From Natronosalvus caseinilyticus (GTDB taxonomy: Archaea > Halobacteriota > Halobacteria > Halobacteriales > Natrialbaceae): DNA of 64,000 nucleotides. Positions 1 to 64,000 of this stretch are shown in pieces. Position 1 is the stretch's first letter. Each line of letters opens with the position of its first letter. The translations under genes were made by a program, and so were the position numbers. The notes beneath the pieces were generated by a model that was given only the letters and a program-made list of their open reading frames with translations, made no database searches and was not told the origin of the DNA. The DNA lies in contig NZ_CP071596.1 of the NCBI RefSeq assembly GCF_017357105.1, positions 1,488,001 to 1,552,000 on the forward strand, in the 5' to 3' direction.

Positions 1-732
1 GGCGGCGCGTGCGTCCTCCTCGGTGGCCCAGTTGTCCTGCTCGTAGTCGCTGAGCGCTCGCGTTTCGCTCACCGAGAGGTCGTACTGGTCGTCGCTCTGG
101 GTAAGCGTCATGTCGATGGTGAAGTCGCCCTCTTCAGCGGGGGTCCCGCTGTCGACGGTCATCGTTCCCGAGGACTCGAACGTCGTTGCGGTGGTTCTGG
201 TCTCTGCGGAGAGGTCGACCGATTCCTCCGTTTCGACGTAGTTACTCTCGTTGATCACCATCGCGAGGTCGGCGTTCGCCGAGTAGGTCGTTCGGGACTG
301 CTCGAGGTTGACGTCGGCACTGAACTCCTCGTAGGCCTCGACGTCTCGGAACGTGAGGTCGGCCGCACTCGTGACCGACTCGGGGGACATCCGGAACGAG
401 GCGTCCCCGACCATGCCGAGTTCCTCGCTAGCGTTCTCGTCCATCTCGGTGAAGTCGGCGCCGTAGAGGGCGTGCATGAGTCCCGTTTGGGTCTCGATAC
501 CGAACGTACCGGAGACGGCCTCCGCGTCGGAGTCGTTGGAGGTCTCCTCGTAGACGAGGACAGCGTCGCCGTTCTCGGAGACGTAGACTTCGTCCGCTTC
601 GTCGGGGTCCGCGTCGAATTCTTCCTGCGTCGACGCGCCCGAGGTTTGCGTCGCCGCGATGGCCGTCGCCCCGAGACTCGCGACGAGCAAGAGGGACAGC
701 ACCAGTGCACCAATTTGTTTATTGCGTATCAT
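1..732 (-). CDS. Secreted haloarchaeal protein, 3' end beyond the window (partial)
   Basis: An open frame runs from an ATG at 732 to base 1 without a stop (244 codons), so the C-terminus lies outside the window. The N-terminus MIRNKQIGALVLSLLLVAS is a Sec-type signal peptide, with cleavage likely after the ATAIAA stretch near residue 27. The mature part is Asp/Glu/Ser/Thr-rich, has no obvious catalytic motif and no twin arginine. It reads like an extracellular or surface-anchored beta-rich haloarchaeal protein. A PGF-CTERM or transmembrane anchor may follow, but cannot be seen. I do not recognise the family. It diverges from the downstream methylthiotransferase gene. Confidence 0.75.
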   Translation of the reverse strand, partial: MIRNKQIGALVLSLLLVASLGATAIAATQTSGASTQEEFDADPDEADEVYVSENGDAVLVYEETSNDSDAEAVSGTFGIETQTGLMHALYGADFTEMDENASEELGMVGDASFRMSPESVTSAADLTFRDVEAYEEFSADVNLEQSRTTYSANADLAMVINESNYVETEESVDLSAETRTTATTFESSGTMTVDSGTPAEEGDFTIDMTLTQSDDQYDLSVSETRALSDYEQDNWATEEDARAA

Positions 733-871
733 ACCTACTGGTAAGTAGGACACTTCACACGCATAATAGTTTCTGTAGGTGCCTGTTAGCAGACAACAAT
801 ATTTGCCAGCGAAGATCGCAGACGATTCGTCGGGCTTTTGGCCGCTGACGCCCCATTCGCGAGTACCACCC

Positions 872-2119
872 GTGGCCCGCTATCACATCGAGACCTACGG
901 CTGTACGTCCAATCGCGGCGAGAGCCGCGAGATCGAGCGGCGTCTCCGTGACGCGGGCCACTATCGCGTCGACGGTCCGGAGACGGCCGACGTCGCCATC
1001 CTCAACACCTGTACCGTCGTCGAGAAGACCGAGCGAAACATGCTCGAGCGAGCCACGGAACTGAGCGAGGAGACGGCCGATCTGTTCGTCACCGGCTGTA
1101 TGGCCCTCGCCCAGGGAGAAGAGTTCGCCGGCCTCGACGCCCAGGTCCTCCACTGGGACGAGGTTCCGACCGCGGTCACCAACGGCGAGTGCCCGACGAC
1201 GACGCCCGACGCCGAGCCGATCCTCGACGGTGTCATCGGTATCCTCCCCATCGCACGCGGCTGTATGTCCGACTGCTCGTACTGCATCACGAAGCAGGCA
1301 ACGGGTAAGATCGAGTCGCCGCCGATCGAGGAGAACGTCGAGAAGGCGCGTGCGCTCGTTCACGCGGGGGCGAAAGAACTCCGGATCACCGGCCAGGACA
1401 CCGGCGTCTACGGCTGGGACACCGGCGAACGCAAACTCCACGAACTCCTCGAGCGTATCTGCGCCATCGACGGGGACTTTCGCGTGCGCGTCGGGATGGC
1501 CAACCCGAAGGGCGTCCACGGCATCCGCGAGGAACTCGCCGACGTCTTCGCGGCGAACGACGAACTCTACGACTTCCTGCACGCGCCCGTGCAGTCGGGT
1601 AGCGACGACGTCCTCGGCGACATGCGTCGCCAGCACCAGGTCAGCGAGTACCTCGAGGTCGTCGAAACCTTCGACGAGGCGCTCGGCTACTGGACGCTCT
1701 CGACGGACTTCATCGTCGGCTTCCCGACCGAGACCGACCACGATCACGAGCAGTCGATGGCCCTCCTGCGAGAGACCCGGCCCGAGAAGATCAACGTCAC
1801 CCGGTTCTCGAAGCGACCCGGCACCGACGCCGACGAGATGAAGGGCCTCGGCGGCACGATCAAGAAGGAGCGATCGAAGGCGATGTCCGAGCTCAAACTC
1901 GAGATCGTCGGCGCCGCCTACGAGGAGATGGTCGGCGAAACCCGCGAGGACGTTCTGGTCGTCGAGGAGGGGACGGGCGACTCGGTGAAGTGTCGCGATT
2001 CGGCGTACCGACAGCTCATCGTCCGCAACGCCAGCGAGTACGGCCTCGAGCCCGGGCAGTTCGTCGACCTCGAGGTGACGAGCGCGAACACGGTGTACGC
2101 GTTCGCCGAGCCGATCTGA
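872..2119 (+). CDS. tRNA t6A37 methylthiotransferase (MiaB/MtaB-like radical SAM enzyme)
   Basis: This enzyme should convert t6A37 to ms2t6A37 in ANN-decoding tRNAs. The N-terminal MTTase domain shows the three cluster cysteines C11 (YGCTSN), C47 (NTCTV) and C76 (TGCMA). The radical-SAM cluster is CMSDCSYC at C131/C135/C138. A C-terminal TRAM-like stretch (about 355-415) ends in FVDLEVTSANTVYAFAEP. Length (415 aa) is typical for the archaeal/eukaryotic CDKAL1-like clade. I chose the GTG at 872 because homology-like sequence begins at ARYHIETYGC; an in-frame ATG at 779 would add 31 unrelated residues. It is a single gene between a divergent secreted-protein gene and a convergent methyltransferase. 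Confidence 0.9.
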   Translation: MARYHIETYGCTSNRGESREIERRLRDAGHYRVDGPETADVAILNTCTVVEKTERNMLERATELSEETADLFVTGCMALAQGEEFAGLDAQVLHWDEVPTAVTNGECPTTTPDAEPILDGVIGILPIARGCMSDCSYCITKQATGKIESPPIEENVEKARALVHAGAKELRITGQDTGVYGWDTGERKLHELLERICAIDGDFRVRVGMANPKGVHGIREELADVFAANDELYDFLHAPVQSGSDDVLGDMRRQHQVSEYLEVVETFDEALGYWTLSTDFIVGFPTETDHDHEQSMALLRETRPEKINVTRFSKRPGTDADEMKGLGGTIKKERSKAMSELKLEIVGAAYEEMVGETREDVLVVEEGTGDSVKCRDSAYRQLIVRNASEYGLEPGQFVDLEVTSANTVYAFAEPI

Positions 2120-2151
2120 GTCCGTACACGCAGGCCCACTTTTCGGCAATT

Positions 2152-3234
2152 CTAGGGCTTCGCTTCGAAGACCAGACTGGTCGGCGTCTCTGCCGCGCGG
2201 CGAAACCGCGTAAACCCGCCCTCGGTGACGACGTCGCGAGTCTGCTCCTCACCCGCCTGGGCGCCGAGACCGTAGCCGACGTCCTGGCTGAGCGAGTTCG
2301 GCGTACAGGCCACCGTCGAGATCGAGTACGCGAGGCGACCGAACGGGGTGAGGTTGTCTTCGACTCGATCCTCGGCGTAGGGCTCGACGATCATCCACGC
2401 ACCGTCGTCGGTGAGCGTCTCTCGGACGTGGGCCGCCACGCCGACGGGATCGCCCATGTCGTGGAAACAGTTGAACATCGTCACGAGGTCGTAGTCAGTT
2501 CCGTTGTACTCCCTCGCGGTCGCCACCTCGAAGTCGACGCGATCGGCGACGCCCGCCGCTTCCGCCCGCTCGCGTGCTACCGCTATCGAGGCTTCGTGAT
2601 AGTCGATGCCGACGACCCTCGAGTCGGGGTACGCTTCGGCCATGCGGATCGTCGGTGCGCCGTGTCCACAGCCAATGTCAGCGATCCGTCCACCCGCTTT
2701 CAACGCTGCATCTACCCCGTCGAGCGCCTCGATCCAGTCGAGCAGGAAGGCCCCGTAGGACGGGCCAAAGAAGCGTTCGGTGCCGTGAAACACGTCCTCG
2801 TCGTGTTCGTGCCAGCCGATGCCCTCGCCCGTTCGAAACGCCTCGGTAAGGTCGGGTTCGATCTTGGCTACCGACGTGACTAGCTGGAAGGCGCCCGGCA
2901 TGAATACCGGGCTCTCCCTGTTGGCTAACACGTACGCCTGCTCGGGAGAGAGATCGTAGCGGTCGGTCTCGGGATCGTAGGTCACGTACCCGCCAGCGGC
3001 CTGCGAGCGCAGCCATTCGCGGACGTAGCGCTCCGCGGTATCCGTTTTTTCTGCTACCTCGGTGGACGTGAGCGGCCCGGCGTCGTCCAGTGCCGTATAG
3101 AGACCAAGTTCGTCGCCGATGACGGCCAGCGCGGCGTGGACCGTCGCGCCGAGATCGACGAGCGACGTCTCCACGAGTTCGTTCAGTTGCTGTTCGTCGA
3201 TCGGATCTGCTTCTGCTCGGGTTTCTGTTGTCAT
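2152..3234 (-). CDS. Class I SAM-dependent methyltransferase with N-terminal winged helix
   Basis: A 360-aa protein. Residues about 25-105 form a winged-helix dimerisation/DNA-binding-like domain (LTSTEVAEKTDTAERYVREW). A Rossmann methyltransferase domain follows, with SAM motif I IADIGCGHGAP at about 184-194, the acidic end of strand 2 at GIDYHEAS, and motif IV-like LVTMFNCFHDMGDP. This arrangement resembles the Rv2258c-like and O-methyltransferase families, in which the N-terminal helix domain mediates dimerisation. The substrate cannot be read from the sequence. It may be co-transcribed with the upstream DUF1059 gene (17 bp apart). Confidence 0.85.
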   Translation of the reverse strand: MTTETRAEADPIDEQQLNELVETSLVDLGATVHAALAVIGDELGLYTALDDAGPLTSTEVAEKTDTAERYVREWLRSQAAGGYVTYDPETDRYDLSPEQAYVLANRESPVFMPGAFQLVTSVAKIEPDLTEAFRTGEGIGWHEHDEDVFHGTERFFGPSYGAFLLDWIEALDGVDAALKAGGRIADIGCGHGAPTIRMAEAYPDSRVVGIDYHEASIAVARERAEAAGVADRVDFEVATAREYNGTDYDLVTMFNCFHDMGDPVGVAAHVRETLTDDGAWMIVEPYAEDRVEDNLTPFGRLAYSISTVACTPNSLSQDVGYGLGAQAGEEQTRDVVTEGGFTRFRRAAETPTSLVFEAKP

Positions 3235-3250
3235 TGTCTCATTTCCGTCG

Positions 3251-3424
3251 CTACACGATTTTCAGGTGTTCACTCCGGAGTACCTCGACCGCGTAGTCCT
3301 TCCCGTGGACGTCGCGCATGTGCGTTTTCGCTAATTCGATCGTTTCTTCCTCGTTTTCCGACTGAATAATGAACCGGCAATCGCCGACTGCCGATTCACA
3401 ATCCAGCCTGTGGGCCTGTGCCAT
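3251..3424 (-). CDS. DUF1059 family small protein
   Basis: A 57-aa protein starting MAQAHRLDCESAVGDCRFII. The DUF1059 signature is visible: an N-terminal Cys pair region (DCES...GDCRF), the segment SENEEETIELAKTHMRDVHG, and a short hydrophobic C-terminus. Members are small cytoplasmic proteins of unknown function common in haloarchaea. The frame is open upstream to 3454, but the inner ATG matches the family start. It lies just upstream of the methyltransferase on the same strand and probably shares its mRNA. Confidence 0.8.
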   Translation of the reverse strand: MAQAHRLDCESAVGDCRFIIQSENEEETIELAKTHMRDVHGKDYAVEVLRSEHLKIV

Positions 3425-3660
3425 TTCTGTACCCCCGGATACACCATCGACCACGACCGGAATAAGTGTAATTAGAACGATATTTCTATTGGAATGCTGA
3501 TCGAACTGTGGTTCTATAATTAATATGATGTCTTGTCCCGAACCCGATGCAGTATGGGTGCGATCCCCTCGGCACCTCTCGAGGCTCTTTTCGAGGTCCC
3601 GATACTGTGCTGTATGCTAACGTGAGGAAACGTCTTTACCGTCGTTCGCGTGGTTTCTGT

Positions 3661-4632
3661 ATGGACTCCTCAATTCCGAGCGAAACAGCGGGATCACCTC
3701 AATCCACCGGAGACGAGGCGTTCCAGCTCCTTTCGAACGAGACCAGACTAGCCGTATTACAGGTTCTCTGGGAATCACACGACCCCGCAAACGAGACGCC
3801 GATGCGGTTCGCCGAACTTCGCCAACGCATCGGCGTCGAGGATCCCGGCCGTCTCAACTACCACTTGAACAAGCTCACAGGTTACTTCGTCCGGCGAACT
3901 GAAGATGGATACGAGCTCAGGGATTCGGGAAAGCGGATCGTCAGAATGCTCCTTTCCGGCACCGCGATCGACGATCCGGAGATCGAACCAGTGGCGGTGG
4001 ATATCTCGTGTTGGTACTGCGGAGGGAAACCTAAGTGGAGCTACCGGGATGGGTGGCGATACCTGGAATGTACCGACTGCGACGCCCGGTGCGTCGATAC
4101 CTTCCCGCCCGGCGTCATCAGCAAAAACGAGTTCCCACCGTCGGGGTTACGGAATCGCACGCCGAACGAAATCAACGAAGCCGATCGGATCTGGGGCACG
4201 CATCGACGAGCATCCGTAATAGACGGCGTCTGTCCGGAGTGTGCGAGCGATATGCCCGTTACCGCGGTCGATATCTGCGACGACCATCACCCCGATTGGA
4301 ACGAGTACCAGTTCTGTGAGGGCTGTGGGTCGCTCTTCTGGATGCTCGTCTCGCACGTCTGCGAGGGGTGTAAATATCGGTGGCGGATGCCGACGTTGTT
4401 CTACCCGTCGAGACAGCCGGCAGTGACCGCGTTCTATTACGAGCACGGCATCGAGTTCGACCTCGCCACGTACGAACAGCGCGCACTCCTCCTCGACTTC
4501 GAGGAGGAACTCCTCTCGGAGGATCCGCTTCGTATCGGCATCTCGATTCCGTTGGAGGACGAAGCGCTGCAGGTGACATACGATGAACGGATGGAGGTGA
4601 TGGATGTGGATCGGCGGGAGCGAAAACACTGA
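3661..4632 (+). CDS. Winged-helix transcriptional regulator with two zinc-ribbon segments
   Basis: A 323-aa protein. Residues about 18-100 are an ArsR-like winged helix (DEAFQLLSNETRLAVLQVLW ... LNYHLNKLTGYFVRR). The C-terminal part carries two cysteine clusters: CWYCGG...CTDCDARC, and a longer one with CPECAS...CEGCGS...CEGCKYRW, consistent with zinc ribbons. This architecture matches haloarchaeal regulators annotated with DUF7347/DUF7351-type domains (recalled, not searched). The ATG at 3661 is preferred; the frame extends to 3547, but the extension is not protein-like. It diverges from the DUF1059/methyltransferase pair across an AT-rich promoter region (about 3470-3540). Ligand and targets are unknown. 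Confidence 0.8.
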   Translation: MDSSIPSETAGSPQSTGDEAFQLLSNETRLAVLQVLWESHDPANETPMRFAELRQRIGVEDPGRLNYHLNKLTGYFVRRTEDGYELRDSGKRIVRMLLSGTAIDDPEIEPVAVDISCWYCGGKPKWSYRDGWRYLECTDCDARCVDTFPPGVISKNEFPPSGLRNRTPNEINEADRIWGTHRRASVIDGVCPECASDMPVTAVDICDDHHPDWNEYQFCEGCGSLFWMLVSHVCEGCKYRWRMPTLFYPSRQPAVTAFYYEHGIEFDLATYEQRALLLDFEEELLSEDPLRIGISIPLEDEALQVTYDERMEVMDVDRRERKH

Positions 4633-4729
4633 CTCAACGGTTGCCTACTCGACGGTACATTCGCTGGGTGGGGCTCTATGGTACCTGCGCTGTTAGAACG
4701 TCTGACCGTGCAGCAGGAGGGTTACGACA

Positions 4730-6127
4730 ATGGACAGCATCAATCCGGCGACGGAGGAGGTGGTCGAAACGTACGACGATCACACTGCGGACGACGTCGA
4801 TTCCATCCTCGACGAATCGGCGGACGCTATGGACGACTGGGCGGAGACGCCCATCACCGATCGACAGCAATTGCTCGAGCGAGCGGCCGAGATCCTGCGC
4901 GATCGCGAGGACGAGTACGCCGAGTTGATCACCCGCGAGATGGGGAAACCCATCTCGGAGTCCCGGGCGGAAGTCGAGAAGTGTGCCTGGGTCTGTGAGT
5001 ATTACGCCGAACGGGCAGGCGAGTTCCTCGCGGATCGGGTTATCGGGAGCGAACCCCACGCGCGGACGTTCGTCTCCTACGAACCGCTCGGCGCGGTGCT
5101 CGCGGTGATGCCCTGGAACTTCCCGTTCTGGCAGGTGTTCCGGTTCGCCGCACCCCACCTCACCGCGGGCAACGTCGGCCTGCTCAAGCACGCCTCGAAC
5201 GTACCGGGCTGCGCGCTGGCGATCGAGGACGTCTTCCGCGAGGCGGGCTACCCGGAGGGCGTCTTCTCGACGCTGCTGGTCGGCTCCGAGAAGATGGAGG
5301 ACGTAATCCGGGACGACCGCCTCGACGCGGTGACGCTCACGGGGAGCGAGGGCGCGGGACGTACTGTCGCCGAGCAGGCGGGAAGCGAGCTAAAGAAACA
5401 CGTCCTCGAACTCGGCGGAAGCGACCCGTTCGTCGTTCTCGACGACGCTAACCTCGAAGCAGCGGCCAAAACCGGCGTTGCGGCGAGGACGATCAACTCC
5501 GGCCAGTCGTGCATAGCCGCGAAGCGATTCGTCGTCGTCGACGAGGTTTTCGAGGACTTCCTCGACCGGTTCGTTCGGGAGATGGAGGCGCTCGAGGTGG
5601 GCGACCCGACGGACTCCGATACCGAGGTCGGCCCGCAGGCCCGCTCGGACCTCGTGGAGGACCTCCACGAGCAGGTCGAAGCGAGCGTCGACGCCGGCGC
5701 CGACCTCGCGTGCGGCGGCGAGCCGATGGACCGAGAGGGCTGGTACTACCCGCCGACGGTGCTCGCGGAACCGCCCGCGAACAGCCCTGCGGCGACCGAG
5801 GAGGTGTTCGGCCCGGTCGCGGCGGTGTTCCGCGCCGAGGACGAGGCCGACGCGATCGAGATGGCCAACGACATCCACTACGGACTCGGCGCCTCGATAT
5901 GGACGGACGACCTCGAGCGCGGCGAGGGACTCGCCCGCGAGATCGACGCCGGCTGCGTGTTCGTCAACGAACTCGTCAAATCCGATCCGCGGGTGCCCTT
6001 CGGCGGCGTGAAGGCGTCGGGATACGGCCGGGAACTCGGGAAGGAAGGAATCCACGAGTTCGTCAATCGAAAGACCGTGTGGGTCCAGTCGCCCGGTGAC
6101 GAAGACGATGTGGTTCCCACGGAGTGA
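4730..6127 (+). CDS. NAD(P)-dependent aldehyde dehydrogenase, succinate-semialdehyde dehydrogenase-like
   Basis: A 465-aa aldehyde dehydrogenase that oxidises an aldehyde to the acid with NAD(P). The catalytic nucleophile C261 lies in NSGQSCIAAKRF and the general base E227 in LELGGSDP. The cofactor-binding segment MPWNFPFWQVFR and the C-terminal PFGGVKASGYGRELG are present. The signature is closest to the GabD/Sad succinate-semialdehyde group, but exact substrate is uncertain. A strong Shine-Dalgarno GGAGG (4716-4720) sits 9 nt before the ATG. The stop codon overlaps the start of the next gene (GTGA), implying translational coupling with the ThDP enzyme. Confidence 0.88.
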   Translation: MDSINPATEEVVETYDDHTADDVDSILDESADAMDDWAETPITDRQQLLERAAEILRDREDEYAELITREMGKPISESRAEVEKCAWVCEYYAERAGEFLADRVIGSEPHARTFVSYEPLGAVLAVMPWNFPFWQVFRFAAPHLTAGNVGLLKHASNVPGCALAIEDVFREAGYPEGVFSTLLVGSEKMEDVIRDDRLDAVTLTGSEGAGRTVAEQAGSELKKHVLELGGSDPFVVLDDANLEAAAKTGVAARTINSGQSCIAAKRFVVVDEVFEDFLDRFVREMEALEVGDPTDSDTEVGPQARSDLVEDLHEQVEASVDAGADLACGGEPMDREGWYYPPTVLAEPPANSPAATEEVFGPVAAVFRAEDEADAIEMANDIHYGLGASIWTDDLERGEGLAREIDAGCVFVNELVKSDPRVPFGGVKASGYGRELGKEGIHEFVNRKTVWVQSPGDEDDVVPTE

Positions 6128-7728
6128 TTCCCGTGTCCACTGCATCCAACCTGCTCGTCGCCTGCCTCGAGGCAGAGGGCGTCGAGCACGTCTACGGCCT
6201 TCCCGGTGAAGAAATCGAGGACCTCCTGTTCTCGCTCCGGGAGTCGTCGATCACGTTCGTCCCGACCCGCCACGAACAGGGCGCGGCGTTCATGGCCGAC
6301 GTACACGGTCGATTGACCGGCGAGGCGGGCGTCTGCCTGTCGACGCTCGGGCCCGGTGCGACCAACCTCGTCACCGGGGTCGCGGACGCTCACCTCGACA
6401 AGAGCCCGGTCGTCGCGATCACTGGCCAGGGCGGCCTGGAACGGCTCCACAAGGAGAGTCACCAGGCGCTCGAGGTAGTCGACATCTTCGAGCCGATCGT
6501 CAAGTGGAACGCTCAGCTGACCGCCCCGGAGATCGTCCCCGAATCGATCCGCAAGGCGTTCAAACTCGCCGAGTACGAGAAGCCGGGGGCGACCCACCTC
6601 GAGTTCCCCGAGGACGTCGCCGGCGAATCCATCGACGCCAGTCCGATCCCCCAGCACGATCAGGTGCGTCGACCCGATCCGGATACCGAATCGGCGGCAC
6701 GAGCGGCCCGGACGATCGAGGCGGCCGAACGGCCGATCCTCCTCGCCGGTAACGGTGCGGTGCGAACCCGTGCCTCCGACCGACTGCGCGCGTTCGTCGA
6801 TCGCCTCGACATTCCGGTCGTCGCGACGTACATGGGGAAGGGAGCGATCTCCGACCGCAACCCAGCGTCGCTCCTGACGCTCGACTCCGGCCCGGACGAG
6901 GAGGCCGCCCGTGCCATCGAACTGGCCGACTGCGTCGTCGCCGTCGGGTACGACATCGCCGAACACGACCCGGCGGCGTGGAACCCCGACCTCGAGACAG
7001 CGGTCGTCCACGTCGATCACGAACCAGCCGAGGTGTACCGTCACTACAACCCCGAGGTGGAGATCGTCGCCGACGTCGGCGCGTCCCTCGAGGCGATCGG
7101 TGAGCACCTTCCTGCGAGCGCCTGCTCGCTGTGGTGTGCCGACCGACACGACCGGATCATCGAGCACGTTTCAGCGCCGCCGGAGGCGGACGACCCCGTC
7201 ACCGTCAGGGGTGCACTTCCCCTGCTTCGCGAGGCGATGGCCGACGAAGACGTACTGGTCTCGGACGTGGGGAACCACAAGCTCGCGATCGCACAGAATT
7301 TCCCGACCTACGAGCCCAATACCTGCGTCATCTCCAACGGCCTGGCGAGCATGGGTATCGCCGTACCGGGAGCGCTCGCGGCCGACCTCGCCGTGGACGC
7401 GAACGTGGTCGCCGCGACTGGCGACGGGGGTTTCCTGATGAACGCAGCAGAGATCGAGACCGCGACGCGCCTCGGCTGTGCGTTCACCATCGTCGTGTTC
7501 ACCGACGACGATTACGGACTCATCTCCGCACAACAGGTCGACCATCGTGGGGAGTCGACCGGAACGACGCTCTCCAACCCCGACTTCGTCGCCTTCGCCG
7601 AGAGCTTCGGGATCGAGGCCCGTCGCCCCGAGACGTGGGACGAGGTCGAACTGGCGTTCGCGCAAGCGGTCCCCTCAGACGACCTGACGCTGATCGAGGT
7701 GCGTCTGGACGCGTTACGTCCGGACTGA
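6124..7728 (+). CDS. Thiamine-diphosphate enzyme, acetolactate-synthase large-subunit family
   Basis: A 534-aa ThDP enzyme with the standard three domains: N-terminal Pyr domain with the activating Glu in TRHEQGAAFMAD, a central domain, and a C-terminal PP domain with GDGGFLMNAAE (from residue about 434) and metal-site DDDYGLIS. The Asp in place of the usual NN is also known in acetolactate synthases, so activity is expected. No regulatory ACT subunit is adjacent, which argues against the main branched-chain synthase and for a catabolic or decarboxylase-type role with the coupled aldehyde dehydrogenase. Start GTG at 6124 overlaps the upstream stop (GTGA); a GTG at 6133 is also possible. Confidence 0.85.
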   Translation: MIPVSTASNLLVACLEAEGVEHVYGLPGEEIEDLLFSLRESSITFVPTRHEQGAAFMADVHGRLTGEAGVCLSTLGPGATNLVTGVADAHLDKSPVVAITGQGGLERLHKESHQALEVVDIFEPIVKWNAQLTAPEIVPESIRKAFKLAEYEKPGATHLEFPEDVAGESIDASPIPQHDQVRRPDPDTESAARAARTIEAAERPILLAGNGAVRTRASDRLRAFVDRLDIPVVATYMGKGAISDRNPASLLTLDSGPDEEAARAIELADCVVAVGYDIAEHDPAAWNPDLETAVVHVDHEPAEVYRHYNPEVEIVADVGASLEAIGEHLPASACSLWCADRHDRIIEHVSAPPEADDPVTVRGALPLLREAMADEDVLVSDVGNHKLAIAQNFPTYEPNTCVISNGLASMGIAVPGALAADLAVDANVVAATGDGGFLMNAAEIETATRLGCAFTIVVFTDDDYGLISAQQVDHRGESTGTTLSNPDFVAFAESFGIEARRPETWDEVELAFAQAVPSDDLTLIEVRLDALRPD

Positions 7729-7764
7729 GTGGGTGATCGTCGCCTGCAAAATTGCTTGAGGCGG

Positions 7765-8310
7765 CTACTCGAACGCAAATCGAACCGCACTCGAGTCGTC
7801 CGGAACCTGCGCGCTCTCCTGGGCGGCGAAGGCCTCGTGGACGAGGGCGTACGTCTCCTCGAGTGCCTCGACGATGACGGTGGTATCGCTCAGGACGGGC
7901 ATGAAGTTCGTGTCGCCCTGCCATCGCGGGACGACGTGGGTGTGCAGGTGATCGCCGATCGAACCGCCTGCGCCCGCTCCCAGGTTCAGTCCGGCGTTGA
8001 ATCCGTCCGGCTCGAGGGCGGTCTCGAGGGCGTCGAACGTGCGCTGTTTCAGGCGGGCGTGGTCGAGCAGCTCCTCGTCCGTGAGTTCGGTGTAGTCGCC
8101 GGTGTGGCGGTGGGGGATCACCATGACGTGTCCGGGGTTGTACGGGGCGTTGTTCAGCAACACGAAGGCGTGGTCGCTCCGGGCGACGAGACGGTTCTCC
8201 CGTTCGTCTTCCCACTCTGGAAGCTCACAGAAGACGCACTCGTCGACGTTCGGATTTTTCTCCTCGCGCCTGATCCACTCGATTCGCCACGGCGCAAAGA
8301 TCCGGTCCAT
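7765..8310 (-). CDS. HIT family nucleotide hydrolase/transferase
   Basis: A 181-aa histidine-triad protein. The triad is HLHTHVVPR, preceded by the substrate-loop signature NAPYNPGHVMVIPHRH. A zinc-binding CVFCELP near the N-terminus and the start MDRIFAPWRIEW are typical of archaeal and actinobacterial HIT hydrolases acting on AMP-lysine or Ap4A-like compounds. The open frame reaches 8391, but the ATG at 8310 matches the family start. It is convergent with the ThDP gene. Confidence 0.9.
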   Translation of the reverse strand: MDRIFAPWRIEWIRREEKNPNVDECVFCELPEWEDERENRLVARSDHAFVLLNNAPYNPGHVMVIPHRHTGDYTELTDEELLDHARLKQRTFDALETALEPDGFNAGLNLGAGAGGSIGDHLHTHVVPRWQGDTNFMPVLSDTTVIVEALEETYALVHEAFAAQESAQVPDDSSAVRFAFE

Positions 8311-8624
8311 ACGGGTTCCACTCGAGACGAACTGAAAGAGGTGTCGAGAAGAGGTGTGGGCGGTGAGCACGACGAGGACAAATGGGCTCAATTCCGGTAT
8401 TGTGGCGTGTTGGCCGTTCTCACGGCCCTTGTCGATAATCCAAACTTACATTTCTGTCACTACTTTCAGGAAATCGTGAAATAATCACTGAGCGATGAGT
8501 TTGAACTGTCTAAAACCGTCTCGGGCCTGCTTATGGTCTGTATAATCCCCTGCTTGCGGTTTTCTCGACTCAGGATCCGAAATGAAACTGGGTTTTAATA
8601 CTACTCTAACGGAAGAATCTCTCA
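8311..8624. other. Intergenic region, 314 bp
   Basis: No convincing gene is seen on either strand. The right end holds the promoter of the small zinc-ribbon gene (TTTTAATA at 8593-8600). The left part should hold the promoter of the HIT gene. Base composition is more AT-rich from about 8430 on. Confidence 0.5.
8593..8600 (+). promoter_or_regulatory. TATA box for the 66-aa zinc-ribbon gene
   Basis: TTTTAATA lies 25-32 nt before the ATG at 8625, the spacing expected for a leaderless haloarchaeal transcript. Confidence 0.6.
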
Positions 8625-8825
8625 ATGGCAACGACTGACAGCTCATTTAACGGATTGACCGAATACTGCAAGGAGTGCGACCTGGATACGCTACACGAAG
8701 TGAACGTGCAGATCCGCACCGAGAGCCTCAAAAAAGAGAACGCGCAGTTCTCCCGCGAACCCTACCGCGTCACCGAGTGCCAACGCTGCGGAACGCGTTC
8801 GAGCCAGCGGATGAACAACGCGTGA
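8625..8825 (+). CDS. Small zinc beta-ribbon protein (DUF7835-like)
   Basis: A 66-aa protein with two CxxC knuckles, CKEC at 15-18 and CQRC at 53-56, separated by a beta-rich segment: a single zinc ribbon. Conserved haloarchaeal features are the central EVNVQIRTES and the C-terminal RMNNA. I recall this family as DUF7835, unverified. Function is unknown. The tnpB element begins only about 5-12 bp after its stop, so the insertion did not disrupt the gene. Confidence 0.85.
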   Translation: MATTDSSFNGLTEYCKECDLDTLHEVNVQIRTESLKKENAQFSREPYRVTECQRCGTRSSQRMNNA

Positions 8826-8829
8826 ACTA

Positions 8830-8873
8830 CCCCTGCCTACTCACTCGCTTGCGCTCGTTCCTTGAGGCAGAGG
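8830..8873 (-). ncRNA. Putative omegaRNA (reRNA) terminal hairpin at the tnpB 3' end
   Basis: Read on the minus strand, CCTCTGCC (8873-8866) pairs with GGCAGGGG (8837-8830), enclosing a smaller CGAGCGC/GCGAGTG-type hairpin. The tnpB stop codon TAG (8839-8837) lies inside this structure. In IS200/IS605-family elements, the guide RNA scaffold overlaps the tnpB 3' end and the element terminus, so this is the probable omegaRNA 3' scaffold. The guide would then read into flanking DNA below 8830. Exact ends are not established. Confidence 0.55.
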
Positions 8874-10105
8874 CTTCCTGCTTCGACGACGAGACTTGCA
8901 GACACGGAAACCGAGTCCACAGCGGTCGCAGTCTCCACAGGCGTTGCTTCGGAGTGAACCACCCCTAGTTTCGACAGGCCACGCGATTTCACGTTCAACG
9001 CCGCGTTCCAGTCCCTATCCAACTCAAACCCACACGACGGGCACGAGTGTTCTCGAACCCACAACGGCTTCTCGGTTTCGACGCCACACCTGGCACACTC
9101 TTTCGTCGTGCCCTGAGCAGGCACTTCCACGTAGTGCGTGCCGTGCTTGTCACAGTGATGTTCGAGAATCCGGCGGAAATCACTCCAGCCCACTTCAGCC
9201 TTGTTCCGAGCGTTCCCATCACTTTCCAGCATCGACTTCACGTTCAAGTTCTCGACGAACACGGCGTCGTACTCCGTCGCGTAGAAATGCGCGAGTTTAT
9301 GCTTGTAATCGCGCTTCTTGTTCGACATGCGGGCGTGAACCTCAGCGACCCGACGCCGTTGTTTCTCCCAGTTGTTTGACTCGTACTGTTTGCGAGAGAG
9401 CGAGCGCTGCTCGCGTTCGAGGCGCTCGCGCTCGTCGGCCAAGTCGAGACGGGAGAGAGAGCGTCCGACTGAGTCGTGGATGAAGTTAAGGACTCCAAAG
9501 TCGAGTCCAACCGTGTCCACTGCATCGATGTCTTCTGGTTCGGGTTTCTCTGGTTCCTCGGTGCTGATGCAGAACGACGCGTACCACGCTCCCGTAGGTT
9601 CTTTCTTCACTGTGATCTCCTTAATCGAGTCGTGCTCTGGGAGGTCTCGGTGAAGACGGATTGGAACGTCGAGCGTTTCTCCGCGGACTTTTTTGAGTCG
9701 GAGAATTGCTCGGTCTCTCGGGCCACTCTTCTTGTCGAGTTCGAAGCCCGACTGCCGATACGTGAAACTCCGAAATTCACGCGGTTTCTTCCAGTTCAAC
9801 GAGCCAACACTGTATCCCTTGGCTTTCAGTTTGCCAAGGTTGTTGATGTTGGTTCGGATGCGTTCGACAGCTTTCTGTAATACGGTAGAGTAGACCTGTT
9901 TGAGTTCGGTCCACTGTTGTTTGTGTTGTGGCAGTTTGTCTCGGACTTGCCAGACGCGCTGTCGGAGCGTCCCCTCGTCTTGTGGTATCTTGTTGAATTC
10001 ATGGAGCGCGTTGTTGTAGACTTGTCGCACAATGTTGCGAGTCCACTCAAGGCTCTCCCGCTGTGTGGTCGAAGGGAAGAGTCGGAATCGTGGACTGTAC
10101 TCCAT
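8837..10105 (-). CDS. tnpB: TnpB, RNA-guided endonuclease of an IS1341-type element
   Basis: A 422-aa TnpB. The RuvC-like catalytic residues are all present: D202 (VGLDFGVLN), E285 (VFVENLN) and D365 (ELDRDWNAALN). The zinc finger C337xxC340...C355xxC358 is intact. The N-terminal helix-turn-helix/REC-like part starts MEYSPRFRLFPSTTQRE. No tnpA transposase lies nearby, so this is an IS1341-type solo-tnpB element. TnpB is a guide-RNA-directed DNA nuclease that helps retain the element. The roughly 50-residue tail after the RuvC motif overlaps the omegaRNA. The intact active site suggests that a functional nuclease is possible. Confidence 0.93.
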   Translation of the reverse strand: MEYSPRFRLFPSTTQRESLEWTRNIVRQVYNNALHEFNKIPQDEGTLRQRVWQVRDKLPQHKQQWTELKQVYSTVLQKAVERIRTNINNLGKLKAKGYSVGSLNWKKPREFRSFTYRQSGFELDKKSGPRDRAILRLKKVRGETLDVPIRLHRDLPEHDSIKEITVKKEPTGAWYASFCISTEEPEKPEPEDIDAVDTVGLDFGVLNFIHDSVGRSLSRLDLADERERLEREQRSLSRKQYESNNWEKQRRRVAEVHARMSNKKRDYKHKLAHFYATEYDAVFVENLNVKSMLESDGNARNKAEVGWSDFRRILEHHCDKHGTHYVEVPAQGTTKECARCGVETEKPLWVREHSCPSCGFELDRDWNAALNVKSRGLSKLGVVHSEATPVETATAVDSVSVSASLVVEAGSLCLKERAQASE

Positions 10106-10173
10106 GCGACGTATCCCCTGCTAGTTGTTGTGGTTAGTTAACTATTCTGATCATAACCGAGTGTCCCTCTTGC

Positions 10174-10240
10174 GGGCGCTGTATCCCCGCCCTACTCGCT
10201 CGGCTTCGCCTCGCTTCTTGAGGACGGGGGCTTAGCGCCC
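10174..10240 (-). repeat. Second TnpB-type terminal hairpin (relic or solo end)
   Basis: A strong nested hairpin: outer arms GGGCGCT (10174-10180) and AGCGCCC (10234-10240), inner CCCCGCCC/GGACGGGG arms. It aligns with the tnpB 3' hairpin in the same orientation (shared TACTC.CTCG.CTT.CGC.TCG pattern and TTGAGG). One minus-strand frame reads APVLKKRGEAERVG, resembling the C-terminus of a different haloarchaeal TnpB. No tnpB body is attached, so this is either a deleted element's end or a solo terminal structure. Confidence 0.6.
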
Positions 10241-10385
10241 TCTATTTCAGCTAATCGGCTGGCGTTCGGTGATCACCTCGGTCCCCCATTTCCTTTTCCC
10301 TCTCGTTGTGTTCTGCGTACGACCGCTTACCGGTCGGTCACCAGGCGGTTCGAGGCGAGTGTCTCGGGGCTTGACCCCGAGCGGT

Positions 10386-11288
10386 TCACTGATCGGCCGT
10401 CGTGACCTCACACCCGTCTTCGGTGACGATGATGGTGTGTTCTTTCTGACTGACCAGACAGCCCTCGTCCTCCTTGAGCACGGGGTAGCCGTGGACCACG
10501 TTCTGGCGCTTGAGTCGGCGAAGCGCCATCTCGGGACGGTCGGTCTCGAGCCAGCGGGTCGCAAACGGCAGCGTGCGGAACTCCTCGGTGATCTGTGCGA
10601 GCGCGTCTCGCGCCTGCCGGTTGCGAACCGACGCCTCCCGCTCGAGCGAGTAAATCTCCTCGCTCGAGCCCTCGGTCACCTTCCCGCCGCCGTCGGTCGC
10701 GAACGGTTCGATGGCGACGACGTCGCCCACCTCGAGGGTCGTCCCCTGGGAGACGGCCCGGTTGGGGATGTTCGGGCTAGTGTGTTGTTCCCAGTGACCC
10801 AGGCCGTGGCCGGTGAGGTTGACCACGGGGTTGTAGCCGTAGCCGTCGATGACCTCCTCGATTTCGGCGCCGATGTCGCCGGTGTTCACGCCGGGTTCGA
10901 CGAGGTCGAGGGCAGCCTCGAGAGCTTGCTCCGAGGCCTCCGCGAGTTCGGGGTTTCCGGAGAGGTCGACCGTGATGGCGGTGTCGGCGAGCCAGCCGTC
11001 GATGTGAACGCCGATGTCGAGGTTGATCATCTCCTCGCCGAAGGTCGACTCGTCGTCGATGGTCGGCGTGCGGTGGGCTGCCTCTTCGTCGATGGAGATG
11101 TTGACGGGGAACGCTGGCTGGCCCCCGAGTTCCCTGATGCGGTCTTCGGCGTACTCGGCGACCTCGAGGTGGCTCACGCCGACCTCGACGCGGTCGGCGG
11201 CTTCCTGGCGGACCTGGGCGAGGATCGCCCCGGCTTCGCGATGCTTCTCGTACTGTTCGGCCTCGAGGTCGACCGCGCTGTCGCTCAT
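10386..11288 (-). CDS. map: Methionine aminopeptidase, type II
   Basis: A 300-aa metalloprotease that removes initiator Met from nascent proteins in the cytosol. The creatinase fold is complete: metal ligands in NLDIGVHIDGWLADTAITVD, the His in LTGHGLGHWEQHTSP, the Glu in VVAIEPFATDG, and the C-terminal QKEHTIIVTEDG Glu. The type II insertion (about 190-250) before the last ligand is present, as in other archaeal enzymes. Start MSDSAVDLEAEQYEKHREAG matches haloarchaeal homologues. It is a single gene. Confidence 0.95.
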   Translation of the reverse strand: MSDSAVDLEAEQYEKHREAGAILAQVRQEAADRVEVGVSHLEVAEYAEDRIRELGGQPAFPVNISIDEEAAHRTPTIDDESTFGEEMINLDIGVHIDGWLADTAITVDLSGNPELAEASEQALEAALDLVEPGVNTGDIGAEIEEVIDGYGYNPVVNLTGHGLGHWEQHTSPNIPNRAVSQGTTLEVGDVVAIEPFATDGGGKVTEGSSEEIYSLEREASVRNRQARDALAQITEEFRTLPFATRWLETDRPEMALRRLKRQNVVHGYPVLKEDEGCLVSQKEHTIIVTEDGCEVTTADQ

Positions 11289-11379
11289 GCCGTGTGCTTG
11301 TGCGGGTCGATAAAAAGAGATTGCGTCACGGCTCGACGTGAGTCGACCGCCATCGGACCCGCATTAGCTCGGTGGCGCT

Positions 11380-11592
11380 CTATGCCGGTGTTCGCCCGCC
11401 CCGGACCAGCTTGAGCACGCCCTGGGCGATCATCCCGAGCATCGTCCACTTCCAGGCGAGCGCCGCGAGGACGAGCAGCCCTGCTGCCCTGAGTCGGCGT
11501 CCGTTCTTGAACGCCCGTTTCGCCTCCGCGGCGACCGAGACGACCGTCAGCGTTCGAGCCGCTTTCGACCCCAGCAACCGTTTGAGTACCAT
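11380..11592 (-). CDS. Small haloarchaeal membrane-associated protein
   Basis: A 70-aa basic protein, unusual in this acidic proteome. A hydrophobic helix (LLVLAALAWKWTMLGMIAQGVL) lies between two Arg/Lys-rich stretches, suggesting a single-pass membrane or amphipathic protein. I do not recognise a named family. It lies downstream of and parallel to the DUF368 gene (74 bp apart) and may share its transcript. Confidence 0.6.
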   Translation of the reverse strand: MVLKRLLGSKAARTLTVVSVAAEAKRAFKNGRRLRAAGLLVLAALAWKWTMLGMIAQGVLKLVRGGRTPA

Positions 11593-11666
11593 AGCCGGTC
11601 TAGTCCTCGAGGGAGGTTACCTCGCGTGCCAGTATACGCAAGTCTCGAACGTCGTGGGTGGAACGA

Positions 11667-12626
11667 TCACTCCGGGTCGAAACCGCCCACAAGTCGGTCG
11701 AGCGCGAAGAGCGCAATCGCCCCGACGACGGTCCAGACGGCGGCCAGGACGACCGTATCGGCCGTCCAGGTGTGCGTCTCGCCGATGTTGTGCAGCGGAG
11801 CGGGCGTCGACCCGGCGATGAGGCTCACCAGAAAGAGCAGCGTCGTGTTTCGGTGTCGGTCGAGCGCCGCCCGGACGACACGAGCGACGCTCAGCAGGCC
11901 GACCAGCCCGCCAGCGACGAACAGGACTACCGTGGTCCCGGGATCGAGGACGGCCTCGAGCGACCCCCCACCGGCGAGACCGGCGATTCCCGAGAGGAAC
12001 GCGCTCAGTTCGCCCGAGAGGAAGACGTACTGGCCGAGCAGGATCAGGATGAGCGACCCGGAGACGCCCGGTAAGATCATCGCGCTAATCGCGAGGGCGC
12101 CGGCGAAGACGATGGTGATCGCGCCGCTTCCCGGCAACTCGAGGATGTTCGCCGCGATGAGCAGTGCGAGCGATACGCCCGCGATAGCCACGAGTACGTC
12201 CGTCCGCGTTCGAACCTGCAGCTCGCGGTAGAGGACGATCGCGGACGCCCCGATGAGCCCCGTGAAGAAGCCAAAGAGGGCGACGGGATGTGATTCCGCA
12301 AGCGACGCCACCGCGCTGGCGATGAGCGCGACGGCAGTCACTGCGCCGAGCCCGAGTGGGAGCAAGAAGCCCACGTCTATCTCGAGGAGTGCCTCCCTGG
12401 CCGAGTTGCGGTTTCCCGGACGAACGCCGTTGAGCACGGTCCAGATGCGACTCGGCGTGATCGACGTGATCGCCGCGATCAACCGACCGTAGAACCCGAG
12501 GAGGAGGGCGATCGTTCCGCCGGAGACGCCGGGGAGGGCGTCCGCCGTTCCCATGCAGAGCCCGTAGGCGTAGATTCGGAACATCGACAGACGCTCGACG
12601 AGGCGCTCGTCGACGCTATAGCCCAC
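11667..12626 (-). CDS. DUF368 (PopT-like) polyprenyl-phosphate transporter homologue
   Basis: A 319-aa polytopic membrane protein. The DUF368 signature appears twice as an inverted repeat: CMGTADALPGVSGGTIALLLGFY near the N-terminus (residues about 24-46) and SAMILPGVSGSLILILLGQY in the middle. About eight hydrophobic segments are present. Bacterial DUF368 proteins (PopT) recycle the undecaprenyl-phosphate carrier. By inference, this one may flip the C55-C60 dolichyl phosphate used for archaeal N-glycosylation. The frame begins at 12626, but an ATG at 12584 (MFRIYAYGLCMG) may be the true start. Confidence 0.85.
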   Translation of the reverse strand: MGYSVDERLVERLSMFRIYAYGLCMGTADALPGVSGGTIALLLGFYGRLIAAITSITPSRIWTVLNGVRPGNRNSAREALLEIDVGFLLPLGLGAVTAVALIASAVASLAESHPVALFGFFTGLIGASAIVLYRELQVRTRTDVLVAIAGVSLALLIAANILELPGSGAITIVFAGALAISAMILPGVSGSLILILLGQYVFLSGELSAFLSGIAGLAGGGSLEAVLDPGTTVVLFVAGGLVGLLSVARVVRAALDRHRNTTLLFLVSLIAGSTPAPLHNIGETHTWTADTVVLAAVWTVVGAIALFALDRLVGGFDPE

Positions 12627-12802
12627 GTCGCGTCACCCCGAGGGCGCGTGGCGCTCGCCGGACGGTCGTCGAGGCTGACGATTCGCGGGGCCGAGTGGCG
12701 TCCATTACAGGTCCGTACCGCGGGGAGCCCCTAAAACGGTTCTACTCGCTACGGTTCCTGCAGGCTGCGATCGTCTGCCATCCGGACCCGGGCGTCGACG
12801 CG

Positions 12803-15307
12803 TCACTCGTTGGCGCCCGAACTCGAGCCGCTTCCGGTCCCCGTATAGTCGCTCCCGATGACCTCGCGCAAACGTTCGGCGGTCACCTCGCCGACGCCGT
12901 CGGCTTCCCGCAACTCGTCCTCGCTCGCGATCATCACCGCCTCGACGCTCCCGAAGGTCTCGAGCAACGAGCGAGCGGTCACCGGGCCGACGTCGGCGAT
13001 CGAGGAGACGACGTACTCCTGTTGTTCGCTCAAAGTCTTCGCCCCCTTCTCCCCGTGGACGGATACCTCCCGGCTCGAGAGCTGTTGTTCCCGCTTGGCG
13101 ATCGTCGCGAGCAACTCCGTCGTATCGTCCTCGCTCTCGCTCCGGAGGATACTCGCGCCGAAGTCGACCGCCAGGCTCGAGAGCGCCCCGCGGATCGCGT
13201 TCGGGTGGACGTCACGTTGTTCGTACAGCCCCTCGCCCTCGACGATGACGACCGGGCGGGAGTAGTGGCGGGCCATCGCCCCCACCTGCTCGAACACCGA
13301 TCGCTCGCCGCCGACGAGGGAGTCGACGAAGTCCGCGACCGACTTGCGCTCGACGACCACGCGGTCCGAGCAGACGTAGTCGCCGACGTCGAGCGTCTCC
13401 AGACGGATTTCGATCTCCTCGCGCCTCGAGAGTTCGCGGGCGATGTTCGCGTCCATCTCGCGCTGGTCGGCGACGATTTCGACCGCGTCACCCTCGGCGC
13501 TGGGTTCGTGGGTTTCGACCGTTGCGGCTTCCTCGTCGGTCGCGTCAGGGTCGTCGATGCTGTCCTCGTTGCCATCGCCTATCCCGTCGATCGAGTCCGT
13601 CGCGTCGCCGACGAAATCCTGCAGTCCAGGCTGGCTGCTCTTCCCCTGACTCTCACTCGAGGTGTCGCTCTCCGAGGCGGGTTTTCCCCCGCTCGATGCC
13701 GCGGACGCCCCGCTCTCGAATGCCTCGAGGGACTGCTGGGCGTCGTCGAGTTCGGCCTCGAGGTCGCTCGCCATCCCTTTGAGTTCTCTGAGTTCGCTCT
13801 CCATCTCCTTCTCGCGGCGTCGCGAGATCCAGAAGTACGCTTCGTCGCGGGTGTCCTCGGCCATCAGGACGACGACGCGCCCTTTCGCCTGACGGCCGGT
13901 TCGGCCCTTGCGCTGAATCGACCGGATCGCGGTCGGGACGGGTTCGTAAAAGAGTACGAGGTCGACCTCGGGGACGTCCAGCCCCTCCTCGGCGACCGAC
14001 GTCGAGACGAGCACCTCGAACTCGCCGGCCCGGAACGCGTCGAGCACCTCCTGCTGTTGTTTCTGGGTCATCCCGTCGCTGCCCTCGCGGTCGCCCTGGC
14101 CGACGAAGCGCTTCGCGTCGAAACTCGTGTTCAAAAACTCGGTTAGCGCCTCAGCCGTGTCCCTGGATTCGGTGAAGACGATGACGCGCTCGCCGCCCTC
14201 GAGTCCCAGGGTCTCGGCTAGGAGCATCCGCGTCTTGCGATATTTGGGGTGGAGTTCGTCGAAGGACTCCGCCCGGCGCATCGCTTCTCGTACTCTCGGA
14301 TCGCTCACCAGCCGCTGGCTCGCCTTCGAGGCTCCCGAACTGCGGGCCTGGTTGCGCTGGCGCTCGAAGTACCGCCGCAGCGCCTCGACGCTCTGGGTCT
14401 CGACGAGGGTGACGGCCTGGCGGAGCTTCATCACCTCCGCGTGGACGGACATGCCCTTGAACCCCTCCGACTGGTCGTTGTTGATCAGTTTCTGTAACTC
14501 CGCGCGCATCCGGTTGAGGTCCTTCTGGGACTGGTCGGGCTGGGTTGACCTGGCGACCCCCAATTCTTTGAGCTTCTCGAGGCGTTCCGTGATCACCTCG
14601 TTCAGGGCGTCCCTGATCTCGATGACGTCGTCCGGAAGCTGAATGCGTTCCCACTCGACGTCGGTGTCGTGGGTGAACTCCGCGACGTCGGCGTCGTCCT
14701 CGGTCATCACCTCGACCTCTCGTAATCCGAGGTTCGCACACACCTCGAGGATGGCCTCCTCGTCTCCGCCGGGGGAGGCACTCATCCCCGTGACGAGGGG
14801 GTCCGTGGCGTCGGCGTGGTAGCGCTCGGCGATGTAATTGTAGGCGTAGTCGCCGGTGGCGCGGTGGCACTCGTCGAAGGTACAGTGCGTCACGTCGGCG
14901 AGAGAGATGCGAGAGCCCACGAGGTCGTTCTCGATCACCTGCGGCGTCGCCATGATCACGGTCGCCTCGTCCCACAGCGCCGCGCGGTCGTCCGGGCTCA
15001 CGTCGCCAGTGAAGACGACGATTTCCTCGTCCGGTACCTGAAGAGCTTCGCGGTAGAAATCGGCGTGTTGCTGGACGAGGGGTTTCGTCGGCGCGAGCAT
15101 CAGGGACTTGCCACCGACCTCGTCGAGGCGTCGGGCGGTCACGAGCAGGCTCACTGTCGTCTTGCCGAGTCCCGTCGGGAGACAGACGAGGGTGTGATCG
15201 TTCGCCGCGGTGCCGGCGAGTTTTAGCTGATAGAGGCGTCGCTCGAGAAAGTCCGACTCGAGCAGCGGGTGGTCGATGGAGGGCGTTCCCTCGTCCGTCG
15301 CGGCCAT
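12803..15307 (-). CDS. hef: Hef helicase/nuclease for stalled forks
   Basis: An 834-aa protein combining a superfamily 2 helicase with an XPF/MUS81 nuclease. Walker A PTGLGKTT is at 44-51, DECH at 145-148, and the C-terminal helicase motif IQRKGRTGRQAKGRV at about 460. After an acidic/Ser-rich linker (about 535-600), the nuclease domain carries GDYVCSDRVVVERKSVADF, with ERK at 653-655. Tandem helix-hairpin-helix follows (IADVGPVTARSLLETFGS, ADGVGEVTAERLREVI). Hef processes stalled forks and is essential in Haloferax when the Holliday-junction resolvase Hjc is absent. All key motifs are intact. Confidence 0.95.
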   Translation of the reverse strand: MAATDEGTPSIDHPLLESDFLERRLYQLKLAGTAANDHTLVCLPTGLGKTTVSLLVTARRLDEVGGKSLMLAPTKPLVQQHADFYREALQVPDEEIVVFTGDVSPDDRAALWDEATVIMATPQVIENDLVGSRISLADVTHCTFDECHRATGDYAYNYIAERYHADATDPLVTGMSASPGGDEEAILEVCANLGLREVEVMTEDDADVAEFTHDTDVEWERIQLPDDVIEIRDALNEVITERLEKLKELGVARSTQPDQSQKDLNRMRAELQKLINNDQSEGFKGMSVHAEVMKLRQAVTLVETQSVEALRRYFERQRNQARSSGASKASQRLVSDPRVREAMRRAESFDELHPKYRKTRMLLAETLGLEGGERVIVFTESRDTAEALTEFLNTSFDAKRFVGQGDREGSDGMTQKQQQEVLDAFRAGEFEVLVSTSVAEEGLDVPEVDLVLFYEPVPTAIRSIQRKGRTGRQAKGRVVVLMAEDTRDEAYFWISRRREKEMESELRELKGMASDLEAELDDAQQSLEAFESGASAASSGGKPASESDTSSESQGKSSQPGLQDFVGDATDSIDGIGDGNEDSIDDPDATDEEAATVETHEPSAEGDAVEIVADQREMDANIARELSRREEIEIRLETLDVGDYVCSDRVVVERKSVADFVDSLVGGERSVFEQVGAMARHYSRPVVIVEGEGLYEQRDVHPNAIRGALSSLAVDFGASILRSESEDDTTELLATIAKREQQLSSREVSVHGEKGAKTLSEQQEYVVSSIADVGPVTARSLLETFGSVEAVMIASEDELREADGVGEVTAERLREVIGSDYTGTGSGSSSGANE

Positions 15308-15431
15308 TGCCCCCGATTCGAGGCGGGATCGGTTAAGGGTTCTCGTACCGTGGTGAAAGTGAACGGTGCGGTTCCTGACTCGCTCTTTCTTGACGTACTC
15401 ATTCTAACTGTTTGGCGGGCGTAGGTCAGTT

Positions 15432-15959
15432 ATGGACGAAACGGGAACAGTGGACAGCGCACGTCGCGGCGGATTTTCCCTTCGATCGCTCTCGCGAGGC
15501 GACGTCCTCGAGGCCCTGGCGTTCGTGATCGGCGTCAACGTCGTCGGCGGGCTCCCCGCGGTTCTCGGCGGCCCCGATAGCGCCTGGTTCGAGAGCCTCG
15601 AGAAACCCGCCTACTACCCGCCCGAACTCGCGTTCCCGGTCGTCTGGACGCTCCTCTTCACCTTGATGGGGGTCGCCGTATGGCTGGTGTGGCGGTCCTC
15701 GAGGGACGGCCGACGGCTGGCTCTCGGGCTGTTCGCCGTCCAGCTGGCGTTCAACGTCGCCTGGACGCCAGTGTTCTTCCGGCTCGAGGAAATCGCGGCA
15801 GCACTCGTCGTCATCGTCGTCCTCTGGGTTCTCCTCGTCCCGACCATCGCGGCGTTCCGCCGGGTCGACCGCCGAGCGGCGGCGCTGCTGGTGCCGTACC
15901 TCGCCTGGGTGACGTTCGCGGCCGTCCTGAACTATGGCATCTGGCGGCTGAACGTCTGA
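15432..15959 (+). CDS. tspO: TspO/MBR family membrane protein
   Basis: A 175-aa protein with five hydrophobic segments. TspO hallmarks are visible: GGPDSAWFESLEKPAYYPPE after the first helix, FPVVWTLLFTLMGVAVWLVW, and QLAFNVAWTPVFFRLEEI. Family members bind porphyrins and other tetrapyrroles and are linked to stress and oxygen or light signalling; in haloarchaea their role is not settled. The N-terminal 25 residues are hydrophilic. It is a single gene, divergent from hef. Confidence 0.93.
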   Translation: MDETGTVDSARRGGFSLRSLSRGDVLEALAFVIGVNVVGGLPAVLGGPDSAWFESLEKPAYYPPELAFPVVWTLLFTLMGVAVWLVWRSSRDGRRLALGLFAVQLAFNVAWTPVFFRLEEIAAALVVIVVLWVLLVPTIAAFRRVDRRAAALLVPYLAWVTFAAVLNYGIWRLNV

Positions 15960-16030
15960 GTCGGCCGGAAATCGAAACCTCCGGAGTACGGCCTGTCGCC
16001 TCCAACCTGGCTGGCCTCCTCGCTATCGAG

Positions 16031-16474
16031 TCAGTTCTGGGTCCCCCTCCCGTCCGCATCGACGGGTGCGTCGTGGGCCTCGGACGCCCGCACTCGATCG
16101 GTGGCGTACGCGAGCGCGCGTTCGAACGTCGTCGGTCCGTCGTACGCCGTCTCGAAGAGCGACATGAACCGACGGGCGAGTTCGTCGCACCTGGGGAAGC
16201 GAAAGACGTAACGAATCGTCCTCGAGGTGGATTCGAGGCCCGCGTCGGCGGGACCGTCGGCTGACTCGAGTTCGGGATAGGCCGTCGTGGTGATCGCGTA
16301 CCCCGGCCGGTCGTCCCCATCGATCGAGGCGGGAGCGACTCGGACCCGCAAATCTCCTGATTCGTGGCGGTACGTGACGTAGGCCATCTCGCGGTCGCTC
16401 GTCTCCGGTGTGTAGCGTCTGTGGGTCTCGGCGCGCCAGCCGGCTGGCGGGTCCTCGAGGTCCTCTTCGGTCAT
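16031..16474 (-). CDS. Conserved haloarchaeal protein of unknown function
   Basis: A 147-aa acidic protein starting MTEEDLEDPPAGWRAE. It contains an amphipathic beta-rich central part (MAYVTYRHESGDLRVRVAP, GYAITTTAYPE) and a C-terminal helix (MSLFETAYDGPTTFERALAY). No catalytic or metal motif stands out. An upstream ATG at 16522 would add 16 residues; the inner start reads better. I do not know the family. Confidence 0.65.
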   Translation of the reverse strand: MTEEDLEDPPAGWRAETHRRYTPETSDREMAYVTYRHESGDLRVRVAPASIDGDDRPGYAITTTAYPELESADGPADAGLESTSRTIRYVFRFPRCDELARRFMSLFETAYDGPTTFERALAYATDRVRASEAHDAPVDADGRGTQN

Positions 16475-16624
16475 CGTCCACTGAAACGACGGGCACTGCC
16501 ACGTTCGTACCGACTCGAGCAATATTACCGGACTAACGTCTTACTTTACGACGAATGTCTGGTACTACTGGCGTAAACGGGGAAATTTGTGTGTGTCTGT
16601 CCGGGAGTAACGCGGCGACCCGGA

Positions 16625-17536
16625 CTATCGTTCGTTTGCCCGCGGATACTCCGCCGCGAACACGTCCTCCACCAGCGGTTCGCCGTCGGCGGTGTTCGTC
16701 GTGGCGTCGGGTTCCACCGGACTGTCCGCGGCAGGACTCACACTCCCCGTCCGGTAGCCGTGGAGGTCGAGGGTGACGTGATCGAACCCGAGCTCGAGCA
16801 GCGGGTCGCGGATCGACTCGACAAACGCCGGGTCGAGGGCGTCCTCGAGTTCGTCCGGATCGATCTCGATGCGGGCGAGGCCGTCGTGGTCGCGCACGCG
16901 AAAGCCCTCGAATCCCCACTGACGGACCAGCGCCTCGGCGCGCTCGATGCGCGAGAGGCGGTCCTCGGTGACCGACAGCCCCGTCGGGATTCGCGAGGAG
17001 AGACAGGCCATCGACGGCTTGTCGGCCACGGAGAGGTCGTAGTCGTCGGCCAGTTCCCTGACCGCCGACTTCGAGAGGTCGTGCGCGAGCAGCGGCGAGT
17101 GGACCTCGAGTTCCTCGACGGCACGAAGGCCGGGTCGGTGGCCGGCGCCGGGGTCGTCCGCGTTGGTCCCGTCACAGACCGTCTCGATGCCGAGTTCGCG
17201 GGCCTTCTCGAGCATCCTCCCCAGGCGCATCGTTCGACAGTGGTAACACCGGTCCTCGTCGTTCGCGACGAAGGCGTCGCTGTCGAGTTCCGAAAACTCG
17301 ACGACTTCGTGGCGGATGCCGATTTCGTCGGCGACGCGTTTCGCGTCCTCGAGTTCCGATTCGGGGAGGGTCTCGCTCTTCGCTGTGCAGGCGACGGCGT
17401 CCTCGCCGAGGGCCTCGTGGGCGAGGGCCGCGACCGTACTCGAGTCGACGCCGCCGGAGAAGGCGACCAGGACACCGTCGTGGGTGCGGAGGTCGTCGAC
17501 GGCGGCTGCGCGTTTTGCCTCGAGGTCGAGGGTCAT
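16625..17536 (-). CDS. larE: LarE-type sacrificial sulfur transferase / PP-loop ATPase
   Basis: A 303-aa PP-loop ATP pyrophosphatase, SGGVDSS at 27-33. LarE inserts sulfur into the pyridinium dicarboxylate precursor of the nickel-pincer cofactor of lactate racemase and related enzymes. C178 in KPSMACLSSRIPTG corresponds to the sacrificial Cys of LarE, and a further DRCYHCRTMR pair is typical of the family. LarB and LarC partners are not adjacent. This is common in haloarchaea and leaves the physiological acceptor uncertain. Confidence 0.88.
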   Translation of the reverse strand: MTLDLEAKRAAAVDDLRTHDGVLVAFSGGVDSSTVAALAHEALGEDAVACTAKSETLPESELEDAKRVADEIGIRHEVVEFSELDSDAFVANDEDRCYHCRTMRLGRMLEKARELGIETVCDGTNADDPGAGHRPGLRAVEELEVHSPLLAHDLSKSAVRELADDYDLSVADKPSMACLSSRIPTGLSVTEDRLSRIERAEALVRQWGFEGFRVRDHDGLARIEIDPDELEDALDPAFVESIRDPLLELGFDHVTLDLHGYRTGSVSPAADSPVEPDATTNTADGEPLVEDVFAAEYPRANER

Positions 17537-17771
17537 AGCCCTCGTTTGGCCCCGACGGGCAAAAGCGCGTTGTCACGAACGGAGGTGCGGTTACACGATT
17601 TTCGGCTACTGATTGTTTCTTCGATTCGACTACTATTCACGCTCGCCCACTGGATGAACGTCGCGTTCACAATTCCGGCATCTAATTTGAGCAAGGCCGT
17701 CTCGAGATGGCAGTAGTCAAACTGGCTTAAAAACGATATGATTAACAGGCGTTGGATCGTGGTATAATCAA

Positions 17772-18929
17772 ATGCCGACTCGAGAACTTCCGGCGGATGC
17801 ACCGGGCCATTATCGGGAGTCGCATCCACACCCGTACTACATTCCGGAGAAACTCCCTTTTTCCACAGCGATCACTGTAGACGACGAACTCGCGAATCGT
17901 ATCGCAGACGCGTCCTTTCAACTCGGTCGCCTCGACGGAATCAGTCCAACCGTCGACTTTGCACCGGTCCTCTACACGTCTCTCGTCCGGCTCGAAGCCG
18001 TCGAAACCGCTGAGATAGAGGGTGCTGACGTCGACGTGGACGAGGTCTACGCCTACCACACGCGTACCAGTGCAGGCGCAAACGTCGACACGAGCAAAGA
18101 CCTCCAGGAGGTTCTGAATGCCGAACGTGCACTTCAGGACGGATTCAACGCAATCAAACACGGCGAGTCGATAACGCTCGAACTCCTCCAGTCACTCCAC
18201 GAGTCGCTCCTCGAGAACGTCCGCAATGAAGGCGAAGCAGTCGGAGAATGGCGAACCACAGACGTTCACATCCCTGCCCCACGTTCTGACAAGCCACCGT
18301 TCGTTCCGCCGCCGCATCAGGACGTTCCTGGTCTTATGGACTCTCTCGAGGCGTACATTCAGATGGGCGGCCAACATCACCCACTCGTCGACCTCGCAAT
18401 TACGCACTACCAGTTCGAGACGATCCATCCCTGTGAGGACGGGAACGGACGGCTTGGCCGTATCCTCATCGTGTTGCAGCTCTGTGCTGCTGGCTACCTG
18501 GACGAGCCATACCTCTACCCGAGCGCCTACTTCAATCGCAACAAACAACAATACGTCGAACGGATGCGCGCCGTGAGTGAAAACGGAGAGTGGCGTGACT
18601 GGATCGCGTTTTTCATCGAAGGTATCGAAGTACAGGCTCGGAACTCGTACCAGCGGACGGTGAATCTGATGGAGCTTCAACGCGCCTACGAACGACGGTA
18701 CCCGCACCAAAAAACGAGTCATCGCCTCGCGCGAGGTGTATTCGACATGCCATACTTCACGGCTCGCGAGGTCCAGAATCGGTTCGACGTCAGTCGCCAA
18801 ACCGCGTACAACGCCATCGAGGAGTTAATATCCGAGGGTGTCCTCGTCGAGACGACCGGGAATCAGCGAAACCAGGAGTACAAAGCAGTCGACGTCTTCG
18901 ACATCCTCGAGGGAACACCGAACCACTAG
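17772..18929 (+). CDS. Fic domain AMPylase-like protein, class II, with C-terminal winged helix
   Basis: A 385-aa Fic protein. The Fic motif is H219-P-C-E-D-G-N-G-R-L-G-R230 (Cys in place of the usual Phe), with the flap region HIPAP upstream. An autoinhibitory motif of the (S/T)xxxE(G/N) type occurs N-terminally as TAEIEG (79-84), which makes it class II and self-inhibited. The C-terminus (about 310-385) is a winged helix: FTAREVQNRFDVSRQTAYNAIEELISEGVLVE. Fic enzymes transfer AMP or another nucleotide to protein hydroxyls. The gene has its own TATA-like stretch (CTTAAAAACGATATG near 17716-17730). Its somewhat lower GC content suggests acquisition. Confidence 0.92.
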   Translation: MPTRELPADAPGHYRESHPHPYYIPEKLPFSTAITVDDELANRIADASFQLGRLDGISPTVDFAPVLYTSLVRLEAVETAEIEGADVDVDEVYAYHTRTSAGANVDTSKDLQEVLNAERALQDGFNAIKHGESITLELLQSLHESLLENVRNEGEAVGEWRTTDVHIPAPRSDKPPFVPPPHQDVPGLMDSLEAYIQMGGQHHPLVDLAITHYQFETIHPCEDGNGRLGRILIVLQLCAAGYLDEPYLYPSAYFNRNKQQYVERMRAVSENGEWRDWIAFFIEGIEVQARNSYQRTVNLMELQRAYERRYPHQKTSHRLARGVFDMPYFTAREVQNRFDVSRQTAYNAIEELISEGVLVETTGNQRNQEYKAVDVFDILEGTPNH

Positions 18930-19070
18930 CCGAACCGACGGATAGAACTCAGTGCAGACAACTAAACACCAGACTCGTTTCGGCGACACAGCGGGCTTCG
19001 AAGCGGTTCGATTCTACAGTCAAACCTCGGGTGGGCAGCTGGGATGCACGACGATGCTACCCGTGGTGAG

Positions 19071-19724
19071 TCATAAGACATCACCGCGAACCGTCGCTCC
19101 CGCCTGCTCGCCTCGCCAGGCGTGGACCGCCTCCGCGGCCTCCTGTGCCTCCGCGTCGTCCATCCCGAGCATCTCGAGTGCACCCGACAGCGGGGGAAAC
19201 GCCAGTTCGCTGTTTCGCACCTTCTCGAGCGCGTCGTCGCTGCGAACGCCGTCGGACCAGAGACAGACGCCCCGCGGGTCGAGCAACTGCGTGTAGTCCT
19301 CGCGCAAACGCGCGCCGCGCAGGCGCTGGGTCACGTTGTCCTCGAAGCGGGCGTTGCAGACCTCGAGGTGAACCGGTTCGTCGTCGGCGAGCAACTGCGC
19401 GGCGAGGCACTTCTCGGGGGCGGCGTGGCCGTTCGCGTTGGCCCGGAGGTACTCGGGATGGGCGCGGGCCCACTCGGCTCGAACCGACTTGCCGACGCCC
19501 TTGACGCCGTGACTCTCCTCGAACTCGGCTTCCGCCTCGGCTTCGTCGCGCATCAGGATGTCCTTCGTCAGGTAAATGTCGAGTCGGTCGACGGGGTCGA
19601 GTCCGAGCGCGAGGTCGCCGTAGATCCACACCTCGCGGACGGGGACCGGCAGTAGTTCCGAGTCGACGGTCTCGAGGATCGCCTCCACCCTGTCGACGGC
19701 GTCGTCCCGGCTGAATCCGCTCAT
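19071..19724 (-). CDS. Conserved haloarchaeal protein (DUF7095-like)
   Basis: A 217-aa protein starting MSGFSRDDAVDRVEAILETV. The segment VPVREVWIYGDLALGLDPVD followed by RLDIYLTKDILMR recalls the minimal-nucleotidyltransferase pattern but without a clear GS...DxD pair. I recall this family as DUF7095, unverified. The C-terminus (SELAFPPLSGALEMLGMDDA) is helical. Function is unknown. The frame extends to 20066 but the extension is not protein-like. Confidence 0.7.
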   Translation of the reverse strand: MSGFSRDDAVDRVEAILETVDSELLPVPVREVWIYGDLALGLDPVDRLDIYLTKDILMRDEAEAEAEFEESHGVKGVGKSVRAEWARAHPEYLRANANGHAAPEKCLAAQLLADDEPVHLEVCNARFEDNVTQRLRGARLREDYTQLLDPRGVCLWSDGVRSDDALEKVRNSELAFPPLSGALEMLGMDDAEAQEAAEAVHAWRGEQAGATVRGDVL

Positions 19725-19840
19725 GGCTCGAGATTGGGGCGAGTCGGGCAAAACGGTTTTCCTCGACCTACGCCGATCGACGAAGTTCCTCGACCTGCGC
19801 CTATCAGCGAACTCGCTCGATCGCCTCCGCAAACACCGGT

Positions 19841-20308
19841 TTACGCGCGCTTCGACTCGTCGGTCCCGACGTACACCTCCTTCTCGGCCCTCGCGTGACG
19901 GGTGCCGTCGGCCGCCACAATGTCGACCGCGTAGGTCCGGGTCGTCGAGGACTCGGTCTCGAGGATCGACTCGATCTCCTCGAGTTCCGCGTCCGGGAGT
20001 CGAAACCTGGCGTACAGCGTCTCTTTGCCCGGCTTTTCGAACTCGATCGTCGCGCCTCTGTCCCAAACGACGTAGGAGTCCTCGAGTGCCTGGATGAGCA
20101 TCATCGCGTAAATCGGATCGATCGCGGCGTAGATGCTTCCTCCGAAGGTCGTCCCGAAGACGTTCTTCGTTCGCCAGCTACGCGGGATCGAGACGCGGAC
20201 CTCCTGCCAGTCGCTCGCGATGTACCGTACCCGGCCGCCGGCGAGTCGGTAGGCGGGAAACAGGTTAAAGCGATAGCGCGCGAGTTTCGTCCGGAGGGAT
20301 TCGGGCAT
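19841..20308 (-). CDS. DUF4442 hot-dog fold (thioesterase-like) protein
   Basis: A 155-aa protein with the DUF4442 pattern: N-terminal FNLFPAYRLAGGRVRYIASD, then NVFGTTFGGSIYAAIDPIYAMML, the hot-dog helix region, and the strand DRGATIEFEKPGKE. The family is related to acyl-CoA thioesterases, but catalytic activity is not established. It is divergent from the alpha/beta hydrolase, whose start lies 131 bp away. Confidence 0.85.
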   Translation of the reverse strand: MPESLRTKLARYRFNLFPAYRLAGGRVRYIASDWQEVRVSIPRSWRTKNVFGTTFGGSIYAAIDPIYAMMLIQALEDSYVVWDRGATIEFEKPGKETLYARFRLPDAELEEIESILETESSTTRTYAVDIVAADGTRHARAEKEVYVGTDESKRA

Positions 20309-20439
20309 TGCGTACGTCGCTCATCTCGAGGGGGCAACGTAGCGGCTTCGATCCTGGCGTGTGGACTGTTGGCTTCCACCCCGAACCCGCCGACGGACAG
20401 CGTACGCTTTTGTCACTTCCCGACGAATGGACAGCCGAG

Positions 20440-21261
20440 ATGCGCCATCGAATCTTCAACGACGAGGGCGAGGAGGACCTCGTCTTCGTCATGGGCTTTG
20501 GGAATCGCTGGACTCACGAGAACGTCAGCTGGCTCGTCGGGACGCTCGCCAACGCCGGCTACCGCGTCCACGCGTTCGAACTCCCGACGAACATCGACGA
20601 CTTCAAAGCCGACTGGCTCGAGCCCGTCGCCGAGTACGTCGTCGACCTCGAGGACTATCAACTACTGGCTCACAGCGCGGGCTCGCTCGTCGCCCAGGCG
20701 CTCGACGGCGCGGACAACCACGTCTACCTGAGTCCGTGGTGGGGATACAACGAGCGGGTTCCCGACCCGGTCCTCGACCTCCTCTCTCAAATTCCGACGA
20801 GCGCGCCGTTTCTCCCGCGCGGCGAGACCGACAGGTCGGCCATCGGCGACCTCGCGACGGACCACCAGCTCGCGACGGGCCCGAAGTGGGTCTCGCCATC
20901 GTTCGTCCGGGAGACGCGGCGCGCCCAGGGTGATCTCCTGGCGATCGACCACGACGCCGTCGTCTTCTGTTCGCTCAAAGACCCCATCATCGACCACCAG
21001 CCCATCGGCGAGCGGGTGCCGCCCGAACACGTGGTCCTCTACGACGGCGGCCACGAACTGTTCTCCTCGAGCGTGCGCGACCAGTACGTCGGCCTCCTGC
21101 TGACCGCGCTCGAGGGTGGGGCCGACGCGATCGAAGCGGCCCACGGGATCTACACGCTCGAGGCGTCGGACGACCGTGGCGACGCCGTCGACGCCGACGC
21201 TGGTGCTGACGCCGACTCTGACGCGGGGGACGAAGCCGACGCCGTCGACGCGACGAACTAG
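20440..21261 (+). CDS. Alpha/beta hydrolase
   Basis: A 273-aa alpha/beta hydrolase-fold protein. The nucleophile elbow is AHSAGS (QLLAHSAGSLVAQAL), the probable acid lies in CSLKDPIIDHQP, and the His in YDGGHELF. The N-terminus LVFVMGFGNRW supplies the oxyanion-hole region. The last about 30 residues form an Asp/Ala-rich tail with alternating DAD repeats, typical of halophile surface acidity. I chose ATG 20440 (MRHRIFNDEGEED); the upstream extension to 20308 overlaps the divergent gene's start. Substrate is unknown. Confidence 0.82.
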   Translation: MRHRIFNDEGEEDLVFVMGFGNRWTHENVSWLVGTLANAGYRVHAFELPTNIDDFKADWLEPVAEYVVDLEDYQLLAHSAGSLVAQALDGADNHVYLSPWWGYNERVPDPVLDLLSQIPTSAPFLPRGETDRSAIGDLATDHQLATGPKWVSPSFVRETRRAQGDLLAIDHDAVVFCSLKDPIIDHQPIGERVPPEHVVLYDGGHELFSSSVRDQYVGLLLTALEGGADAIEAAHGIYTLEASDDRGDAVDADAGADADSDAGDEADAVDATN

Positions 21262-21367
21262 ACGTTGCAGCCAGCCAGGAGCGGCCAGTTCCAGCCATCC
21301 AGGAACGACCGCTTACAGCCGGCGAGGAGCGAAACGCGTTTCCCCCCGAACCCGCTACCTCGAGTCG

Positions 21368-22336
21368 ATGAACTGCAACCGGTGTGACGCCGAGGCGGTG
21401 ATGCACGCCGCCTACTCGGGGGCGCACCTCTGTGAAGACCACTTCCTCGAGTCCGTCGACAAGCGGGTTCGGCGTCGGATTCGCCGCGACGACCTGGTCC
21501 CGCGAGACGCCAGTCCCGAGAACCCCCAGACGTGGGTAATCGGCCTCTCGGGCGGGAAGGACAGCGTCGTCTTAACCCAGATCCTCTCGGAGACCTTCGC
21601 CGAAGACCCCCGGATCGAACTCGTCTGTCTCACGATCCACGAGGGCATCGAGGGCTACCGCGACGAGAGCCTGGCGGCCTGCCTCGAGTTGACCGAGGAC
21701 CTCGACATCCGTCACGAGGTGGTGAGCTACGAGGAGGAGTTCGACGTCCGCATGGACCACGTCGTCGAAGACGACCCCGAAAACATGGCCGCCTGCGCCT
21801 ACTGCGGCGTCTTCCGACGCGACCTCCTCGAGAAGTACGCCGACCGCTTCGGCGCTGACCTCATGCTCACCGGTCACAACCTCGACGACGAGGCCCAGAC
21901 GGCCCTGATGAACTTCCTCGAGGGCGACGTCTCCCAGATCGCCAAGCACTTCGACGCGAGTCTCGGCCCGCTCGACGAACGCCGGGAGCAGGACAACTTC
22001 GTTCCCCGGGCTAAACCCCTCCGGGACGTCCCCGAGAAGGAGGTAGCTCTCTACGCTCACCTCCGGGACCTGCCCGCCCACATCACCGAGTGTCCCCACT
22101 CGAGCGAGGCCTACCGCGGCGAGATCCAGCGACTGCTCTACGGCCTCGAGGAAGATCACCCCGGAACGCGCCACTCCATCCTCTCGGGCTACGAGGAACT
22201 CGCCGGCATCGTCGCCGATCGCTACGACGAAGACGGCGACGACGCCGACCTCCAGGCGTGTACCGAGTGCGGCTCGACGACGACGCGGGAGGTCTGTCGG
22301 AAGTGCTCGTTGCTCGAGTCGATCCACGCGGTTTGA
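21368..22336 (+). CDS. ncsA: tRNA 2-thiouridine synthase, NcsA/Ncs6 family
   Basis: A 322-aa PP-loop tRNA thiolase. Order of features: N-terminal zinc finger CNRCDAEAV...CEDH, PP-loop GLSGGKDSVVL at about 60-70, conserved CAYCGVFRR, the segment TGHNLDDEAQT, and a C-terminal zinc ribbon CTECGS...CRKC. Archaeal NcsA thiolates U34 of Lys, Glu and Gln tRNAs using the ubiquitin-like SAMP2 as sulfur carrier. The ATG at 21368 is preferred over an upstream frame to 21116, because the zinc finger begins directly there. Convergent with ftsZ2. Confidence 0.92.
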   Translation: MNCNRCDAEAVMHAAYSGAHLCEDHFLESVDKRVRRRIRRDDLVPRDASPENPQTWVIGLSGGKDSVVLTQILSETFAEDPRIELVCLTIHEGIEGYRDESLAACLELTEDLDIRHEVVSYEEEFDVRMDHVVEDDPENMAACAYCGVFRRDLLEKYADRFGADLMLTGHNLDDEAQTALMNFLEGDVSQIAKHFDASLGPLDERREQDNFVPRAKPLRDVPEKEVALYAHLRDLPAHITECPHSSEAYRGEIQRLLYGLEEDHPGTRHSILSGYEELAGIVADRYDEDGDDADLQACTECGSTTTREVCRKCSLLESIHAV

Positions 22337-22673
22337 GTTTTCTCGAGAACGCTCTCGACGTATTACGTCGTCGTACTCGCTAGTTCCCGTTTTCGCGCTC
22401 GTCAGTGACGTCTCGAGAACGGCCGGCGGTGATCACGAAACCCACGTGTAGGTAGGGTCTCGCCGAGCGTCGCCACTCGAGGGCGTGAAAGCGTCGGTCG
22501 GCCAAAGTGGTGTGTCTGGTGTGGTGTTCTGCGGCGGCGGTGTGTCAGGGCCGCCGCAGGTGACCGACCGATGGTGTGTCGTGATTCGCGGTCGCGATTG
22601 CGTTAGTGTGTCAGTCGCGATTGGTGTGTCGTTTCGGCTCGAACGATCGAACGTCTGAACGGCTAGCCCCGCG
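22337..22673. other. Convergent intergenic region with GTGTGTC repeats
   Basis: These 337 bp separate the converging 3' ends of ncsA and ftsZ2. I see no credible gene. Features visible are five GTGTGTC copies (listed separately) and a GC-rich hairpin GCGGC...GCCGC around 22531-22558, which may help terminate one or both transcripts. Confidence 0.5.
22510..22630. repeat. Five GTGTGTC repeats downstream of ftsZ2
   Basis: GTGTGTC occurs at 22510-22516, 22540-22546, 22574-22580, 22606-22612 and 22624-22630, that is at intervals of 30, 34, 32 and 18 nt. TCGCGATTG is also repeated before the last two copies. Read on the minus strand these are GACACAC units in the ftsZ2 3' untranslated region. Confidence 0.6.
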
Positions 22674-23915
22674 TTAGCGGATGACGTCGACGCCGTTGTT
22701 CCGCTCAACCTGGTCGCGGCCGCCGTCGCTCTGAGCACCGAAGCTCGAACGCGAGCCCGAGTGGGAGTGCGAACTCGAGCGACGCCCGCCCGAACCCCGC
22801 TCCTGTGTCTGCGAGACGTTCTGACTCGCGTCGAAGTCCGCCTCGGTCACGCCCTCGAGGCTGGCGCGGGATTTGTCGGCCTGTTTCTGGGTACTCGGGC
22901 CGAGCACCTGCGCGCTCTGGACGCCGGTCATGATCGCCATGACCCGCACCTTGCCCTTGTAGCTCTCCTGGATCCGGGCGCCCCAGATCACGTTCGCCGA
23001 GGCCTCGAGGCGCTCGGTGATGTTGTCGGCGATTCCCTCGGCCTCCTTCAGCGTGAGGTCGGGGCCGCCAGTGATGTGGACCAGTCCGCCGGAGGCGCCG
23101 CGATAGTCGACGTCCAACAGCGGGTGGTTCATCGCGTCGCGGACGACCTCCTCGGTCTTGTTCTTGTCCTGGGTCTCCCCCACGAGCATCACCGCGACGC
23201 CGCCCTGGTTCATGATCGTGGACATGTCCGCGTAGTCCAGGTTGATCAGGCTCGGCTGGGTGATCGTCTCGGAGATGCCCTTGACGGTCTCGGCGATGAT
23301 CTGGTCCATCACCGAGAACGCCTTGCCGATCGGCAGATTCGGGACGTAATCGAGCAGCCGGTTGTTGTCCAGGACGATGATCGAGTCGGCCTGCTCGCGC
23401 AGCTTCTCGAGACCTTCCTCGGCCTTGACCGTGCGGGCGCGTTCGACGTTGAACGGCGTCGAGACCATCCCGACGACGATGGCGCCCTGCTCTTTGGCGA
23501 TCTTCGAGGCGACGGGAGCGGCACCGGTGCCGGTACCGCCACCCATGCCGGCCGTGACGAAAACGAGGTCCGCGTCGCCGAGGACCTCCTTGATCGTACC
23601 CTGGGCCATCTCGGTGGCACGCTCGCCCATCGAGGGGTCGCCGCCGGCACCCAGTCCGTTCGTGAGCGACTTGCCCACGAGGATCTTGGTGTCGGCCTCG
23701 ATCATCTTCAGGTGTTGCTTGTCGGTGTTGATCGCGATCGTTTCCGCGCCTTCGACACCGATGTTGTACAGCCGGTTGATTGTGTTGTTGCCGGCTCCAC
23801 CGCACCCGATGATGACGATTCGGGGCTCCCCGAACTCGTCGTCGTCGAGGGAGCCGTCCATGTTCTTGGCCTCTTCCTCAGCGTTTTCGAGGGCGTCTTG
23901 CACGATGTCCTGCAT
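22674..23915 (-). CDS. ftsZ2: Cell division tubulin homologue FtsZ2
   Basis: A 413-aa FtsZ. The GTP-binding signature [12 protein letters not shown], the N-terminal [16 protein letters not shown] and the T7 catalytic loop NLDYADM are intact. After the tubulin core, a variable Ser/Gly/Arg tail ends in [11 protein letters not shown]. The start [17 protein letters not shown] and the position directly after cdrS identify the FtsZ2 paralogue, which in Haloferax drives ring constriction while FtsZ1 scaffolds assembly. Only 2 bp separate the cdrS stop from the ftsZ2 ATG, so the two are one operon. SepF, its membrane anchor, is encoded at 57656. Confidence 0.93.
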
Positions 23916-23917
23916 CG

Positions 23918-24097
23918 TTACACCTTCGCCCAGCCGCGTTTACCCGGCTGTTCGTGGCGACCCTCGTACTGGTCGTTGATCATCTCTCGTACGGCCGAAC
24001 GGATAGCTTCGCTCCGGTTTGGAAACTCCCCCGTCTCGACCAGCTGTTCGACTTCTTCGATCTGCTGTTTCGGTATTCGCAGTGTCACACGCTCCAT
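23918..24097 (-). CDS. cdrS: CdrS, ribbon-helix-helix regulator of cell division
   Basis: A 59-aa protein, too short for usual gene-length cutoffs. It begins [20 protein letters not shown]: the beta strand VTLRIP followed by two helices ([27 protein letters not shown]) is a ribbon-helix-helix DNA-binding fold. It ends GWAKV just before ftsZ2. In Halobacterium the cdrS-ftsZ2 operon links this small regulator to control of division genes. Its promoter region contains the GTCTTAC array described separately. Confidence 0.9.
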
Positions 24098-24117
24098 TAT
24101 TGTATTCCCCGTATTGG

Positions 24118-24290
24118 GTAAGACGGTGCGCGCCCCTGTCAGACGCGGCGTGTCTTACACGTCGAATCGACCGACTGCGGCCGATTTCCGGGTGGCGTCC
24201 ACCCGCTGTAAGACAACCGTCTTACGCGACTGTAGCCAACAGGCTGGTAGGTATTAAAACTATCGGCGTCGGTGACCGTCTGTGTCTTAC
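24118..24290. promoter_or_regulatory. Array of GTCTTAC/GTAAGAC half-sites between cdrL and cdrS
   Basis: Five copies of a 7-mer in both orientations: GTAAGAC at 24118-24124 and 24208-24214; GTCTTAC at 24152-24158, 24219-24225 and 24284-24290. The pair at 24208-24225 forms a perfect inverted repeat with a 4-bp spacer (AACC). All lie in the 215-bp gap before cdrS-ftsZ2. Such short inverted sites suit ribbon-helix-helix dimers, so CdrL and/or CdrS are the likely binders. Confidence 0.65.
24251..24262 (-). promoter_or_regulatory. Probable TATA box of cdrS-ftsZ2
   Basis: On the minus strand this reads AGTTTTAATAC. Transcription would begin near 24225-24235, next to the inverted repeat at 24208-24225, which fits repression by blocking initiation. 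The resulting leader would be about 130 nt. Confidence 0.4.
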
Positions 24291-24312
24291 GACTGAATCG
24301 TTTGTATGACAG

Positions 24313-24930
24313 TCACGACTGATTCGACTCGAGCACGTCCGCTGCCGGCGTTCGACGCCCACAGCTCGGGCAGAACGCCCAATCCGATCGCACCTCGTCC
24401 CCGCAGTCACAGAAGACGCGGTGAGTCGCCTTCTCGCCGCAGTTGGGACAGAAGACGTGTTCGGACTCGAGTCCCGTCCCACACTGGCCACAGGCGTGCG
24501 CGCCTCGAGCGGGACGGTCCTCGACCGAACGCGCCGGTTGGTCTCGCGCCGATCCGGTTGAGGTGCTCGAGTGGTCGGCCGCGTGCGTTTCGCCATCCAC
24601 TGCCGGGGTGGCAGATTCGGTCTCGCGTGCGCGCGTCGCCTCGACACCCTCGAGCGCGATGGAGACGTTGACGTCCTGGCCGCTCGATGTGTGACGAGCG
24701 GACAATCGTTGTTCGAGCAGGGAGTCGATCCGTTCCTCGAGCAAGGCGTCGAGGCTGTCGTCCGGAGCGGCGGTACGAGCGTCGTCGGTCGGACGGGCGT
24801 CGACACCGTCTGTCGGCCGCTCGTCCAGGTACGCTCGGAGTGCCTCGCGCATGACCTCGCTCTTCGAGGCGTCGAAGGCCTCGAGTTCGGCGACGAGGTC
24901 GTCGTCCGCGCGGAACGTGATCTTTCCCAT
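24313..24930 (-). CDS. cdrL: CdrL, ribbon-helix-helix protein with C-terminal double zinc ribbon
   Basis: A 205-aa protein. The N-terminus MGKITFRADDDLVAELEAFD with SKSEVMREALRAYLDE is a ribbon-helix-helix DNA-binding domain. A linker (45-140) follows. Then come paired zinc ribbons: CGQCGTG...CPNCGEK and CDCGDE...CPSCGRR. This matches the long cell-division regulator CdrL, which in Halobacterium binds upstream of cdrS-ftsZ2. A TATA-like ATTATAAC on the opposite strand at 24951-24960, about 25 nt from the ATG, suggests a leaderless mRNA. Confidence 0.88.
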   Translation of the reverse strand: MGKITFRADDDLVAELEAFDASKSEVMREALRAYLDERPTDGVDARPTDDARTAAPDDSLDALLEERIDSLLEQRLSARHTSSGQDVNVSIALEGVEATRARETESATPAVDGETHAADHSSTSTGSARDQPARSVEDRPARGAHACGQCGTGLESEHVFCPNCGEKATHRVFCDCGDEVRSDWAFCPSCGRRTPAADVLESNQS

Positions 24931-25018
24931 GGTCGATTCAGTTACCGACCATATTATAACTTATCCTATATGAAACTTCCCACGCGTCCGACAGTGTCAC
25001 ACACGGTGCGAATAATAA

Positions 25019-25027
25019 CCCTTATAC
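25019..25027 (+). promoter_or_regulatory. TATA box of the tRNA-Tyr gene
   Basis: CCCTTATAC lies about 28-35 nt before the mature tRNA 5' end and is preceded by AT-rich AATAATAA (25011-25018). Confidence 0.5.
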
Positions 25028-25053
25028 CGCCTTCGTCTGCTACGTACGAGTGA

Positions 25054-25127
25054 CCGCTCTTAGCTCAGCCTGGTAGAGCAGTCGACTGTAGATCGACTTG
25101 CCCCCCGTTCAAATCGGGGAGAGCGGA
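25054..25127 (+). tRNA. tRNA-Tyr (GTA anticodon)
   Basis: A complete 74-nt cloverleaf. Acceptor arms CCGCTCT/AGAGCGG with discriminator A; D stem GCTC/GAGC; anticodon stem GTCGA/TCGAC with loop CTGTAGA, anticodon GTA; T stem CCCCG/CGGGG with loop TTCAAAT. There is no intron and no encoded CCA. The C1-G72 pair is the archaeal and eukaryotic tyrosine identity element, supporting the assignment. Confidence 0.96.
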
Positions 25128-25282
25128 CTCGTTTTCTTCGTCGAACGGATCACGTTCGACCGACAGGAGCGATTTCGATACCACGTCGTGTCCACGGCGA
25201 GTCGTCGATCCTGAAAGTGACTGCTCGAGTGCTCTCCCACGTGTCCAGATGCTACGCTTTTCAGATGGACGTTTACGGGCGA

Positions 25283-26626
25283 TCAGGAGGGGCGAAGCTG
25301 CACGAGCGCGTCGTCGTGCTCGAGCGGGAACGGCTCGTCGGCCGCCCCGTCGCGGTTCGAGGTTCCGAGGAGGACGCTCCCGTCCGGGGCCTGCGTGACG
25401 GCGCGGATTCGTCCGAACTCGTCCTCGAGGAGATGGTGGGCGGTCACGGAGTAGGCGTCGTCGAGCCACGGCGCGTCGAACTGCTGTGCGTCGTCGCTTT
25501 TAGGCGAATCTTCGTCGTCCGCGTCGGACGACCGGAGCGAGAGGACGGCGAGGGATTGACGTTGCAACGTCCCGACTAGGAGGCAATCGCGCCACGCGGG
25601 AATGGCGTCGCCGGTGTACCGAATACACGCGCTGGGAGCCCACGTGTCGTCCGACCCGGTGTTGACGAGCGGCGGCGCGATGTCCTCGCGGGCGTCGTAA
25701 GACTCGTACTCGGGGTCGTCGGGACCGCCCTGGACGTCCGGCCAGCCGTAGTTCGCGCCGGGTCGAAGGACAGTTACCTCGTCGCGGCCGTCCGGTCCGT
25801 GATCGACGCAAACGGGCGTCCCATCGGCGAGCCAGGCGATTCCCTGCGGGTTACGGTGACCGTATGAGAACACCCGGGGGTCGGCGCCGTCGATGTCGGG
25901 ATTGTCCGGCGAAGCCTCGCCGGCCGGGGTGAGTCTGAGGACCGTCCCCCCGAGGCTCCCGGGGTCCTGCGCGGGCGTTTTGTCGGCGGTCCCGGCCGTG
26001 ACCCAGAGCGCTCCATTGGGACCGAACGTGATCTCGCCGCCAATCGTGTGGTCCCCGACGATGCCCTCGAGGAGCACCTCGTGGGTCGCCTCCGGATCGC
26101 TCGCCTCGGCGTCGAATCGCCCGACGCGATTCTCCCCGCCCACGTTGTAATACAGGTAGACGTACGCGGGATCCGGGTAGGACGGGTGGATGGCGATCCC
26201 CTGGATCGACTCGCCCGGCCACTCCTGACGCCGCTCGTCAGGAACGTCGCCCGCCCGTATCGGATCGCCGGCTGCCTCGAGCAGCGTCTCCGCGTCCAGG
26301 CGCAGCAATCGTCCCGCGCGTTCGGAGACGAAGACCTCGCCGGTGGGCGTAAACGCGATCTCCCAGGGGACCTCGAGGCCGACGAGCAACGGCGTGGCGT
26401 CGACGTCGGCCTCGAGCGGTGACTCGGCTGATTCGTCGCTGGAATCGTTCGAGGGTCCGGTTTCGGCGGGTTCGTCTCCATCGCGCTCTCGCTCCCCACC
26501 TCCATCCCCGTCCGGTTGTAATTCGGTGGCGCTGTCGGGCATCGAACAGCCGCCAAGCACGGCGCTCGCGGCCGCAGTCGCGGTGAGCAGGCGGCGACGG
26601 GAGGGCCGATTGGGCCAATCGGGCAT
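25283..26626 (-). CDS. PQQ-type aldose sugar dehydrogenase lipoprotein (glucose/sorbosone dehydrogenase family)
   Basis: A 447-aa exported protein. The N-terminus SRRRLLTATAAASAVLGGCS combines a twin-arginine signal with a lipobox (LGGC), so it should be anchored outside the membrane. A Glu/Asp-rich linker (28-65) precedes a six-bladed beta-propeller: GLEVPWEIAFTPTGEVFVSE, GIAIHPSYPDPAYVYLYY, YGHRNPQGIAW, DHGPDGRDEV and PGANYGWPDVQGG are characteristic. Relatives oxidise aldoses with PQQ and Ca2+. A chemically similar role is inferred, not certain. The frame runs to 27307, but only the ATG at 26626 gives a signal peptide. Confidence 0.88.
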   Translation of the reverse strand: MPDWPNRPSRRRLLTATAAASAVLGGCSMPDSATELQPDGDGGGERERDGDEPAETGPSNDSSDESAESPLEADVDATPLLVGLEVPWEIAFTPTGEVFVSERAGRLLRLDAETLLEAAGDPIRAGDVPDERRQEWPGESIQGIAIHPSYPDPAYVYLYYNVGGENRVGRFDAEASDPEATHEVLLEGIVGDHTIGGEITFGPNGALWVTAGTADKTPAQDPGSLGGTVLRLTPAGEASPDNPDIDGADPRVFSYGHRNPQGIAWLADGTPVCVDHGPDGRDEVTVLRPGANYGWPDVQGGPDDPEYESYDAREDIAPPLVNTGSDDTWAPSACIRYTGDAIPAWRDCLLVGTLQRQSLAVLSLRSSDADDEDSPKSDDAQQFDAPWLDDAYSVTAHHLLEDEFGRIRAVTQAPDGSVLLGTSNRDGAADEPFPLEHDDALVQLRPS

Positions 26627-26786
26627 TTCGTGACCGTTCGTTTTCGAGATAAATAGCTCCGGCGAGAGCGAGGGCGAAGGCGACGAGGACGAGGGTAAGG
26701 GTGAGGGTGTCACGACCTCGAGGACGGGTCCGAGGTGACCGAAAGCGGACCGCCGGATTGGACGGTGAACTCCCGAACCCGACCGC

Positions 26787-27452
26787 CTACCGCACGAGCT
26801 CCGGAATCGCGTCCAGGCCTGCCACCTCGTAGGTCGCGGCTTCCGAAAGCACGACGTCTCTACAGTGATCCCGACGGACGAATGCCGAGTCCATTCCCGT
26901 CCGGTGGGCGGCGAGCACGTCGCTCTCGCTGTCTCCGACGTAGAGCGCGCGGCTAGCCTCGACGTCGAGGTCGGCCAGCGCCCGCTCGAGGTAGTGTCCA
27001 TTCGGCTTCTGCAACGCCAGGCTCTCGAGGGTCTTCTCCCGGCCGTAATACGTCTCGAACAGGTGCTCGAGGTCGAAGTACTCGAGGACGAACTCGATCG
27101 TGGTGTGGTGGTTGTTGCTGACGATTCCACAGGGTTGCTCGAGTGTCTCGATCGTCTCGAGGTCGTCGTATGGCCCGCGTGTTCCATCCCTGAACCGGTG
27201 AAACTGGGATCGTTCGTCGTGATCCTCCCACGTCCGCCAGAACGGCTTCGGCTCGAGGTCGTATTGCTGACACAGCTCCCGAACTCGGTCAGCGGGAACG
27301 CCGTCACAGAGCTCGTCGACGACCGCCCGGTCGACGGTCTCGACGCCCATCGCTTCGAACGCGGCCGCCGTCGCCTCTGCCTGGACGTCGTCGGTCGGCG
27401 GGCGCACGAGCACGCCGTCGCTGTCGAAGATGACCGCGTCGTAGGCTGTCAC
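26787..27452 (-). CDS. HAD superfamily hydrolase (phosphoglycolate phosphatase-like)
   Basis: A 221-aa HAD hydrolase. Motif I is FDSDGVL at the N-terminus (nucleophile Asp), motif II GIVSNNHHTTIE, motif III Lys in LALQKPNGHYLERAL, motif IV LYVGDSESDVLAA. A C1-type helical cap lies between motifs I and II. It resembles phosphoglycolate phosphatase/beta-phosphoglucomutase-like members; the substrate is unknown. Translation begins at a GTG (27452) directly before TAYDAVIFD; upstream in-frame sequence to 27629 is not protein-like and overlaps the divergent gene. Confidence 0.88.
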   Translation of the reverse strand: MTAYDAVIFDSDGVLVRPPTDDVQAEATAAAFEAMGVETVDRAVVDELCDGVPADRVRELCQQYDLEPKPFWRTWEDHDERSQFHRFRDGTRGPYDDLETIETLEQPCGIVSNNHHTTIEFVLEYFDLEHLFETYYGREKTLESLALQKPNGHYLERALADLDVEASRALYVGDSESDVLAAHRTGMDSAFVRRDHCRDVVLSEAATYEVAGLDAIPELVR

Positions 27453-27578
27453 TCGCGAACGTGTTCGCGGAGGGCACGTGATCGTTTCGGTCTCCAGAGA
27501 CGCGCGATTCGCTCCCGGACGGTCACCCCCGCAGTCGCCAGCCAACCGCTTTTTCCGCCGCTCGTGGTAGGCAGGACC

Positions 27579-28004
27579 ATGAGCGACCAGCCACCAGATG
27601 CTGACTCGAGTGCGGGTTCTAACCAGCAAGACCCCGACCCCGAACGCGTCCAGGAACGCGCACGAGAGCGCCAGTCATCCCGGGCGGAGTCGACCGAGGA
27701 CATCCTCGAGACCGTCGAAACGCACCTCGGCGACCTCGAGTATCCCGTCTCGAGCGAGGAAATCGCGGCCGAGTACGGCAGCGAACCGATCGACCTGCCC
27801 AACGAGACCGAGACGATGGGGAGCGTCCTCGATCGGCTGGCCGGCGAGACCTACGACACGCCCGAGGAGGCCCGCGAGGCGATCTTCGGCCAGTTGACCG
27901 GCGAGGCGGGCGGGCGAACCGAGGCGAACCCGGAGCGCGACCTCGAGTCGCTGGACGAGGCGGAACAGGGGTCGCCGAGTGAGAGCGGGGGCAGCAGTCT
28001 CTGA
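27579..28004 (+). CDS. DUF5789 family haloarchaeal protein
   Basis: A 141-aa very acidic protein. The central block about 45-105 (ILETVETHLGDLEYPVSSEE ... IDLPNETETMGSVLDRL ... YDTPEEAREAIFGQL) fits the haloarchaeal DUF5789 pattern, a small helical domain of unknown function. The flanking N- and C-terminal tails are low-complexity Ser/Asp/Glu. It diverges from the HAD hydrolase; the 126-bp gap carries the two promoters. Confidence 0.75.
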   Translation: MSDQPPDADSSAGSNQQDPDPERVQERARERQSSRAESTEDILETVETHLGDLEYPVSSEEIAAEYGSEPIDLPNETETMGSVLDRLAGETYDTPEEAREAIFGQLTGEAGGRTEANPERDLESLDEAEQGSPSESGGSSL

Positions 28005-28144
28005 TCGGTCGAGTAGCGCCCGTCGTCCGCGCTGTCGTCCACCGGAAGCCGCGACGACGCCACCGTTCACCGTCATCCATTTCGAGTGTTTCGAGTCGAC
28101 GAGCGTTGCGGCTCCGAACTAACCACCGCCACTGGAGGCGTCGT

Positions 28145-28705
28145 CTACTCGTCCCCTCTCGGCATCCTCGAGAGCCACAGCCAGCCAGCGACCAGGGGGG
28201 CGTGGATCGTTGCGAGCGGGTAGGCGGTTCGATTGGGGTCGACTCCGAACCCGGCGGCCAGGCCGATGGCGGCGACGGCGACGAGCGCGACCAGGCCGGC
28301 CGTGACTCGCCGGTCGGCGGGGAAACCGACGGCTCGAGCGCCGGCCCAGCAGAGTGCGAGCGCGTAGGCGAGGCTCCCGAGTGGCCAGTAGCGGAGGAAC
28401 GAGGGCGTCGGCCCCGGCTGATCGAGAAACGTCGGCAAGAGGGTGACGTGCCCGGTCTCGAGGACGACCGTCCCCCAGGGAAACAGCAAGGTCGTCCCGC
28501 TAGTTCGGATGACGACCCAGGGAACGACGCCGAGAGATAGCAGGGCGAGCCAGCGGACGATCCGATGGCGGCGATTCTGGCCACCTGTCTTCGATTCGGG
28601 ACTCGTGTTGTCGCCTGCTCCGTCCGACTCGTGCAACTCGTCGGTGGGCGCCACGTTACCAGCCACCTGCACGTTCAGAACGGGCACACGTCCGCCGTTT
28701 CTCAC
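28145..28705 (-). CDS. Haloarchaeal multi-pass membrane protein of unknown function
   Basis: A 186-aa protein with a hydrophilic N-terminal 45 residues and four to five hydrophobic segments (WLALLSLGVVPWVVI, LRYWPLGSLAYALALCWAG, TAGLVALVAVAAIGLAAG, IHAPLVAGWLWL). I recall similar proteins under TIGR04206, unverified. The actual start may be internal. No catalytic motif is seen. It is divergent from the pyroglutamyl peptidase gene. Confidence 0.7.
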   Translation of the reverse strand: MRNGGRVPVLNVQVAGNVAPTDELHESDGAGDNTSPESKTGGQNRRHRIVRWLALLSLGVVPWVVIRTSGTTLLFPWGTVVLETGHVTLLPTFLDQPGPTPSFLRYWPLGSLAYALALCWAGARAVGFPADRRVTAGLVALVAVAAIGLAAGFGVDPNRTAYPLATIHAPLVAGWLWLSRMPRGDE

Positions 28706-28816
28706 CGCTGGTGATCATTTGTCCAGGTATGCTCGAGCGTGCGCGACGCGGCGAAAAAAGCGTGGCGACCGCTCGCGACCGGGGAACTCATCATCGCGCG
28801 CCCGAACGAGTGGCAC

Positions 28817-29434
28817 ATGTCGACGATTCTGGTGACGGGCTACGAACCGTTCGGCGAGTTCGAAACGAATCCGGCGAGCCAGCTGGCTGCAGCACTCGAC
28901 GGCACGCGAGTGGCGGGAGCGGCCGTCGTCGGGCGCGAACTCCCGGTGGCCTTCGACCGGGCACGTCCCGCTCTCGTCGAGCACCTCGAGCGCCACGATC
29001 CGACGCTGGTCGTCTCGCTCGGCCTGGCCGCCGGTCGACCCGCGCTCTCGCTCGAGCGCGTGGGGATCAACCTCCGCGACACTGCCGGAACGCCGGACAA
29101 CGACGACCGCTCGGTCACGGACGACCCGGTCAACGCCGAGGGCCCGGACGCGTACTTCTCGACGCTCCCGGTTCGCCAAATGAGGACAGCTATGCGCGAG
29201 GCAGGAGTTCCGACGACGCTGTCGACGTCGGCGGGCACCCACCTCTGTAACGACATCCTCTACGCGACTCGCCGGTACGTCGAAACGAACGATCTCGAGA
29301 CTCGGTCGGGATTCGTCCACGTTCCGCTGAGTCACGAGCAGGCGGCCACCCGCGCGGCCACCCAGCCGAGCATGGCCCTCGAGACGATGCGACGTGGACT
29401 CGAGGTTGGGCTGAAGACGGCACTCGAGGCGTAA
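28817..29434 (+). CDS. pcp: Pyroglutamyl-peptidase I (peptidase family C15)
   Basis: A 205-aa cysteine peptidase that removes N-terminal pyroglutamate. The start ILVTGYEPFGEFETNPAS is the family signature. The catalytic triad is visible as Glu in LGLAAGRPALSLERVGIN, Cys in SAGTHLCNDILYATRR and His in FVHVPLSHEQA. Length is normal. ATG 28817 (MSTILVTG) is chosen; the frame is open to 28739 without similarity. Confidence 0.92.
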   Translation: MSTILVTGYEPFGEFETNPASQLAAALDGTRVAGAAVVGRELPVAFDRARPALVEHLERHDPTLVVSLGLAAGRPALSLERVGINLRDTAGTPDNDDRSVTDDPVNAEGPDAYFSTLPVRQMRTAMREAGVPTTLSTSAGTHLCNDILYATRRYVETNDLETRSGFVHVPLSHEQAATRAATQPSMALETMRRGLEVGLKTALEA

Positions 29435-29635
29435 CGCACCTGCGACGACTTGACTGCGCCCGCCACACCATATTTGATATAGCGACTACAGACATATCGG
29501 CACCTCAGATCCCGTGCGTTGGTCCACCTCTCGAACCCGCCTGAACGGCGAACGAGGGCGATAGGCGCCGATTTCGCCCAGCTGCCGATGGCGCCGCCCC
29601 GGAAAGTCTTCGTTCTCCAGGGCGAACGGTCGACA

Positions 29636-30802
29636 ATGCCTCCGATGCGCGTCTGCTACGCCTGCGACCGAACGTTTGAGTCCCCTCGGGCCCGGTGTGA
29701 CTGTGGCGAACCGCTGTGGCGCCCCATCGAGCCGCTCGTGGAGTGGCCCACCGCTTCGGATTCTCGATCCGTCTGGCGGTACGACGCCGTGCTCCCGGCG
29801 AGCCAGCCGGCGGGCGATCTCGAGGCCGGCGGTGCGGCAGTCTGGCGAAGCCACTCCCTCGAAGGCTACGCTGGGACGCGCGTCTGGCTCGCTGACGAGG
29901 GGCGAAACCCGACGGGGAGCTTCAAGGATCGAGGAAGCGCCGTCGGCGTCGCGGCCACCCTCGAGGCCGGAATCGATCGCGTCGGGACCGTCTCCCATGG
30001 CAACATGGCGAGGAGCGTGGCGGCACACGCGGCGGCCGTCGGGATCGACTGTACCGTTCTGGTCCCCGCGGACATCGCCGAGGAGCGGATCCGGGCCATC
30101 GCCCGGTTCGACCCACAGATCGTCCGCGTCCGCGGGGACTACGGCCGGCTGTATTACGACGCCCTCGAACTCGGCCGCAGGCACGGAATTCAGTTCCTCA
30201 ACTCCGACGTTCCTCTCCGGGTCGCGGGTCAGAAGACGCTCGTGTTCGACCTCCTCGAGCGCGTTCCCTCGCTCGACGCCATCGTCCTCCCGGTCAGCAG
30301 TGGCGGCAACGCGAGCGCCGTCTGGAAAGGACTGCTGGAGTTGCGCGCCGGCGGATTGCTCGAGTCGCTGCCGCGACTGTACCTGACCCAGGCGGCGGCC
30401 TGCGATCCGATCGTCGTGGCGTTCCGGTCGGGTCGAGAGCGTGTCGACCCCGCTGCGAACGTGAACGAGACCGTCGCCTACTCAATCGCCAATGCCGACC
30501 CGCCGAGCGGAACCCGCGCGCTCGCGGCGGTTCGAGATACCGATGGTGCCGTCCTCTCGGTCGACGACGACGCGATTCTCGAGGCCCAGGATCGCCTGGC
30601 CCGCGACGCTGGCGTGCGCGTCGAACCCGCCTCGGCGACCACGCTCGCGGGCCTTCGCCGACTGACCGAACGCGGGGAAATCGACGCTGACGAGACGGTC
30701 ACCTGCGTGCTGACCGGGCGCGGCTACGGCGGTGGAGGCGACGTTCCGATGACACCCATCGTCGACTGCGAGGACCTCGAGTCGGTACTCGAGTCCAGGT
30801 GA
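29636..30802 (+). CDS. Threonine synthase-like PLP enzyme with N-terminal zinc ribbon
   Basis: A 388-aa fold-type II PLP enzyme. An N-terminal CYAC...CDCGEP zinc knuckle precedes the catalytic core. The Schiff-base Lys is in NPTGSFKDRGSAVG, the phosphate loop in PVSSGGNASAVWKG, and the asparagine loop in SHGNMARSVAAHA. It converts O-phosphohomoserine to threonine in the canonical case. Haloarchaea often carry several paralogues, and the GRGYGGGG tail differs from the classic enzyme, so the substrate is not certain. Starts at 29636 or 29645 (MPPMRVCYACD) are both plausible. Confidence 0.82.
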   Translation: MPPMRVCYACDRTFESPRARCDCGEPLWRPIEPLVEWPTASDSRSVWRYDAVLPASQPAGDLEAGGAAVWRSHSLEGYAGTRVWLADEGRNPTGSFKDRGSAVGVAATLEAGIDRVGTVSHGNMARSVAAHAAAVGIDCTVLVPADIAEERIRAIARFDPQIVRVRGDYGRLYYDALELGRRHGIQFLNSDVPLRVAGQKTLVFDLLERVPSLDAIVLPVSSGGNASAVWKGLLELRAGGLLESLPRLYLTQAAACDPIVVAFRSGRERVDPAANVNETVAYSIANADPPSGTRALAAVRDTDGAVLSVDDDAILEAQDRLARDAGVRVEPASATTLAGLRRLTERGEIDADETVTCVLTGRGYGGGGDVPMTPIVDCEDLESVLESR

Positions 30803-30947
30803 CGCGGATTCCTTGTGATACTCGAGTCCGGGGACGGACAGTTCGAATCGGCACTCACTTCGGGTGACGGTTCCGCGTAGCTCGAGGGAGCATTCAGACT
30901 CCGAGTGGTACATAATACTCTTATTACCGGACGATGTACGCCCGGGT

Positions 30948-31241
30948 ATGGCAGACAAACCGACCTCCGGTGAGATTTTCGGCGTCCCGTACAACTTCGA
31001 GCGACCGAGTTTCGGCCGAATGCTCTCGTCGTACTGGCAACCCGGTGAGGGAATGCTCGTCGAGAAGCCCTTCGGCGTCGGCTACACGCTCAACCTGGCC
31101 AACTGGCGCTCGTGGATCGTCGTCCTCATCGCGGGCGCACTGCTCTGGCAGGAACAGTCGCCGTCGTCGGAGACGGAGTCGGACTCGGAATCGGCGATCG
31201 ACCCGGTCGAAGTGATCGTCGACGACGAGAACGACGACTGA
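30948..31241 (+). CDS. DUF5808 domain small membrane protein
   Basis: A 97-aa protein. IFGVPYNFERPSFGRMLSSYWQPGE followed by VEKPFGVGYTLNLANWRSW is the DUF5808 pattern (PYDFRxP... FGxGWxxNF). A transmembrane helix (WIVVLIAGALLW) and an acidic C-terminal tail follow. Function is unknown; bacterial relatives are fused to sporulation or stress membrane proteins. It has its own promoter-like AT stretch (ATAATACTCTTATTA) at 30911-30925. Confidence 0.8.
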   Translation: MADKPTSGEIFGVPYNFERPSFGRMLSSYWQPGEGMLVEKPFGVGYTLNLANWRSWIVVLIAGALLWQEQSPSSETESDSESAIDPVEVIVDDENDD

Positions 31242-31405
31242 GCGGTCTCCAGTAGCACTTTTCGACCGTCTTTCGTTCGCTCGAGCCTCGAGGTCGAGCG
31301 CTAGCCCTGCCGCTCGAGTCTCTCCCTCTCCCGGAACTCGTATGCCGAATTCGACGACTTCAGGCGCCGATTTTCCTTTTTCCTCTTCCCCTTTCGCGCG
31401 TGAGC

Positions 31406-32227
31406 TCAGGCCTCGACCGCGCGGTCGCGAACCCAGCCTTCAGCGCCGAACTTCCGCTCGGCGAGGTCGGCCGCGGCCTCGAGTTCCCCGTCACGCCACT
31501 CGCCCTCCTCGGCGTTAGACCACTCTCCGAGCGCGTTGGCGAGACAGTCGACGGCCTCCTCGCGGTCGATTCCCGCCTGCTCGCGGATGCTCGTGACGCG
31601 GTCCGTAAACGTCTCCGGCTCGATATCTGCGGCGAAGACGCCGACGTGGGTTTCGGGCTCGAGGTCGAAACTCAGCGAGCCGTGCTGGATGACGACGTCG
31701 CGCTGGCGGTACTGGGCGTTGCCGCTAATCTTCTTCGCCTCGGATTCGCTCGCCGGCGCCACCACGTCGTGAGCCGGGTGGATGTCCCGGAGGTAACACG
31801 AGGGACGGTAGATGGCCTCCTGTTTCGCCTCCGCGAAGTCGGCGTCGACGCCCATCCGGGAGAACGCCTCGAGGATGGGTTCACAGAACATGGCGTAACA
31901 GTCCATCAGGTCGCCGGGGACTTCCGCGGCCGGGGCGACGATGGTGTAAGAGATGTCGGCGACGGAATCGTGGTAGATGCCACCACCGCCGGTCTGGCGT
32001 CGGGTGACGTCGACTCCGTACTCTTCGCAAAAGTCCCAGTCGACGGTATCCGAATCTTGCTGATAGCCCAGCGAGAGCGTGCTCGGCTCCCAGTCGTAGA
32101 CCCGAACGGTGCGCAGGTCGTCCTCGAGCGCCGTTTGCGCGGCGATTTCCTCGAGGGACATCTGGGTCGCTCCGTCCCTGGGGTCGTCCCTGATCAGGCG
32201 CCACTCGCGGTCGGCGAGGTCGGTCAT
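31406..32227 (-). CDS. Lipoate-protein ligase / lipoyltransferase family protein
   Basis: A 273-aa member of the biotin/lipoate A/B ligase fold. The signature RRQTGGGGIYHD and the catalytic Lys in EAKKISGNAQYR are present, as is QHGSLSFDLE. It would attach lipoate to the E2 or GcvH acceptor proteins. A C-terminal accessory domain (TDRVTSIREQAGIDREEAVD) is included, as in LplA. ATG at 32227 (MTDLADREWRLI) is preferred to the frame start at 32332. Divergent from znuA. Confidence 0.88.
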   Translation of the reverse strand: MTDLADREWRLIRDDPRDGATQMSLEEIAAQTALEDDLRTVRVYDWEPSTLSLGYQQDSDTVDWDFCEEYGVDVTRRQTGGGGIYHDSVADISYTIVAPAAEVPGDLMDCYAMFCEPILEAFSRMGVDADFAEAKQEAIYRPSCYLRDIHPAHDVVAPASESEAKKISGNAQYRQRDVVIQHGSLSFDLEPETHVGVFAADIEPETFTDRVTSIREQAGIDREEAVDCLANALGEWSNAEEGEWRDGELEAAADLAERKFGAEGWVRDRAVEA

Positions 32228-32340
32228 ACCCGTGTGCTCGACGGCCACCGAGAAATGGATTCCGACGTGCGGTCGCCGTCGATCGTCGCCTGCCGACTGC
32301 CGACCGTCAACCGTCGACGAATCCTCGTACAAGCACCTGA

Positions 32341-32356
32341 TTTAGATCGGTCTAAA
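32341..32356. promoter_or_regulatory. Palindromic operator of the znu metal-uptake operon
   Basis: TTTAGA-TCGG-TCTAAA is a perfect 6-4-6 inverted repeat 22 bp before the znuA TATA box. Its shape resembles metal-responsive DtxR/SirR-type boxes of the TTTAGG-like class. A second shorter palindrome, GTAGT-A-ACTAC, lies at 32368-32378 and touches the TATA box. Confidence 0.5.
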
Positions 32357-32377
32357 AATAGACTTCGGTAGTAACTA

Positions 32378-32385
32378 CTTTATAG
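32378..32385 (+). promoter_or_regulatory. TATA box of znuACB
   Basis: CTTTATAG lies 24-31 nt before the znuA ATG at 32409, consistent with a leaderless operon mRNA. Confidence 0.6.
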
Positions 32386-32408
32386 TTCGCAGGCGCTACG
32401 TCTCGACA

Positions 32409-33473
32409 ATGAGCGAGCGACTACGGTCGTCTGACGAACACACGATATCCCGCCGCCAGGCACTCGCGAGCGGCGCTGGCGTACTCGTCGCCGGGAGCGC
32501 GGGCTGTCTCGCGGGCGTCCGCGGAAGTCCGTCGAGGGGTGAGGACGGGTCGCCGGTCGTCGCGGCGTCCTTTTTCAGCTTCTACGACTTCGGGCGCAAG
32601 GTAGCCGAGAACACGCCCGTCCAGGTGACGAATCTGATTCCGACTGGCCTCCACGGCCACGGCTGGGAACCGGACGCGAGCATCACGCGCGACATCATCG
32701 AGGCGGACGCGTTCATCCACGTCGGCCCGGAGTTCCAGCCCTGGGCCGATCGGGCGATCCAGACGCTCGAGGACGACGGCGTCGACACGGCGTTGATCAA
32801 CGCCCGCGAGGGCGTCGAACTGGTCTCGCTGGCGGCCAGCCTGGACCCGGAAGAGGAGGGTGTCGGCGACGGACGAGGCAAAGATCCGCACTTCTGGCTC
32901 GACCCGCAGCGCGCGAAGCGCTCCGTCGACAACATCGCCGACGGCCTGATCGAGGTCGCCCCCGACCACGAGGAGACGCTCCGGGAGAACGCCGAGACGT
33001 ACAAGGCGGACGTCCTGAACCGGATCGACGCGGATTACGAACGAATCTTCGAGGCGGCTTCGCGGGACGTGGTCCAGCTCGCGGCCCACAACGCGTTCCA
33101 GTACGTCGGCGTTCGCTACGGCGTCGAGATGCGGCCGCTGGTGACGAACCTCGCTGCCAGTGGGAACGTGGCACCGAGCGACATCGTGGCAGCCAAAGAG
33201 GTCATCGAGGAGAACGATATCGAGTACATCGGTGCCGCGGTCTTCGAGACACGCAAACCGGCCGAGCAGTTGCTCGCGGAGACGCCCGTCGAGGCCTACT
33301 TCCCCGTGACGCCGTACGCCGGCGTCTACGAGGAGTGGGTCGACGCGGGCTGGGGCTACGAGGAGATCGCGTACAACATCAACATGCCCACGTTCAGTGT
33401 GGTCCTCGGCAATGAATCGCCGGACGAGGCCGGACCGGACGGCTGGGCCGACGAGTGGCGAAACTTCGAGTGA
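32409..33473 (+). CDS. znuA: Zinc/manganese ABC transporter substrate-binding lipoprotein
   Basis: A 354-aa cluster A-I (ZnuA/TroA-like) binding protein. The signal SRRQALASGAGVLVAGSAGC has twin arginines and a lipobox (GSAGC), so it is a Tat-exported lipoprotein. Metal-ligand candidates are the His of LHGHGWEPD, FIHVGPEFQPWADRA, DPHFWLDPQ and AAHNAFQYVG. The classic long His-rich loop of ZnuA is short here. The operon order binding protein, ATPase, permease is complete. Zinc versus manganese cannot be decided by reading. Confidence 0.92.
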   Translation: MSERLRSSDEHTISRRQALASGAGVLVAGSAGCLAGVRGSPSRGEDGSPVVAASFFSFYDFGRKVAENTPVQVTNLIPTGLHGHGWEPDASITRDIIEADAFIHVGPEFQPWADRAIQTLEDDGVDTALINAREGVELVSLAASLDPEEEGVGDGRGKDPHFWLDPQRAKRSVDNIADGLIEVAPDHEETLRENAETYKADVLNRIDADYERIFEAASRDVVQLAAHNAFQYVGVRYGVEMRPLVTNLAASGNVAPSDIVAAKEVIEENDIEYIGAAVFETRKPAEQLLAETPVEAYFPVTPYAGVYEEWVDAGWGYEEIAYNINMPTFSVVLGNESPDEAGPDGWADEWRNFE

Positions 33474-33478
33474 GACAT

Positions 33479-34264
33479 ATGCAAACCACAGCTAACCAGG
33501 AAGCGCAGACGAACCCCGCTGACCCGAATACGCCCGTCATCGAACTCGCCGACGTCGACTTCGGATACACGTCCACCCCGGTCGTCGAGGACGTCTCGCT
33601 CCGCGTCGATCCCGGCGAGTACGTCGCCATCGTCGGCCCGAACGGCTCCGGAAAGTCGACGCTCATGCGACTCGCGCTCGGGCTACTCCAACCGGACCGG
33701 GGCACCGCACGGCTGTTCGACGAACCCGCCCACCGCTTTGACGACGGCGCTCGAGTCGGGTACGTCGCTCAGCGGGCGAGCGCCTCGACGGAGATGCCGA
33801 TTACGGTTCGCGAGGTCGTGAAGATGGGTCGGTTTCCCCACGTTCGCTTCGGCCGACTCGACGAGGAAGACTGGGCAATCGTCGATCGCGCCCTCGAGAC
33901 AGTCGGTATGGACGCGTTCGCCGACCGGCGGATCACGAACCTCTCCGGGGGCCAGCGCCAGCGGGCGTTCATCGCGCGGGCGCTCGCGGGCGAGGCGGAC
34001 TTACTCGTCCTGGACGAACCGACCGTCGGCGTCGACGCCGAATCGGTCGAGGCGTTCTACGACCTGCTCGAGTCACTCAACGACTCGGGGATTACCGTCC
34101 TCCTGATCGAACACGACCTGGGCGCGGTGACCGCCCACGCCGATCGAATCGTCTGTCTCAACCGCGAGGTGTACTTCGACGGGACGGCGGAGGCGTTCGT
34201 CGAGAGCGACGCGCTCGCCCAGGCGTTCGGTGCGGCGGCGGCCATCGTAGGTGACCGTCGATGA
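33479..34264 (+). CDS. znuC: Zinc/manganese ABC transporter ATPase
   Basis: A 261-aa ABC ATPase. Walker A GPNGSGKST, signature LSGGQRQRAFIARAL, Walker B LLVLDEPTVG and the switch His in LLIEHDLGAV are intact. It energises import through the permease. ATG 33479 begins 5 bp after the znuA stop. Its stop overlaps the permease start (ATGA), so znuC and znuB are translationally coupled. Confidence 0.94.
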   Translation: MQTTANQEAQTNPADPNTPVIELADVDFGYTSTPVVEDVSLRVDPGEYVAIVGPNGSGKSTLMRLALGLLQPDRGTARLFDEPAHRFDDGARVGYVAQRASASTEMPITVREVVKMGRFPHVRFGRLDEEDWAIVDRALETVGMDAFADRRITNLSGGQRQRAFIARALAGEADLLVLDEPTVGVDAESVEAFYDLLESLNDSGITVLLIEHDLGAVTAHADRIVCLNREVYFDGTAEAFVESDALAQAFGAAAAIVGDRR

Positions 34265-35310
34265 GTCGACTGGCCGTCGGCCCGCTGCAGTCGAACCCCA
34301 CAGACGTCGCCCTCGACCCACTGCAATCGGATCCCGTCGACGTCGCCCTCGAGCCGCTGTACTGGCTGCTCGAGGCGTGGTACTGGCTCCTGTCTCAGTT
34401 GTACTACGCGACGGGACTCGAGCTGATCCACCCCGAGTACGCGTTCATGCACCGGGCGATCCTGGTCGGTCTCTGCATCGGCGTGATGGCCCCGCTCATC
34501 GGCACCTTTCTGGTCCACCGCCAGCTCGCGCTCATCGGCGACGCTCTCGCACACACCGCGTTTGCGGGCGTTGCAGTGGGGCTATTCGTCAATGCGACCC
34601 TGTCGTTCTCGGTGTCGCCGTATCTGACAGCCATCGTCGTCGCGGTAATCGCCGCGTTGCTCATCGAACTCATCTCGGAGTACACCGACGCCTACAACGA
34701 CGTCTCGATGGCGATCGTCCTCTCGACGGGGTTCGCTCTCGGGACGGTGCTCATCAGCCTCAACGCGGGTGGGCTCACGGTCTCGATCGACCAGTACCTC
34801 TTCGGGAACCTCTCGACGGTGTCGGCCGAAAACGCGGTCTTGCTGCTGGTGCTGTTCGCCGTCGTCGTCGGCACCGTCGCGCTCACCCGCAATCAACTGC
34901 TGTACGTCACCTTCGACGAAGTGGCCGCCGAGGTCGCGGGGATTCCCGTGCGCTGGTACAATCGGGTGATGGTGATGCTCACTGCGCTGGTCGTCGTCGG
35001 CGCGATGCAGATCATGGGCGTCATCCTCGTGGCGGCGATGCTGGTCGTCCCCGTCGCCGGCGCCTCGCAAGTCGCGCGAAGCTTCTCGCAGGCGCTACTG
35101 ACGTCGGTCGTCCTCGCCGAACTCGCCGTCGTCGTCGGTATCGGGGTCGCGTACTACGCCGAGGCGACCGCCGGCGGCGTCGTCGTGCTGGTCGCCGTCG
35201 CCATCTACGTCGGGTGCGTCGGCCTCGGCAAGCTCTTCGCCGGAAGCCACCGCGAGGAGTCGGCGCCAGACGTCGACGCGATCGACAGCGATGGGACTCC
35301 CCTCGAGTGA
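34261..35310 (+). CDS. znuB: Zinc/manganese ABC transporter permease
   Basis: A 349-aa integral membrane protein of the ABC-3 family with about eight to nine transmembrane helices. HRAILVGLCIGVMAPLIGTF and the coupling region LVHRQLALIGDALAHTAFAG (facing ZnuC) are diagnostic. The N-terminal about 30 residues hold a tandem repeat of LQSxPxDVALxP, absent from ordinary homologues. The C-terminal 25 residues are acidic and cytoplasmic. Last gene of the znuACB operon. Confidence 0.92.
   Translation: MSRLAVGPLQSNPTDVALDPLQSDPVDVALEPLYWLLEAWYWLLSQLYYATGLELIHPEYAFMHRAILVGLCIGVMAPLIGTFLVHRQLALIGDALAHTAFAGVAVGLFVNATLSFSVSPYLTAIVVAVIAALLIELISEYTDAYNDVSMAIVLSTGFALGTVLISLNAGGLTVSIDQYLFGNLSTVSAENAVLLLVLFAVVVGTVALTRNQLLYVTFDEVAAEVAGIPVRWYNRVMVMLTALVVVGAMQIMGVILVAAMLVVPVAGASQVARSFSQALLTSVVLAELAVVVGIGVAYYAEATAGGVVVLVAVAIYVGCVGLGKLFAGSHREESAPDVDAIDSDGTPLE
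34285..34356 (+). repeat. In-frame 36-bp tandem repeat at the znuB 5' end
   Basis: Two 36-nt units (34285-34320, 34321-34356) each encode a 12-residue LQS(N/D)P(T/V)DVAL(D/E)P segment; a third partial copy (LYW...) follows. The units differ by several bases, so the duplication is not brand-new. Confidence 0.7.
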
Positions 35311-35420
35311 CGGTTCGACGGCGACGGAACCTCGCTCGAGTGACGGCCCGATCACTGAACCTCGAACGCCCCTATACGGCACACCTCGAGCGGTTTCACC
35401 CGGTCGTTCAACCACTATAT

Positions 35421-35429
35421 GTTTATACG
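35421..35429 (+). promoter_or_regulatory. TATA box of the HTH-PAS histidine kinase gene
   Basis: GTTTATACG lies 23-31 nt before the ATG at 35452, supporting that start and a leaderless transcript. Confidence 0.6.
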
Positions 35430-35451
35430 CCTGGCTCTACGTCTTGGCGTA

Positions 35452-38295
35452 ATGGAATCGCCAGGTTCGGCTCCGAACTGCACTCGAGCGGACGTCCGAC
35501 GCATGTTTTCGCAACTCGAGGACCCTTCCACGCCGGTCTCGGCTACCGAAATCGCCGACGAGCTGGGGTGTTCCCGGGAGTCTGTCCGCCGAACCCTGTC
35601 GGAGCTCGTCGAACGAGGCACACTCCGGTCGAAGCGAATCGACGACTCGACGCGAGTCTGGTGGCGCTCGAGCGATGCTGAGCGTCCCGACGACGACGAA
35701 CGAACGGATCGAGAGGAGTTCAGCGCCTTCATCACCGCTGTCGAGGATTACGCCATCTTCGCGCTCGACCCCGACGGCACCGTCGCCAGCTGGAACGATG
35801 GCGCGGAACGGATCAAGGGCTACGACGAAGCCGACATCGTCGGCGAGCACTTCTCCACGTTCTACACCGACGACGATACTGCCGCCGGCGTTCCCGAGCG
35901 AAACCTCGAGCGAGCGGTCGACGAGGGTCGCGTCGAGGACGAGGGCTGGCGCGTTCGAGAGGACGGCTCGCTATTCTGGGCCAACGTCACCATAACGGCA
36001 CTCCACGACGACGAGGGGACGCTTCGCGGATTCACCAAGGTCACTCGCGACATGACAGAGCGACGAGGGTACGAACAACGCCTGCAACGCGAACGGGACT
36101 TCACCGCCCAGGTGCTCGAGACTGTCCCGGTCGGGATTCTTGTGAGCACGCCCGACGGTGAACTTACTCGAGCGAACAGGCGCGTCCTGGACTGGCTCGA
36201 TGCCGAGGCGTCGTCGTTCACCGACCACGACCGCGAGACGTGGGACGTCTACGATACCGAAGGCGAGCAGATCCCGTTCGAGGACTGGCCACTGGTGCAG
36301 GTCGTCGAAACCGGCGAGCCAGTTTTCGGCTACCAGTGCCAGATCGACACGCCGGCACGCGGTCGGCGGTGGGTCTCAATCAACGCTGCACCGATCGACG
36401 ACGGCGACGACGAACGAGTCGTCTTCTCCGTCGAGGACGTCACCGAACAGCACGAACGCGAACAGCAACTCCGTCGCGAATCCGAACAGACCGAGCAGCT
36501 CCTGCGGACGGTGCCGATTCCAATCGCCGTTTGGGACGCCGACGGGGAGACGGTGATGGCGAACCGACGCGCCCAGGAAACGCTCGACGTTTCCGAGCAG
36601 GAGTTCCTCGACGACCCCGACGGCGCCCACCAGTGGGAACTCTACGACCCCGATGGGAACCCGCTCGACTCGAGCGAAACGCCGTCCGCGCGCGCTGTCG
36701 CGACCGGCGAACCGGTTCGCAACGAGGAAGTCGTCGTCGATCCGCCCGACGGCGACCGCATTCATCTGCACGTCAACGCCGCACCGGTGGTCGATCCCGA
36801 CGGAAACGTCGAACGAATCATCGTCGCTGGCGAGGACATCACCGACCTCAAGGATCGGGAACACCAGCTAGAGCGACGGAAGTCGGAACTCGAGACCGAA
36901 CTGAGCGAGATCCTCGGTCGGATCACCGACGCGTTCTACGCGCTCGACGACGAGTGGCGATTCACGCACGTCAACGACCGCGCCGAGGAGTTGCTCGACT
37001 TCGATGATCAGGGGCTGGTCGGCGAGCACGTCTGGGAGGTCTTCGACTGGGTCGCGAACACGCAACTTCGCGAGGAGTACGAGCGAGCGATGGAGACGCA
37101 AGAACCGACCTCGTTCGAGTTCTACTACCCCGATCCGCTGGACGCGTGGCTAGAAATACACGCCTATCCGTCGGAGACGGGTCTCTCGGTCTACTTCCGG
37201 GACGTCACCGAACGGAAAGAGCACGAGCGCCAGCTCGAGGAGTCCGAACGGCGCTACCGCACGCTCGTCGAACACTTCCCAAACGGCGCCGTCGCGCTCG
37301 TCGACGAGCACCTCCGCTACCAGACGATCGGTGGCACGCCGCTCGACGGGGCGGACGTCACGGTCGGGACCGGGTTCGACGAACCAATCGAGGACGTCCT
37401 CCCGGCGCCGCTCGAGGACGAACTCGTGCCACGATACGAGGCCGCGCTCGAGGGAGAGTCCAGTTCGTTCGAGATGGAACTCGGCGAGCGGGCCTACCAG
37501 TTCCAGACGGTCCCCATCCGCGACGAGAGCGGGGAGGTCTTCGCCACTCTCGGGATGTCCCAGGACGTCACCGAACGGCGAACGTACGAGCGACAACTCG
37601 AGGCGTCGAACGAGCGCCTCGAGCAGTTCGCCTACGCTGCCAGCCACGACCTGCAGGAACCACTGCGGATGGTCTCCAGTTACCTGCAGCTAATCGAGCG
37701 CCGGTACGGCGACGACCTCGACGAAGACGGCGAGGAGTTCCTCGAGTTCGCTGTGGACGGCGCCGAACGCATGCGCGAGATGATCGACGGGCTCCTCGAG
37801 TACTCGAGAGTGGAAACCCAGGGGAACGCGTTCGAGCCCGTCGACCTCGAGACGGTTCTCTCGGAGGCGCGAGCCGACCTCCGGTTCCCCATCGAGGAGA
37901 GCGGGGCCGACGTCACGGCGGACTCCCTCCCTCGCGTCGAGGGCGATCCGACCCAGTTGCGCCAGGTGTTCCAGAACCTGCTAAGCAACGCGATCGAGTA
38001 CAACGGCGACGAACCGCCCCGGGTGCACGTCACCGCCGAGCGAGCCGGTAACCTCTGGGAAGTGTCGGTCTGCGACGAGGGAATCGGTATGGATCCCGAC
38101 GACACCGACCGGATCTTCGAGGTCTTCCAGCGTCTCCACAGTCAGGAAGAACACGCTGGAACGGGGATCGGGCTCGCGCTCTGTCGACGCATCGTCGAGC
38201 GCCACGGCGGGACGATCCGGGCCGATTCGGAACCGGGCGTCGGGACGACCTTTACCTTTACGCTCCCGGCGGCGGACGGCGCTGACCAGGACTGA
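35452..38295 (+). CDS. Multi-PAS sensor histidine kinase with N-terminal winged helix
   Basis: A 947-aa soluble kinase. Residues about 10-65 form a winged helix (VSATEIADELGCSRESVRRTL followed by a wing ending RVWWR). Several PAS domains follow: one starting DYAIFALDPDGTVASWNDGA, then further ones at about 210-325, 330-450, 475-600 and 605-715. PAC motifs such as VTRDMTERR and VTERKEHERQLE separate them. The HisKA phosphoacceptor is H732 in AASHDLQEPLRMVSSYLQL. HATPase boxes NLLSNAIEY, DEGIGMDP and GTGIGLALCRRIV are intact. No transmembrane segment or receiver domain is present. Start 35452 is supported by the TATA box. Signal and partner are unknown. Confidence 0.9.
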   Translation: MESPGSAPNCTRADVRRMFSQLEDPSTPVSATEIADELGCSRESVRRTLSELVERGTLRSKRIDDSTRVWWRSSDAERPDDDERTDREEFSAFITAVEDYAIFALDPDGTVASWNDGAERIKGYDEADIVGEHFSTFYTDDDTAAGVPERNLERAVDEGRVEDEGWRVREDGSLFWANVTITALHDDEGTLRGFTKVTRDMTERRGYEQRLQRERDFTAQVLETVPVGILVSTPDGELTRANRRVLDWLDAEASSFTDHDRETWDVYDTEGEQIPFEDWPLVQVVETGEPVFGYQCQIDTPARGRRWVSINAAPIDDGDDERVVFSVEDVTEQHEREQQLRRESEQTEQLLRTVPIPIAVWDADGETVMANRRAQETLDVSEQEFLDDPDGAHQWELYDPDGNPLDSSETPSARAVATGEPVRNEEVVVDPPDGDRIHLHVNAAPVVDPDGNVERIIVAGEDITDLKDREHQLERRKSELETELSEILGRITDAFYALDDEWRFTHVNDRAEELLDFDDQGLVGEHVWEVFDWVANTQLREEYERAMETQEPTSFEFYYPDPLDAWLEIHAYPSETGLSVYFRDVTERKEHERQLEESERRYRTLVEHFPNGAVALVDEHLRYQTIGGTPLDGADVTVGTGFDEPIEDVLPAPLEDELVPRYEAALEGESSSFEMELGERAYQFQTVPIRDESGEVFATLGMSQDVTERRTYERQLEASNERLEQFAYAASHDLQEPLRMVSSYLQLIERRYGDDLDEDGEEFLEFAVDGAERMREMIDGLLEYSRVETQGNAFEPVDLETVLSEARADLRFPIEESGADVTADSLPRVEGDPTQLRQVFQNLLSNAIEYNGDEPPRVHVTAERAGNLWEVSVCDEGIGMDPDDTDRIFEVFQRLHSQEEHAGTGIGLALCRRIVERHGGTIRADSEPGVGTTFTFTLPAADGADQD

Positions 38296-38626
38296 ACGGT
38301 CGTCACTGCTCTCGAGACGGATTCTTCTTTCCTGCTGCGAGTTCCTCTCTTGCGGCGGCTCGTCTCTCCCGCAACGAGTCCCTGACCCTGGAGACAAGTC
38401 GGTCGATCGAATTTTCGCTCCTGCTCGCTGAGCAGCGGTTTTCTCGACCCACACGCGACTCGAGCGCTGAGAGCCGGTAACCTGGGCGCTCCGCCGCGAG
38501 CCGCTCGACGAGTCATGACTGCCGGGTGAAACGGAATTTCATACAGCTATATACAGTTTATAACGTGGCGCCCGAGCCGCTCGAGCGGTTGTGAGCACTT
38601 TTACGTCCACGGCGGCTACGGCGCCT
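38296..38626. other. Intergenic region, 331 bp
   Basis: No supported gene. The left part is GC-rich. At 38541-38563 an AT-rich segment (ATACAGCTATATACAGTTTATAA) provides the rio2 promoter, with the best TATA at 38557-38563. Confidence 0.5.
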
Positions 38627-39529
38627 ATGGTGCGGAACGTCGCCGAGCTGTTGGCAGAACTCGAGTCCGAGGACTTCTATCTCCTCTCGGGGATCGAGCA
38701 GGGAATGCGCTTCTCGGAGTGGGTCCAGCGCGAGAAGCTGTCGAACTTCTCGGGGCTCACCCCCGAGGAGGTGGACTACCGCCTCGAGCGCTGTCTCAAG
38801 CGCGGGTTGATCGAGAAGAAGACGATCCAGTACGAGGGGTACACCCTTCAGTTCGAGGGCTACGACGCCCTGGCCCTCCGGGCACTCGTCGAGCGGGATA
38901 CGATCTCGGAGTTCGGCGCCCCACTTGGCGTCGGCAAGGAGAGCGACGTCTACGAGGTCAAATCCTACAAGCCGCTGGCTCTGAAGTACCACCGCGAGGG
39001 CTATACCAACTTCCGGGAGGTCAACCGCGAGCGCGATTACACCTCGGAGAATCAGCACGTCTCCTGGCTCTACACCGCCCGGAAAGCGGCTGAACGGGAG
39101 TTCGACGCCCTCGAGACGCTGTATCCCGACGTCTCGGTCCCCCAACCGATCGACCAGAACCGACACGCCATTGTGATGGAGAAGATGCCGGGGGTAGAGC
39201 TCTCGCGAACCCGGTTCGAGGACGACCAGGTGCTAGGGGTACTCGAGTTACTCTTGCGAGAACTCTCGCGTGCGTATGAGGCGGGGTACGTCCACGCGGA
39301 CATGAGCGAGTACAACGTGTTCGTCGCCGAGGAGGGGGTGACGATCTTCGACTGGCCGCAGGCGGTGCCGATCGACCACGAACACGCCCGCGAGTTCCTG
39401 GATCGCGATCTCGAGAATCTGGTTGGATACTTCCGGCGGAAATATCCGTCAGTTGTGCCCGAGGGCCTCGAGAGCGACGCGATCGCTGCCGAAATCGCCG
39501 CTGGAGAGTTCGACTCGTTGTCGGTATAG
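38627..39529 (+). CDS. rio2: RIO-type serine/threonine kinase Rio2
   Basis: A 300-aa archaeal Rio2. The N-terminal winged helix (LLSGIEQGMRFSEWV ... LTPEEVDYRLERCLKRGL) precedes the RIO kinase core: the P-loop equivalent GVGKESDVYEV, Lys in PLALKYHREG, catalytic HADMSEYNVF and metal-binding IFDWPQAV. Rio2 acts in late maturation of the small ribosomal subunit. ATG 38627 (MVRNVAELLAEL) matches the family start; a GTG at 38591 fits the TATA box spacing better and cannot be excluded. Confidence 0.94.
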   Translation: MVRNVAELLAELESEDFYLLSGIEQGMRFSEWVQREKLSNFSGLTPEEVDYRLERCLKRGLIEKKTIQYEGYTLQFEGYDALALRALVERDTISEFGAPLGVGKESDVYEVKSYKPLALKYHREGYTNFREVNRERDYTSENQHVSWLYTARKAAEREFDALETLYPDVSVPQPIDQNRHAIVMEKMPGVELSRTRFEDDQVLGVLELLLRELSRAYEAGYVHADMSEYNVFVAEEGVTIFDWPQAVPIDHEHAREFLDRDLENLVGYFRRKYPSVVPEGLESDAIAAEIAAGEFDSLSV

Positions 39530-39773
39530 CTATTAATAAACTCTATAACGGTATACAAAACATCCTTCCCAGTAGTTGAGACCGGCCGTCTCAATGCATA
39601 CGATCCTCGAACCGGTTTGGAGCTATGGACGAGGTGCTCCTTCGACGTTTTCGCCGCTTTCTCTGACAACAGACGAGGCAGGAGATCTGTCCGTTCCATG
39701 GAGACCGTATTTTGAGTTGATGTCGAAGTCGTGAACGGACGTGCTGATACTGGTCCAACCGCGAAAATTTCCG

Positions 39774-40340
39774 CTACTCCTTCCAGGTGAGCTGATCGAT
39801 AGTTGGAAACTCAACCTTCGCTGTGTGGGGTGGATTGTAGTATCGAGACTTGATATCGTAGTACCCAAATTCGGGAGGGATACGAGCACACGCCTTTGCC
39901 AGATTTTCGTCCGCTGTGTGGGTAATCACACGAATTCTGGCGTTCGCATCGAATAATCGAACTGCCAATGCGACCAATGCCGCATCCTGCCAGTTGTTCG
40001 TCTCTGGATACTTGCTCTGCTGGTTGAGAAACTCATCTGCAACGAACCGTGCTTTCTCAACTGGTCCAGCACTCCTATCGAACCCCTCTGTGCGATCACC
40101 TGGCAGTGGTGAGGCTACCCGAAGCCACTCTTCTTCGATAGCCGTATCGAGGTACGGATTCGTCGGTGAGTCGGCACTCCCGGTATCCGCCAGCTCGTGG
40201 TAAACCGCTGCTGGCACCCAAATTTCTGTTCCGGCGTCTTCGACGGCCGACTTGAGATTCTGCAAGTGTAGACTAGGGTGTTTCCCCAGGTTCCGAAACA
40301 TCACCGTGTCTGCAATGTTCGCAGTATACATCTCCGTCAC
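39774..40340 (-). CDS. PIN-domain-like protein, possible toxin
   Basis: A 188-aa protein with a PIN-like arrangement of acidic residues: D11 (IADTVMF), E49 (VYHELAD), D119 (NWQDAALVALAVR) and D144 (THTADENLAKAC). The last two motifs are typical of the second half of PIN nucleases. The gene starts with GTG at 40340, 5 bp after the stop of the HTH gene; an ATG at 40331 is also possible. It is somewhat larger than usual VapC toxins (about 130 aa). The base composition is more AT-rich than its neighbours, suggesting transfer. An RNase role is inferred. Confidence 0.7.
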   Translation of the reverse strand: MTEMYTANIADTVMFRNLGKHPSLHLQNLKSAVEDAGTEIWVPAAVYHELADTGSADSPTNPYLDTAIEEEWLRVASPLPGDRTEGFDRSAGPVEKARFVADEFLNQQSKYPETNNWQDAALVALAVRLFDANARIRVITHTADENLAKACARIPPEFGYYDIKSRYYNPPHTAKVEFPTIDQLTWKE

Positions 40341-40345
40341 TCGGT

Positions 40346-40969
40346 CTACCTGTCGGTGTATTCTTTGAGATGATCGCCCCCGTCCTTATCGAAATCATCC
40401 GGTGTGTACGTCGTCGGGGTCGAATCGTCGTCACCGAGATCGAGGATCGAATAGAGCGCTTCGACGAGGTCGTACATCGTTCCAGGGGATAGATCTGTGA
40501 GACTCGCGATTTGCCGGATTGTGACATCGCCCTCACTGTGTGCCTTCACGAGATCGTATGCGAGCGCGAATGTGACGATCCCGTGGTCTTCGAGAACCCG
40601 TTCGATCGCTGGGTACTCGTTCTTCTGGGCGATTACCTCGATAATCTTGGGAGTGATCGAGACTTCCGTCTCGCGGACCGTCAACGTGAGTTCGAACTCC
40701 TCAGCGGTGTATACGGCAGTCCCGGCCTCGTTACCAACCTTGCTGATCAGGCCCGCTTGCTCCAATTTATGCAGGTAGTCGTACACCGTCTTTTTGGAGA
40801 CGGTCGTTGTTTCGATGAGTTCGGGGCCTGTTGCAGTCTCTGCCCGTTTTATCGACGTATAGAGGTCAGCGAGAGACGGGTTTTCAAGTAATTCTGCGAA
40901 CGTCGGAATTCCAGTGATCGTTCCCGGAGTGTTCCCTGCGTTTCGCACGTGTTCTGTATCGTAGCTCAT
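40346..40969 (-). CDS. Double winged-helix regulator upstream of the PIN gene, possible antitoxin
   Basis: A 207-aa protein with two helix-turn-helix regions. The first (SIKRAETATGPELIETTTVS ... YDYLHKLEQAGLISKVG) is a typical MarR/TrmB-like winged helix. The second (VTIRQIASLTDLSPGTMYDL) lies near residues 155-180. The Asp-rich C-terminus could contact the PIN protein. The ATG at 40969 is preferred to the frame start at 41035. Same strand, 5 bp apart and the same AT-richer composition as the PIN gene: the two form one unit. Confidence 0.75.
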   Translation of the reverse strand: MSYDTEHVRNAGNTPGTITGIPTFAELLENPSLADLYTSIKRAETATGPELIETTTVSKKTVYDYLHKLEQAGLISKVGNEAGTAVYTAEEFELTLTVRETEVSITPKIIEVIAQKNEYPAIERVLEDHGIVTFALAYDLVKAHSEGDVTIRQIASLTDLSPGTMYDLVEALYSILDLGDDDSTPTTYTPDDFDKDGGDHLKEYTDR

Positions 40970-41068
40970 CTTGTATAGAGTTACGAAACTAGAAACCATA
41001 AACGTTTGCCACGGAAACGGGACGTTATCGGACACTGACTCTCGAACCCGCTCGAGCCCGAAAACCGC

Positions 41069-42487
41069 CTACTCGAGTTCTGCTGCCGCATCTCGAAACA
41101 ACCCGTCCAATATCTCGGGCGTGGTCGGGTGGTACGCACGGTCCGGAATTTCGCGCACGTCGAGGCCCATCTCGACGACCACCTGCATCGTCTTGACCAT
41201 CACGTCGGCGTGGAGGTGCAGACCCTGGTACCCCAGAACGGTCCCGTCGCGAGCGTTGACGACCAGCGTCGCGACGCCCTCTGGGTGGTTCTTGCTCTCG
41301 AAGATGCCGTCGTCGGACGCCTCCCTCGAGACCACGACCGCGTCCATCGCCGAATCCGCGGCGGTGTCCGGGGTGTGGCCAACGCGGGCCACCGGGTAGG
41401 TGCCCAGGCCCGAGAAGATGACGTGATGGGGGACGTTCGCGTAGGGCTCGAGGTCGTCACCTCGAGCGTGGCGCAAGATGTTCTCCCCGGCGGCGAACCC
41501 CTGTTCCTTGGCGACGTGGAGGATCGGCTCGCGGCCGTTGGCGTCTCCGACGACGAACGTGTGCTCGTCGTCTGTGGCCTGCATCGTCGGCTCGACCCAG
41601 CCCTGCTCCGGTTCGAGGGGTGTGTTCTCGAGGCCGAGTCCGTCGACGTTCGGGCGGCGGCCGGTGAAGACGTAGAGCTGATCGGCCTCCAGGACCTGCT
41701 CGGTGCCGTCGCGGTCGACCGTGAGCCGAACGCCGCCGTCGGCGGTCGACTCGAGATGTTTCTCGTCGGTGTTCGTCAGAATTTCGACGTCGAACTGGTC
41801 ACGGTAGAGGTCGAGGATCGTGTCGCCATAGGCGTCCTCGAACTCCTCGAGCGGGCGGTCGTCGTGTTCGATCACCGTGAGGTCGACGTCGCCGACCTCG
41901 CTAAGGTAGGGAGCGAGTTCGAGGCCGATGTAGCCAAAGCCCATCACGATCCCCGAGTCGGGAAACGACGTCGCGTCGAGCACGTCCGCGCTCGAGCAGT
42001 AGTCGACGTCCTCGATGCCAGGCGTGTCGGGAACGTTGAGCGTCGAGCCAGTCGCGATCACGACGTAGTCGGGCTCGATCGTGCGGTCGCCGACGGTGAG
42101 CGTGCGGTCGTCGACGAACCTGGCTCGCTCGTGGAGGAACTCGACGCCGTCGCGGTCGGCGAGGTTGTGGACGTGATTCCGTCGATGCTCGGCGAATCCG
42201 TGAATGTGCTCGTCCTTCTGGGTGACGACCGCTTCGGGATCGACTGACGGTGTGCCCTCGAGTCGGCCGTCGTGTCGCGCCTGATAGCGGTGCTGGGCGG
42301 CCGAGAGGACGTCCTTCGAGGGCATGCAGCCCCGTAGAATGCAGAGGCCGCCGCCCGGTTCGCCGCCGTCGATCAGCGTCAGTTCGAGGTCGGTTTCCGA
42401 TTCCGCGGCACGCTCGAGCAACTCGTCGGCGGCGGCGACGCCCGCGCTCCCGTAGGCGCCGATCACCGCGACGTGGAGACTGTCCAT
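41069..42487 (-). CDS. FAD-dependent pyridine nucleotide-disulfide oxidoreductase (lipoamide dehydrogenase-like)
   Basis: A 472-aa class I flavoprotein disulfide reductase. The FAD motif is VAVIGAYGSAGVAAADELLE. The redox pair is C-I-L-R-G-C in GGGLCILRGCMPSKD. The NAD(P) region MGFGYIGLELAPYL is somewhat altered from GxGxxG. The C-terminal catalytic dyad is AYHPTTPEIL (HPTxxE). The shape fits lipoamide dehydrogenase, mercuric reductase and relatives. No 2-oxoacid dehydrogenase genes are adjacent, so the partner is unknown. Start MDSLHVAVIG at 42487. Confidence 0.87.
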   Translation of the reverse strand: MDSLHVAVIGAYGSAGVAAADELLERAAESETDLELTLIDGGEPGGGLCILRGCMPSKDVLSAAQHRYQARHDGRLEGTPSVDPEAVVTQKDEHIHGFAEHRRNHVHNLADRDGVEFLHERARFVDDRTLTVGDRTIEPDYVVIATGSTLNVPDTPGIEDVDYCSSADVLDATSFPDSGIVMGFGYIGLELAPYLSEVGDVDLTVIEHDDRPLEEFEDAYGDTILDLYRDQFDVEILTNTDEKHLESTADGGVRLTVDRDGTEQVLEADQLYVFTGRRPNVDGLGLENTPLEPEQGWVEPTMQATDDEHTFVVGDANGREPILHVAKEQGFAAGENILRHARGDDLEPYANVPHHVIFSGLGTYPVARVGHTPDTAADSAMDAVVVSREASDDGIFESKNHPEGVATLVVNARDGTVLGYQGLHLHADVMVKTMQVVVEMGLDVREIPDRAYHPTTPEILDGLFRDAAAELE

Positions 42488-42695
42488 ATCGGCGAAACGG
42501 TGGCTTCCCCAATAGGCGTTCGTGCGGTCGTGCGCGGACGACTCACTGGCGAGAGACGACTCACTGGCGAAGGGGTGGGGGTGTGACGAATCGAGGGACA
42601 CGGGTCCGCCACCAGCATTTACTCGAGTGACTTCCGTTCGTACGACGGGCGGGCAAAAGGAGATGGCATTTTCGAAAACGGACGCGACGACGGGT

Positions 42696-43874
42696 CTATC
42701 GTCGAAGTCTGGACACGACACCCGTCCCGAGGAGTCCGAGCAGTGCGGCGAGTGCCCCGAATCCGGGGAGGCCGTCGCTTTCGGCGCTCGAGCCGCTGTC
42801 GTCGTCGGCCGTCGCGTCGTCGTCAGTGCCATCCTCGGCACCCGAGCCGTCGATCGACGCGGTTCGTTCCGAGAAGTGGTTGAACGCGACGTAGACGGTC
42901 GCCGTCGCGTCCGCCTCGGCGTGCTGGCGCACCATGTACGCGGATTCCTCGCTGCCGATCGCGCTCTCGAGTTCGGAGTGGGAGGACGCCTGGGCAGCGG
43001 CCTCGCCGTCGACGCGAACCTCGAGCTCTTCGAGCGTGCCCACGGTCTCCTCTTCGACCGTCGTCATGACGATCGTCCCTTCCTCGATGGCGCGGTCGAC
43101 GGTGACGTCAACGCGGCGCTCGCTCTCCTGTTTGGCCTCGAGGGTCAGGTCCTCGCCGTAGGTGACCGCGTCGGCGACGGTCTCGCCGTCGCGCTGCTCG
43201 ACGTAGACCTCGGCAGCAGCCGAGCCGTCGGCGATGAGCTGTTCTTCCCCTTTCGTCTCGTCGGTGCGCTCGCCGTCCCCGTAGGACCGGAAAACGAGCG
43301 TCGATTCGCCCTCGAGGCTGGCCGCGACGTTGCCCTCCTCGTTGACGGTCACGTCGCCGTCGCCGATCACGAGGAAGACGCCGTTGCGGTCGCCGCCCTC
43401 GACGACGACGCGCTCGCCGTCGCCTTCGGCGCTGGCCTGGACGTTCTCGCCGAGTTGTGCTTCGACGACCTGGGCGTCACCGCCGGCCCGGACGACGAGA
43501 ATCCCGCGTTCGTTGTCGTGAGCCGACAGCGTCGCGCCGCTCTCGGATTCGATTCGCGTTTTCGTCTGGGACTCGGCACTCACCGAGAGGCCGGCGCCCT
43601 CGAGGTTCACGACGGCTCCGAGGTCGATACCGGCGCCGACGCCGGCGTTGCTTCGGGAGTCGACGGCGACCGACGAAAAGAGGGTCTCGCCGCCAACAGC
43701 GTAGTTCGTTAGGGCGCTACCCGAGGTCTCGAACTCGAGGTGGCTTCCTGCGTACGTTTCGCTCTGGGTGGTCGCGCTCGATTCGGCCGAACTCGCACCG
43801 GCCCCGGCCGCGGCGACGAGACTGACGCCGAGCATCGCTGCGACGAGGACGGCTACGACTGCATTTCGATTCAT
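42696..43874 (-). CDS. PGF-CTERM-anchored secreted protein
   Basis: A 392-aa exported protein. A Sec signal (MNRNAVVAVLVAAMLGVSLV) is followed by an acidic, beta-rich extracellular part with many VTV and GxxxVxV elements. An Asp/Ser-rich spacer then precedes a C-terminal sorting segment SDGLPGFGALAALLGLLG with RLRR after the helix. The PGF motif, hydrophobic helix and basic tail indicate cleavage and lipid attachment by archaeosortase ArtA. No enzymatic motif is seen. ATG 43874 is chosen over the frame start at 43928. Confidence 0.85.
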   Translation of the reverse strand: MNRNAVVAVLVAAMLGVSLVAAAGAGASSAESSATTQSETYAGSHLEFETSGSALTNYAVGGETLFSSVAVDSRSNAGVGAGIDLGAVVNLEGAGLSVSAESQTKTRIESESGATLSAHDNERGILVVRAGGDAQVVEAQLGENVQASAEGDGERVVVEGGDRNGVFLVIGDGDVTVNEEGNVAASLEGESTLVFRSYGDGERTDETKGEEQLIADGSAAAEVYVEQRDGETVADAVTYGEDLTLEAKQESERRVDVTVDRAIEEGTIVMTTVEEETVGTLEELEVRVDGEAAAQASSHSELESAIGSEESAYMVRQHAEADATATVYVAFNHFSERTASIDGSGAEDGTDDDATADDDSGSSAESDGLPGFGALAALLGLLGTGVVSRLRR

Positions 43875-44028
43875 TTCATCTGATCCGTTCGTCCACACCA
43901 TAAAAGGGGTTCTGGCAGAGCCGTCCAATCGAACGGGGCTCGAAAACCACTCGAGTTCGTCCAGGAGATTCGTTCACGACGCTCGACCTTCGATTCACGA
44001 CGCTCGCCAGTCGGGCAGGAGAGGGTGT

Positions 44029-44982
44029 TTAGCGCGAGATCGACTCGCCGCTGTCGGCGACGACCGCGTCGACCTCCGCTTTCGTGAGGAGGGCGGCATC
44101 GCCTGGAATCGTCCGCTTCAGTGCAGCCGTTGCGGCGGCGTACTCGAGGGCACGACCGACGTCGTCGCCGGAGAGCCGGCGGGCGATGAACGCGCCCGTG
44201 AATGCGTCGCCAGTGCCGATGGGGTCGTGGGTCTCGGTCTCGTAGGCGTCGTGGTCGTGGACGACGTTGTCGTGCCAGGCGAGCGCGCCCTGGTCACCGC
44301 GGGTGACGACGACGGTTCGGAAGTCGAACTGAGAGCCGAGCTTGTGGGCGAGCTGACGAGGGTCGCCCTCGTAGCCGAGCACGGTGCGGGCGTCGCGGGC
44401 CGCGATCACGAGCACGTCGATTCCGGGGAACAGTTTCGTCAGGGTGTCTCGCGCCTCCTCGGGCGACCAGAGCTTTCGTCGGTAGTTAAGGTCGAAAGCG
44501 GTGGTCGTGTCGTTCTGTCGCGCCGCCCTCAGGAGCTGTGCCGTGGTCTCCCGGAGCGTCGGCGACAGCGCGGGGGTGATGCCCGAGGTGAAGAAGACCC
44601 GAGCGTCCCGGATGAGGTCGATGTCGAACTCCTGGGGTTCGGCGGTCGTGATTGCGGCGTCCGATCGGTCGTAGACGACGTTCGTTCCGCGGGGCTTGCC
44701 CCCGTGCTCGAGGTAGTACGTCCCCTGGCGGCCCTCGTCGCTCCAGACGACGTCGGTGTCGATGCCGTACTGCTCGAGTTCGCCGACGACGCGCCGGCCC
44801 AGCGGGGAGTCCGGGAGCTTCGAGGTCCAGGTGGAGACGGCACCGAGTCGCTCGGCGGCGACGGCCACGTTGCTCTCGGCGCCTGCCGCGCGAACCTCGA
44901 ACTCGTTGGCGGTCTCGAGGCGTTCGTGCCCGGGCGGCGAGAGGCGGAGCATCGTCTCGCCGAAGGTGACGAGGTCGCTCAC
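44029..44982 (-). CDS. kdgK: PfkB-family sugar kinase, 2-keto-3-deoxygluconate kinase
   Basis: A 317-aa ribokinase-like enzyme. The N-terminal [20 protein letters not shown], the sugar-site GGxxN-equivalent [18 protein letters not shown], and the C-terminal [13 protein letters not shown] (catalytic Asp and anion hole) are all present. It should phosphorylate KDG in the semi-phosphorylative Entner-Doudoroff pathway of haloarchaea. Translation starts with GTG at 44982, which overlaps the stop of an 18-codon upstream frame (GTGA). Confidence 0.9.
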
Positions 44983-45035
44983 GCGTCTCCCTCCCGGTTC
45001 GGTCGGTCGGTGGTGATGGTGAATCGCTGGCTCAT
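44979..45035 (-). CDS. Possible 18-codon leader ORF before kdgK
   Basis: ATG at 45035 to TGA at 44979 encodes [18 protein letters not shown]. Its stop overlaps the kdgK GTG start in the arrangement GTGA, the same geometry as other coupled genes in this window. It may be a translated leader that feeds ribosomes to kdgK. Very short and unsupported by homology; chance is possible. Confidence 0.3.
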
Positions 45036-45088
45036 GGTCGAAAAACGGAGGGCCATGCTATAAGTTGTGTCGTTGGTGGCGGTATCTC

Positions 45089-45140
45089 GCTCACACTCTC
45101 ACTCACATTCGCACTCCACTCTCACTTTCACCCACACTCG
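45089..45140. repeat. CACTC-rich simple repeat
   Basis: An imperfect run of CACTC/CACAC/CACATTC units between rtcA and kdgK, downstream of rtcA. Probably a low-complexity 3' region. Confidence 0.5.
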
Positions 45141-45160
45141 AGGTCCTGACCTGTGGCGTC

Positions 45161-46291
45161 TCACTCGAGACTCGTCTCGGCGACCAGGGCGGTCGACCCG
45201 TCGTCGTTCTTCCGGTGCTCGGGTTCGAAGTCGAAATCTAGGTCGGAGCCAAACGCCTCGAGCAGTCGCAGGCTCGTCTCGACGTGGTCGGTCACGGCGG
45301 GAATCCGCAGGCGACCGCCGCCGAGAACGAGGAAGTCGAGGAGTTGATCGGCGAGGTGGGCGTCGACGCTTCCGTCCTCCTCGAGAAACGCGACGGCGGC
45401 GTCGGCGGCTTCCTCCCCAACGCGCTCGGCCGGTTTGCCGGGTTCGCCGAGGGCGGAGAATCCGGCCTGGGGACGAGGCGTCGACGCCGATCTTCGCGTG
45501 CCGTTGGCGAACTCGTGCTCGAACTCGAGGGCCAGGACGATTACCGACCCCGGACAGGCGCTCTCGGCCGTCGTCTCGACGCGCTCGCGAACCTCGAAAT
45601 TCGCACCATCCGCACCGATTCGTGCTCGCAACCGCTCGAGGGCACCCTCGACCTGCCGTTCGGCGACGTCGGCGTCGGCCAGCGCGGCGGCTTCCGTCGA
45701 GTAGACGCACACGTCCGTGAGGTCGCCGCGGGTCTGGAGGTCCAGCGGTCGGAACCGCGAGGGGGCGAGGTGAAGCCGCAACCAACCGCCGCCGGCGGGA
45801 TAGAAACCGCGACGGTCGACCTCGAGGGCGGCCTGCAGGCCGCACCGACGAAGGAGTGGGAGCTTGACGTACCGGAGGTAGTCCACGGGCGGCGACCAGG
45901 CGACGTCCGTTCCGCCCGTGGCGGTCAGAGTGAGCGGCGACTCGAGGCGGGCGGTGAGGGGAAGGACCGCGTCGAAGAGGAGCGTGAGGCTGCCGGCGGT
46001 GCCGACGTCGACGGTGTATTCTCCACCCGAAATTTCGACTGCGCCGTCGCCGCCCGTTCCCGCATGAGGGTCGAACTCGACCGTCTCGGCCTCGAGTTCG
46101 CCACCCGAGACCTCGGCGTCGGTGATCGCCGCAATCGCCTCCAGGACGGCCAGGTGCTGGTTCGCGAGTCCGGGGTTCGGCCGGTCGCCGCGGACGCGCT
46201 CGAGGCGAACGGGCTCGCCGGTGAGTGCCGAGAGGGTGAGCGCTCGCCGGAGGAACTGGCCGCCGGCGTCGTGCCCGTCGAGGGTGTGCAT
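45161..46291 (-). CDS. rtcA: RNA 3'-terminal phosphate cyclase
   Basis: A 376-aa RtcA. Characteristic segments: GGQFLRRALTLSALTGEPVR with RPNPGLANQHLAVLEA, GTAGSLTLLFDAVLPL, RRGFYPAGGGWLRL, and the nucleophile His in VDAHLADQLLDFLVLGGG. It converts RNA 3'-phosphates to 2',3'-cyclic phosphates with ATP. Compared with standard archaeal RtcA (about 340 aa), it has an extended acidic C-terminal part. The start MHTLDGHDAGGQ at 46291 replaces the unlikely longer frame. Downstream direction is toward kdgK. Confidence 0.92.
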   Translation of the reverse strand: MHTLDGHDAGGQFLRRALTLSALTGEPVRLERVRGDRPNPGLANQHLAVLEAIAAITDAEVSGGELEAETVEFDPHAGTGGDGAVEISGGEYTVDVGTAGSLTLLFDAVLPLTARLESPLTLTATGGTDVAWSPPVDYLRYVKLPLLRRCGLQAALEVDRRGFYPAGGGWLRLHLAPSRFRPLDLQTRGDLTDVCVYSTEAAALADADVAERQVEGALERLRARIGADGANFEVRERVETTAESACPGSVIVLALEFEHEFANGTRRSASTPRPQAGFSALGEPGKPAERVGEEAADAAVAFLEEDGSVDAHLADQLLDFLVLGGGRLRIPAVTDHVETSLRLLEAFGSDLDFDFEPEHRKNDDGSTALVAETSLE

Positions 46292-46577
46292 ACCTGCGTG
46301 CTCGAGCGCGGCGTGGAAAGGTCTTCGCGTGGTGTGATACGGCGCGTGGTTTCCAGCGCATCCGTGGAACGCACCCGAGTGAAATGGATCCGATGGCTCG
46401 TGTGAGCCGGATATGTTCGAGTGAGACGAACGCGAGGAGCGCGGTCGAACACGAGCGATCACGGTCGAACGGTATCGATGCACGCCGGTAGAGCCGCGAA
46501 TCTCTCTCGAACCCCGTTCGCGATGACCGCTTCCGGAACCTGAATCGTTAGGTCACTCGAGTCGAGAGAGGACAGTC

Positions 46578-47864
46578 ATGCGAGGCTGGCGCGACCCGCT
46601 CACTCGCCGGTGGTTCCTCTGGGGGACCCTCGGCGTCGTCTTCTTGCTCGTGAACGTCTATCGGCTCTCGACGGCCGTCCTCGCCGAGGAGCTGATGGCC
46701 GGTTTCCGGACCACGGGCGCCCAGCTCGGGACGCTCCACGCGATTTTCTTCTGGATCTACGCGCTGATGCAGTTGCCGACGGGGATCCTGGCCGACCGGA
46801 TCGGTCCCCGTCGGACGGCCGCCGCCGGCGGGCTCGTGATGAACGTCGGCGCGATCTGGTTCGCGCTGGCCACCAGCTACGCGGGAGCGCTGGTCGCCCG
46901 TGGACTCGTCGGCCTCGGGGCGAGCGTGATCTTCGTCTGCATCCTCCGGTTCTGTGCCAGCTGGTTCCGGGCCGACGAGTTCGCTACCCTCAGCGGCCTC
47001 AGTTTCGCGGTTTCGGGCGTCGGTGGCGTCCTCGCGACTACGCCCCTCGCGGTCGCCGCGGAATCGGCGGGTTGGCGGACGACCGTCGGCGCGCTCGGGG
47101 TCTTCGGCGTCGCGTTCAGCGTCGTCGTCTATGCGGTCGTCCGCGACACGCCCGAACGGGCCGGTTTCGACCCCATCGAGGGCGTGCCTGGCCAGCCGAC
47201 GCTCTCGACGGCTGCCGTCGTCCGCCACGTCCGCACCGTGCTCTCCGATCGGGTCACCTGGGTCGCCAGCGTGATGCTCTTCTGTACCTCCGGGCTCAAC
47301 CTGACGCTGTTCGGGCTGTGGGGCGTCCCGTACGTCGTCCAGACCTACGACGTCTCCGTGACCCACGCCTCGCTGTACACCCTCGCCGGCGGCGTCGGCA
47401 TGATCGTCGGCCCGCCGTCGATCGGCTGGGTGTCCGACCGCCTCGAGCGCCGCGTCGAGCTGATGGTCGTCGGCGCCGTCCTCTACGTGGCTTCGCTCGG
47501 TCTCGTCGCCGCACTGGGGCGACCGCCGATCGCCGTCGTCGGCGTCGTCTTCTTCGTCGCGGGCGTCCTGCTCGGCGCGTTCGTCCTCGGGTACCCGCTG
47601 GTGAAGGATCGCCACGACGCGAGCGCGAGCGGCATCTCGACCAGCGTGATCAACGGCGCGGCCTTCTTCGGCGCCGCCGTGCTCCCGACGGCGATGGGAT
47701 TCGCTCTCGACACCTACTGGACGGGCGAACTCGAGGCCGGCGTGCGCGTCTACACCGCGACCGGCTACCGCATGGCGTTCGTGATCGCGACCGTCGCGGC
47801 CGCCGTCGCGCTCGCGTGTACGCTCTGGTTGTATCGGTACGCGGCGGACGGCTCGAGCGTCTGA
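46578..47864 (+). CDS. Major facilitator superfamily transporter
   Basis: A 428-aa protein with about 12 transmembrane helices. MFS motif A appears as GILADRIGPRRTA after helix 2 and a weaker repeat as IGWVSDRLERRVE in the second half; the central cytoplasmic loop (DTPERAGFDPIEG) is hydrophilic. It resembles the anion:cation symporter/hexuronate group, but the substrate cannot be read. Single gene. Confidence 0.9.
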   Translation: MRGWRDPLTRRWFLWGTLGVVFLLVNVYRLSTAVLAEELMAGFRTTGAQLGTLHAIFFWIYALMQLPTGILADRIGPRRTAAAGGLVMNVGAIWFALATSYAGALVARGLVGLGASVIFVCILRFCASWFRADEFATLSGLSFAVSGVGGVLATTPLAVAAESAGWRTTVGALGVFGVAFSVVVYAVVRDTPERAGFDPIEGVPGQPTLSTAAVVRHVRTVLSDRVTWVASVMLFCTSGLNLTLFGLWGVPYVVQTYDVSVTHASLYTLAGGVGMIVGPPSIGWVSDRLERRVELMVVGAVLYVASLGLVAALGRPPIAVVGVVFFVAGVLLGAFVLGYPLVKDRHDASASGISTSVINGAAFFGAAVLPTAMGFALDTYWTGELEAGVRVYTATGYRMAFVIATVAAAVALACTLWLYRYAADGSSV

Positions 47865-48012
47865 TGGTCCGAGCGAGTAGCACCCTTTCAGGCGTCGACC
47901 GGTGCGTGAAATGATGCGTGAAACCGGATGAACGCTATCGGTTTCACCCACCTGTTCACTCGGAACGTGACTAGCCGCACATTTTTTCGTCTTTGCCCAC
48001 TCACAAGCCATC

Positions 48013-48561
48013 GTGACCGATTCGAGCCGCCACCGATCCACTCACTTCGTCCGACCCGCGCGCCTCGAAGACGCCCGTGCGATCCGGGCCGTCGCCCGCG
48101 AGAGCTGGCACGCCGCGTACGACGACCTCCTCGGCCCCGACGCCGTCGAGTCGGTGACCGACGAGTGGTACGCCCTCGAGGGTCTGCGCGAGTCGATCCA
48201 GTCGAGGGACAGCCACCTGTTCGTCGCCCCCGAGTCCGACGATGACGAAGCGGATCGAACTGACGACCTCGCCGGCTTCGTCCATGTCGGCCAGTGGCCG
48301 GACGAACCCGCCGTCGGCCACCTCGCTCGGCTCTACGTTCACTCGAGCCACTGGGGACGGGGGCTGGGAACGTCGCTCTGTGAGCGCGGGGAACGAGCCC
48401 TCGAGGACGACGGCTTCGACCGGATTCGTCTCGAGGTGTTCGCGAGAAACGAGCGAGCGATCGACTTTTACGAGGACCGAGGGTACGAACCCGTCGCCGA
48501 GGTGGTCGAAGAACTCGAGGGCGAGACGTATCGGGTGTCGTTGCTCGAGAAGGCTCTGTGA
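48013..48561 (+). CDS. GNAT family N-acetyltransferase
   Basis: A 182-aa GNAT. The acetyl-CoA-binding motif A is LYVHSSHWGRGLGTSLCERGE (Q/RxxGxG/A type), followed by motif B FARNERAIDFYEDRGYEPV. A short acidic insertion (SDDDEADRTDD) lies before the central strands. It starts with GTG at 48013. It is convergent with the RNB ribonuclease gene. Substrate unknown. Confidence 0.88.
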   Translation: MTDSSRHRSTHFVRPARLEDARAIRAVARESWHAAYDDLLGPDAVESVTDEWYALEGLRESIQSRDSHLFVAPESDDDEADRTDDLAGFVHVGQWPDEPAVGHLARLYVHSSHWGRGLGTSLCERGERALEDDGFDRIRLEVFARNERAIDFYEDRGYEPVAEVVEELEGETYRVSLLEKAL

Positions 48562-48585
48562 GTTCGTAACCGCGTTCTCCGCGAT

Positions 48586-49884
48586 TCAGAGTGTTTTGTC
48601 CGCCTCGTCCTCCTCGACGACCTCGAGCCCGCGGTTGTTCACCGCCATCGGATCGAGGCCGACCTCCTGGAGGAACCCCTTGTACTCGCGTTCGCAGGTC
48701 TCGGCGGCCTTCTGCTTGTCGCTGGCGCGGTCACAGAGGGCGACGAGATTCTCCGGCACGTCGTTCTGGTAGACGATCCAGTGGTTGATCAGGTCCGAGA
48801 GTCGGCGGATGGGGCTCGTGAAGTGGCCGTAAATCTCGAAGTTGAGCGCGTGGTGGCCGCCGAACGGGTCGTTCATGTACTTCGCGCGGGGCATCACCTT
48901 CATCACCGCCCACTGGATCTTATCGAGTTGGCGACCCGGCGCGGTCTCGAGGGTCGCGTTGACTGCTTTGCGGGGCTCGTCCCAGGTGTCGCCGGGGATG
49001 GAGACGCCGTCGAGGTCCTGGATCTCCTGGAGGGCCTTCGACCACTCGTCGGGCGTCGGCTGGGGGTGGACGCGGTACATCGCCTCGACGCCCCGGTTCC
49101 ACATGAGTTCGTGCGTGACGGCCTTGTTGGCCTTGAGCATGCACTCCTCGATGATGGTGTGAGCGCGGTCGCGGCTAGGGTTCAGGACGAGCGAGCCGTC
49201 TTCCTTGCGAATCTCGTGCATCTCGTTGGCGACCTCGTAGACGAGCTTGTTCTCCTCGTGGAGGGGTGCGTCGGGGTCCTCGAGGCGCTGTTCGGCCTGG
49301 GAGTAGGTGAGCCGTTCGTCGGACTCGATGACGGACTTGTAGATGTCGATGGAGTCGTAGCTCAGGGTCTCCTTGTCGAGGTGCATTTCGACGGTGTGGG
49401 CCAGTCGCTCCTCGTTGGGTACGAGGGAACAGACCGACTCGGCCAGCACCGGCGGCAGCATGTGGATGGTGTAGGCGGGCAGGTAGACCGTGTTGCCGCG
49501 CTCGACGGCCTCGTTCCACATCTCGGATTCGGGGTGGACGTAGTGAGTCACGTCCGCGATGTGGACCCAGAGGACGTACTCGTCCTCGCGCTCTTCGATC
49601 GAGAGCGCGTCGTCGAAGTCCTGGGCGTCGATGGGGTCGGTCGTCCACGTCGTCATGTCCCGGAGGTCGCGCCGATCCTCGAGTTCCGCGTCGATGTCGG
49701 CCTGTGGATCCTCGGTCAACTCCTTGGCCTCTTCGAGGACGCTCGCGGGGAACTCGTCGCGGATCTCGAACTTCTCGAAGAGGTCCTCGCGCTTGTTCTC
49801 GAGGTGGCGGGCCAGGTCCTCGGAGATTTGGACGGGACCTTGCCCCTCGGCCGTGCCGGCTGCGGCCTGTGCGTCGTCGCTCAT
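48586..49884 (-). CDS. RNB-domain exoribonuclease (RNase R/II-like)
   Basis: A 432-aa protein that is mostly an RNB catalytic domain. The Mg2+-binding acidic cluster is TDPIDAQDFDDALSI, and the conserved HFTSPIRRLSDLINHW occurs near residue 350. The N-terminal cold-shock and C-terminal S1 domains of RNase R are missing, as usual in haloarchaeal RNase R-like enzymes, which compensate for the absence of an exosome. Start MSDDAQAAAGTAEG at 49884. Confidence 0.93.
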   Translation of the reverse strand: MSDDAQAAAGTAEGQGPVQISEDLARHLENKREDLFEKFEIRDEFPASVLEEAKELTEDPQADIDAELEDRRDLRDMTTWTTDPIDAQDFDDALSIEEREDEYVLWVHIADVTHYVHPESEMWNEAVERGNTVYLPAYTIHMLPPVLAESVCSLVPNEERLAHTVEMHLDKETLSYDSIDIYKSVIESDERLTYSQAEQRLEDPDAPLHEENKLVYEVANEMHEIRKEDGSLVLNPSRDRAHTIIEECMLKANKAVTHELMWNRGVEAMYRVHPQPTPDEWSKALQEIQDLDGVSIPGDTWDEPRKAVNATLETAPGRQLDKIQWAVMKVMPRAKYMNDPFGGHHALNFEIYGHFTSPIRRLSDLINHWIVYQNDVPENLVALCDRASDKQKAAETCEREYKGFLQEVGLDPMAVNNRGLEVVEEDEADKTL

Positions 49885-50053
49885 ACCCTCGGCTACGAAC
49901 AGGAGTGCCAAAGTCGTGTCGGGACGCGTACGCGGTATTTCACAGCGACTCAACCGGCTGGTACCCGTGCTGTGTCGTCCGTTATCCCCTCTCTCGCGGG
50001 AAGACGGGGAACAGGCAAAGGTTACTTATCGTTAGACACCGAGGTTCGTGACG

Positions 50054-51541
50054 ATGAGTCAGAAGGCAGATCGAAGCCGTCAGCAGGAGTCGCGGGCGGA
50101 GAACTCCGCCACCGCCGACCCGCTAACCCTGGAGAACGGTCTGGAGGCGCTTCGATCGAGCCCGTCGTTTCACGGCACGGTCGAACCGCTCGACGGGCTC
50201 GACGACCTCGAAACCTGCGAGCACATCGCACTGTTCTACCGGAGCCGCGAGGAACGGTTCGCCACCGTTACCCCGTTTATTCGACAGGGTATCGAGCGCG
50301 GCGAGCGGGTCATGTACGTCATCGACGACCTCCCGAAGTCCGACATCCTCACGGAACTCCGCGGCGGCGACGTCGACGTAGACGCGGCTCTCGAGTCGGG
50401 CCAGCTGACGTTTCACACGCTCGAGGAGACCTACCTGCGGTCCGGCCGCTTCGACCCCGACGACATGCTCGAGGTGTACGCCGACGCGATCGAAGAGGCA
50501 AAAGCGGAGTACCCGGCGCTCCGGGTGACCGCGAACACGAACTTCATCCTGGACGAGTACGCGACCCTCGAGGACTTCATGGCCTACGAGAGCCGCGTCA
50601 ACGACCTCTTCCGCGGCGAGGACTGCATCGCCCTCTGTCACTACGATTGTGAGCGCATCCCACCCGAGACGCTCGTCGACGTTATCCGAACGCACCCGCA
50701 CCTGGTGTACGAAGACACCGTCTGTCACAACTTCTACTACACGCCGCCTGAGGAGTTCTTCGAACCTGACGAACCCACCCGTGACGTCGAGCGAATGCTG
50801 AACACGCTGGTCGACCGCGCCAGAGCGCGGTCCGAACTCAACGAGACGGTCGCGGAACTCGAGGAGTCCAACGAGCGACTCAGGCGGTTCGCGTACGTCG
50901 CCTCCCACGACTTACAGGAGCCGCTACGGATGATCTCGAGCTATCTCCAGTTGCTCGATTCCCGCTACGCGGACGACCTGGACGAAGAGGCGCGAGAGTA
51001 CATCGACTTCGCCGTGGACGGCTCCGACCGGATGCGGGAGATGGTCGACGGGTTGCTCGCGTACTCGCGAATCGACATGGACGAGGCGGACTTCGAACGA
51101 GTCGAGTGCGACGACGTCGTCGACGACGTACTGACCGATCTGCAGGTGCAGATCGACGAGACCGATGCCGCAGTCGACCTCGAGCCGTTACCCACAGTTC
51201 GCGGCGAGGTCCACCAGCTCAAGCAACTGTTCTCGAACCTGGTTTCGAACGCGATCAAGTACAGTGGCGACGAGCCACCCCGGATCGAGATCGCCGACGA
51301 GAAACGGGGCGACCGCTGCGTCCTCTCGGTCGCCGACGACGGAATCGGTATCGAGACGGAGTACGTCGACCAGATCTTCGACATCTTCAATCGACTCCAC
51401 TCGAACGACGAGTTCCAGGGGACCGGTATCGGACTCTCGCTGTGTCGGAAGATCGTCGACCACCACGGCGGCGACATCTGGGTCGACTCCGAACCGGGCG
51501 ACGGTACGACGTTTTACTTCACCCTTCCTGCGGCGGCGTAG
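50054..51541 (+). CDS. MEDS-domain sensor histidine kinase
   Basis: A 495-aa cytoplasmic kinase. Residues about 50-230 form a MEDS (DcmR-type) sensory domain: CEHIALFYRSREERFATVTPF, ERGERVMYVIDDL, and RVTANTNFILDEYATLEDFMAYESRVND. The HisKA site is VASHDLQEPLRMISSYLQLL and the ATPase boxes NLVSNAIKYSG, DDGIGIE and GTGIGLSLCRKIV are intact. Its kinase core is clearly related to the HTH-PAS kinase at 35452. It is followed 86 bp later by a single-domain response regulator, its likely partner. ATG 50054 or GTG 50048. Confidence 0.9.
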   Translation: MSQKADRSRQQESRAENSATADPLTLENGLEALRSSPSFHGTVEPLDGLDDLETCEHIALFYRSREERFATVTPFIRQGIERGERVMYVIDDLPKSDILTELRGGDVDVDAALESGQLTFHTLEETYLRSGRFDPDDMLEVYADAIEEAKAEYPALRVTANTNFILDEYATLEDFMAYESRVNDLFRGEDCIALCHYDCERIPPETLVDVIRTHPHLVYEDTVCHNFYYTPPEEFFEPDEPTRDVERMLNTLVDRARARSELNETVAELEESNERLRRFAYVASHDLQEPLRMISSYLQLLDSRYADDLDEEAREYIDFAVDGSDRMREMVDGLLAYSRIDMDEADFERVECDDVVDDVLTDLQVQIDETDAAVDLEPLPTVRGEVHQLKQLFSNLVSNAIKYSGDEPPRIEIADEKRGDRCVLSVADDGIGIETEYVDQIFDIFNRLHSNDEFQGTGIGLSLCRKIVDHHGGDIWVDSEPGDGTTFYFTLPAAA

Positions 51542-51627
51542 ATCGGTTCACAGGTACCAGGATCACAGGCTCCAGGCACAGGCACAGACTCACAGGCTCA
51601 CCGTCACCAGACTCAAGATTCACTCCA

Positions 51628-52089
51628 ATGGCCGAGGAACCGTTCGACATCCTGGTAATCGAGGACAACCCGGGCGACGTCCGTCTCATCGAGAACGGAT
51701 TCGACGAGAGCGACGTCCCGCGTTCGCTGACCGTCGTCACCGACGGCGCGGAAGCGCTCAACTACCTCTATCGACGAAACGGCTACGAATCCGCGGCGAA
51801 ACCGGACCTCGTGCTGCTGGATCTGAACGTGCCGAAACTGACCGGCAACGCGGTTCTCGAGCGGATTACCGACGACCCCGACTTTCGTTCGACGCCGATA
51901 CTCGTTCTCTCCGGCTCCCAGTCCGACGACCACATTCTGGAGACCTATCAGCTGGGAGCGGACGGATACTTCGTCAAACCGGTAGACCCCCACGAGTTCA
52001 TCTCGCTCGTCAAAACGATCGGGGATTCGCTGGCCTCGCCCGGATCGCTCCCGTCGGGGAAGTTCGCCGACATCGACCAGCCCCTGTGA
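51628..52089 (+). CDS. Single-domain response regulator (Rcp1-like)
   Basis: A 153-aa receiver without output domain. The acidic pair is VIEDNPGD, the phosphoacceptor Asp lies in VLLDLNVPKLTGNAVLE, Thr/Ser in LVLSGSQ and the Lys in YFVKPVDPHEF. The ENPGDVRLI start and the YLYRRNGYE insertion are typical of phytochrome-type Rcp1 regulators. It is likely phosphorylated by the preceding MEDS kinase. Confidence 0.93.
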   Translation: MAEEPFDILVIEDNPGDVRLIENGFDESDVPRSLTVVTDGAEALNYLYRRNGYESAAKPDLVLLDLNVPKLTGNAVLERITDDPDFRSTPILVLSGSQSDDHILETYQLGADGYFVKPVDPHEFISLVKTIGDSLASPGSLPSGKFADIDQPL

Positions 52090-52262
52090 GCCACGCTCGA
52101 GTAAACTTCGCCTCACTTGACTGTCTGTACGTGCCACGCTCGAGCACCGACTACGGCCCCTCGCGACTAACTACACTTTTTATAGTTTGTGCGATCACGC
52201 AGAACCGACCGCGTTCTGGCTCTCTCGAGTCACTCAACCAGTTCACGAGAAACACGTTGGAT

Positions 52263-52270
52263 TTTATATA
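52263..52270 (+). promoter_or_regulatory. TATA box of the ABC exporter operon
   Basis: TTTATATA lies 24-31 nt before the ATG at 52294, indicating a leaderless mRNA and supporting the short start. Confidence 0.6.
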
Positions 52271-52293
52271 TTATCAGCAAAGAGTATTCGGCG

Positions 52294-53268
52294 ATGACGA
52301 CGATTGCCCTCCACGACGTCGCGAAACGCTACGGCGACGTCACCGCACTGGCCGGCATCGACCTCGAGGTCGAATCCGGCGAGGTCTTCGGCTTCCTGGG
52401 CCCGAACGGGGCCGGCAAGTCGACGACCATCGACATCCTGCTGCGCTACACCCACCCCACGAGCGGGCGGGTCGAAGTCCTGGGTCACGACGTGACGAGC
52501 GACCCGGTCGCCGTCCGCGAGCGGACCGGTATCCTCCCGGAGGGGTATGCCCCCTTCGAGACGATGACCGGCCGCCAGCACCTCGAGTACGCCATTGCGG
52601 CCAACGACGCCGACGACGACCCCGACGTCTTGCTCGAGCGCGTGGACGTGGCCCACGCGGCCGACCGCAAGGCCATCGGCTACTCGAAGGGGATGACCCA
52701 GCGCCTGGGGCTGGCGATGGCTCTCGTCGGCGAACCCGAACTCCTGATCCTCGACGAACCGTCGACTGGGCTCGACCCCCACGGCGTCCGACTGATGCGT
52801 CAGATCGTCCGTGAGGAGCGCGACCGGGGCGCGACGGTCTTCTTCTCGAGTCACATCTTAGAGCAGGTCGAGGCCGTCGCCGACCGGGTCGGTATCCTCC
52901 GGCAGGGCTCGCTGATCGCCGTCGACACGATCGACGGCCTCCGGACGGCCAACGAGAGCGACGGCGAACTCGTCGTCGAACTCGATCTCGAGACGGCCGA
53001 AACAGACGAGAAACTGGCCGCTGGCGAAGGCATATCCGGAATCGAAGCTGGCGTCGCCCTCGAACCGATCGTCGCAGCCGTCGACTCCCTCACGGGCGTC
53101 TCCTCGGTGCGTCAAGACGGAGACGCGCTCGTGGTCACCTGCGCGACGAAGGCGAAACTCGAGGTGCTGGATACAATCCGCGAGCACGGGGCAACCATCA
53201 CCGACTTTTCGACCGCGGAGACGTCGCTCGAGGAACTGTTCGTCTCCTACACGGAGGGCGAGCGATGA
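52294..53268 (+). CDS. ABC-2 type transporter ATPase
   Basis: A 324-aa ABC ATPase. Walker A GPNGAGKSTT, signature YSKGMTQRLGLAMAL (a YSKGM variant of LSGGQ), Walker B LLILDEPSTGLDPHG and switch His SSHILEQV are present. The C-terminal about 90 residues form an extra domain, common in exporter ATPases of the NosF/CcmA class. It is coupled to the permease by an ATGA overlap. Confidence 0.9.
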   Translation: MTTIALHDVAKRYGDVTALAGIDLEVESGEVFGFLGPNGAGKSTTIDILLRYTHPTSGRVEVLGHDVTSDPVAVRERTGILPEGYAPFETMTGRQHLEYAIAANDADDDPDVLLERVDVAHAADRKAIGYSKGMTQRLGLAMALVGEPELLILDEPSTGLDPHGVRLMRQIVREERDRGATVFFSSHILEQVEAVADRVGILRQGSLIAVDTIDGLRTANESDGELVVELDLETAETDEKLAAGEGISGIEAGVALEPIVAAVDSLTGVSSVRQDGDALVVTCATKAKLEVLDTIREHGATITDFSTAETSLEELFVSYTEGER

Positions 53269-54080
53269 ACTGGCGACTGCTCGCGAGCAAGGAGTTCGGC
53301 GACGCGATCCGCAACTACCAGCTGTACGCGATGACGGCGCTCTTCGGGCTCGTCTTCGGCGTGTTCGGCTACATCCACGTGCGGAACGTTCGGCAGGCTC
53401 GCGTTCACGACTACCTCTCGGCGCCCGAACCGGTCGAGTTCGTCACGATGCTCTCGTTGCTCTGTATCGTGCTGATCCCGGCCACCGGGCTGATGCTCTC
53501 GTACGAGGCCATCGTCAAGCGACGCGACGGCGGCCAGCTCACGCTCGTACTGGGAATGCCTCACGACCGACGCGACGTCGTGATCGGGTCGCTGGTGGGT
53601 CGGTACCTGGTGTTCCTCGCGCCGCTACTCCTCGGCGTCGTCGTCGCGGTCGCGATCCTCCTCGGGTTCGGCGCGACGATTCCGCTGGCGGCGCTGGCCG
53701 GATTCACGCTCGCCACCGCCGGTCTGGGTCTGGCCTACGTCGCCATCGGCATCGGCCTCTCCGGCTTGGTCCGGTCGCCGTCGTGGGCCGCCGTCTGTGC
53801 CTTCGGCGTGTTCATGCTGTTCGTCTTCGTCTGGCGAGTCGTTCCCGACGGCGTCGTCTACCTGCTCTCGGGGCTCGAGTTCCCCGACGAACTCCCGTGG
53901 TGGCGCCCCTACGTGGCGACGCTCTCCCCGAGCGTGGCCTACGAACGGGTGCTCGACGCTTACGTGTTCGAGCGAGCTGGCGAGGACGCGCCGTCGGCGT
54001 TCGGCGTGGCGGTCTTGCTCGCCTGGGTGATACTCGCACCGCTGGCGGGGTATCTGCAGTTCGACCGGACGGATCTCTAG
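53265..54080 (+). CDS. ABC-2 type transporter permease (NosY-like)
   Basis: A 271-aa membrane protein with six transmembrane helices. The start MNWRLLASKEFGDAIRNYQL, the segment LSYEAIVKRRDGGQLTLVLGMPHDRRDVVIGSLVGRYLVF split by a helix turn, and the large loop before the last helix are typical of ABC-2 permeases in the NosY family. The ATPase gene overlaps its start. The exported substrate is unknown. No other nos genes are nearby. Confidence 0.88.
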   Translation: MNWRLLASKEFGDAIRNYQLYAMTALFGLVFGVFGYIHVRNVRQARVHDYLSAPEPVEFVTMLSLLCIVLIPATGLMLSYEAIVKRRDGGQLTLVLGMPHDRRDVVIGSLVGRYLVFLAPLLLGVVVAVAILLGFGATIPLAALAGFTLATAGLGLAYVAIGIGLSGLVRSPSWAAVCAFGVFMLFVFVWRVVPDGVVYLLSGLEFPDELPWWRPYVATLSPSVAYERVLDAYVFERAGEDAPSAFGVAVLLAWVILAPLAGYLQFDRTDL

Positions 54081-54147
54081 CGTTCGACGGACACCGGCCT
54101 CTACCGGTCCACGCACACCGACTTGCGACCGTCGGCGCGGCCCACGA

Positions 54148-54435
54148 TCACCGCTCTTCGACTCGCCGGCGCTCCTCGAGCGAACACAGATACCGACGCA
54201 AAAACGCCTCCTGGGAGTGCTCGCCAGCCTCGAGGTCGGTGAGCTGGGCCTCGAGGCCGTTGCGGCCGTACCGACAGAGGTCGCCGTCGCAGGGTTTACA
54301 GAAGTACTCGAACGTTTTTCCCTCGCGTTCCCAGCGATTGCCGTACTTGTCGTACTCGCGGGCCTCGGATCGCGGGATCGTCTCGCCGCAGGCGATGCAG
54401 GTCACGGTCTCCGTTCGCCACCGGGAGAGCCACAT
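54148..54435 (-). CDS. Small haloarchaeal zinc-finger protein
   Basis: A 95-aa protein with CIACGE and CKPCDGDLC knuckles separated by a beta hairpin (EYDKYGNRWEREGKTFEYF), forming a zinc ribbon. The C-terminus is a charged helix (FLRRYLCSLEERRRVEER). Conserved-looking but not assigned. Start MWLSRWRTETVTC. Confidence 0.7.
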   Translation of the reverse strand: MWLSRWRTETVTCIACGETIPRSEAREYDKYGNRWEREGKTFEYFCKPCDGDLCRYGRNGLEAQLTDLEAGEHSQEAFLRRYLCSLEERRRVEER

Positions 54436-54546
54436 ACGTCGGCTATCACCGTGCGCCTACTTAGCAATTCTCACGGCTCGTGTGACGGTCACGATTGGCG
54501 ACCGAGAACACGGAACCTCGTGATCGAACCGGCCTCGAGACGGGCG

Positions 54547-54554
54547 TTTTATAG
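54547..54554 (+). promoter_or_regulatory. TATA box of the PUA-domain gene
   Basis: TTTTATAG lies 24-31 nt before the ATG at 54578, favouring this start and a leaderless mRNA. Confidence 0.55.
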
Positions 54555-54577
54555 CCGGCGTGACCGTGGTGGCGCGT

Positions 54578-55057
54578 ATGCAGGTCAAATCGCGACACCA
54601 CCTCCGCAGTGACGCCATCTCCGAGATCGAGACGGCCGTGTCCAACCGGCTCGGCGTCACGCTCGCGGGCGACACCTACGAACGCGTCGAGTTCGAAGAC
54701 AGCGACTGGGAGGTCGTTCTAGTCGACGGCGCCCCCGAAATTGCCTACTTCGACGACGAGCCGTTCCTGACCGTCCGCGGGGCGAACGCCTACGACCCCG
54801 ACTACCGGATCGTGACCGTCGACGCGGGCGCGGTCTCGTTCGTCTCCGACGGCGCGGACGTGATGCGCCCGGGGATCACCGAAGCCGATGCCGAAATCTC
54901 TGAAGGGGACCTCGTGTTGATCGCCGAGGAGTCCCACGGCAAGGTGTTGGCGATCGGGCGCGCTCGCGTCTCGGGGACGGAGATGGTCGGCGAGGAGGGG
55001 AAGGTCGTCGACTCGCTGCACCACGTCGGCGACGACCTCTATTCGTTCTCCGGGTAG
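54578..55057 (+). CDS. PUA-domain RNA-binding protein
   Basis: A 159-aa protein. MQVKSRHHLRSDAISEIETA begins an N-terminal helical/pre-PUA domain, followed by strands and the PUA domain (VSFVSDGADVMRPGITEADA, EGDLVLIAEESHGKVLAIGRA). This is the archaeal counterpart of the MCT-1/Tma20 type of translation factor, which acts on ribosomes and tRNA. ATG 54578 agrees with the TATA box; the frame starts at 54560. Confidence 0.9.
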   Translation: MQVKSRHHLRSDAISEIETAVSNRLGVTLAGDTYERVEFEDSDWEVVLVDGAPEIAYFDDEPFLTVRGANAYDPDYRIVTVDAGAVSFVSDGADVMRPGITEADAEISEGDLVLIAEESHGKVLAIGRARVSGTEMVGEEGKVVDSLHHVGDDLYSFSG

Positions 55058-55134
55058 CGCTCGACCTGTTCGCGTTCGCTGACCGCTACGTACTCTAACC
55101 CCTCGAGCGAGGGTCCTACCTCTCGAGCGACGGC

Positions 55135-55845
55135 TCACTCCTCGCCCGCGTCGATGTCGTCTTCCTCGTAGGCGTCCTCGTACTTCTCGAGCGCCGTCTC
55201 GTAGCCCTCCCGAGCCAGGTCGAAGGTCTCCCGGAGGTCCGCGATCGGCTCGAGGGTGGCGTCGACCCGGAGGTCGTCGTAGAACGGCTCGAGTTCGCGC
55301 TCCTCGGTCGTCGCGACGCGGACGGCCGCGCTCTGGACCCGCAGTTCCTCGCGCTTGTCGCCTCCTTCGGCGTGCCCAGCGGCGAGGGCGTCGATCAGGC
55401 GTTCGGCGAGCGGGGTGTCGTCCCTCGAATCGGCGTAGGCCGCCGCGGTTGCCTCGATCACGGACTCCCCGGTCAGGAGGTTGCCGGCGACCGTGTAGCG
55501 GTCGCCGCTCGTGTGTCCGTACCAGTCCTTGCAGTCTTCTCCCGAGAACGTGAACTTGCCGTCGCGGTCGACGCCGTGGAGTTGGCGGTTCGAGGCCCCC
55601 TCGTCCGCGTTGAGCAGGGCCTCGAGAGCGTCCTCGACGGCGAGTCCGTCGTCGACGTACTGGATTCCCCGCCGGCCGAGGTCGACGTTCACCAGACTCT
55701 GAGTGGCGACGGCCCCGTTCTCGCTGACGAACGGGCAGAGGGTGCCGACGCCCGGGAGCCGGGTGGTCACGGCGACACCAAAGCGGTCGTGTTCCTCGCC
55801 GTCGTCATCCTCGTACGTCTCGTGGACACAGATACTGAACGTCAT
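55135..55845 (-). CDS. DUF1028 family protein (Ntn-hydrolase-like)
   Basis: A 236-aa protein starting MTFSICVHETYEDDDGEEHD. The DUF1028 pattern is clear: FGVAVTTRLPGVGTLCPFVSENGAVATQSLVN, DVEDALEALL region, GHTSGDRYTVAGNLLTGE, and LAERLIDALAAGHAEGGDKRE. The family has an Ntn-hydrolase-like fold with a probable N-terminal Thr or Ser after Met removal; substrate unknown. ATG 55845 places Thr at position 2, as in relatives. Confidence 0.87.
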   Translation of the reverse strand: MTFSICVHETYEDDDGEEHDRFGVAVTTRLPGVGTLCPFVSENGAVATQSLVNVDLGRRGIQYVDDGLAVEDALEALLNADEGASNRQLHGVDRDGKFTFSGEDCKDWYGHTSGDRYTVAGNLLTGESVIEATAAAYADSRDDTPLAERLIDALAAGHAEGGDKREELRVQSAAVRVATTEERELEPFYDDLRVDATLEPIADLRETFDLAREGYETALEKYEDAYEEDDIDAGEE

Positions 55846-55935
55846 GTCGTCCGGGGGCACGTACTCCGCCGGCAAAAAGGAGTGGCTCGCGGCAGTTCGC
55901 GAGGCCGAAGGGGGCGATCGAACTGTCTCGTCCGC

Positions 55936-57447
55936 TCAGTACGCCTGGCTGTCGCTCGTTTCGTTCCCCGCGGCGTCCGTCACGACCATCCGGACGCTGT
56001 CGGGACTGTCGCGGGTTCGGAGGTCGTCTTCGCCCGAGGCGCTCGAGCCGCTGACGCTCGTGGTCTGGCTGTCGAGCACGCTGGTTCCCGAGAGAAGTTC
56101 CGTCGTCACGCTCGCGAGGTCGCCGTCGGCGTCTGAGACGGACCAGGTGACGCTCGCGCGCGACCAGGGGCCGCTCGATTTGGTCGAGACGGCGAACTGG
56201 TCGATGACGGGTGCGGTGTCGCCGTCACCGCCGTCACCGCCGTCGCCGCCGTCGTCATCGTCACCACCGTCGAGCCCCAGCGAGTTCGCGACGTTCAGCC
56301 GACCCGCGCCTTGCTCGTTGCTGGCCAGGCCGACGTCCTCGGCGCCATCTCTCAGGAGCTGTCGGACGTTCGCCGGATCCTCGCCGGCACCGATCAGGCT
56401 CGCGGCCGCGCCGGCGACGTGCGGGCAGGCCATCGAAGTCCCGGAGAACTGGGCGTAGTCGCTGCGCGGGATCGACGAGAGGACGTCGACACCGGGAGCG
56501 GCGATCTCCACCTCCGGGCCGGTCGAGGAGAAGTCCGCGAGATCGTCGTTCGAGTCGGTCGCGCTGACGGCAACGACCTCGTCGTACGCGGCGGGGTAGC
56601 CGACGCAGTCGGTACACGGTCCGGAGTTCCCGGCCGCCGCGACGATGATCTTCCCCTGCTGGTCGGCGTACTGGCAGGCGTCGCGGACGACGCTCGAGTC
56701 GTCGCCACCGAGGCTCATACTCAACACATCGATCTGGCCCTGGTCGGCAGCCCACTCGATGCCAGCGGCGATGCTGTCGTACGAGCCACCGCCCGAACAG
56801 TCCAGCACCTTGACCGCGTGCAGGGTGGCGTCCGGGGCGACACCGATGACGCCCAGTCCGTTGTCGGCCGCGGCGGCCGTCCCCGCGCAGTGGCTCCCGT
56901 GATCGTTGTCGTCGTCCCAGACCTCGAGACACTCGTCGATGTCGTTGCCGCCGCCGAAGGGACCGCCGCCACAGCCGGTGTCACACTCCGCGTCGCCCGC
57001 GGCCCAGCCCTCGCCGAGGTTTGCCGAGAGCGTCTCGTGTTGGGCGTCGATCCCCGTGTCGATGATCGCGATGTTGGCGCCGGCGCCGGTCTCGCCGTTG
57101 TCGATCGCCACGTCGGCGTCTACCAGGTCGATGCCGTACGGCGTCGTCTGCTCGAGGGCGTGCATCCGGCCGTTCTGCTCGACGTAGCGAACGTTCGGGT
57201 TGTTCTCGAGCGCCTCGATCGCCTGCTCGGAGAACCGTCCCGAGAGGGCTTTGCCGACGTCGCCGAACTCGAGCTCGAGCCGGACACCGCTGGCTCGCTC
57301 GCTGGCGACCTCGAATCCGCTGTCGGCCCGTAGTCCGACGATGTACTCGTCGTCCCGCCCGGACGCCTGTCCGGCCAGTGCCGTCGCGGCGACTCCAGCG
57401 CCGACTCCGTGCAGCAGCGTTCGTCGTGAGATGTGTTCCCGTGACAT
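55936..57447 (-). CDS. Halolysin-type subtilisin serine protease (S8)
   Basis: A 503-aa secreted protease. A Tat signal (SRRTLLHGVGAGVAATALAG) is followed by an inhibitor-like propeptide (about 35-110) and the S8 domain: Asp in IAIIDTGIDAQHETL, His in DNDHGSHCAGTAAAADN, oxyanion Asn in VAAAGNSGPC, and Ser in FSGTSMACPHVAGAA. A Gly/Asp repeat linker (GGDDDDGGDGGDGG) joins a C-terminal beta-sandwich-like domain (VTWSVSDADGDLASVTTELL). Cysteines around the active site suggest disulfides. All catalytic residues are intact. The ATG at 57447 is chosen from the Tat motif. Confidence 0.95.
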   Translation of the reverse strand: MSREHISRRTLLHGVGAGVAATALAGQASGRDDEYIVGLRADSGFEVASERASGVRLELEFGDVGKALSGRFSEQAIEALENNPNVRYVEQNGRMHALEQTTPYGIDLVDADVAIDNGETGAGANIAIIDTGIDAQHETLSANLGEGWAAGDAECDTGCGGGPFGGGNDIDECLEVWDDDNDHGSHCAGTAAAADNGLGVIGVAPDATLHAVKVLDCSGGGSYDSIAAGIEWAADQGQIDVLSMSLGGDDSSVVRDACQYADQQGKIIVAAAGNSGPCTDCVGYPAAYDEVVAVSATDSNDDLADFSSTGPEVEIAAPGVDVLSSIPRSDYAQFSGTSMACPHVAGAAASLIGAGEDPANVRQLLRDGAEDVGLASNEQGAGRLNVANSLGLDGGDDDDGGDGGDGGDGDTAPVIDQFAVSTKSSGPWSRASVTWSVSDADGDLASVTTELLSGTSVLDSQTTSVSGSSASGEDDLRTRDSPDSVRMVVTDAAGNETSDSQAY

Positions 57448-57655
57448 GGTATTATCAACCACGACAACACTCTCCATACCTTACCATATAAACGTTCTTA
57501 TGATACTTCGAAAAATGAATTCTAACTGATAGGCGAATAACAATTAGGTGGATTGCAACAAGCTGGTATTGCGGTTACTAAATCGGGGAGGACCGTGAGG
57601 TCGTGAGACAGCGTCTGACGTAAGAACTATACTCCAGCGCGGGTCCATTGACGCT

Positions 57656-58012
57656 ATGGGATTAATGAGCAAGATCCTCGGCAGCGGGCAGACGCGCACC
57701 GCCGACGAGTACGTCGAACTCGACCTCGACGACGTCACGCCGTCGACCGGGGACGCCGGAATGTCCGTCCACATCGCCGAAATCGGGGGGCAAGTCGACG
57801 CCATCGACATCAAAGACGCCGTCTACGACGGCGACATCGTCATCGCCGACATCACCCGCCTGCGCACCAAAGACAGCACGACCGAACACATCGTCGACGA
57901 ACTCCGACAGGTCGCCCGCGAGGTCGACGGCGACATCGTCCAGAAGGGTGACGACCAGCTCATCATCACGCCCACAGGGATTCGGATCGGTCGGGAGAAA
58001 TTGGGTCGGTAA
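57656..58012 (+). CDS. sepF: Cell division protein SepF, FtsZ membrane anchor
   Basis: A 118-aa archaeal SepF. The N-terminal MGLMSKILGS is an amphipathic membrane-targeting helix. After a short linker, the core reads MSVHIAEIGGQVDAIDIKDA, YDGDIVIADITRLRTKDSTT, and ends QLIITPTGIRIGREKLGR. In Haloferax, SepF recruits FtsZ2 (here at 22674) to the membrane. A TATA-like ACTATAC at 57627-57633 lies about 26 nt before the ATG. Divergent from the halolysin gene. Confidence 0.93.
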   Translation: MGLMSKILGSGQTRTADEYVELDLDDVTPSTGDAGMSVHIAEIGGQVDAIDIKDAVYDGDIVIADITRLRTKDSTTEHIVDELRQVAREVDGDIVQKGDDQLIITPTGIRIGREKLGR

Positions 58013-58319
58013 GGTTCAGGAATTTCGCTTCTCGAACGCTCGAGCATCATCGAGCGTGGCATTTTCCACCCTCCGGCTGGCAGCGAGAGTGACCGCATTC
58101 GGTGCTCCAAAGTTCGTCAGTTGTAACTCCCGTCGACACTATTCCTGCATTCGTTCGAACGATTACTCCGGAGTCTGGAGGTATCCGCTCTATTTGGTTC
58201 CCGCAAAAGCGTGTGTATGGTCCCGCCTGGGGAGTAATGTCAATTGAGATTCCAGTGGGGGTAGTGCGCGTCGTAATCCGGTTATTGCTCGTTTTCCTCG
58301 GCCTTTTACTGATAATACG
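58013..58319. other. Intergenic region between sepF and the 42-codon gene
   Basis: This 307-bp stretch shows no convincing gene. It is less GC-biased than sepF. A hydrophobic plus-strand frame near 58240-58320 is discussed under rejected items. Confidence 0.4.
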
Positions 58320-58448
58320 TCAATCAGATTCTCGCTTCTGGGCCAAATGTTCCCACACTTCGGTACACCCGCAGCCGTCAGCAACGTCCGCTAAGTGTTG
58401 ATCGTCTCGCTCATCCTCGGCCAGGGGTTCATCGTTTGTAGATGCCAT
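58320..58448 (-). CDS. 42-residue Cys-containing microprotein
   Basis: ATG at 58448 to TGA at 58320 encodes 42 residues starting MASTNDEPLAEDERDDQHLA. The second half is DVADGCGCTEVWEHLAQ, with a CxC pair followed by an amphipathic helix with two aromatic residues. The codon-position GC pattern looks coding, and the composition is strongly acidic as for real haloarchaeal genes. I have a vague memory of similar short CGCTEIWEHL proteins in other haloarchaea but cannot verify it. A TACT-N8-GAGTA palindrome begins 3 bp before its ATG. Function unknown; metal or redox binding is an inference from the CxC. Confidence 0.65.
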   Translation of the reverse strand: MASTNDEPLAEDERDDQHLADVADGCGCTEVWEHLAQKRESD

Positions 58449-58450
58449 GG

Positions 58451-58467
58451 TACTCAGTTTCTGAGTA
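58451..58467. promoter_or_regulatory. TrmB-type operator, site 1
   Basis: TACTCAGTTTCTGAGTA, a perfect 17-bp palindrome (arms TACTCAG/CTGAGTA). It fits TACT-N8-GAGTA. It lies immediately upstream of the divergent 42-codon gene (minus strand). Confidence 0.65.
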
Positions 58468-58539
58468 ACTCAATTATCCATGAGGTCTTAGTACTTTCCC
58501 TCGATCTCGCAGGTGATGGCAGAAGCATTATATGGAAGG

Positions 58540-58556
58540 TACTCAAATTATGAGTA
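58540..58556. promoter_or_regulatory. TrmB-type operator, site 2
   Basis: TACTCAAATTATGAGTA, a 17-bp palindrome (arms TACTCA/TGAGTA). It ends 3 bp before the ATG of the first epimerase gene at 58560, so a bound protein would cover the likely transcription start. Same consensus as site 1; the centres are 89 bp apart. Confidence 0.7.
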
Positions 58557-58559
58557 ACT

Positions 58560-59729
58560 ATGTCGATACTGGTTACGGGCGGTGACGGATATCTCGGCTG
58601 GCCTACCGCACTGCGCATCGCATCGCGAACCGACGACCGCGTGGTCCTCGTCGATAACTTCGCGAGGAGAGAGTGGGTAGAATCCGTCGGGTCGACGACA
58701 GCGGTACCCATCGCGGATATCGATGCGCGACTGGAAGCAGCCGAAGAAGTGCTCGGTCTCGAGAACCTCTCCTTCGTCGAGGGTGATTTGACCGACAGAG
58801 CGTTCGTCGATCAGTTGCTCTCAGTTCACGAACCCGAGACGATCGTTCACACTGCCGCACAACCGTCTGCGCCGTACTCACAGATCAACGGTGAACGGGC
58901 AAACTACACGCAGCACAACAATATGCAGGCGACCCGGAATCTGCTCTGGGGGCTGCACGAAGCTGGACTTTCAGACACCCACTTCATCGAAACGACGACG
59001 ACCGGCGTCTACGGGGCGCCCACGTTCCCGATTCCGGAGGGTGGGGCGACGATGGAAAACCAGGGCGAGCGGGACGACGTCCCGTTCCCAGCGATGGCCG
59101 GTAGCTGGTACCACCTGACGAAATCGCACGACGCAGCCAATATGCGCCTGGCACACAAACAGTTCGACATACCAATCTCGGACGTGCGAACGGCGATCAC
59201 GTACGGCACCGAAACCGAAGAGACCGCAGCACACCCCGACCTGGCGACCCGGTTCGACTTCGATTACTACTTCGGGGTCGTTACCCACCGATTCTGTGCA
59301 CAGGCCGTCGCTGGCTATCCGATGACCGTGTACGGGAAAGGCGAACAGCGAAAGCCGTTTATCGCCCTCGAGGACGCGGTCGAAGGGCTGGCGCGTCTGG
59401 CCCTCGAAGAGACCGACCACGACGGACTCGACGTCTACAATCAGGTCACTCGAGCGATCAGTATCGTCGAGATTGCAGAAACCATCGCCTCTGTCGCCCA
59501 CGAGTTCGATCTCGACGTCGACGTCGAACACTTCGAAAACCCACGCGAAGAAGACGAGACGCACAAGATGGAGATCGAACACGACCGCTACGCGGACCTG
59601 ATCGACGGCCAGTCGACGACGTTCGAGGACGGCGTCAGACAGATCCTCGGAACGCTGGTCGATCACGAACGGACGGTCACTGCCCACGAAGATCGGTTCC
59701 TCCCCGGCGTCCTGACGTCTGATGACTGA
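58560..59729 (+). CDS. NAD-dependent sugar epimerase/dehydratase resembling UDP-sulfoquinovose synthase (SQD1/Agl3)
   Basis: A 389-aa extended SDR. The NAD motif is VTGGDGYLGWPTAL, the active site couples TTTTGVYG with YHLTK (YxxxK), and QPSAPYSQINGERANYTQHN matches the RSAPYSMID region typical of UDP-sulfoquinovose synthases. The FIALEDAVEGLARLAL segment and length (about 390 aa, longer than GalE types) also fit SQD1/Agl3. The reaction would be sulfite plus UDP-glucose to UDP-sulfoquinovose. The stop overlaps the next gene by 8 bp. Sited behind a TrmB-type operator. The substrate assignment is tentative. Confidence 0.75.
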   Translation: MSILVTGGDGYLGWPTALRIASRTDDRVVLVDNFARREWVESVGSTTAVPIADIDARLEAAEEVLGLENLSFVEGDLTDRAFVDQLLSVHEPETIVHTAAQPSAPYSQINGERANYTQHNNMQATRNLLWGLHEAGLSDTHFIETTTTGVYGAPTFPIPEGGATMENQGERDDVPFPAMAGSWYHLTKSHDAANMRLAHKQFDIPISDVRTAITYGTETEETAAHPDLATRFDFDYYFGVVTHRFCAQAVAGYPMTVYGKGEQRKPFIALEDAVEGLARLALEETDHDGLDVYNQVTRAISIVEIAETIASVAHEFDLDVDVEHFENPREEDETHKMEIEHDRYADLIDGQSTTFEDGVRQILGTLVDHERTVTAHEDRFLPGVLTSDD

Positions 59730-60672
59730 TCTGCACGTCCTCGTGACGGGCGGCTGTGGGTACATCGGGAGCGAACTCGTTTCGCTCCTCCTCGAGGAGG
59801 AAGCCGTCGGAACCGTCAGCGTCCTGGATTCGCTGACGACTGGCTCGCCGTCGAACCTCGCCGGACGCGTCGACGACGTACAGTTTCGACGTGGCGACGT
59901 ACGCGAGTACGGTGACGTCGAGAACGCGATGCGCGACGTCGATCGAGTGATCCATCTCGCCGCGATTACCGGTGCAGCGTCGACGCACGACCGCCGCGAG
60001 GAGACATTCTCGGTCAACTATCACGGGACGGAGAACGTGCTCACGGCTGCCGGCAAGTTCGACGTCGAACACGTCGTCTTCGCCTCGTCGTGTAACAACT
60101 ACGGGCGTACCGCGAGCACCGACATCGACGAGACGACCGACCAGGATCCGCTCAATCCGTACGCGGAGTCGAAGGTCGAATCCGAGGCGTTGCTTCGCGA
60201 GGCAATCGACGAACACGGGTTCGACGGGACGGCACTCCGAATGAGCACGAACTACGGCTGGTCGCCGGGCGTTCGTTTCAACCTGGTCATCAACCACTTC
60301 GTGTTCCGAGCACTCACCGATCGACCGCTTACCGTCTACGGTGACGGGAGTAACTGGCGCCCGTTTATTCACGTCAAAGACGCCGCGAGAGCCTACGCCC
60401 ACGCTGCGCTGAACCCGAACTCGTGGCCGCAACTGGTCTACAACGTGGGGGCGAACGACCAGAACTACCAGATCGCCACCATCGCGGAACTCGTTCGAGA
60501 CGAACTCGATCGGGAACTCGATATTACGTACCTCGAGGACGAGCACCCGGGGCCGTCGTATCACGTGAGCTTCGACCGATTATCGGAAACCGGCTTCGAG
60601 ACGGAATGGACCGTACGAGAGGGAATTGCGGATCTGGCCGACCGGCTACAACGATCACACCCGAGGCAATGA
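59722..60672 (+). CDS. NAD-dependent nucleotide-sugar epimerase/dehydratase
   Basis: A 316-aa extended SDR of the GalE/RmlB type. NAD motif VTGGCGYIGSELVSLL; catalytic Ser region ASSCNNYG; YAESK (YxxxK); and substrate-site segment LTVYGDGSNWRPFIHVKDAARA. This subgroup includes UDP-glucose 4-epimerases and related dehydratases, so specificity is unknown. It starts 8 bp inside the upstream gene, implying coupling. Confidence 0.85.
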   Translation: MTDLHVLVTGGCGYIGSELVSLLLEEEAVGTVSVLDSLTTGSPSNLAGRVDDVQFRRGDVREYGDVENAMRDVDRVIHLAAITGAASTHDRREETFSVNYHGTENVLTAAGKFDVEHVVFASSCNNYGRTASTDIDETTDQDPLNPYAESKVESEALLREAIDEHGFDGTALRMSTNYGWSPGVRFNLVINHFVFRALTDRPLTVYGDGSNWRPFIHVKDAARAYAHAALNPNSWPQLVYNVGANDQNYQIATIAELVRDELDRELDITYLEDEHPGPSYHVSFDRLSETGFETEWTVREGIADLADRLQRSHPRQ

Positions 60673-60676
60673 TACT

Positions 60677-61684
60677 ATGACGAGTCAACGATCATCGATA
60701 CAAGACGACACGAACGAACCGCCGACGATTGCCGTCACCGGCGCGGCCGGATTCATCGGCAGCCGCGTCCTTCACCTGCTGGAACAAACGCATCCCGACT
60801 GGTCCGTTCGCGCGATCGATAACCAGTACCGGGGTCAGGTTTCCGCGGTCGGGTCGGTCGACATCGAACACGTCGACATTCGAGACCGTAACCGGCTGGA
60901 ATCGGTGCTCGACGGAGCGGATATCGTGCTCCACCTGGCAGCAGTCAGCGGGGTCGACGACTGCGATACCAACCGCGACCTCGCCTACGACGTCAACGTC
61001 ACCGGAACGAACGACGTCGCGTGGTTCTGCCGAAAAACGGGTGCCGCGCTCGTCTTCCCGTTTAGCATGGCCGTTCTCGGCGACCCAGACACGTTCCCGA
61101 TTACGGCGGACGATCCACGGGACCCGCTCAACTGGTACGGCCGAACCAAGCTCCTCGGCGAACGCGCGATCGACACGCTGGCCGACGGTGCGTTTCCGGC
61201 CCACCTGTTCCTCAAGTCGAACCTCTACGGCGACCACGTCGTCGACGGAACGGTCGTCTCGAAACCGACGGTGATCAACTTCTTCGTCAACCGGGCCACG
61301 TCGAACGAGCCGTTGACGGTGTACAAACCGGGCACCCAATCGAGAAACTTCGTTCACGTCAAAGACGTCGCCAGAGCGTACATCCACAGCTGCGAACGAC
61401 TGCTCGAGCAACTCGAGACGGGCGAGACCGGCACCGAGATTTACGAGATAGCCGGTACCGAGGATCCCTCCGTGATGTCGGTCGCGGAAACCGTTCAGGC
61501 GATCGCCCGCGAGGAACTGAACGTCGACGTCGACGTTGAACTCGTCGAAAACCCCCGAAGTGGCGAAACGATGGTCGAAAGCTTCACCGTCGACACGTCG
61601 AGGGCAGACGAGCAGCTGGGCTGGTCGCCACGACACACGATCGAGGAATCGGTTCGAGAACTCCTGCAGCGAGCAGAGGGTTGA
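60677..61684 (+). CDS. NAD-dependent nucleotide-sugar epimerase/dehydratase
   Basis: A 335-aa extended SDR. NAD motif VTGAAGFIGSRVLHLLE; YGRTK (YxxxK); FPFSMAVLGDP replaces the usual SS(S/T)xxYG with an SM-like site; SRNFVHVKDVARAYI. Its active-site loop is less canonical than in the preceding gene, so it may be a reductase or dehydratase of a different sugar. ATG 60677 lies 4 bp after the previous stop. Third of three consecutive SDR genes. Confidence 0.82.
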   Translation: MTSQRSSIQDDTNEPPTIAVTGAAGFIGSRVLHLLEQTHPDWSVRAIDNQYRGQVSAVGSVDIEHVDIRDRNRLESVLDGADIVLHLAAVSGVDDCDTNRDLAYDVNVTGTNDVAWFCRKTGAALVFPFSMAVLGDPDTFPITADDPRDPLNWYGRTKLLGERAIDTLADGAFPAHLFLKSNLYGDHVVDGTVVSKPTVINFFVNRATSNEPLTVYKPGTQSRNFVHVKDVARAYIHSCERLLEQLETGETGTEIYEIAGTEDPSVMSVAETVQAIAREELNVDVDVELVENPRSGETMVESFTVDTSRADEQLGWSPRHTIEESVRELLQRAEG

Positions 61685-61763
61685 GTTGTCGATCCCAGAC
61701 CTGAACCTCTGAGTATAAATACACGGATTTACGGTTTCTCAGCCCAATTGTGGAGTATCTGCT

Positions 61764-62615
61764 ATGGGGACCGAGCCAACCGACTTACTGCAGGAACTAG
61801 AATTGAAGGAGTACGAGGCGACGGCACTCGAGCATCTCTTGAGCGCCGGACGGACGACTGCACCGGACATCGCCAAGGCGACGGGCATCCCCAAGGCTCG
61901 CGTGTACGGCGTTCTCGAGTCGCTCGCGAACTACGGCTTCATCAAGGTGATTCCCGGCCGGCCGAAGCAGTATCAACCGAAATCTCCGGAAACCGTTCTC
62001 GAGCGGGCGAAGGAGAATCGACGACAGGCGTACGAGGACTACTGCACCGAGATCGATTCCATCGAATCGACGTTTCTTGAGACGTTCGGGCCCCTGTACG
62101 AACAAGCGAACGAGGACGTGACGCCGACGTCGGAACTCTTTCACGTCGTCGACGTCGGCGATCCGAGCGAGACGGAGACGCGTCAGCTCTACCAGAACGC
62201 GGCCGAAACCGTCTACGTGATTACGAACAGCTTCGCCTACTTCGAGGATATCGAAACGGCGATTTCGACCGCGAGCGAGCAAGGACTCGAGGTCTCGGTG
62301 TTGTTCCTCGATCCCCGTAGACTTCCGTCGGAGAAGGCAGCGGTACAGGCGGATATCGTCGAGCGAATCGCCTCCGAGTATCCTGCTATCAGATATCGAT
62401 TCAGCGAGGAGGTACTGCCCTGGCGCGGAACGTTTATCGACCCGAGTATGGAGTACGATTCTGGGAAAGCGATCTTCCTGGTTGAAGAGACCGACGTTCC
62501 GAACCATCAGCGGCAAGCCGCGATTACGGAAAACGGCTCGTTCGTCGCAGGTATGAAACGGTATTTCGATTTGATCTGGCGGTACGAGAGTCTCGAGTCA
62601 CGACCATATGTCTGA
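61764..62615 (+). CDS. TrmB-family sugar-responsive transcriptional regulator
   Basis: A 283-aa regulator. The N-terminal winged helix (LQELELKEYEATALEHLLSAGRTTA split across the turn, then IPKARVYGVLESLANYGFIK) is typical TrmB. A coiled helix (about 75-115) and a C-terminal phospholipase-D-like effector domain follow (TVYVITNSFAYFEDIETAIS). The IPKARVYGVLE helix is the recognition helix. A TATA-like GTATAAATA at 61712-61720, carrying a TGAGTA half-site, lies upstream. The neighbouring palindromes at 58451 and 58540 fit the TrmB consensus. Confidence 0.9.
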   Translation: MGTEPTDLLQELELKEYEATALEHLLSAGRTTAPDIAKATGIPKARVYGVLESLANYGFIKVIPGRPKQYQPKSPETVLERAKENRRQAYEDYCTEIDSIESTFLETFGPLYEQANEDVTPTSELFHVVDVGDPSETETRQLYQNAAETVYVITNSFAYFEDIETAISTASEQGLEVSVLFLDPRRLPSEKAAVQADIVERIASEYPAIRYRFSEEVLPWRGTFIDPSMEYDSGKAIFLVEETDVPNHQRQAAITENGSFVAGMKRYFDLIWRYESLESRPYV

Positions 62616-62685
62616 ACGATTACAAACCATAACTGAAGACACTGGACCGCGAGATATTTAGCCGAGTCTTCAGCATATTCAAACA

Positions 62686-63795
62686 ATGCGTATCCTCTAC
62701 CTCACCGAGGAGCCTATCTCTTTCTCCGATGCGATGGTACGAGGTGGGGCGATACATGTCCGAAATGTCGTCTCAGGACTTCGAAAGCGAGGACACGACG
62801 TTTATCTTCTCGACTGGAACTCCGAACCAGAACGTTCGTTTCAGGTTTCGGTTAATCCTCGGTCCCGATTCGTCGAAGGGCCTCTCAGAACGCTCATTCG
62901 AGCGATTCGAATCGGACGGAGGCATGCCATCGACATCGTCATCTCGAAGACCCGAAAAACGTATCTTCCGGGACTGCTCGCAGCACGGAATCTCGGCGTG
63001 ACTCACGTCGTCCACGTCGGCTCGAGTCTCGATCCGCCGGTGGAGAGCCTCTTCGGACGAACGGATTTGGCGTCGTTCAAAGTGCGGCTTCGTGCGCCTC
63101 ACGACGGATATTTCGTGGTCTGTGACTACATCGGTTCCCAGCTCCAATCGTACAGTATCAATGGAGGCCGTATCTTCAACATACGTAACGCAGTCGACGT
63201 GGACAGATTCAACCCAGAATCAGCGCCTGTCGCGCTTTCCAGTCGATTTGAACGTCGAATTGACGATCTCGAAAGCGGTCTCCATTTGGGGTACGTCGGT
63301 GGACTCCAGCCGTACAAAGGCCTCGCTGATCTCGCCGCAGCCCTCGAGTCGGCCGATGCCGACTGCGACCTGATCGTTGCCGGTGATGGCCCGGAACGAA
63401 CACACCTCGAGAAGATTTTCGGAGAAACGGCTACGTTCCTCGGATCGGTGCCATACGAACAGATCCCCTCGCTGTATCATGAGTTCGACGCGTTCGTTCT
63501 TCCTTCCCATACTGAGGGGCTTCCGCGAGTAATACTCGAGGCGCAGGCAACGGCAACGCCGGTTGCGGCCACTCGAGTCGGCGGGGTCCCGGAAATCGTT
63601 CAGGACGGCGAGACAGGATTGCTCTGTGATCCCCATCGACCGGATCAACTGACGACGGCAATTGATCACCTCGCGACGGACGAACGCGAACGTGAGCGCC
63701 TCGGCGAGAACGGTCGAACGGCCGTCGAGGAGGGGTTCTCCTGGGACGAGTTGTACGATCGATACGAACGCGCTCTTCAACAGGTGATCGGGTGA
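62686..63795 (+). CDS. Glycosyltransferase family 4 protein
   Basis: A 369-aa GT-B glycosyltransferase. The N-terminal domain begins MRILYLTEEPISFSDAMVRGG; the C-terminal nucleotide-sugar domain contains LGYVGGLQPYKGLADLAAAL, VAGDGPERTHLEK, and the E-x7-E site FVLPSHTEGLPRVILEAQATATPVAATRVGG. It presumably adds one sugar to a lipid-linked glycan. Its composition is more AT-rich than in the epimerase genes. The flippase gene starts 4 bp after its stop. Confidence 0.9.
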   Translation: MRILYLTEEPISFSDAMVRGGAIHVRNVVSGLRKRGHDVYLLDWNSEPERSFQVSVNPRSRFVEGPLRTLIRAIRIGRRHAIDIVISKTRKTYLPGLLAARNLGVTHVVHVGSSLDPPVESLFGRTDLASFKVRLRAPHDGYFVVCDYIGSQLQSYSINGGRIFNIRNAVDVDRFNPESAPVALSSRFERRIDDLESGLHLGYVGGLQPYKGLADLAAALESADADCDLIVAGDGPERTHLEKIFGETATFLGSVPYEQIPSLYHEFDAFVLPSHTEGLPRVILEAQATATPVAATRVGGVPEIVQDGETGLLCDPHRPDQLTTAIDHLATDERERERLGENGRTAVEEGFSWDELYDRYERALQQVIG

Positions 63796-63799
63796 CCAG

Positions 63800-64000
63800 A
63801 TGAGCGATAACGATCAGGCAATTCGGGACGTGGTCAAAGGCGCGAGTGTCATCTACGTTGGACTGTTTCTCGAGTTGGTTATCGCATTTGTAGCGCAGGT
63901 GCTGGCCGCGAGATACCTCTCGGTTAGTGAATTCGGAGGATTAACGACCGGGACTGCGCTTTTAAGCGTAGGCGCAATAATTGGAGGGCTTGGATTAGCC
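63800..64000 (+). CDS. Polysaccharide flippase (Wzx/MOP family), N-terminal part only
   Basis: An open frame from ATG 63800 runs off the window (67 codons seen). It starts MSDNDQAIRDVVKGASVIYV and continues with hydrophobic helices containing AQVLAARYLSVSEFGGLTTG, the usual beginning of polysaccharide-biosynthesis flippases. It would move lipid-linked glycans across the membrane. Same operon as the GT4 gene. Confidence 0.8.
   Translation, partial: MSDNDQAIRDVVKGASVIYVGLFLELVIAFVAQVLAARYLSVSEFGGLTTGTALLSVGAIIGGLGLA

Follow-up and report, generated by a model that had tools for sequence, protein, structure and literature searches.

A GTCTTAC array at the cdrS-ftsZ2 promoter of Halobacteria as a putative ribbon-helix-helix operator derived from a CdrS array

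A dense array of the 7-mer GTCTTAC (GTAAGAC on the opposite strand) lies ahead of cdrS-ftsZ2 in the 64,000-nucleotide stretch of DNA analysed here, which we call the window, and recurs at the same place throughout the Halobacteria. We consider it probable that this is a ribbon-helix-helix (RHH) operator array descended from one read by CdrS, with CdrL as its main occupant in genomes that encode it and with a second reader, most likely CdrS. The pairing of proteins with subsites, the sign of regulation and the transcription start given below are ones that we infer.

The array and the cdrS-ftsZ2 promoter

The array is flanked by genes for two RHH regulators, as the first-pass annotation had proposed, with cdrL on one side and cdrS-ftsZ2 on the other, all on the minus strand. 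The cdrL gene (24313–24930) encodes an N-terminal RHH and a double zinc ribbon (DZR 1.2e-07; CdrL profile 3.6e-72). The CdrL matches to CdrL_M (3e-04) and RHH_1 (1e-03) both lie under the Pfam cut-off, the RHH_1 score of 19.4 bits being slightly short of 20.5. The 59-residue RHH regulator CdrS (23918–24097, minus strand) passes the cut-off for PF01402 (2.5e-08), and its neighbour ftsZ2 occupies 22674–23915 on the minus strand (PF00091 9e-45, PF12327 9e-36). An RHH operator array is expected to have a cognate RHH gene alongside, and here cdrS and cdrL both adjoin it. Two further features were seen nearby. A tRNA-Tyr gene at 25054–25128 is divergent from cdrL, and five of the eight GTGTGTC copies in the window lie on the plus strand within 121 bp (22510–22630), just past the 3' end of ftsZ2.

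Five exact copies of GTCTTAC/GTAAGAC occur within 173 bp (24118–24290), and their positions were verified in the window sequence. Taken on the minus strand, from which cdrS is read, the start-proximal copy (24118–24124) is GTCTTAC at -27 from the cdrS ATG and the mid-leader copy (24152–24158) is GTAAGAC at -61. The predicted core operator (24208–24225, minus strand) is formed from half-sites at 24208–24214 and 24219–24225, and the 7-4-7 inverted repeat claimed for it is indeed perfect, reading GTAAGAC-AACC-GTCTTAC. The upstream copy (24284–24290, minus strand) is GTAAGAC on the cdrS sense strand and lies 5' of the BRE/TATA. The spacings first given for these sites (34, 56, 11 and 65) agree with the measured start-to-start distances. 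The leader also contains one CdrS-type 7-mer, GTCTGAC (24138–24144, minus strand).

It is the clustering that is enriched in the 64-kb window, and not the 7-mer itself, which has 7 matches there against 4.85 expected from dinucleotide shuffles. About 0.013 copies are expected in 173 bp, and the probability of finding at least five is about 3e-12, or about 2e-7 once every start position is allowed for. The chance rate of once per 8 kb originally quoted was a little too high, since in the shuffles a copy occurs roughly every 13 kb. The palindrome is unique in its own 4.2-Mb genome. Near-matches there are all sites with two mismatches, seven including the exact site compared with four for the reversed control, and we took these to be chance.

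In a promoter profile of Halobacteria cdrS loci, anchored on the palindrome and numbered from it, a BRE/TATA occupies -40 to -26, T is conserved at -13, and positions -3/-2 form a pyrimidine-purine (Y-R) step. In the window this class-wide profile predicts the TATA box TTTTAATA (24252–24259, minus strand) and the BRE CGATAG (24260–24265, minus strand), and the conserved positions of the BRE/TATA and of the Y-R step lead us to predict transcription from 24227 on the minus strand. On this basis the palindrome is predicted to cover approximately +3 to +20 of the cdrS transcript, with a leader of approximately 130 nt. The proposal that the palindrome sits at the probable transcription start therefore gains support from a BRE/TATA 26–40 bp upstream and a Y-R step at the palindrome edge, with the start itself a predicted one. 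The array as a whole is upstream of cdrS-ftsZ2, in the promoter region that showed CdrL ChIP enrichment in H. salinarum (PMC7439475), as would be expected of a CdrL operator.

Conservation within and beyond the Halobacteria

We examined 194 Halobacteria genomes from 65 genera; these genomes are related, and the counts that follow are not numbers of independent events. All 194 encode CdrS. The palindrome, with a spacer of 4–5 bases, is present exactly once in 185 of the 194 genomes and in 62 of the 65 genera, and the reversed-control palindrome has no match in the 194 genomes. The remaining nine genomes have spacers of 2, 3 or 6 bases, or one altered half. In all fetched cdrS loci the palindrome lies approximately 85–155 bp ahead of the cdrS ATG. 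Among 113 distinct loci, the start-proximal 7-mer is exact in 107 (with the GTCTTAC orientation in 106), the mid-leader GTAAGAC is exact in 84 with constant orientation, and an upstream 7-mer lies within 80 bp in 90. Five copies are present in 55 of 80 named genome loci, four in 22 and three in 3; the H. salinarum locus has four exact subsites and one GTGAGAC. A leader GTCNGAC is found at +78 to +81 from the palindrome start in about 40 loci, and many Natrialbaceae retain GTCTGAC once in the leader, some with another ahead of the TATA.

Lack of conservation in related genomes had been named as the observation that would count against an operator. We found the array kept across the class, beyond the Natrialbaceae, and this conservation supports the proposal that it may act as an operator array controlling cdrS-ftsZ2. 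Two unusual arrangements were seen among the loci. In L164 and L169 (genomes G060 and G134) a 2-base palindrome spacer places the subsite centres 9 bp apart, unusually close for RHH pairs. Haloferacaceae archaeon XH8 (CP132292.1) has two cdrS loci (L350 and L360) on one chromosome. Both carry the complete GTCTTAC array, spaced slightly differently in each, which suggests that the division operon was duplicated or that the assembly is at fault.

The expectation that the same 7-mer would precede ftsZ1 did not hold. The ftsZ1 gene has instead a sister motif, GTCNGAC-N4-GTCNGAC, and we rejected a general cell-cycle role for the 7-mer given these dyads and the single full palindrome per genome. With at most one mismatch, the sister dyad lies upstream of ftsZ1 in 22 of 30 genomes, compared with 8 of 2000 background segments, and it is nearly always approximately 65 bp before the ATG, directly ahead of the BRE/TATA. 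The 18 sites bound by FLAG-CdrS in ChIP-seq of Hfx. volcanii include ftsZ1, dacZ, psmB and hisB (PMC8406309). We found an exact dyad upstream of hisB in a Haloferax-type genome (G112, locus L281), dyads with at most two mismatches at psmB in 4 of 4 Haloferax-type genomes (and at 0 of 8 psmA loci), and dyads in several dacZ promoters. The L281 dyad is flanked by hisB and a divergently read frame, which match a pair published as a CdrS ChIP target. Since GTCNGAC dyads sit at published CdrS targets, GTCNGAC-N4-GTCNGAC is very probably the motif that CdrS recognises, as judged from these target promoters. The motif reported for CdrS is symmetric and approximately 19 nt long (PMC8406309). The fifth base of the 7-mer is T in all profiled cdrS palindromes and G in CdrS target sites, so that the main array departs from the CdrS regulon at one base per 7-mer, though with one GTCTGAC in the leader.

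Outside the Halobacteria we collected 18 cdrS loci from the same phylum, none of which was found to have CdrL beside cdrS; CdrL is reported only in Halobacteria (PMC7439475). The upstream regions of these outgroup loci contain 39 copies of GTCNGAC against 0.52 expected, and a single GTCTTAC. Of 118 distances between relaxed outgroup sites, 99 are whole multiples of 11 bp, a register that a row of CdrS-specific RHH dimers would need. We therefore favour descent of the haloarchaeal array from a CdrS array, of which it appears to be a rewrite that altered a single base in each subsite and loosened the spacing.

RHH operators such as those of Arc, CopG, MetJ and NikR are built from short palindromic or tandem subsites about one helical turn apart. 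The sites described here likewise consist of repeated dyad subsites, with centres 11 bp apart in the core and a strict 11-bp register in the outgroups. Two features set them apart from those operators: the spacing is loose in Halobacteria and strict in the outgroups, and two RHH regulators with two motifs one base apart would partition a single archaeal division circuit. Among archaea, the Sulfolobales too have RHH proteins connected with segregation or division, namely SegB and aCcr1 (PMC12284271, PMC7617429). The sequence read by SegB is TCTAGASTCTAGA, at numerous sites of which most are intragenic, a pattern that the window array does not show.

Candidate readers of the array

The predicted base-reading strands of the two proteins differ at a single position. 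CdrS has an invariant R3-T5-R7 and CdrL has K3-T5-R7 in 111 of 111 sequences, so Arg3 and Lys3 are each invariant here. Residues 3, 5 and 7 align directly with R3-T5-T7 of NikR, where Arg3, Thr5 and Thr7 presumably contact DNA bases. In H. salinarum the cdrS-ftsZ2 promoter was the only reproducible CdrL ChIP-seq peak (PMC7439475). That site is at the same locus and promoter region as ours, the array is present in that species, and one palindrome per genome fits one ChIP peak. CdrL is likely the occupant of the array. The first-pass annotation had named CdrL and CdrS together as candidates. The first stands, with a ChIP-seq peak only here in H. salinarum (PMC7439475), but the two are not interchangeable, as the ChIP-seq of Hfx. 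volcanii lists no CdrS site at this promoter (PMC8406309).

All Halobacteria have been stated to encode cdrL (PMC7439475). Our profile search found no CdrL in 8 of the 194 genomes, from seven genera and four families (G001, G002, G007, G026, G093, G136, G138 and G182; loci include L083, L097, L386 and L387), and these contradict the published universality. A cdrL gene hidden elsewhere in them was sought with a 12-sequence profile, which gave only weak matches of the zinc-ribbon or antitoxin type (best 1.5e-04, compared with approximately 1e-60 for a true CdrL). Six of the eight still have, close by, the tRNA-Tyr gene found next to cdrL in the window, so that cdrL was lost there rather than primitively absent; losses are counted by genus label and not from a tree. 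The operator was not lost with it. All eight genomes keep the exact palindrome at cdrS and the start-proximal site. CdrL is therefore not the sole reader, and another protein has to be keeping the array in place. CdrS is the leading candidate because it is present everywhere and matches the ancestral array.

Rival accounts give the array to CdrS alone or to CdrL alone. Autoregulation by CdrS, with GTCTTAC as a weaker subsite giving feedback above the CdrS levels that serve the regulon and with CdrL indirect or secondary, would fit the occurrence of CdrS in every genome, the match of the ancestral array to CdrS target sites and the persistence of the array without cdrL. We regard it as unlikely, though the strongest of the alternatives, given that FLAG-CdrS ChIP-seq returned 18 sites with none at cdrS (PMC8406309), that CdrL ChIP-seq does find the promoter (PMC7439475) and that the palindromes carry T where CdrS targets carry G. 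Somewhat less likely again is that CdrL is the only reader and that cdrL was lost too recently for its operator to decay. The exclusive CdrL peak (PMC7439475), the single palindrome per genome and the invariant Lys3 of CdrL against Arg3 of CdrS would all be explained; chance survival of the palindrome and start-proximal site in eight of eight genomes is nevertheless improbable, the retained tRNA-Tyr marks six of these as true losses, and outgroups without cdrL beside cdrS have arrays of the sister motif.

A third DNA-binding protein, neither CdrL nor CdrS, would account for the persistence of the array without cdrL and for the absent CdrS peak (PMC8406309). We think this improbable, as the likeness to CdrS sites and the CdrL peak would both become coincidences, and the weak RHH matches inspected in cdrL-less genomes are ordinary antitoxin-like proteins. 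Least probable is an RNA element, with the cdrS leader folding into hairpins through the palindrome and the 7-mers it contains, since, although most 7-mer sites are transcribed and mRNA and ribosome signals are decoupled for H. salinarum cdrS-ftsZ2 (PMC8303175), the mid-leader site varies or is absent in 29 loci that retain its would-be partner, variants such as GTAAAAC lack compensation, a full 7-bp hairpin is impossible with a 2-nt spacer, the ftsZ1 sister motif lies upstream of the TATA and hence outside the transcript, and the 11-bp phasing points to duplex DNA.

The reading that we prefer, CdrL as main occupant with CdrS as the likely second reader, has its own difficulties. Exact palindromes in eight cdrL-less genomes mean that its CdrL component cannot by itself explain the conservation. 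The CdrS ChIP-seq of Hfx. volcanii, which used tagged CdrS made from a plasmid under a different promoter, lists no cdrS peak (PMC8406309), and this argues against CdrS as second reader while CdrL is present. Spacers of 2 to 6 bases are also loose for rigid dimer-dimer contacts.

Proposed mechanism and significance

In the mechanism we propose, each GTCTTAC would be the subsite of one RHH dimer and the palindrome would form a two-dimer core on the predicted transcription start, where occupancy should hinder loading or escape of RNA polymerase. The site upstream of the TATA and the two leader sites would help the complex to load or to stay stable. The position of the core suggests repression, and the upstream site could support activation. 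Because ftsZ2 goes down when cdrS is deleted in H. salinarum (PMC7439475), the net effect may be something other than repression. As for cdrL, the deletion strain that has been published contained mutations at second sites, and its authors left it out of consideration.

In the ancestral state, CdrS itself would have read GTCNGAC subsites set in an 11-bp register. The main subsites would each have changed by one base in Halobacteria, from GTCTGAC to GTCTTAC, as the spacing relaxed. Where cdrL is present, CdrL would be the main occupant and set expression of the division operon separately from the remaining CdrS targets, where GTCNGAC is retained, while at least one further protein, most likely CdrS, would also read the array. 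It is quite possible, though we stop short of calling it probable, that the one-base rewrite of the array from GTCNGAC to GTCTTAC accompanied a second RHH regulator with Lys3 in place of Arg3, and that control of cdrS-ftsZ2 thereby passed from autoregulation by CdrS to CdrL. The 7-mer GTCTTAC is itself asymmetric, its halves being GTC and GTA. A CdrS-CdrL mixed dimer is therefore conceivable and may read the 7-mer with one half per protein.

The regulatory link from CdrL to cdrS-ftsZ2 is already published. The main text of that report (PMC7439475) gives neither a motif nor the older array, and the putative operator is defined here. A search of the open-access literature turned up no description of the operator sequence, of how it relates to the CdrS motif or of its survival in genomes lacking CdrL, and these, together with the ancestral form, appear to be new; subscription journals could hold the motif.

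The timing of division in archaea that use FtsZ is poorly understood, and the regulators known so far, which include CdrS and CdrL, are few. The DNA code linking them has hitherto been missing. With the putative operator, the sister motif and a proposed ancestral state in hand, the wiring of division becomes testable by single-base changes, and the near-universal single palindrome offers an unusually clean natural case of a circuit handed between two related proteins.
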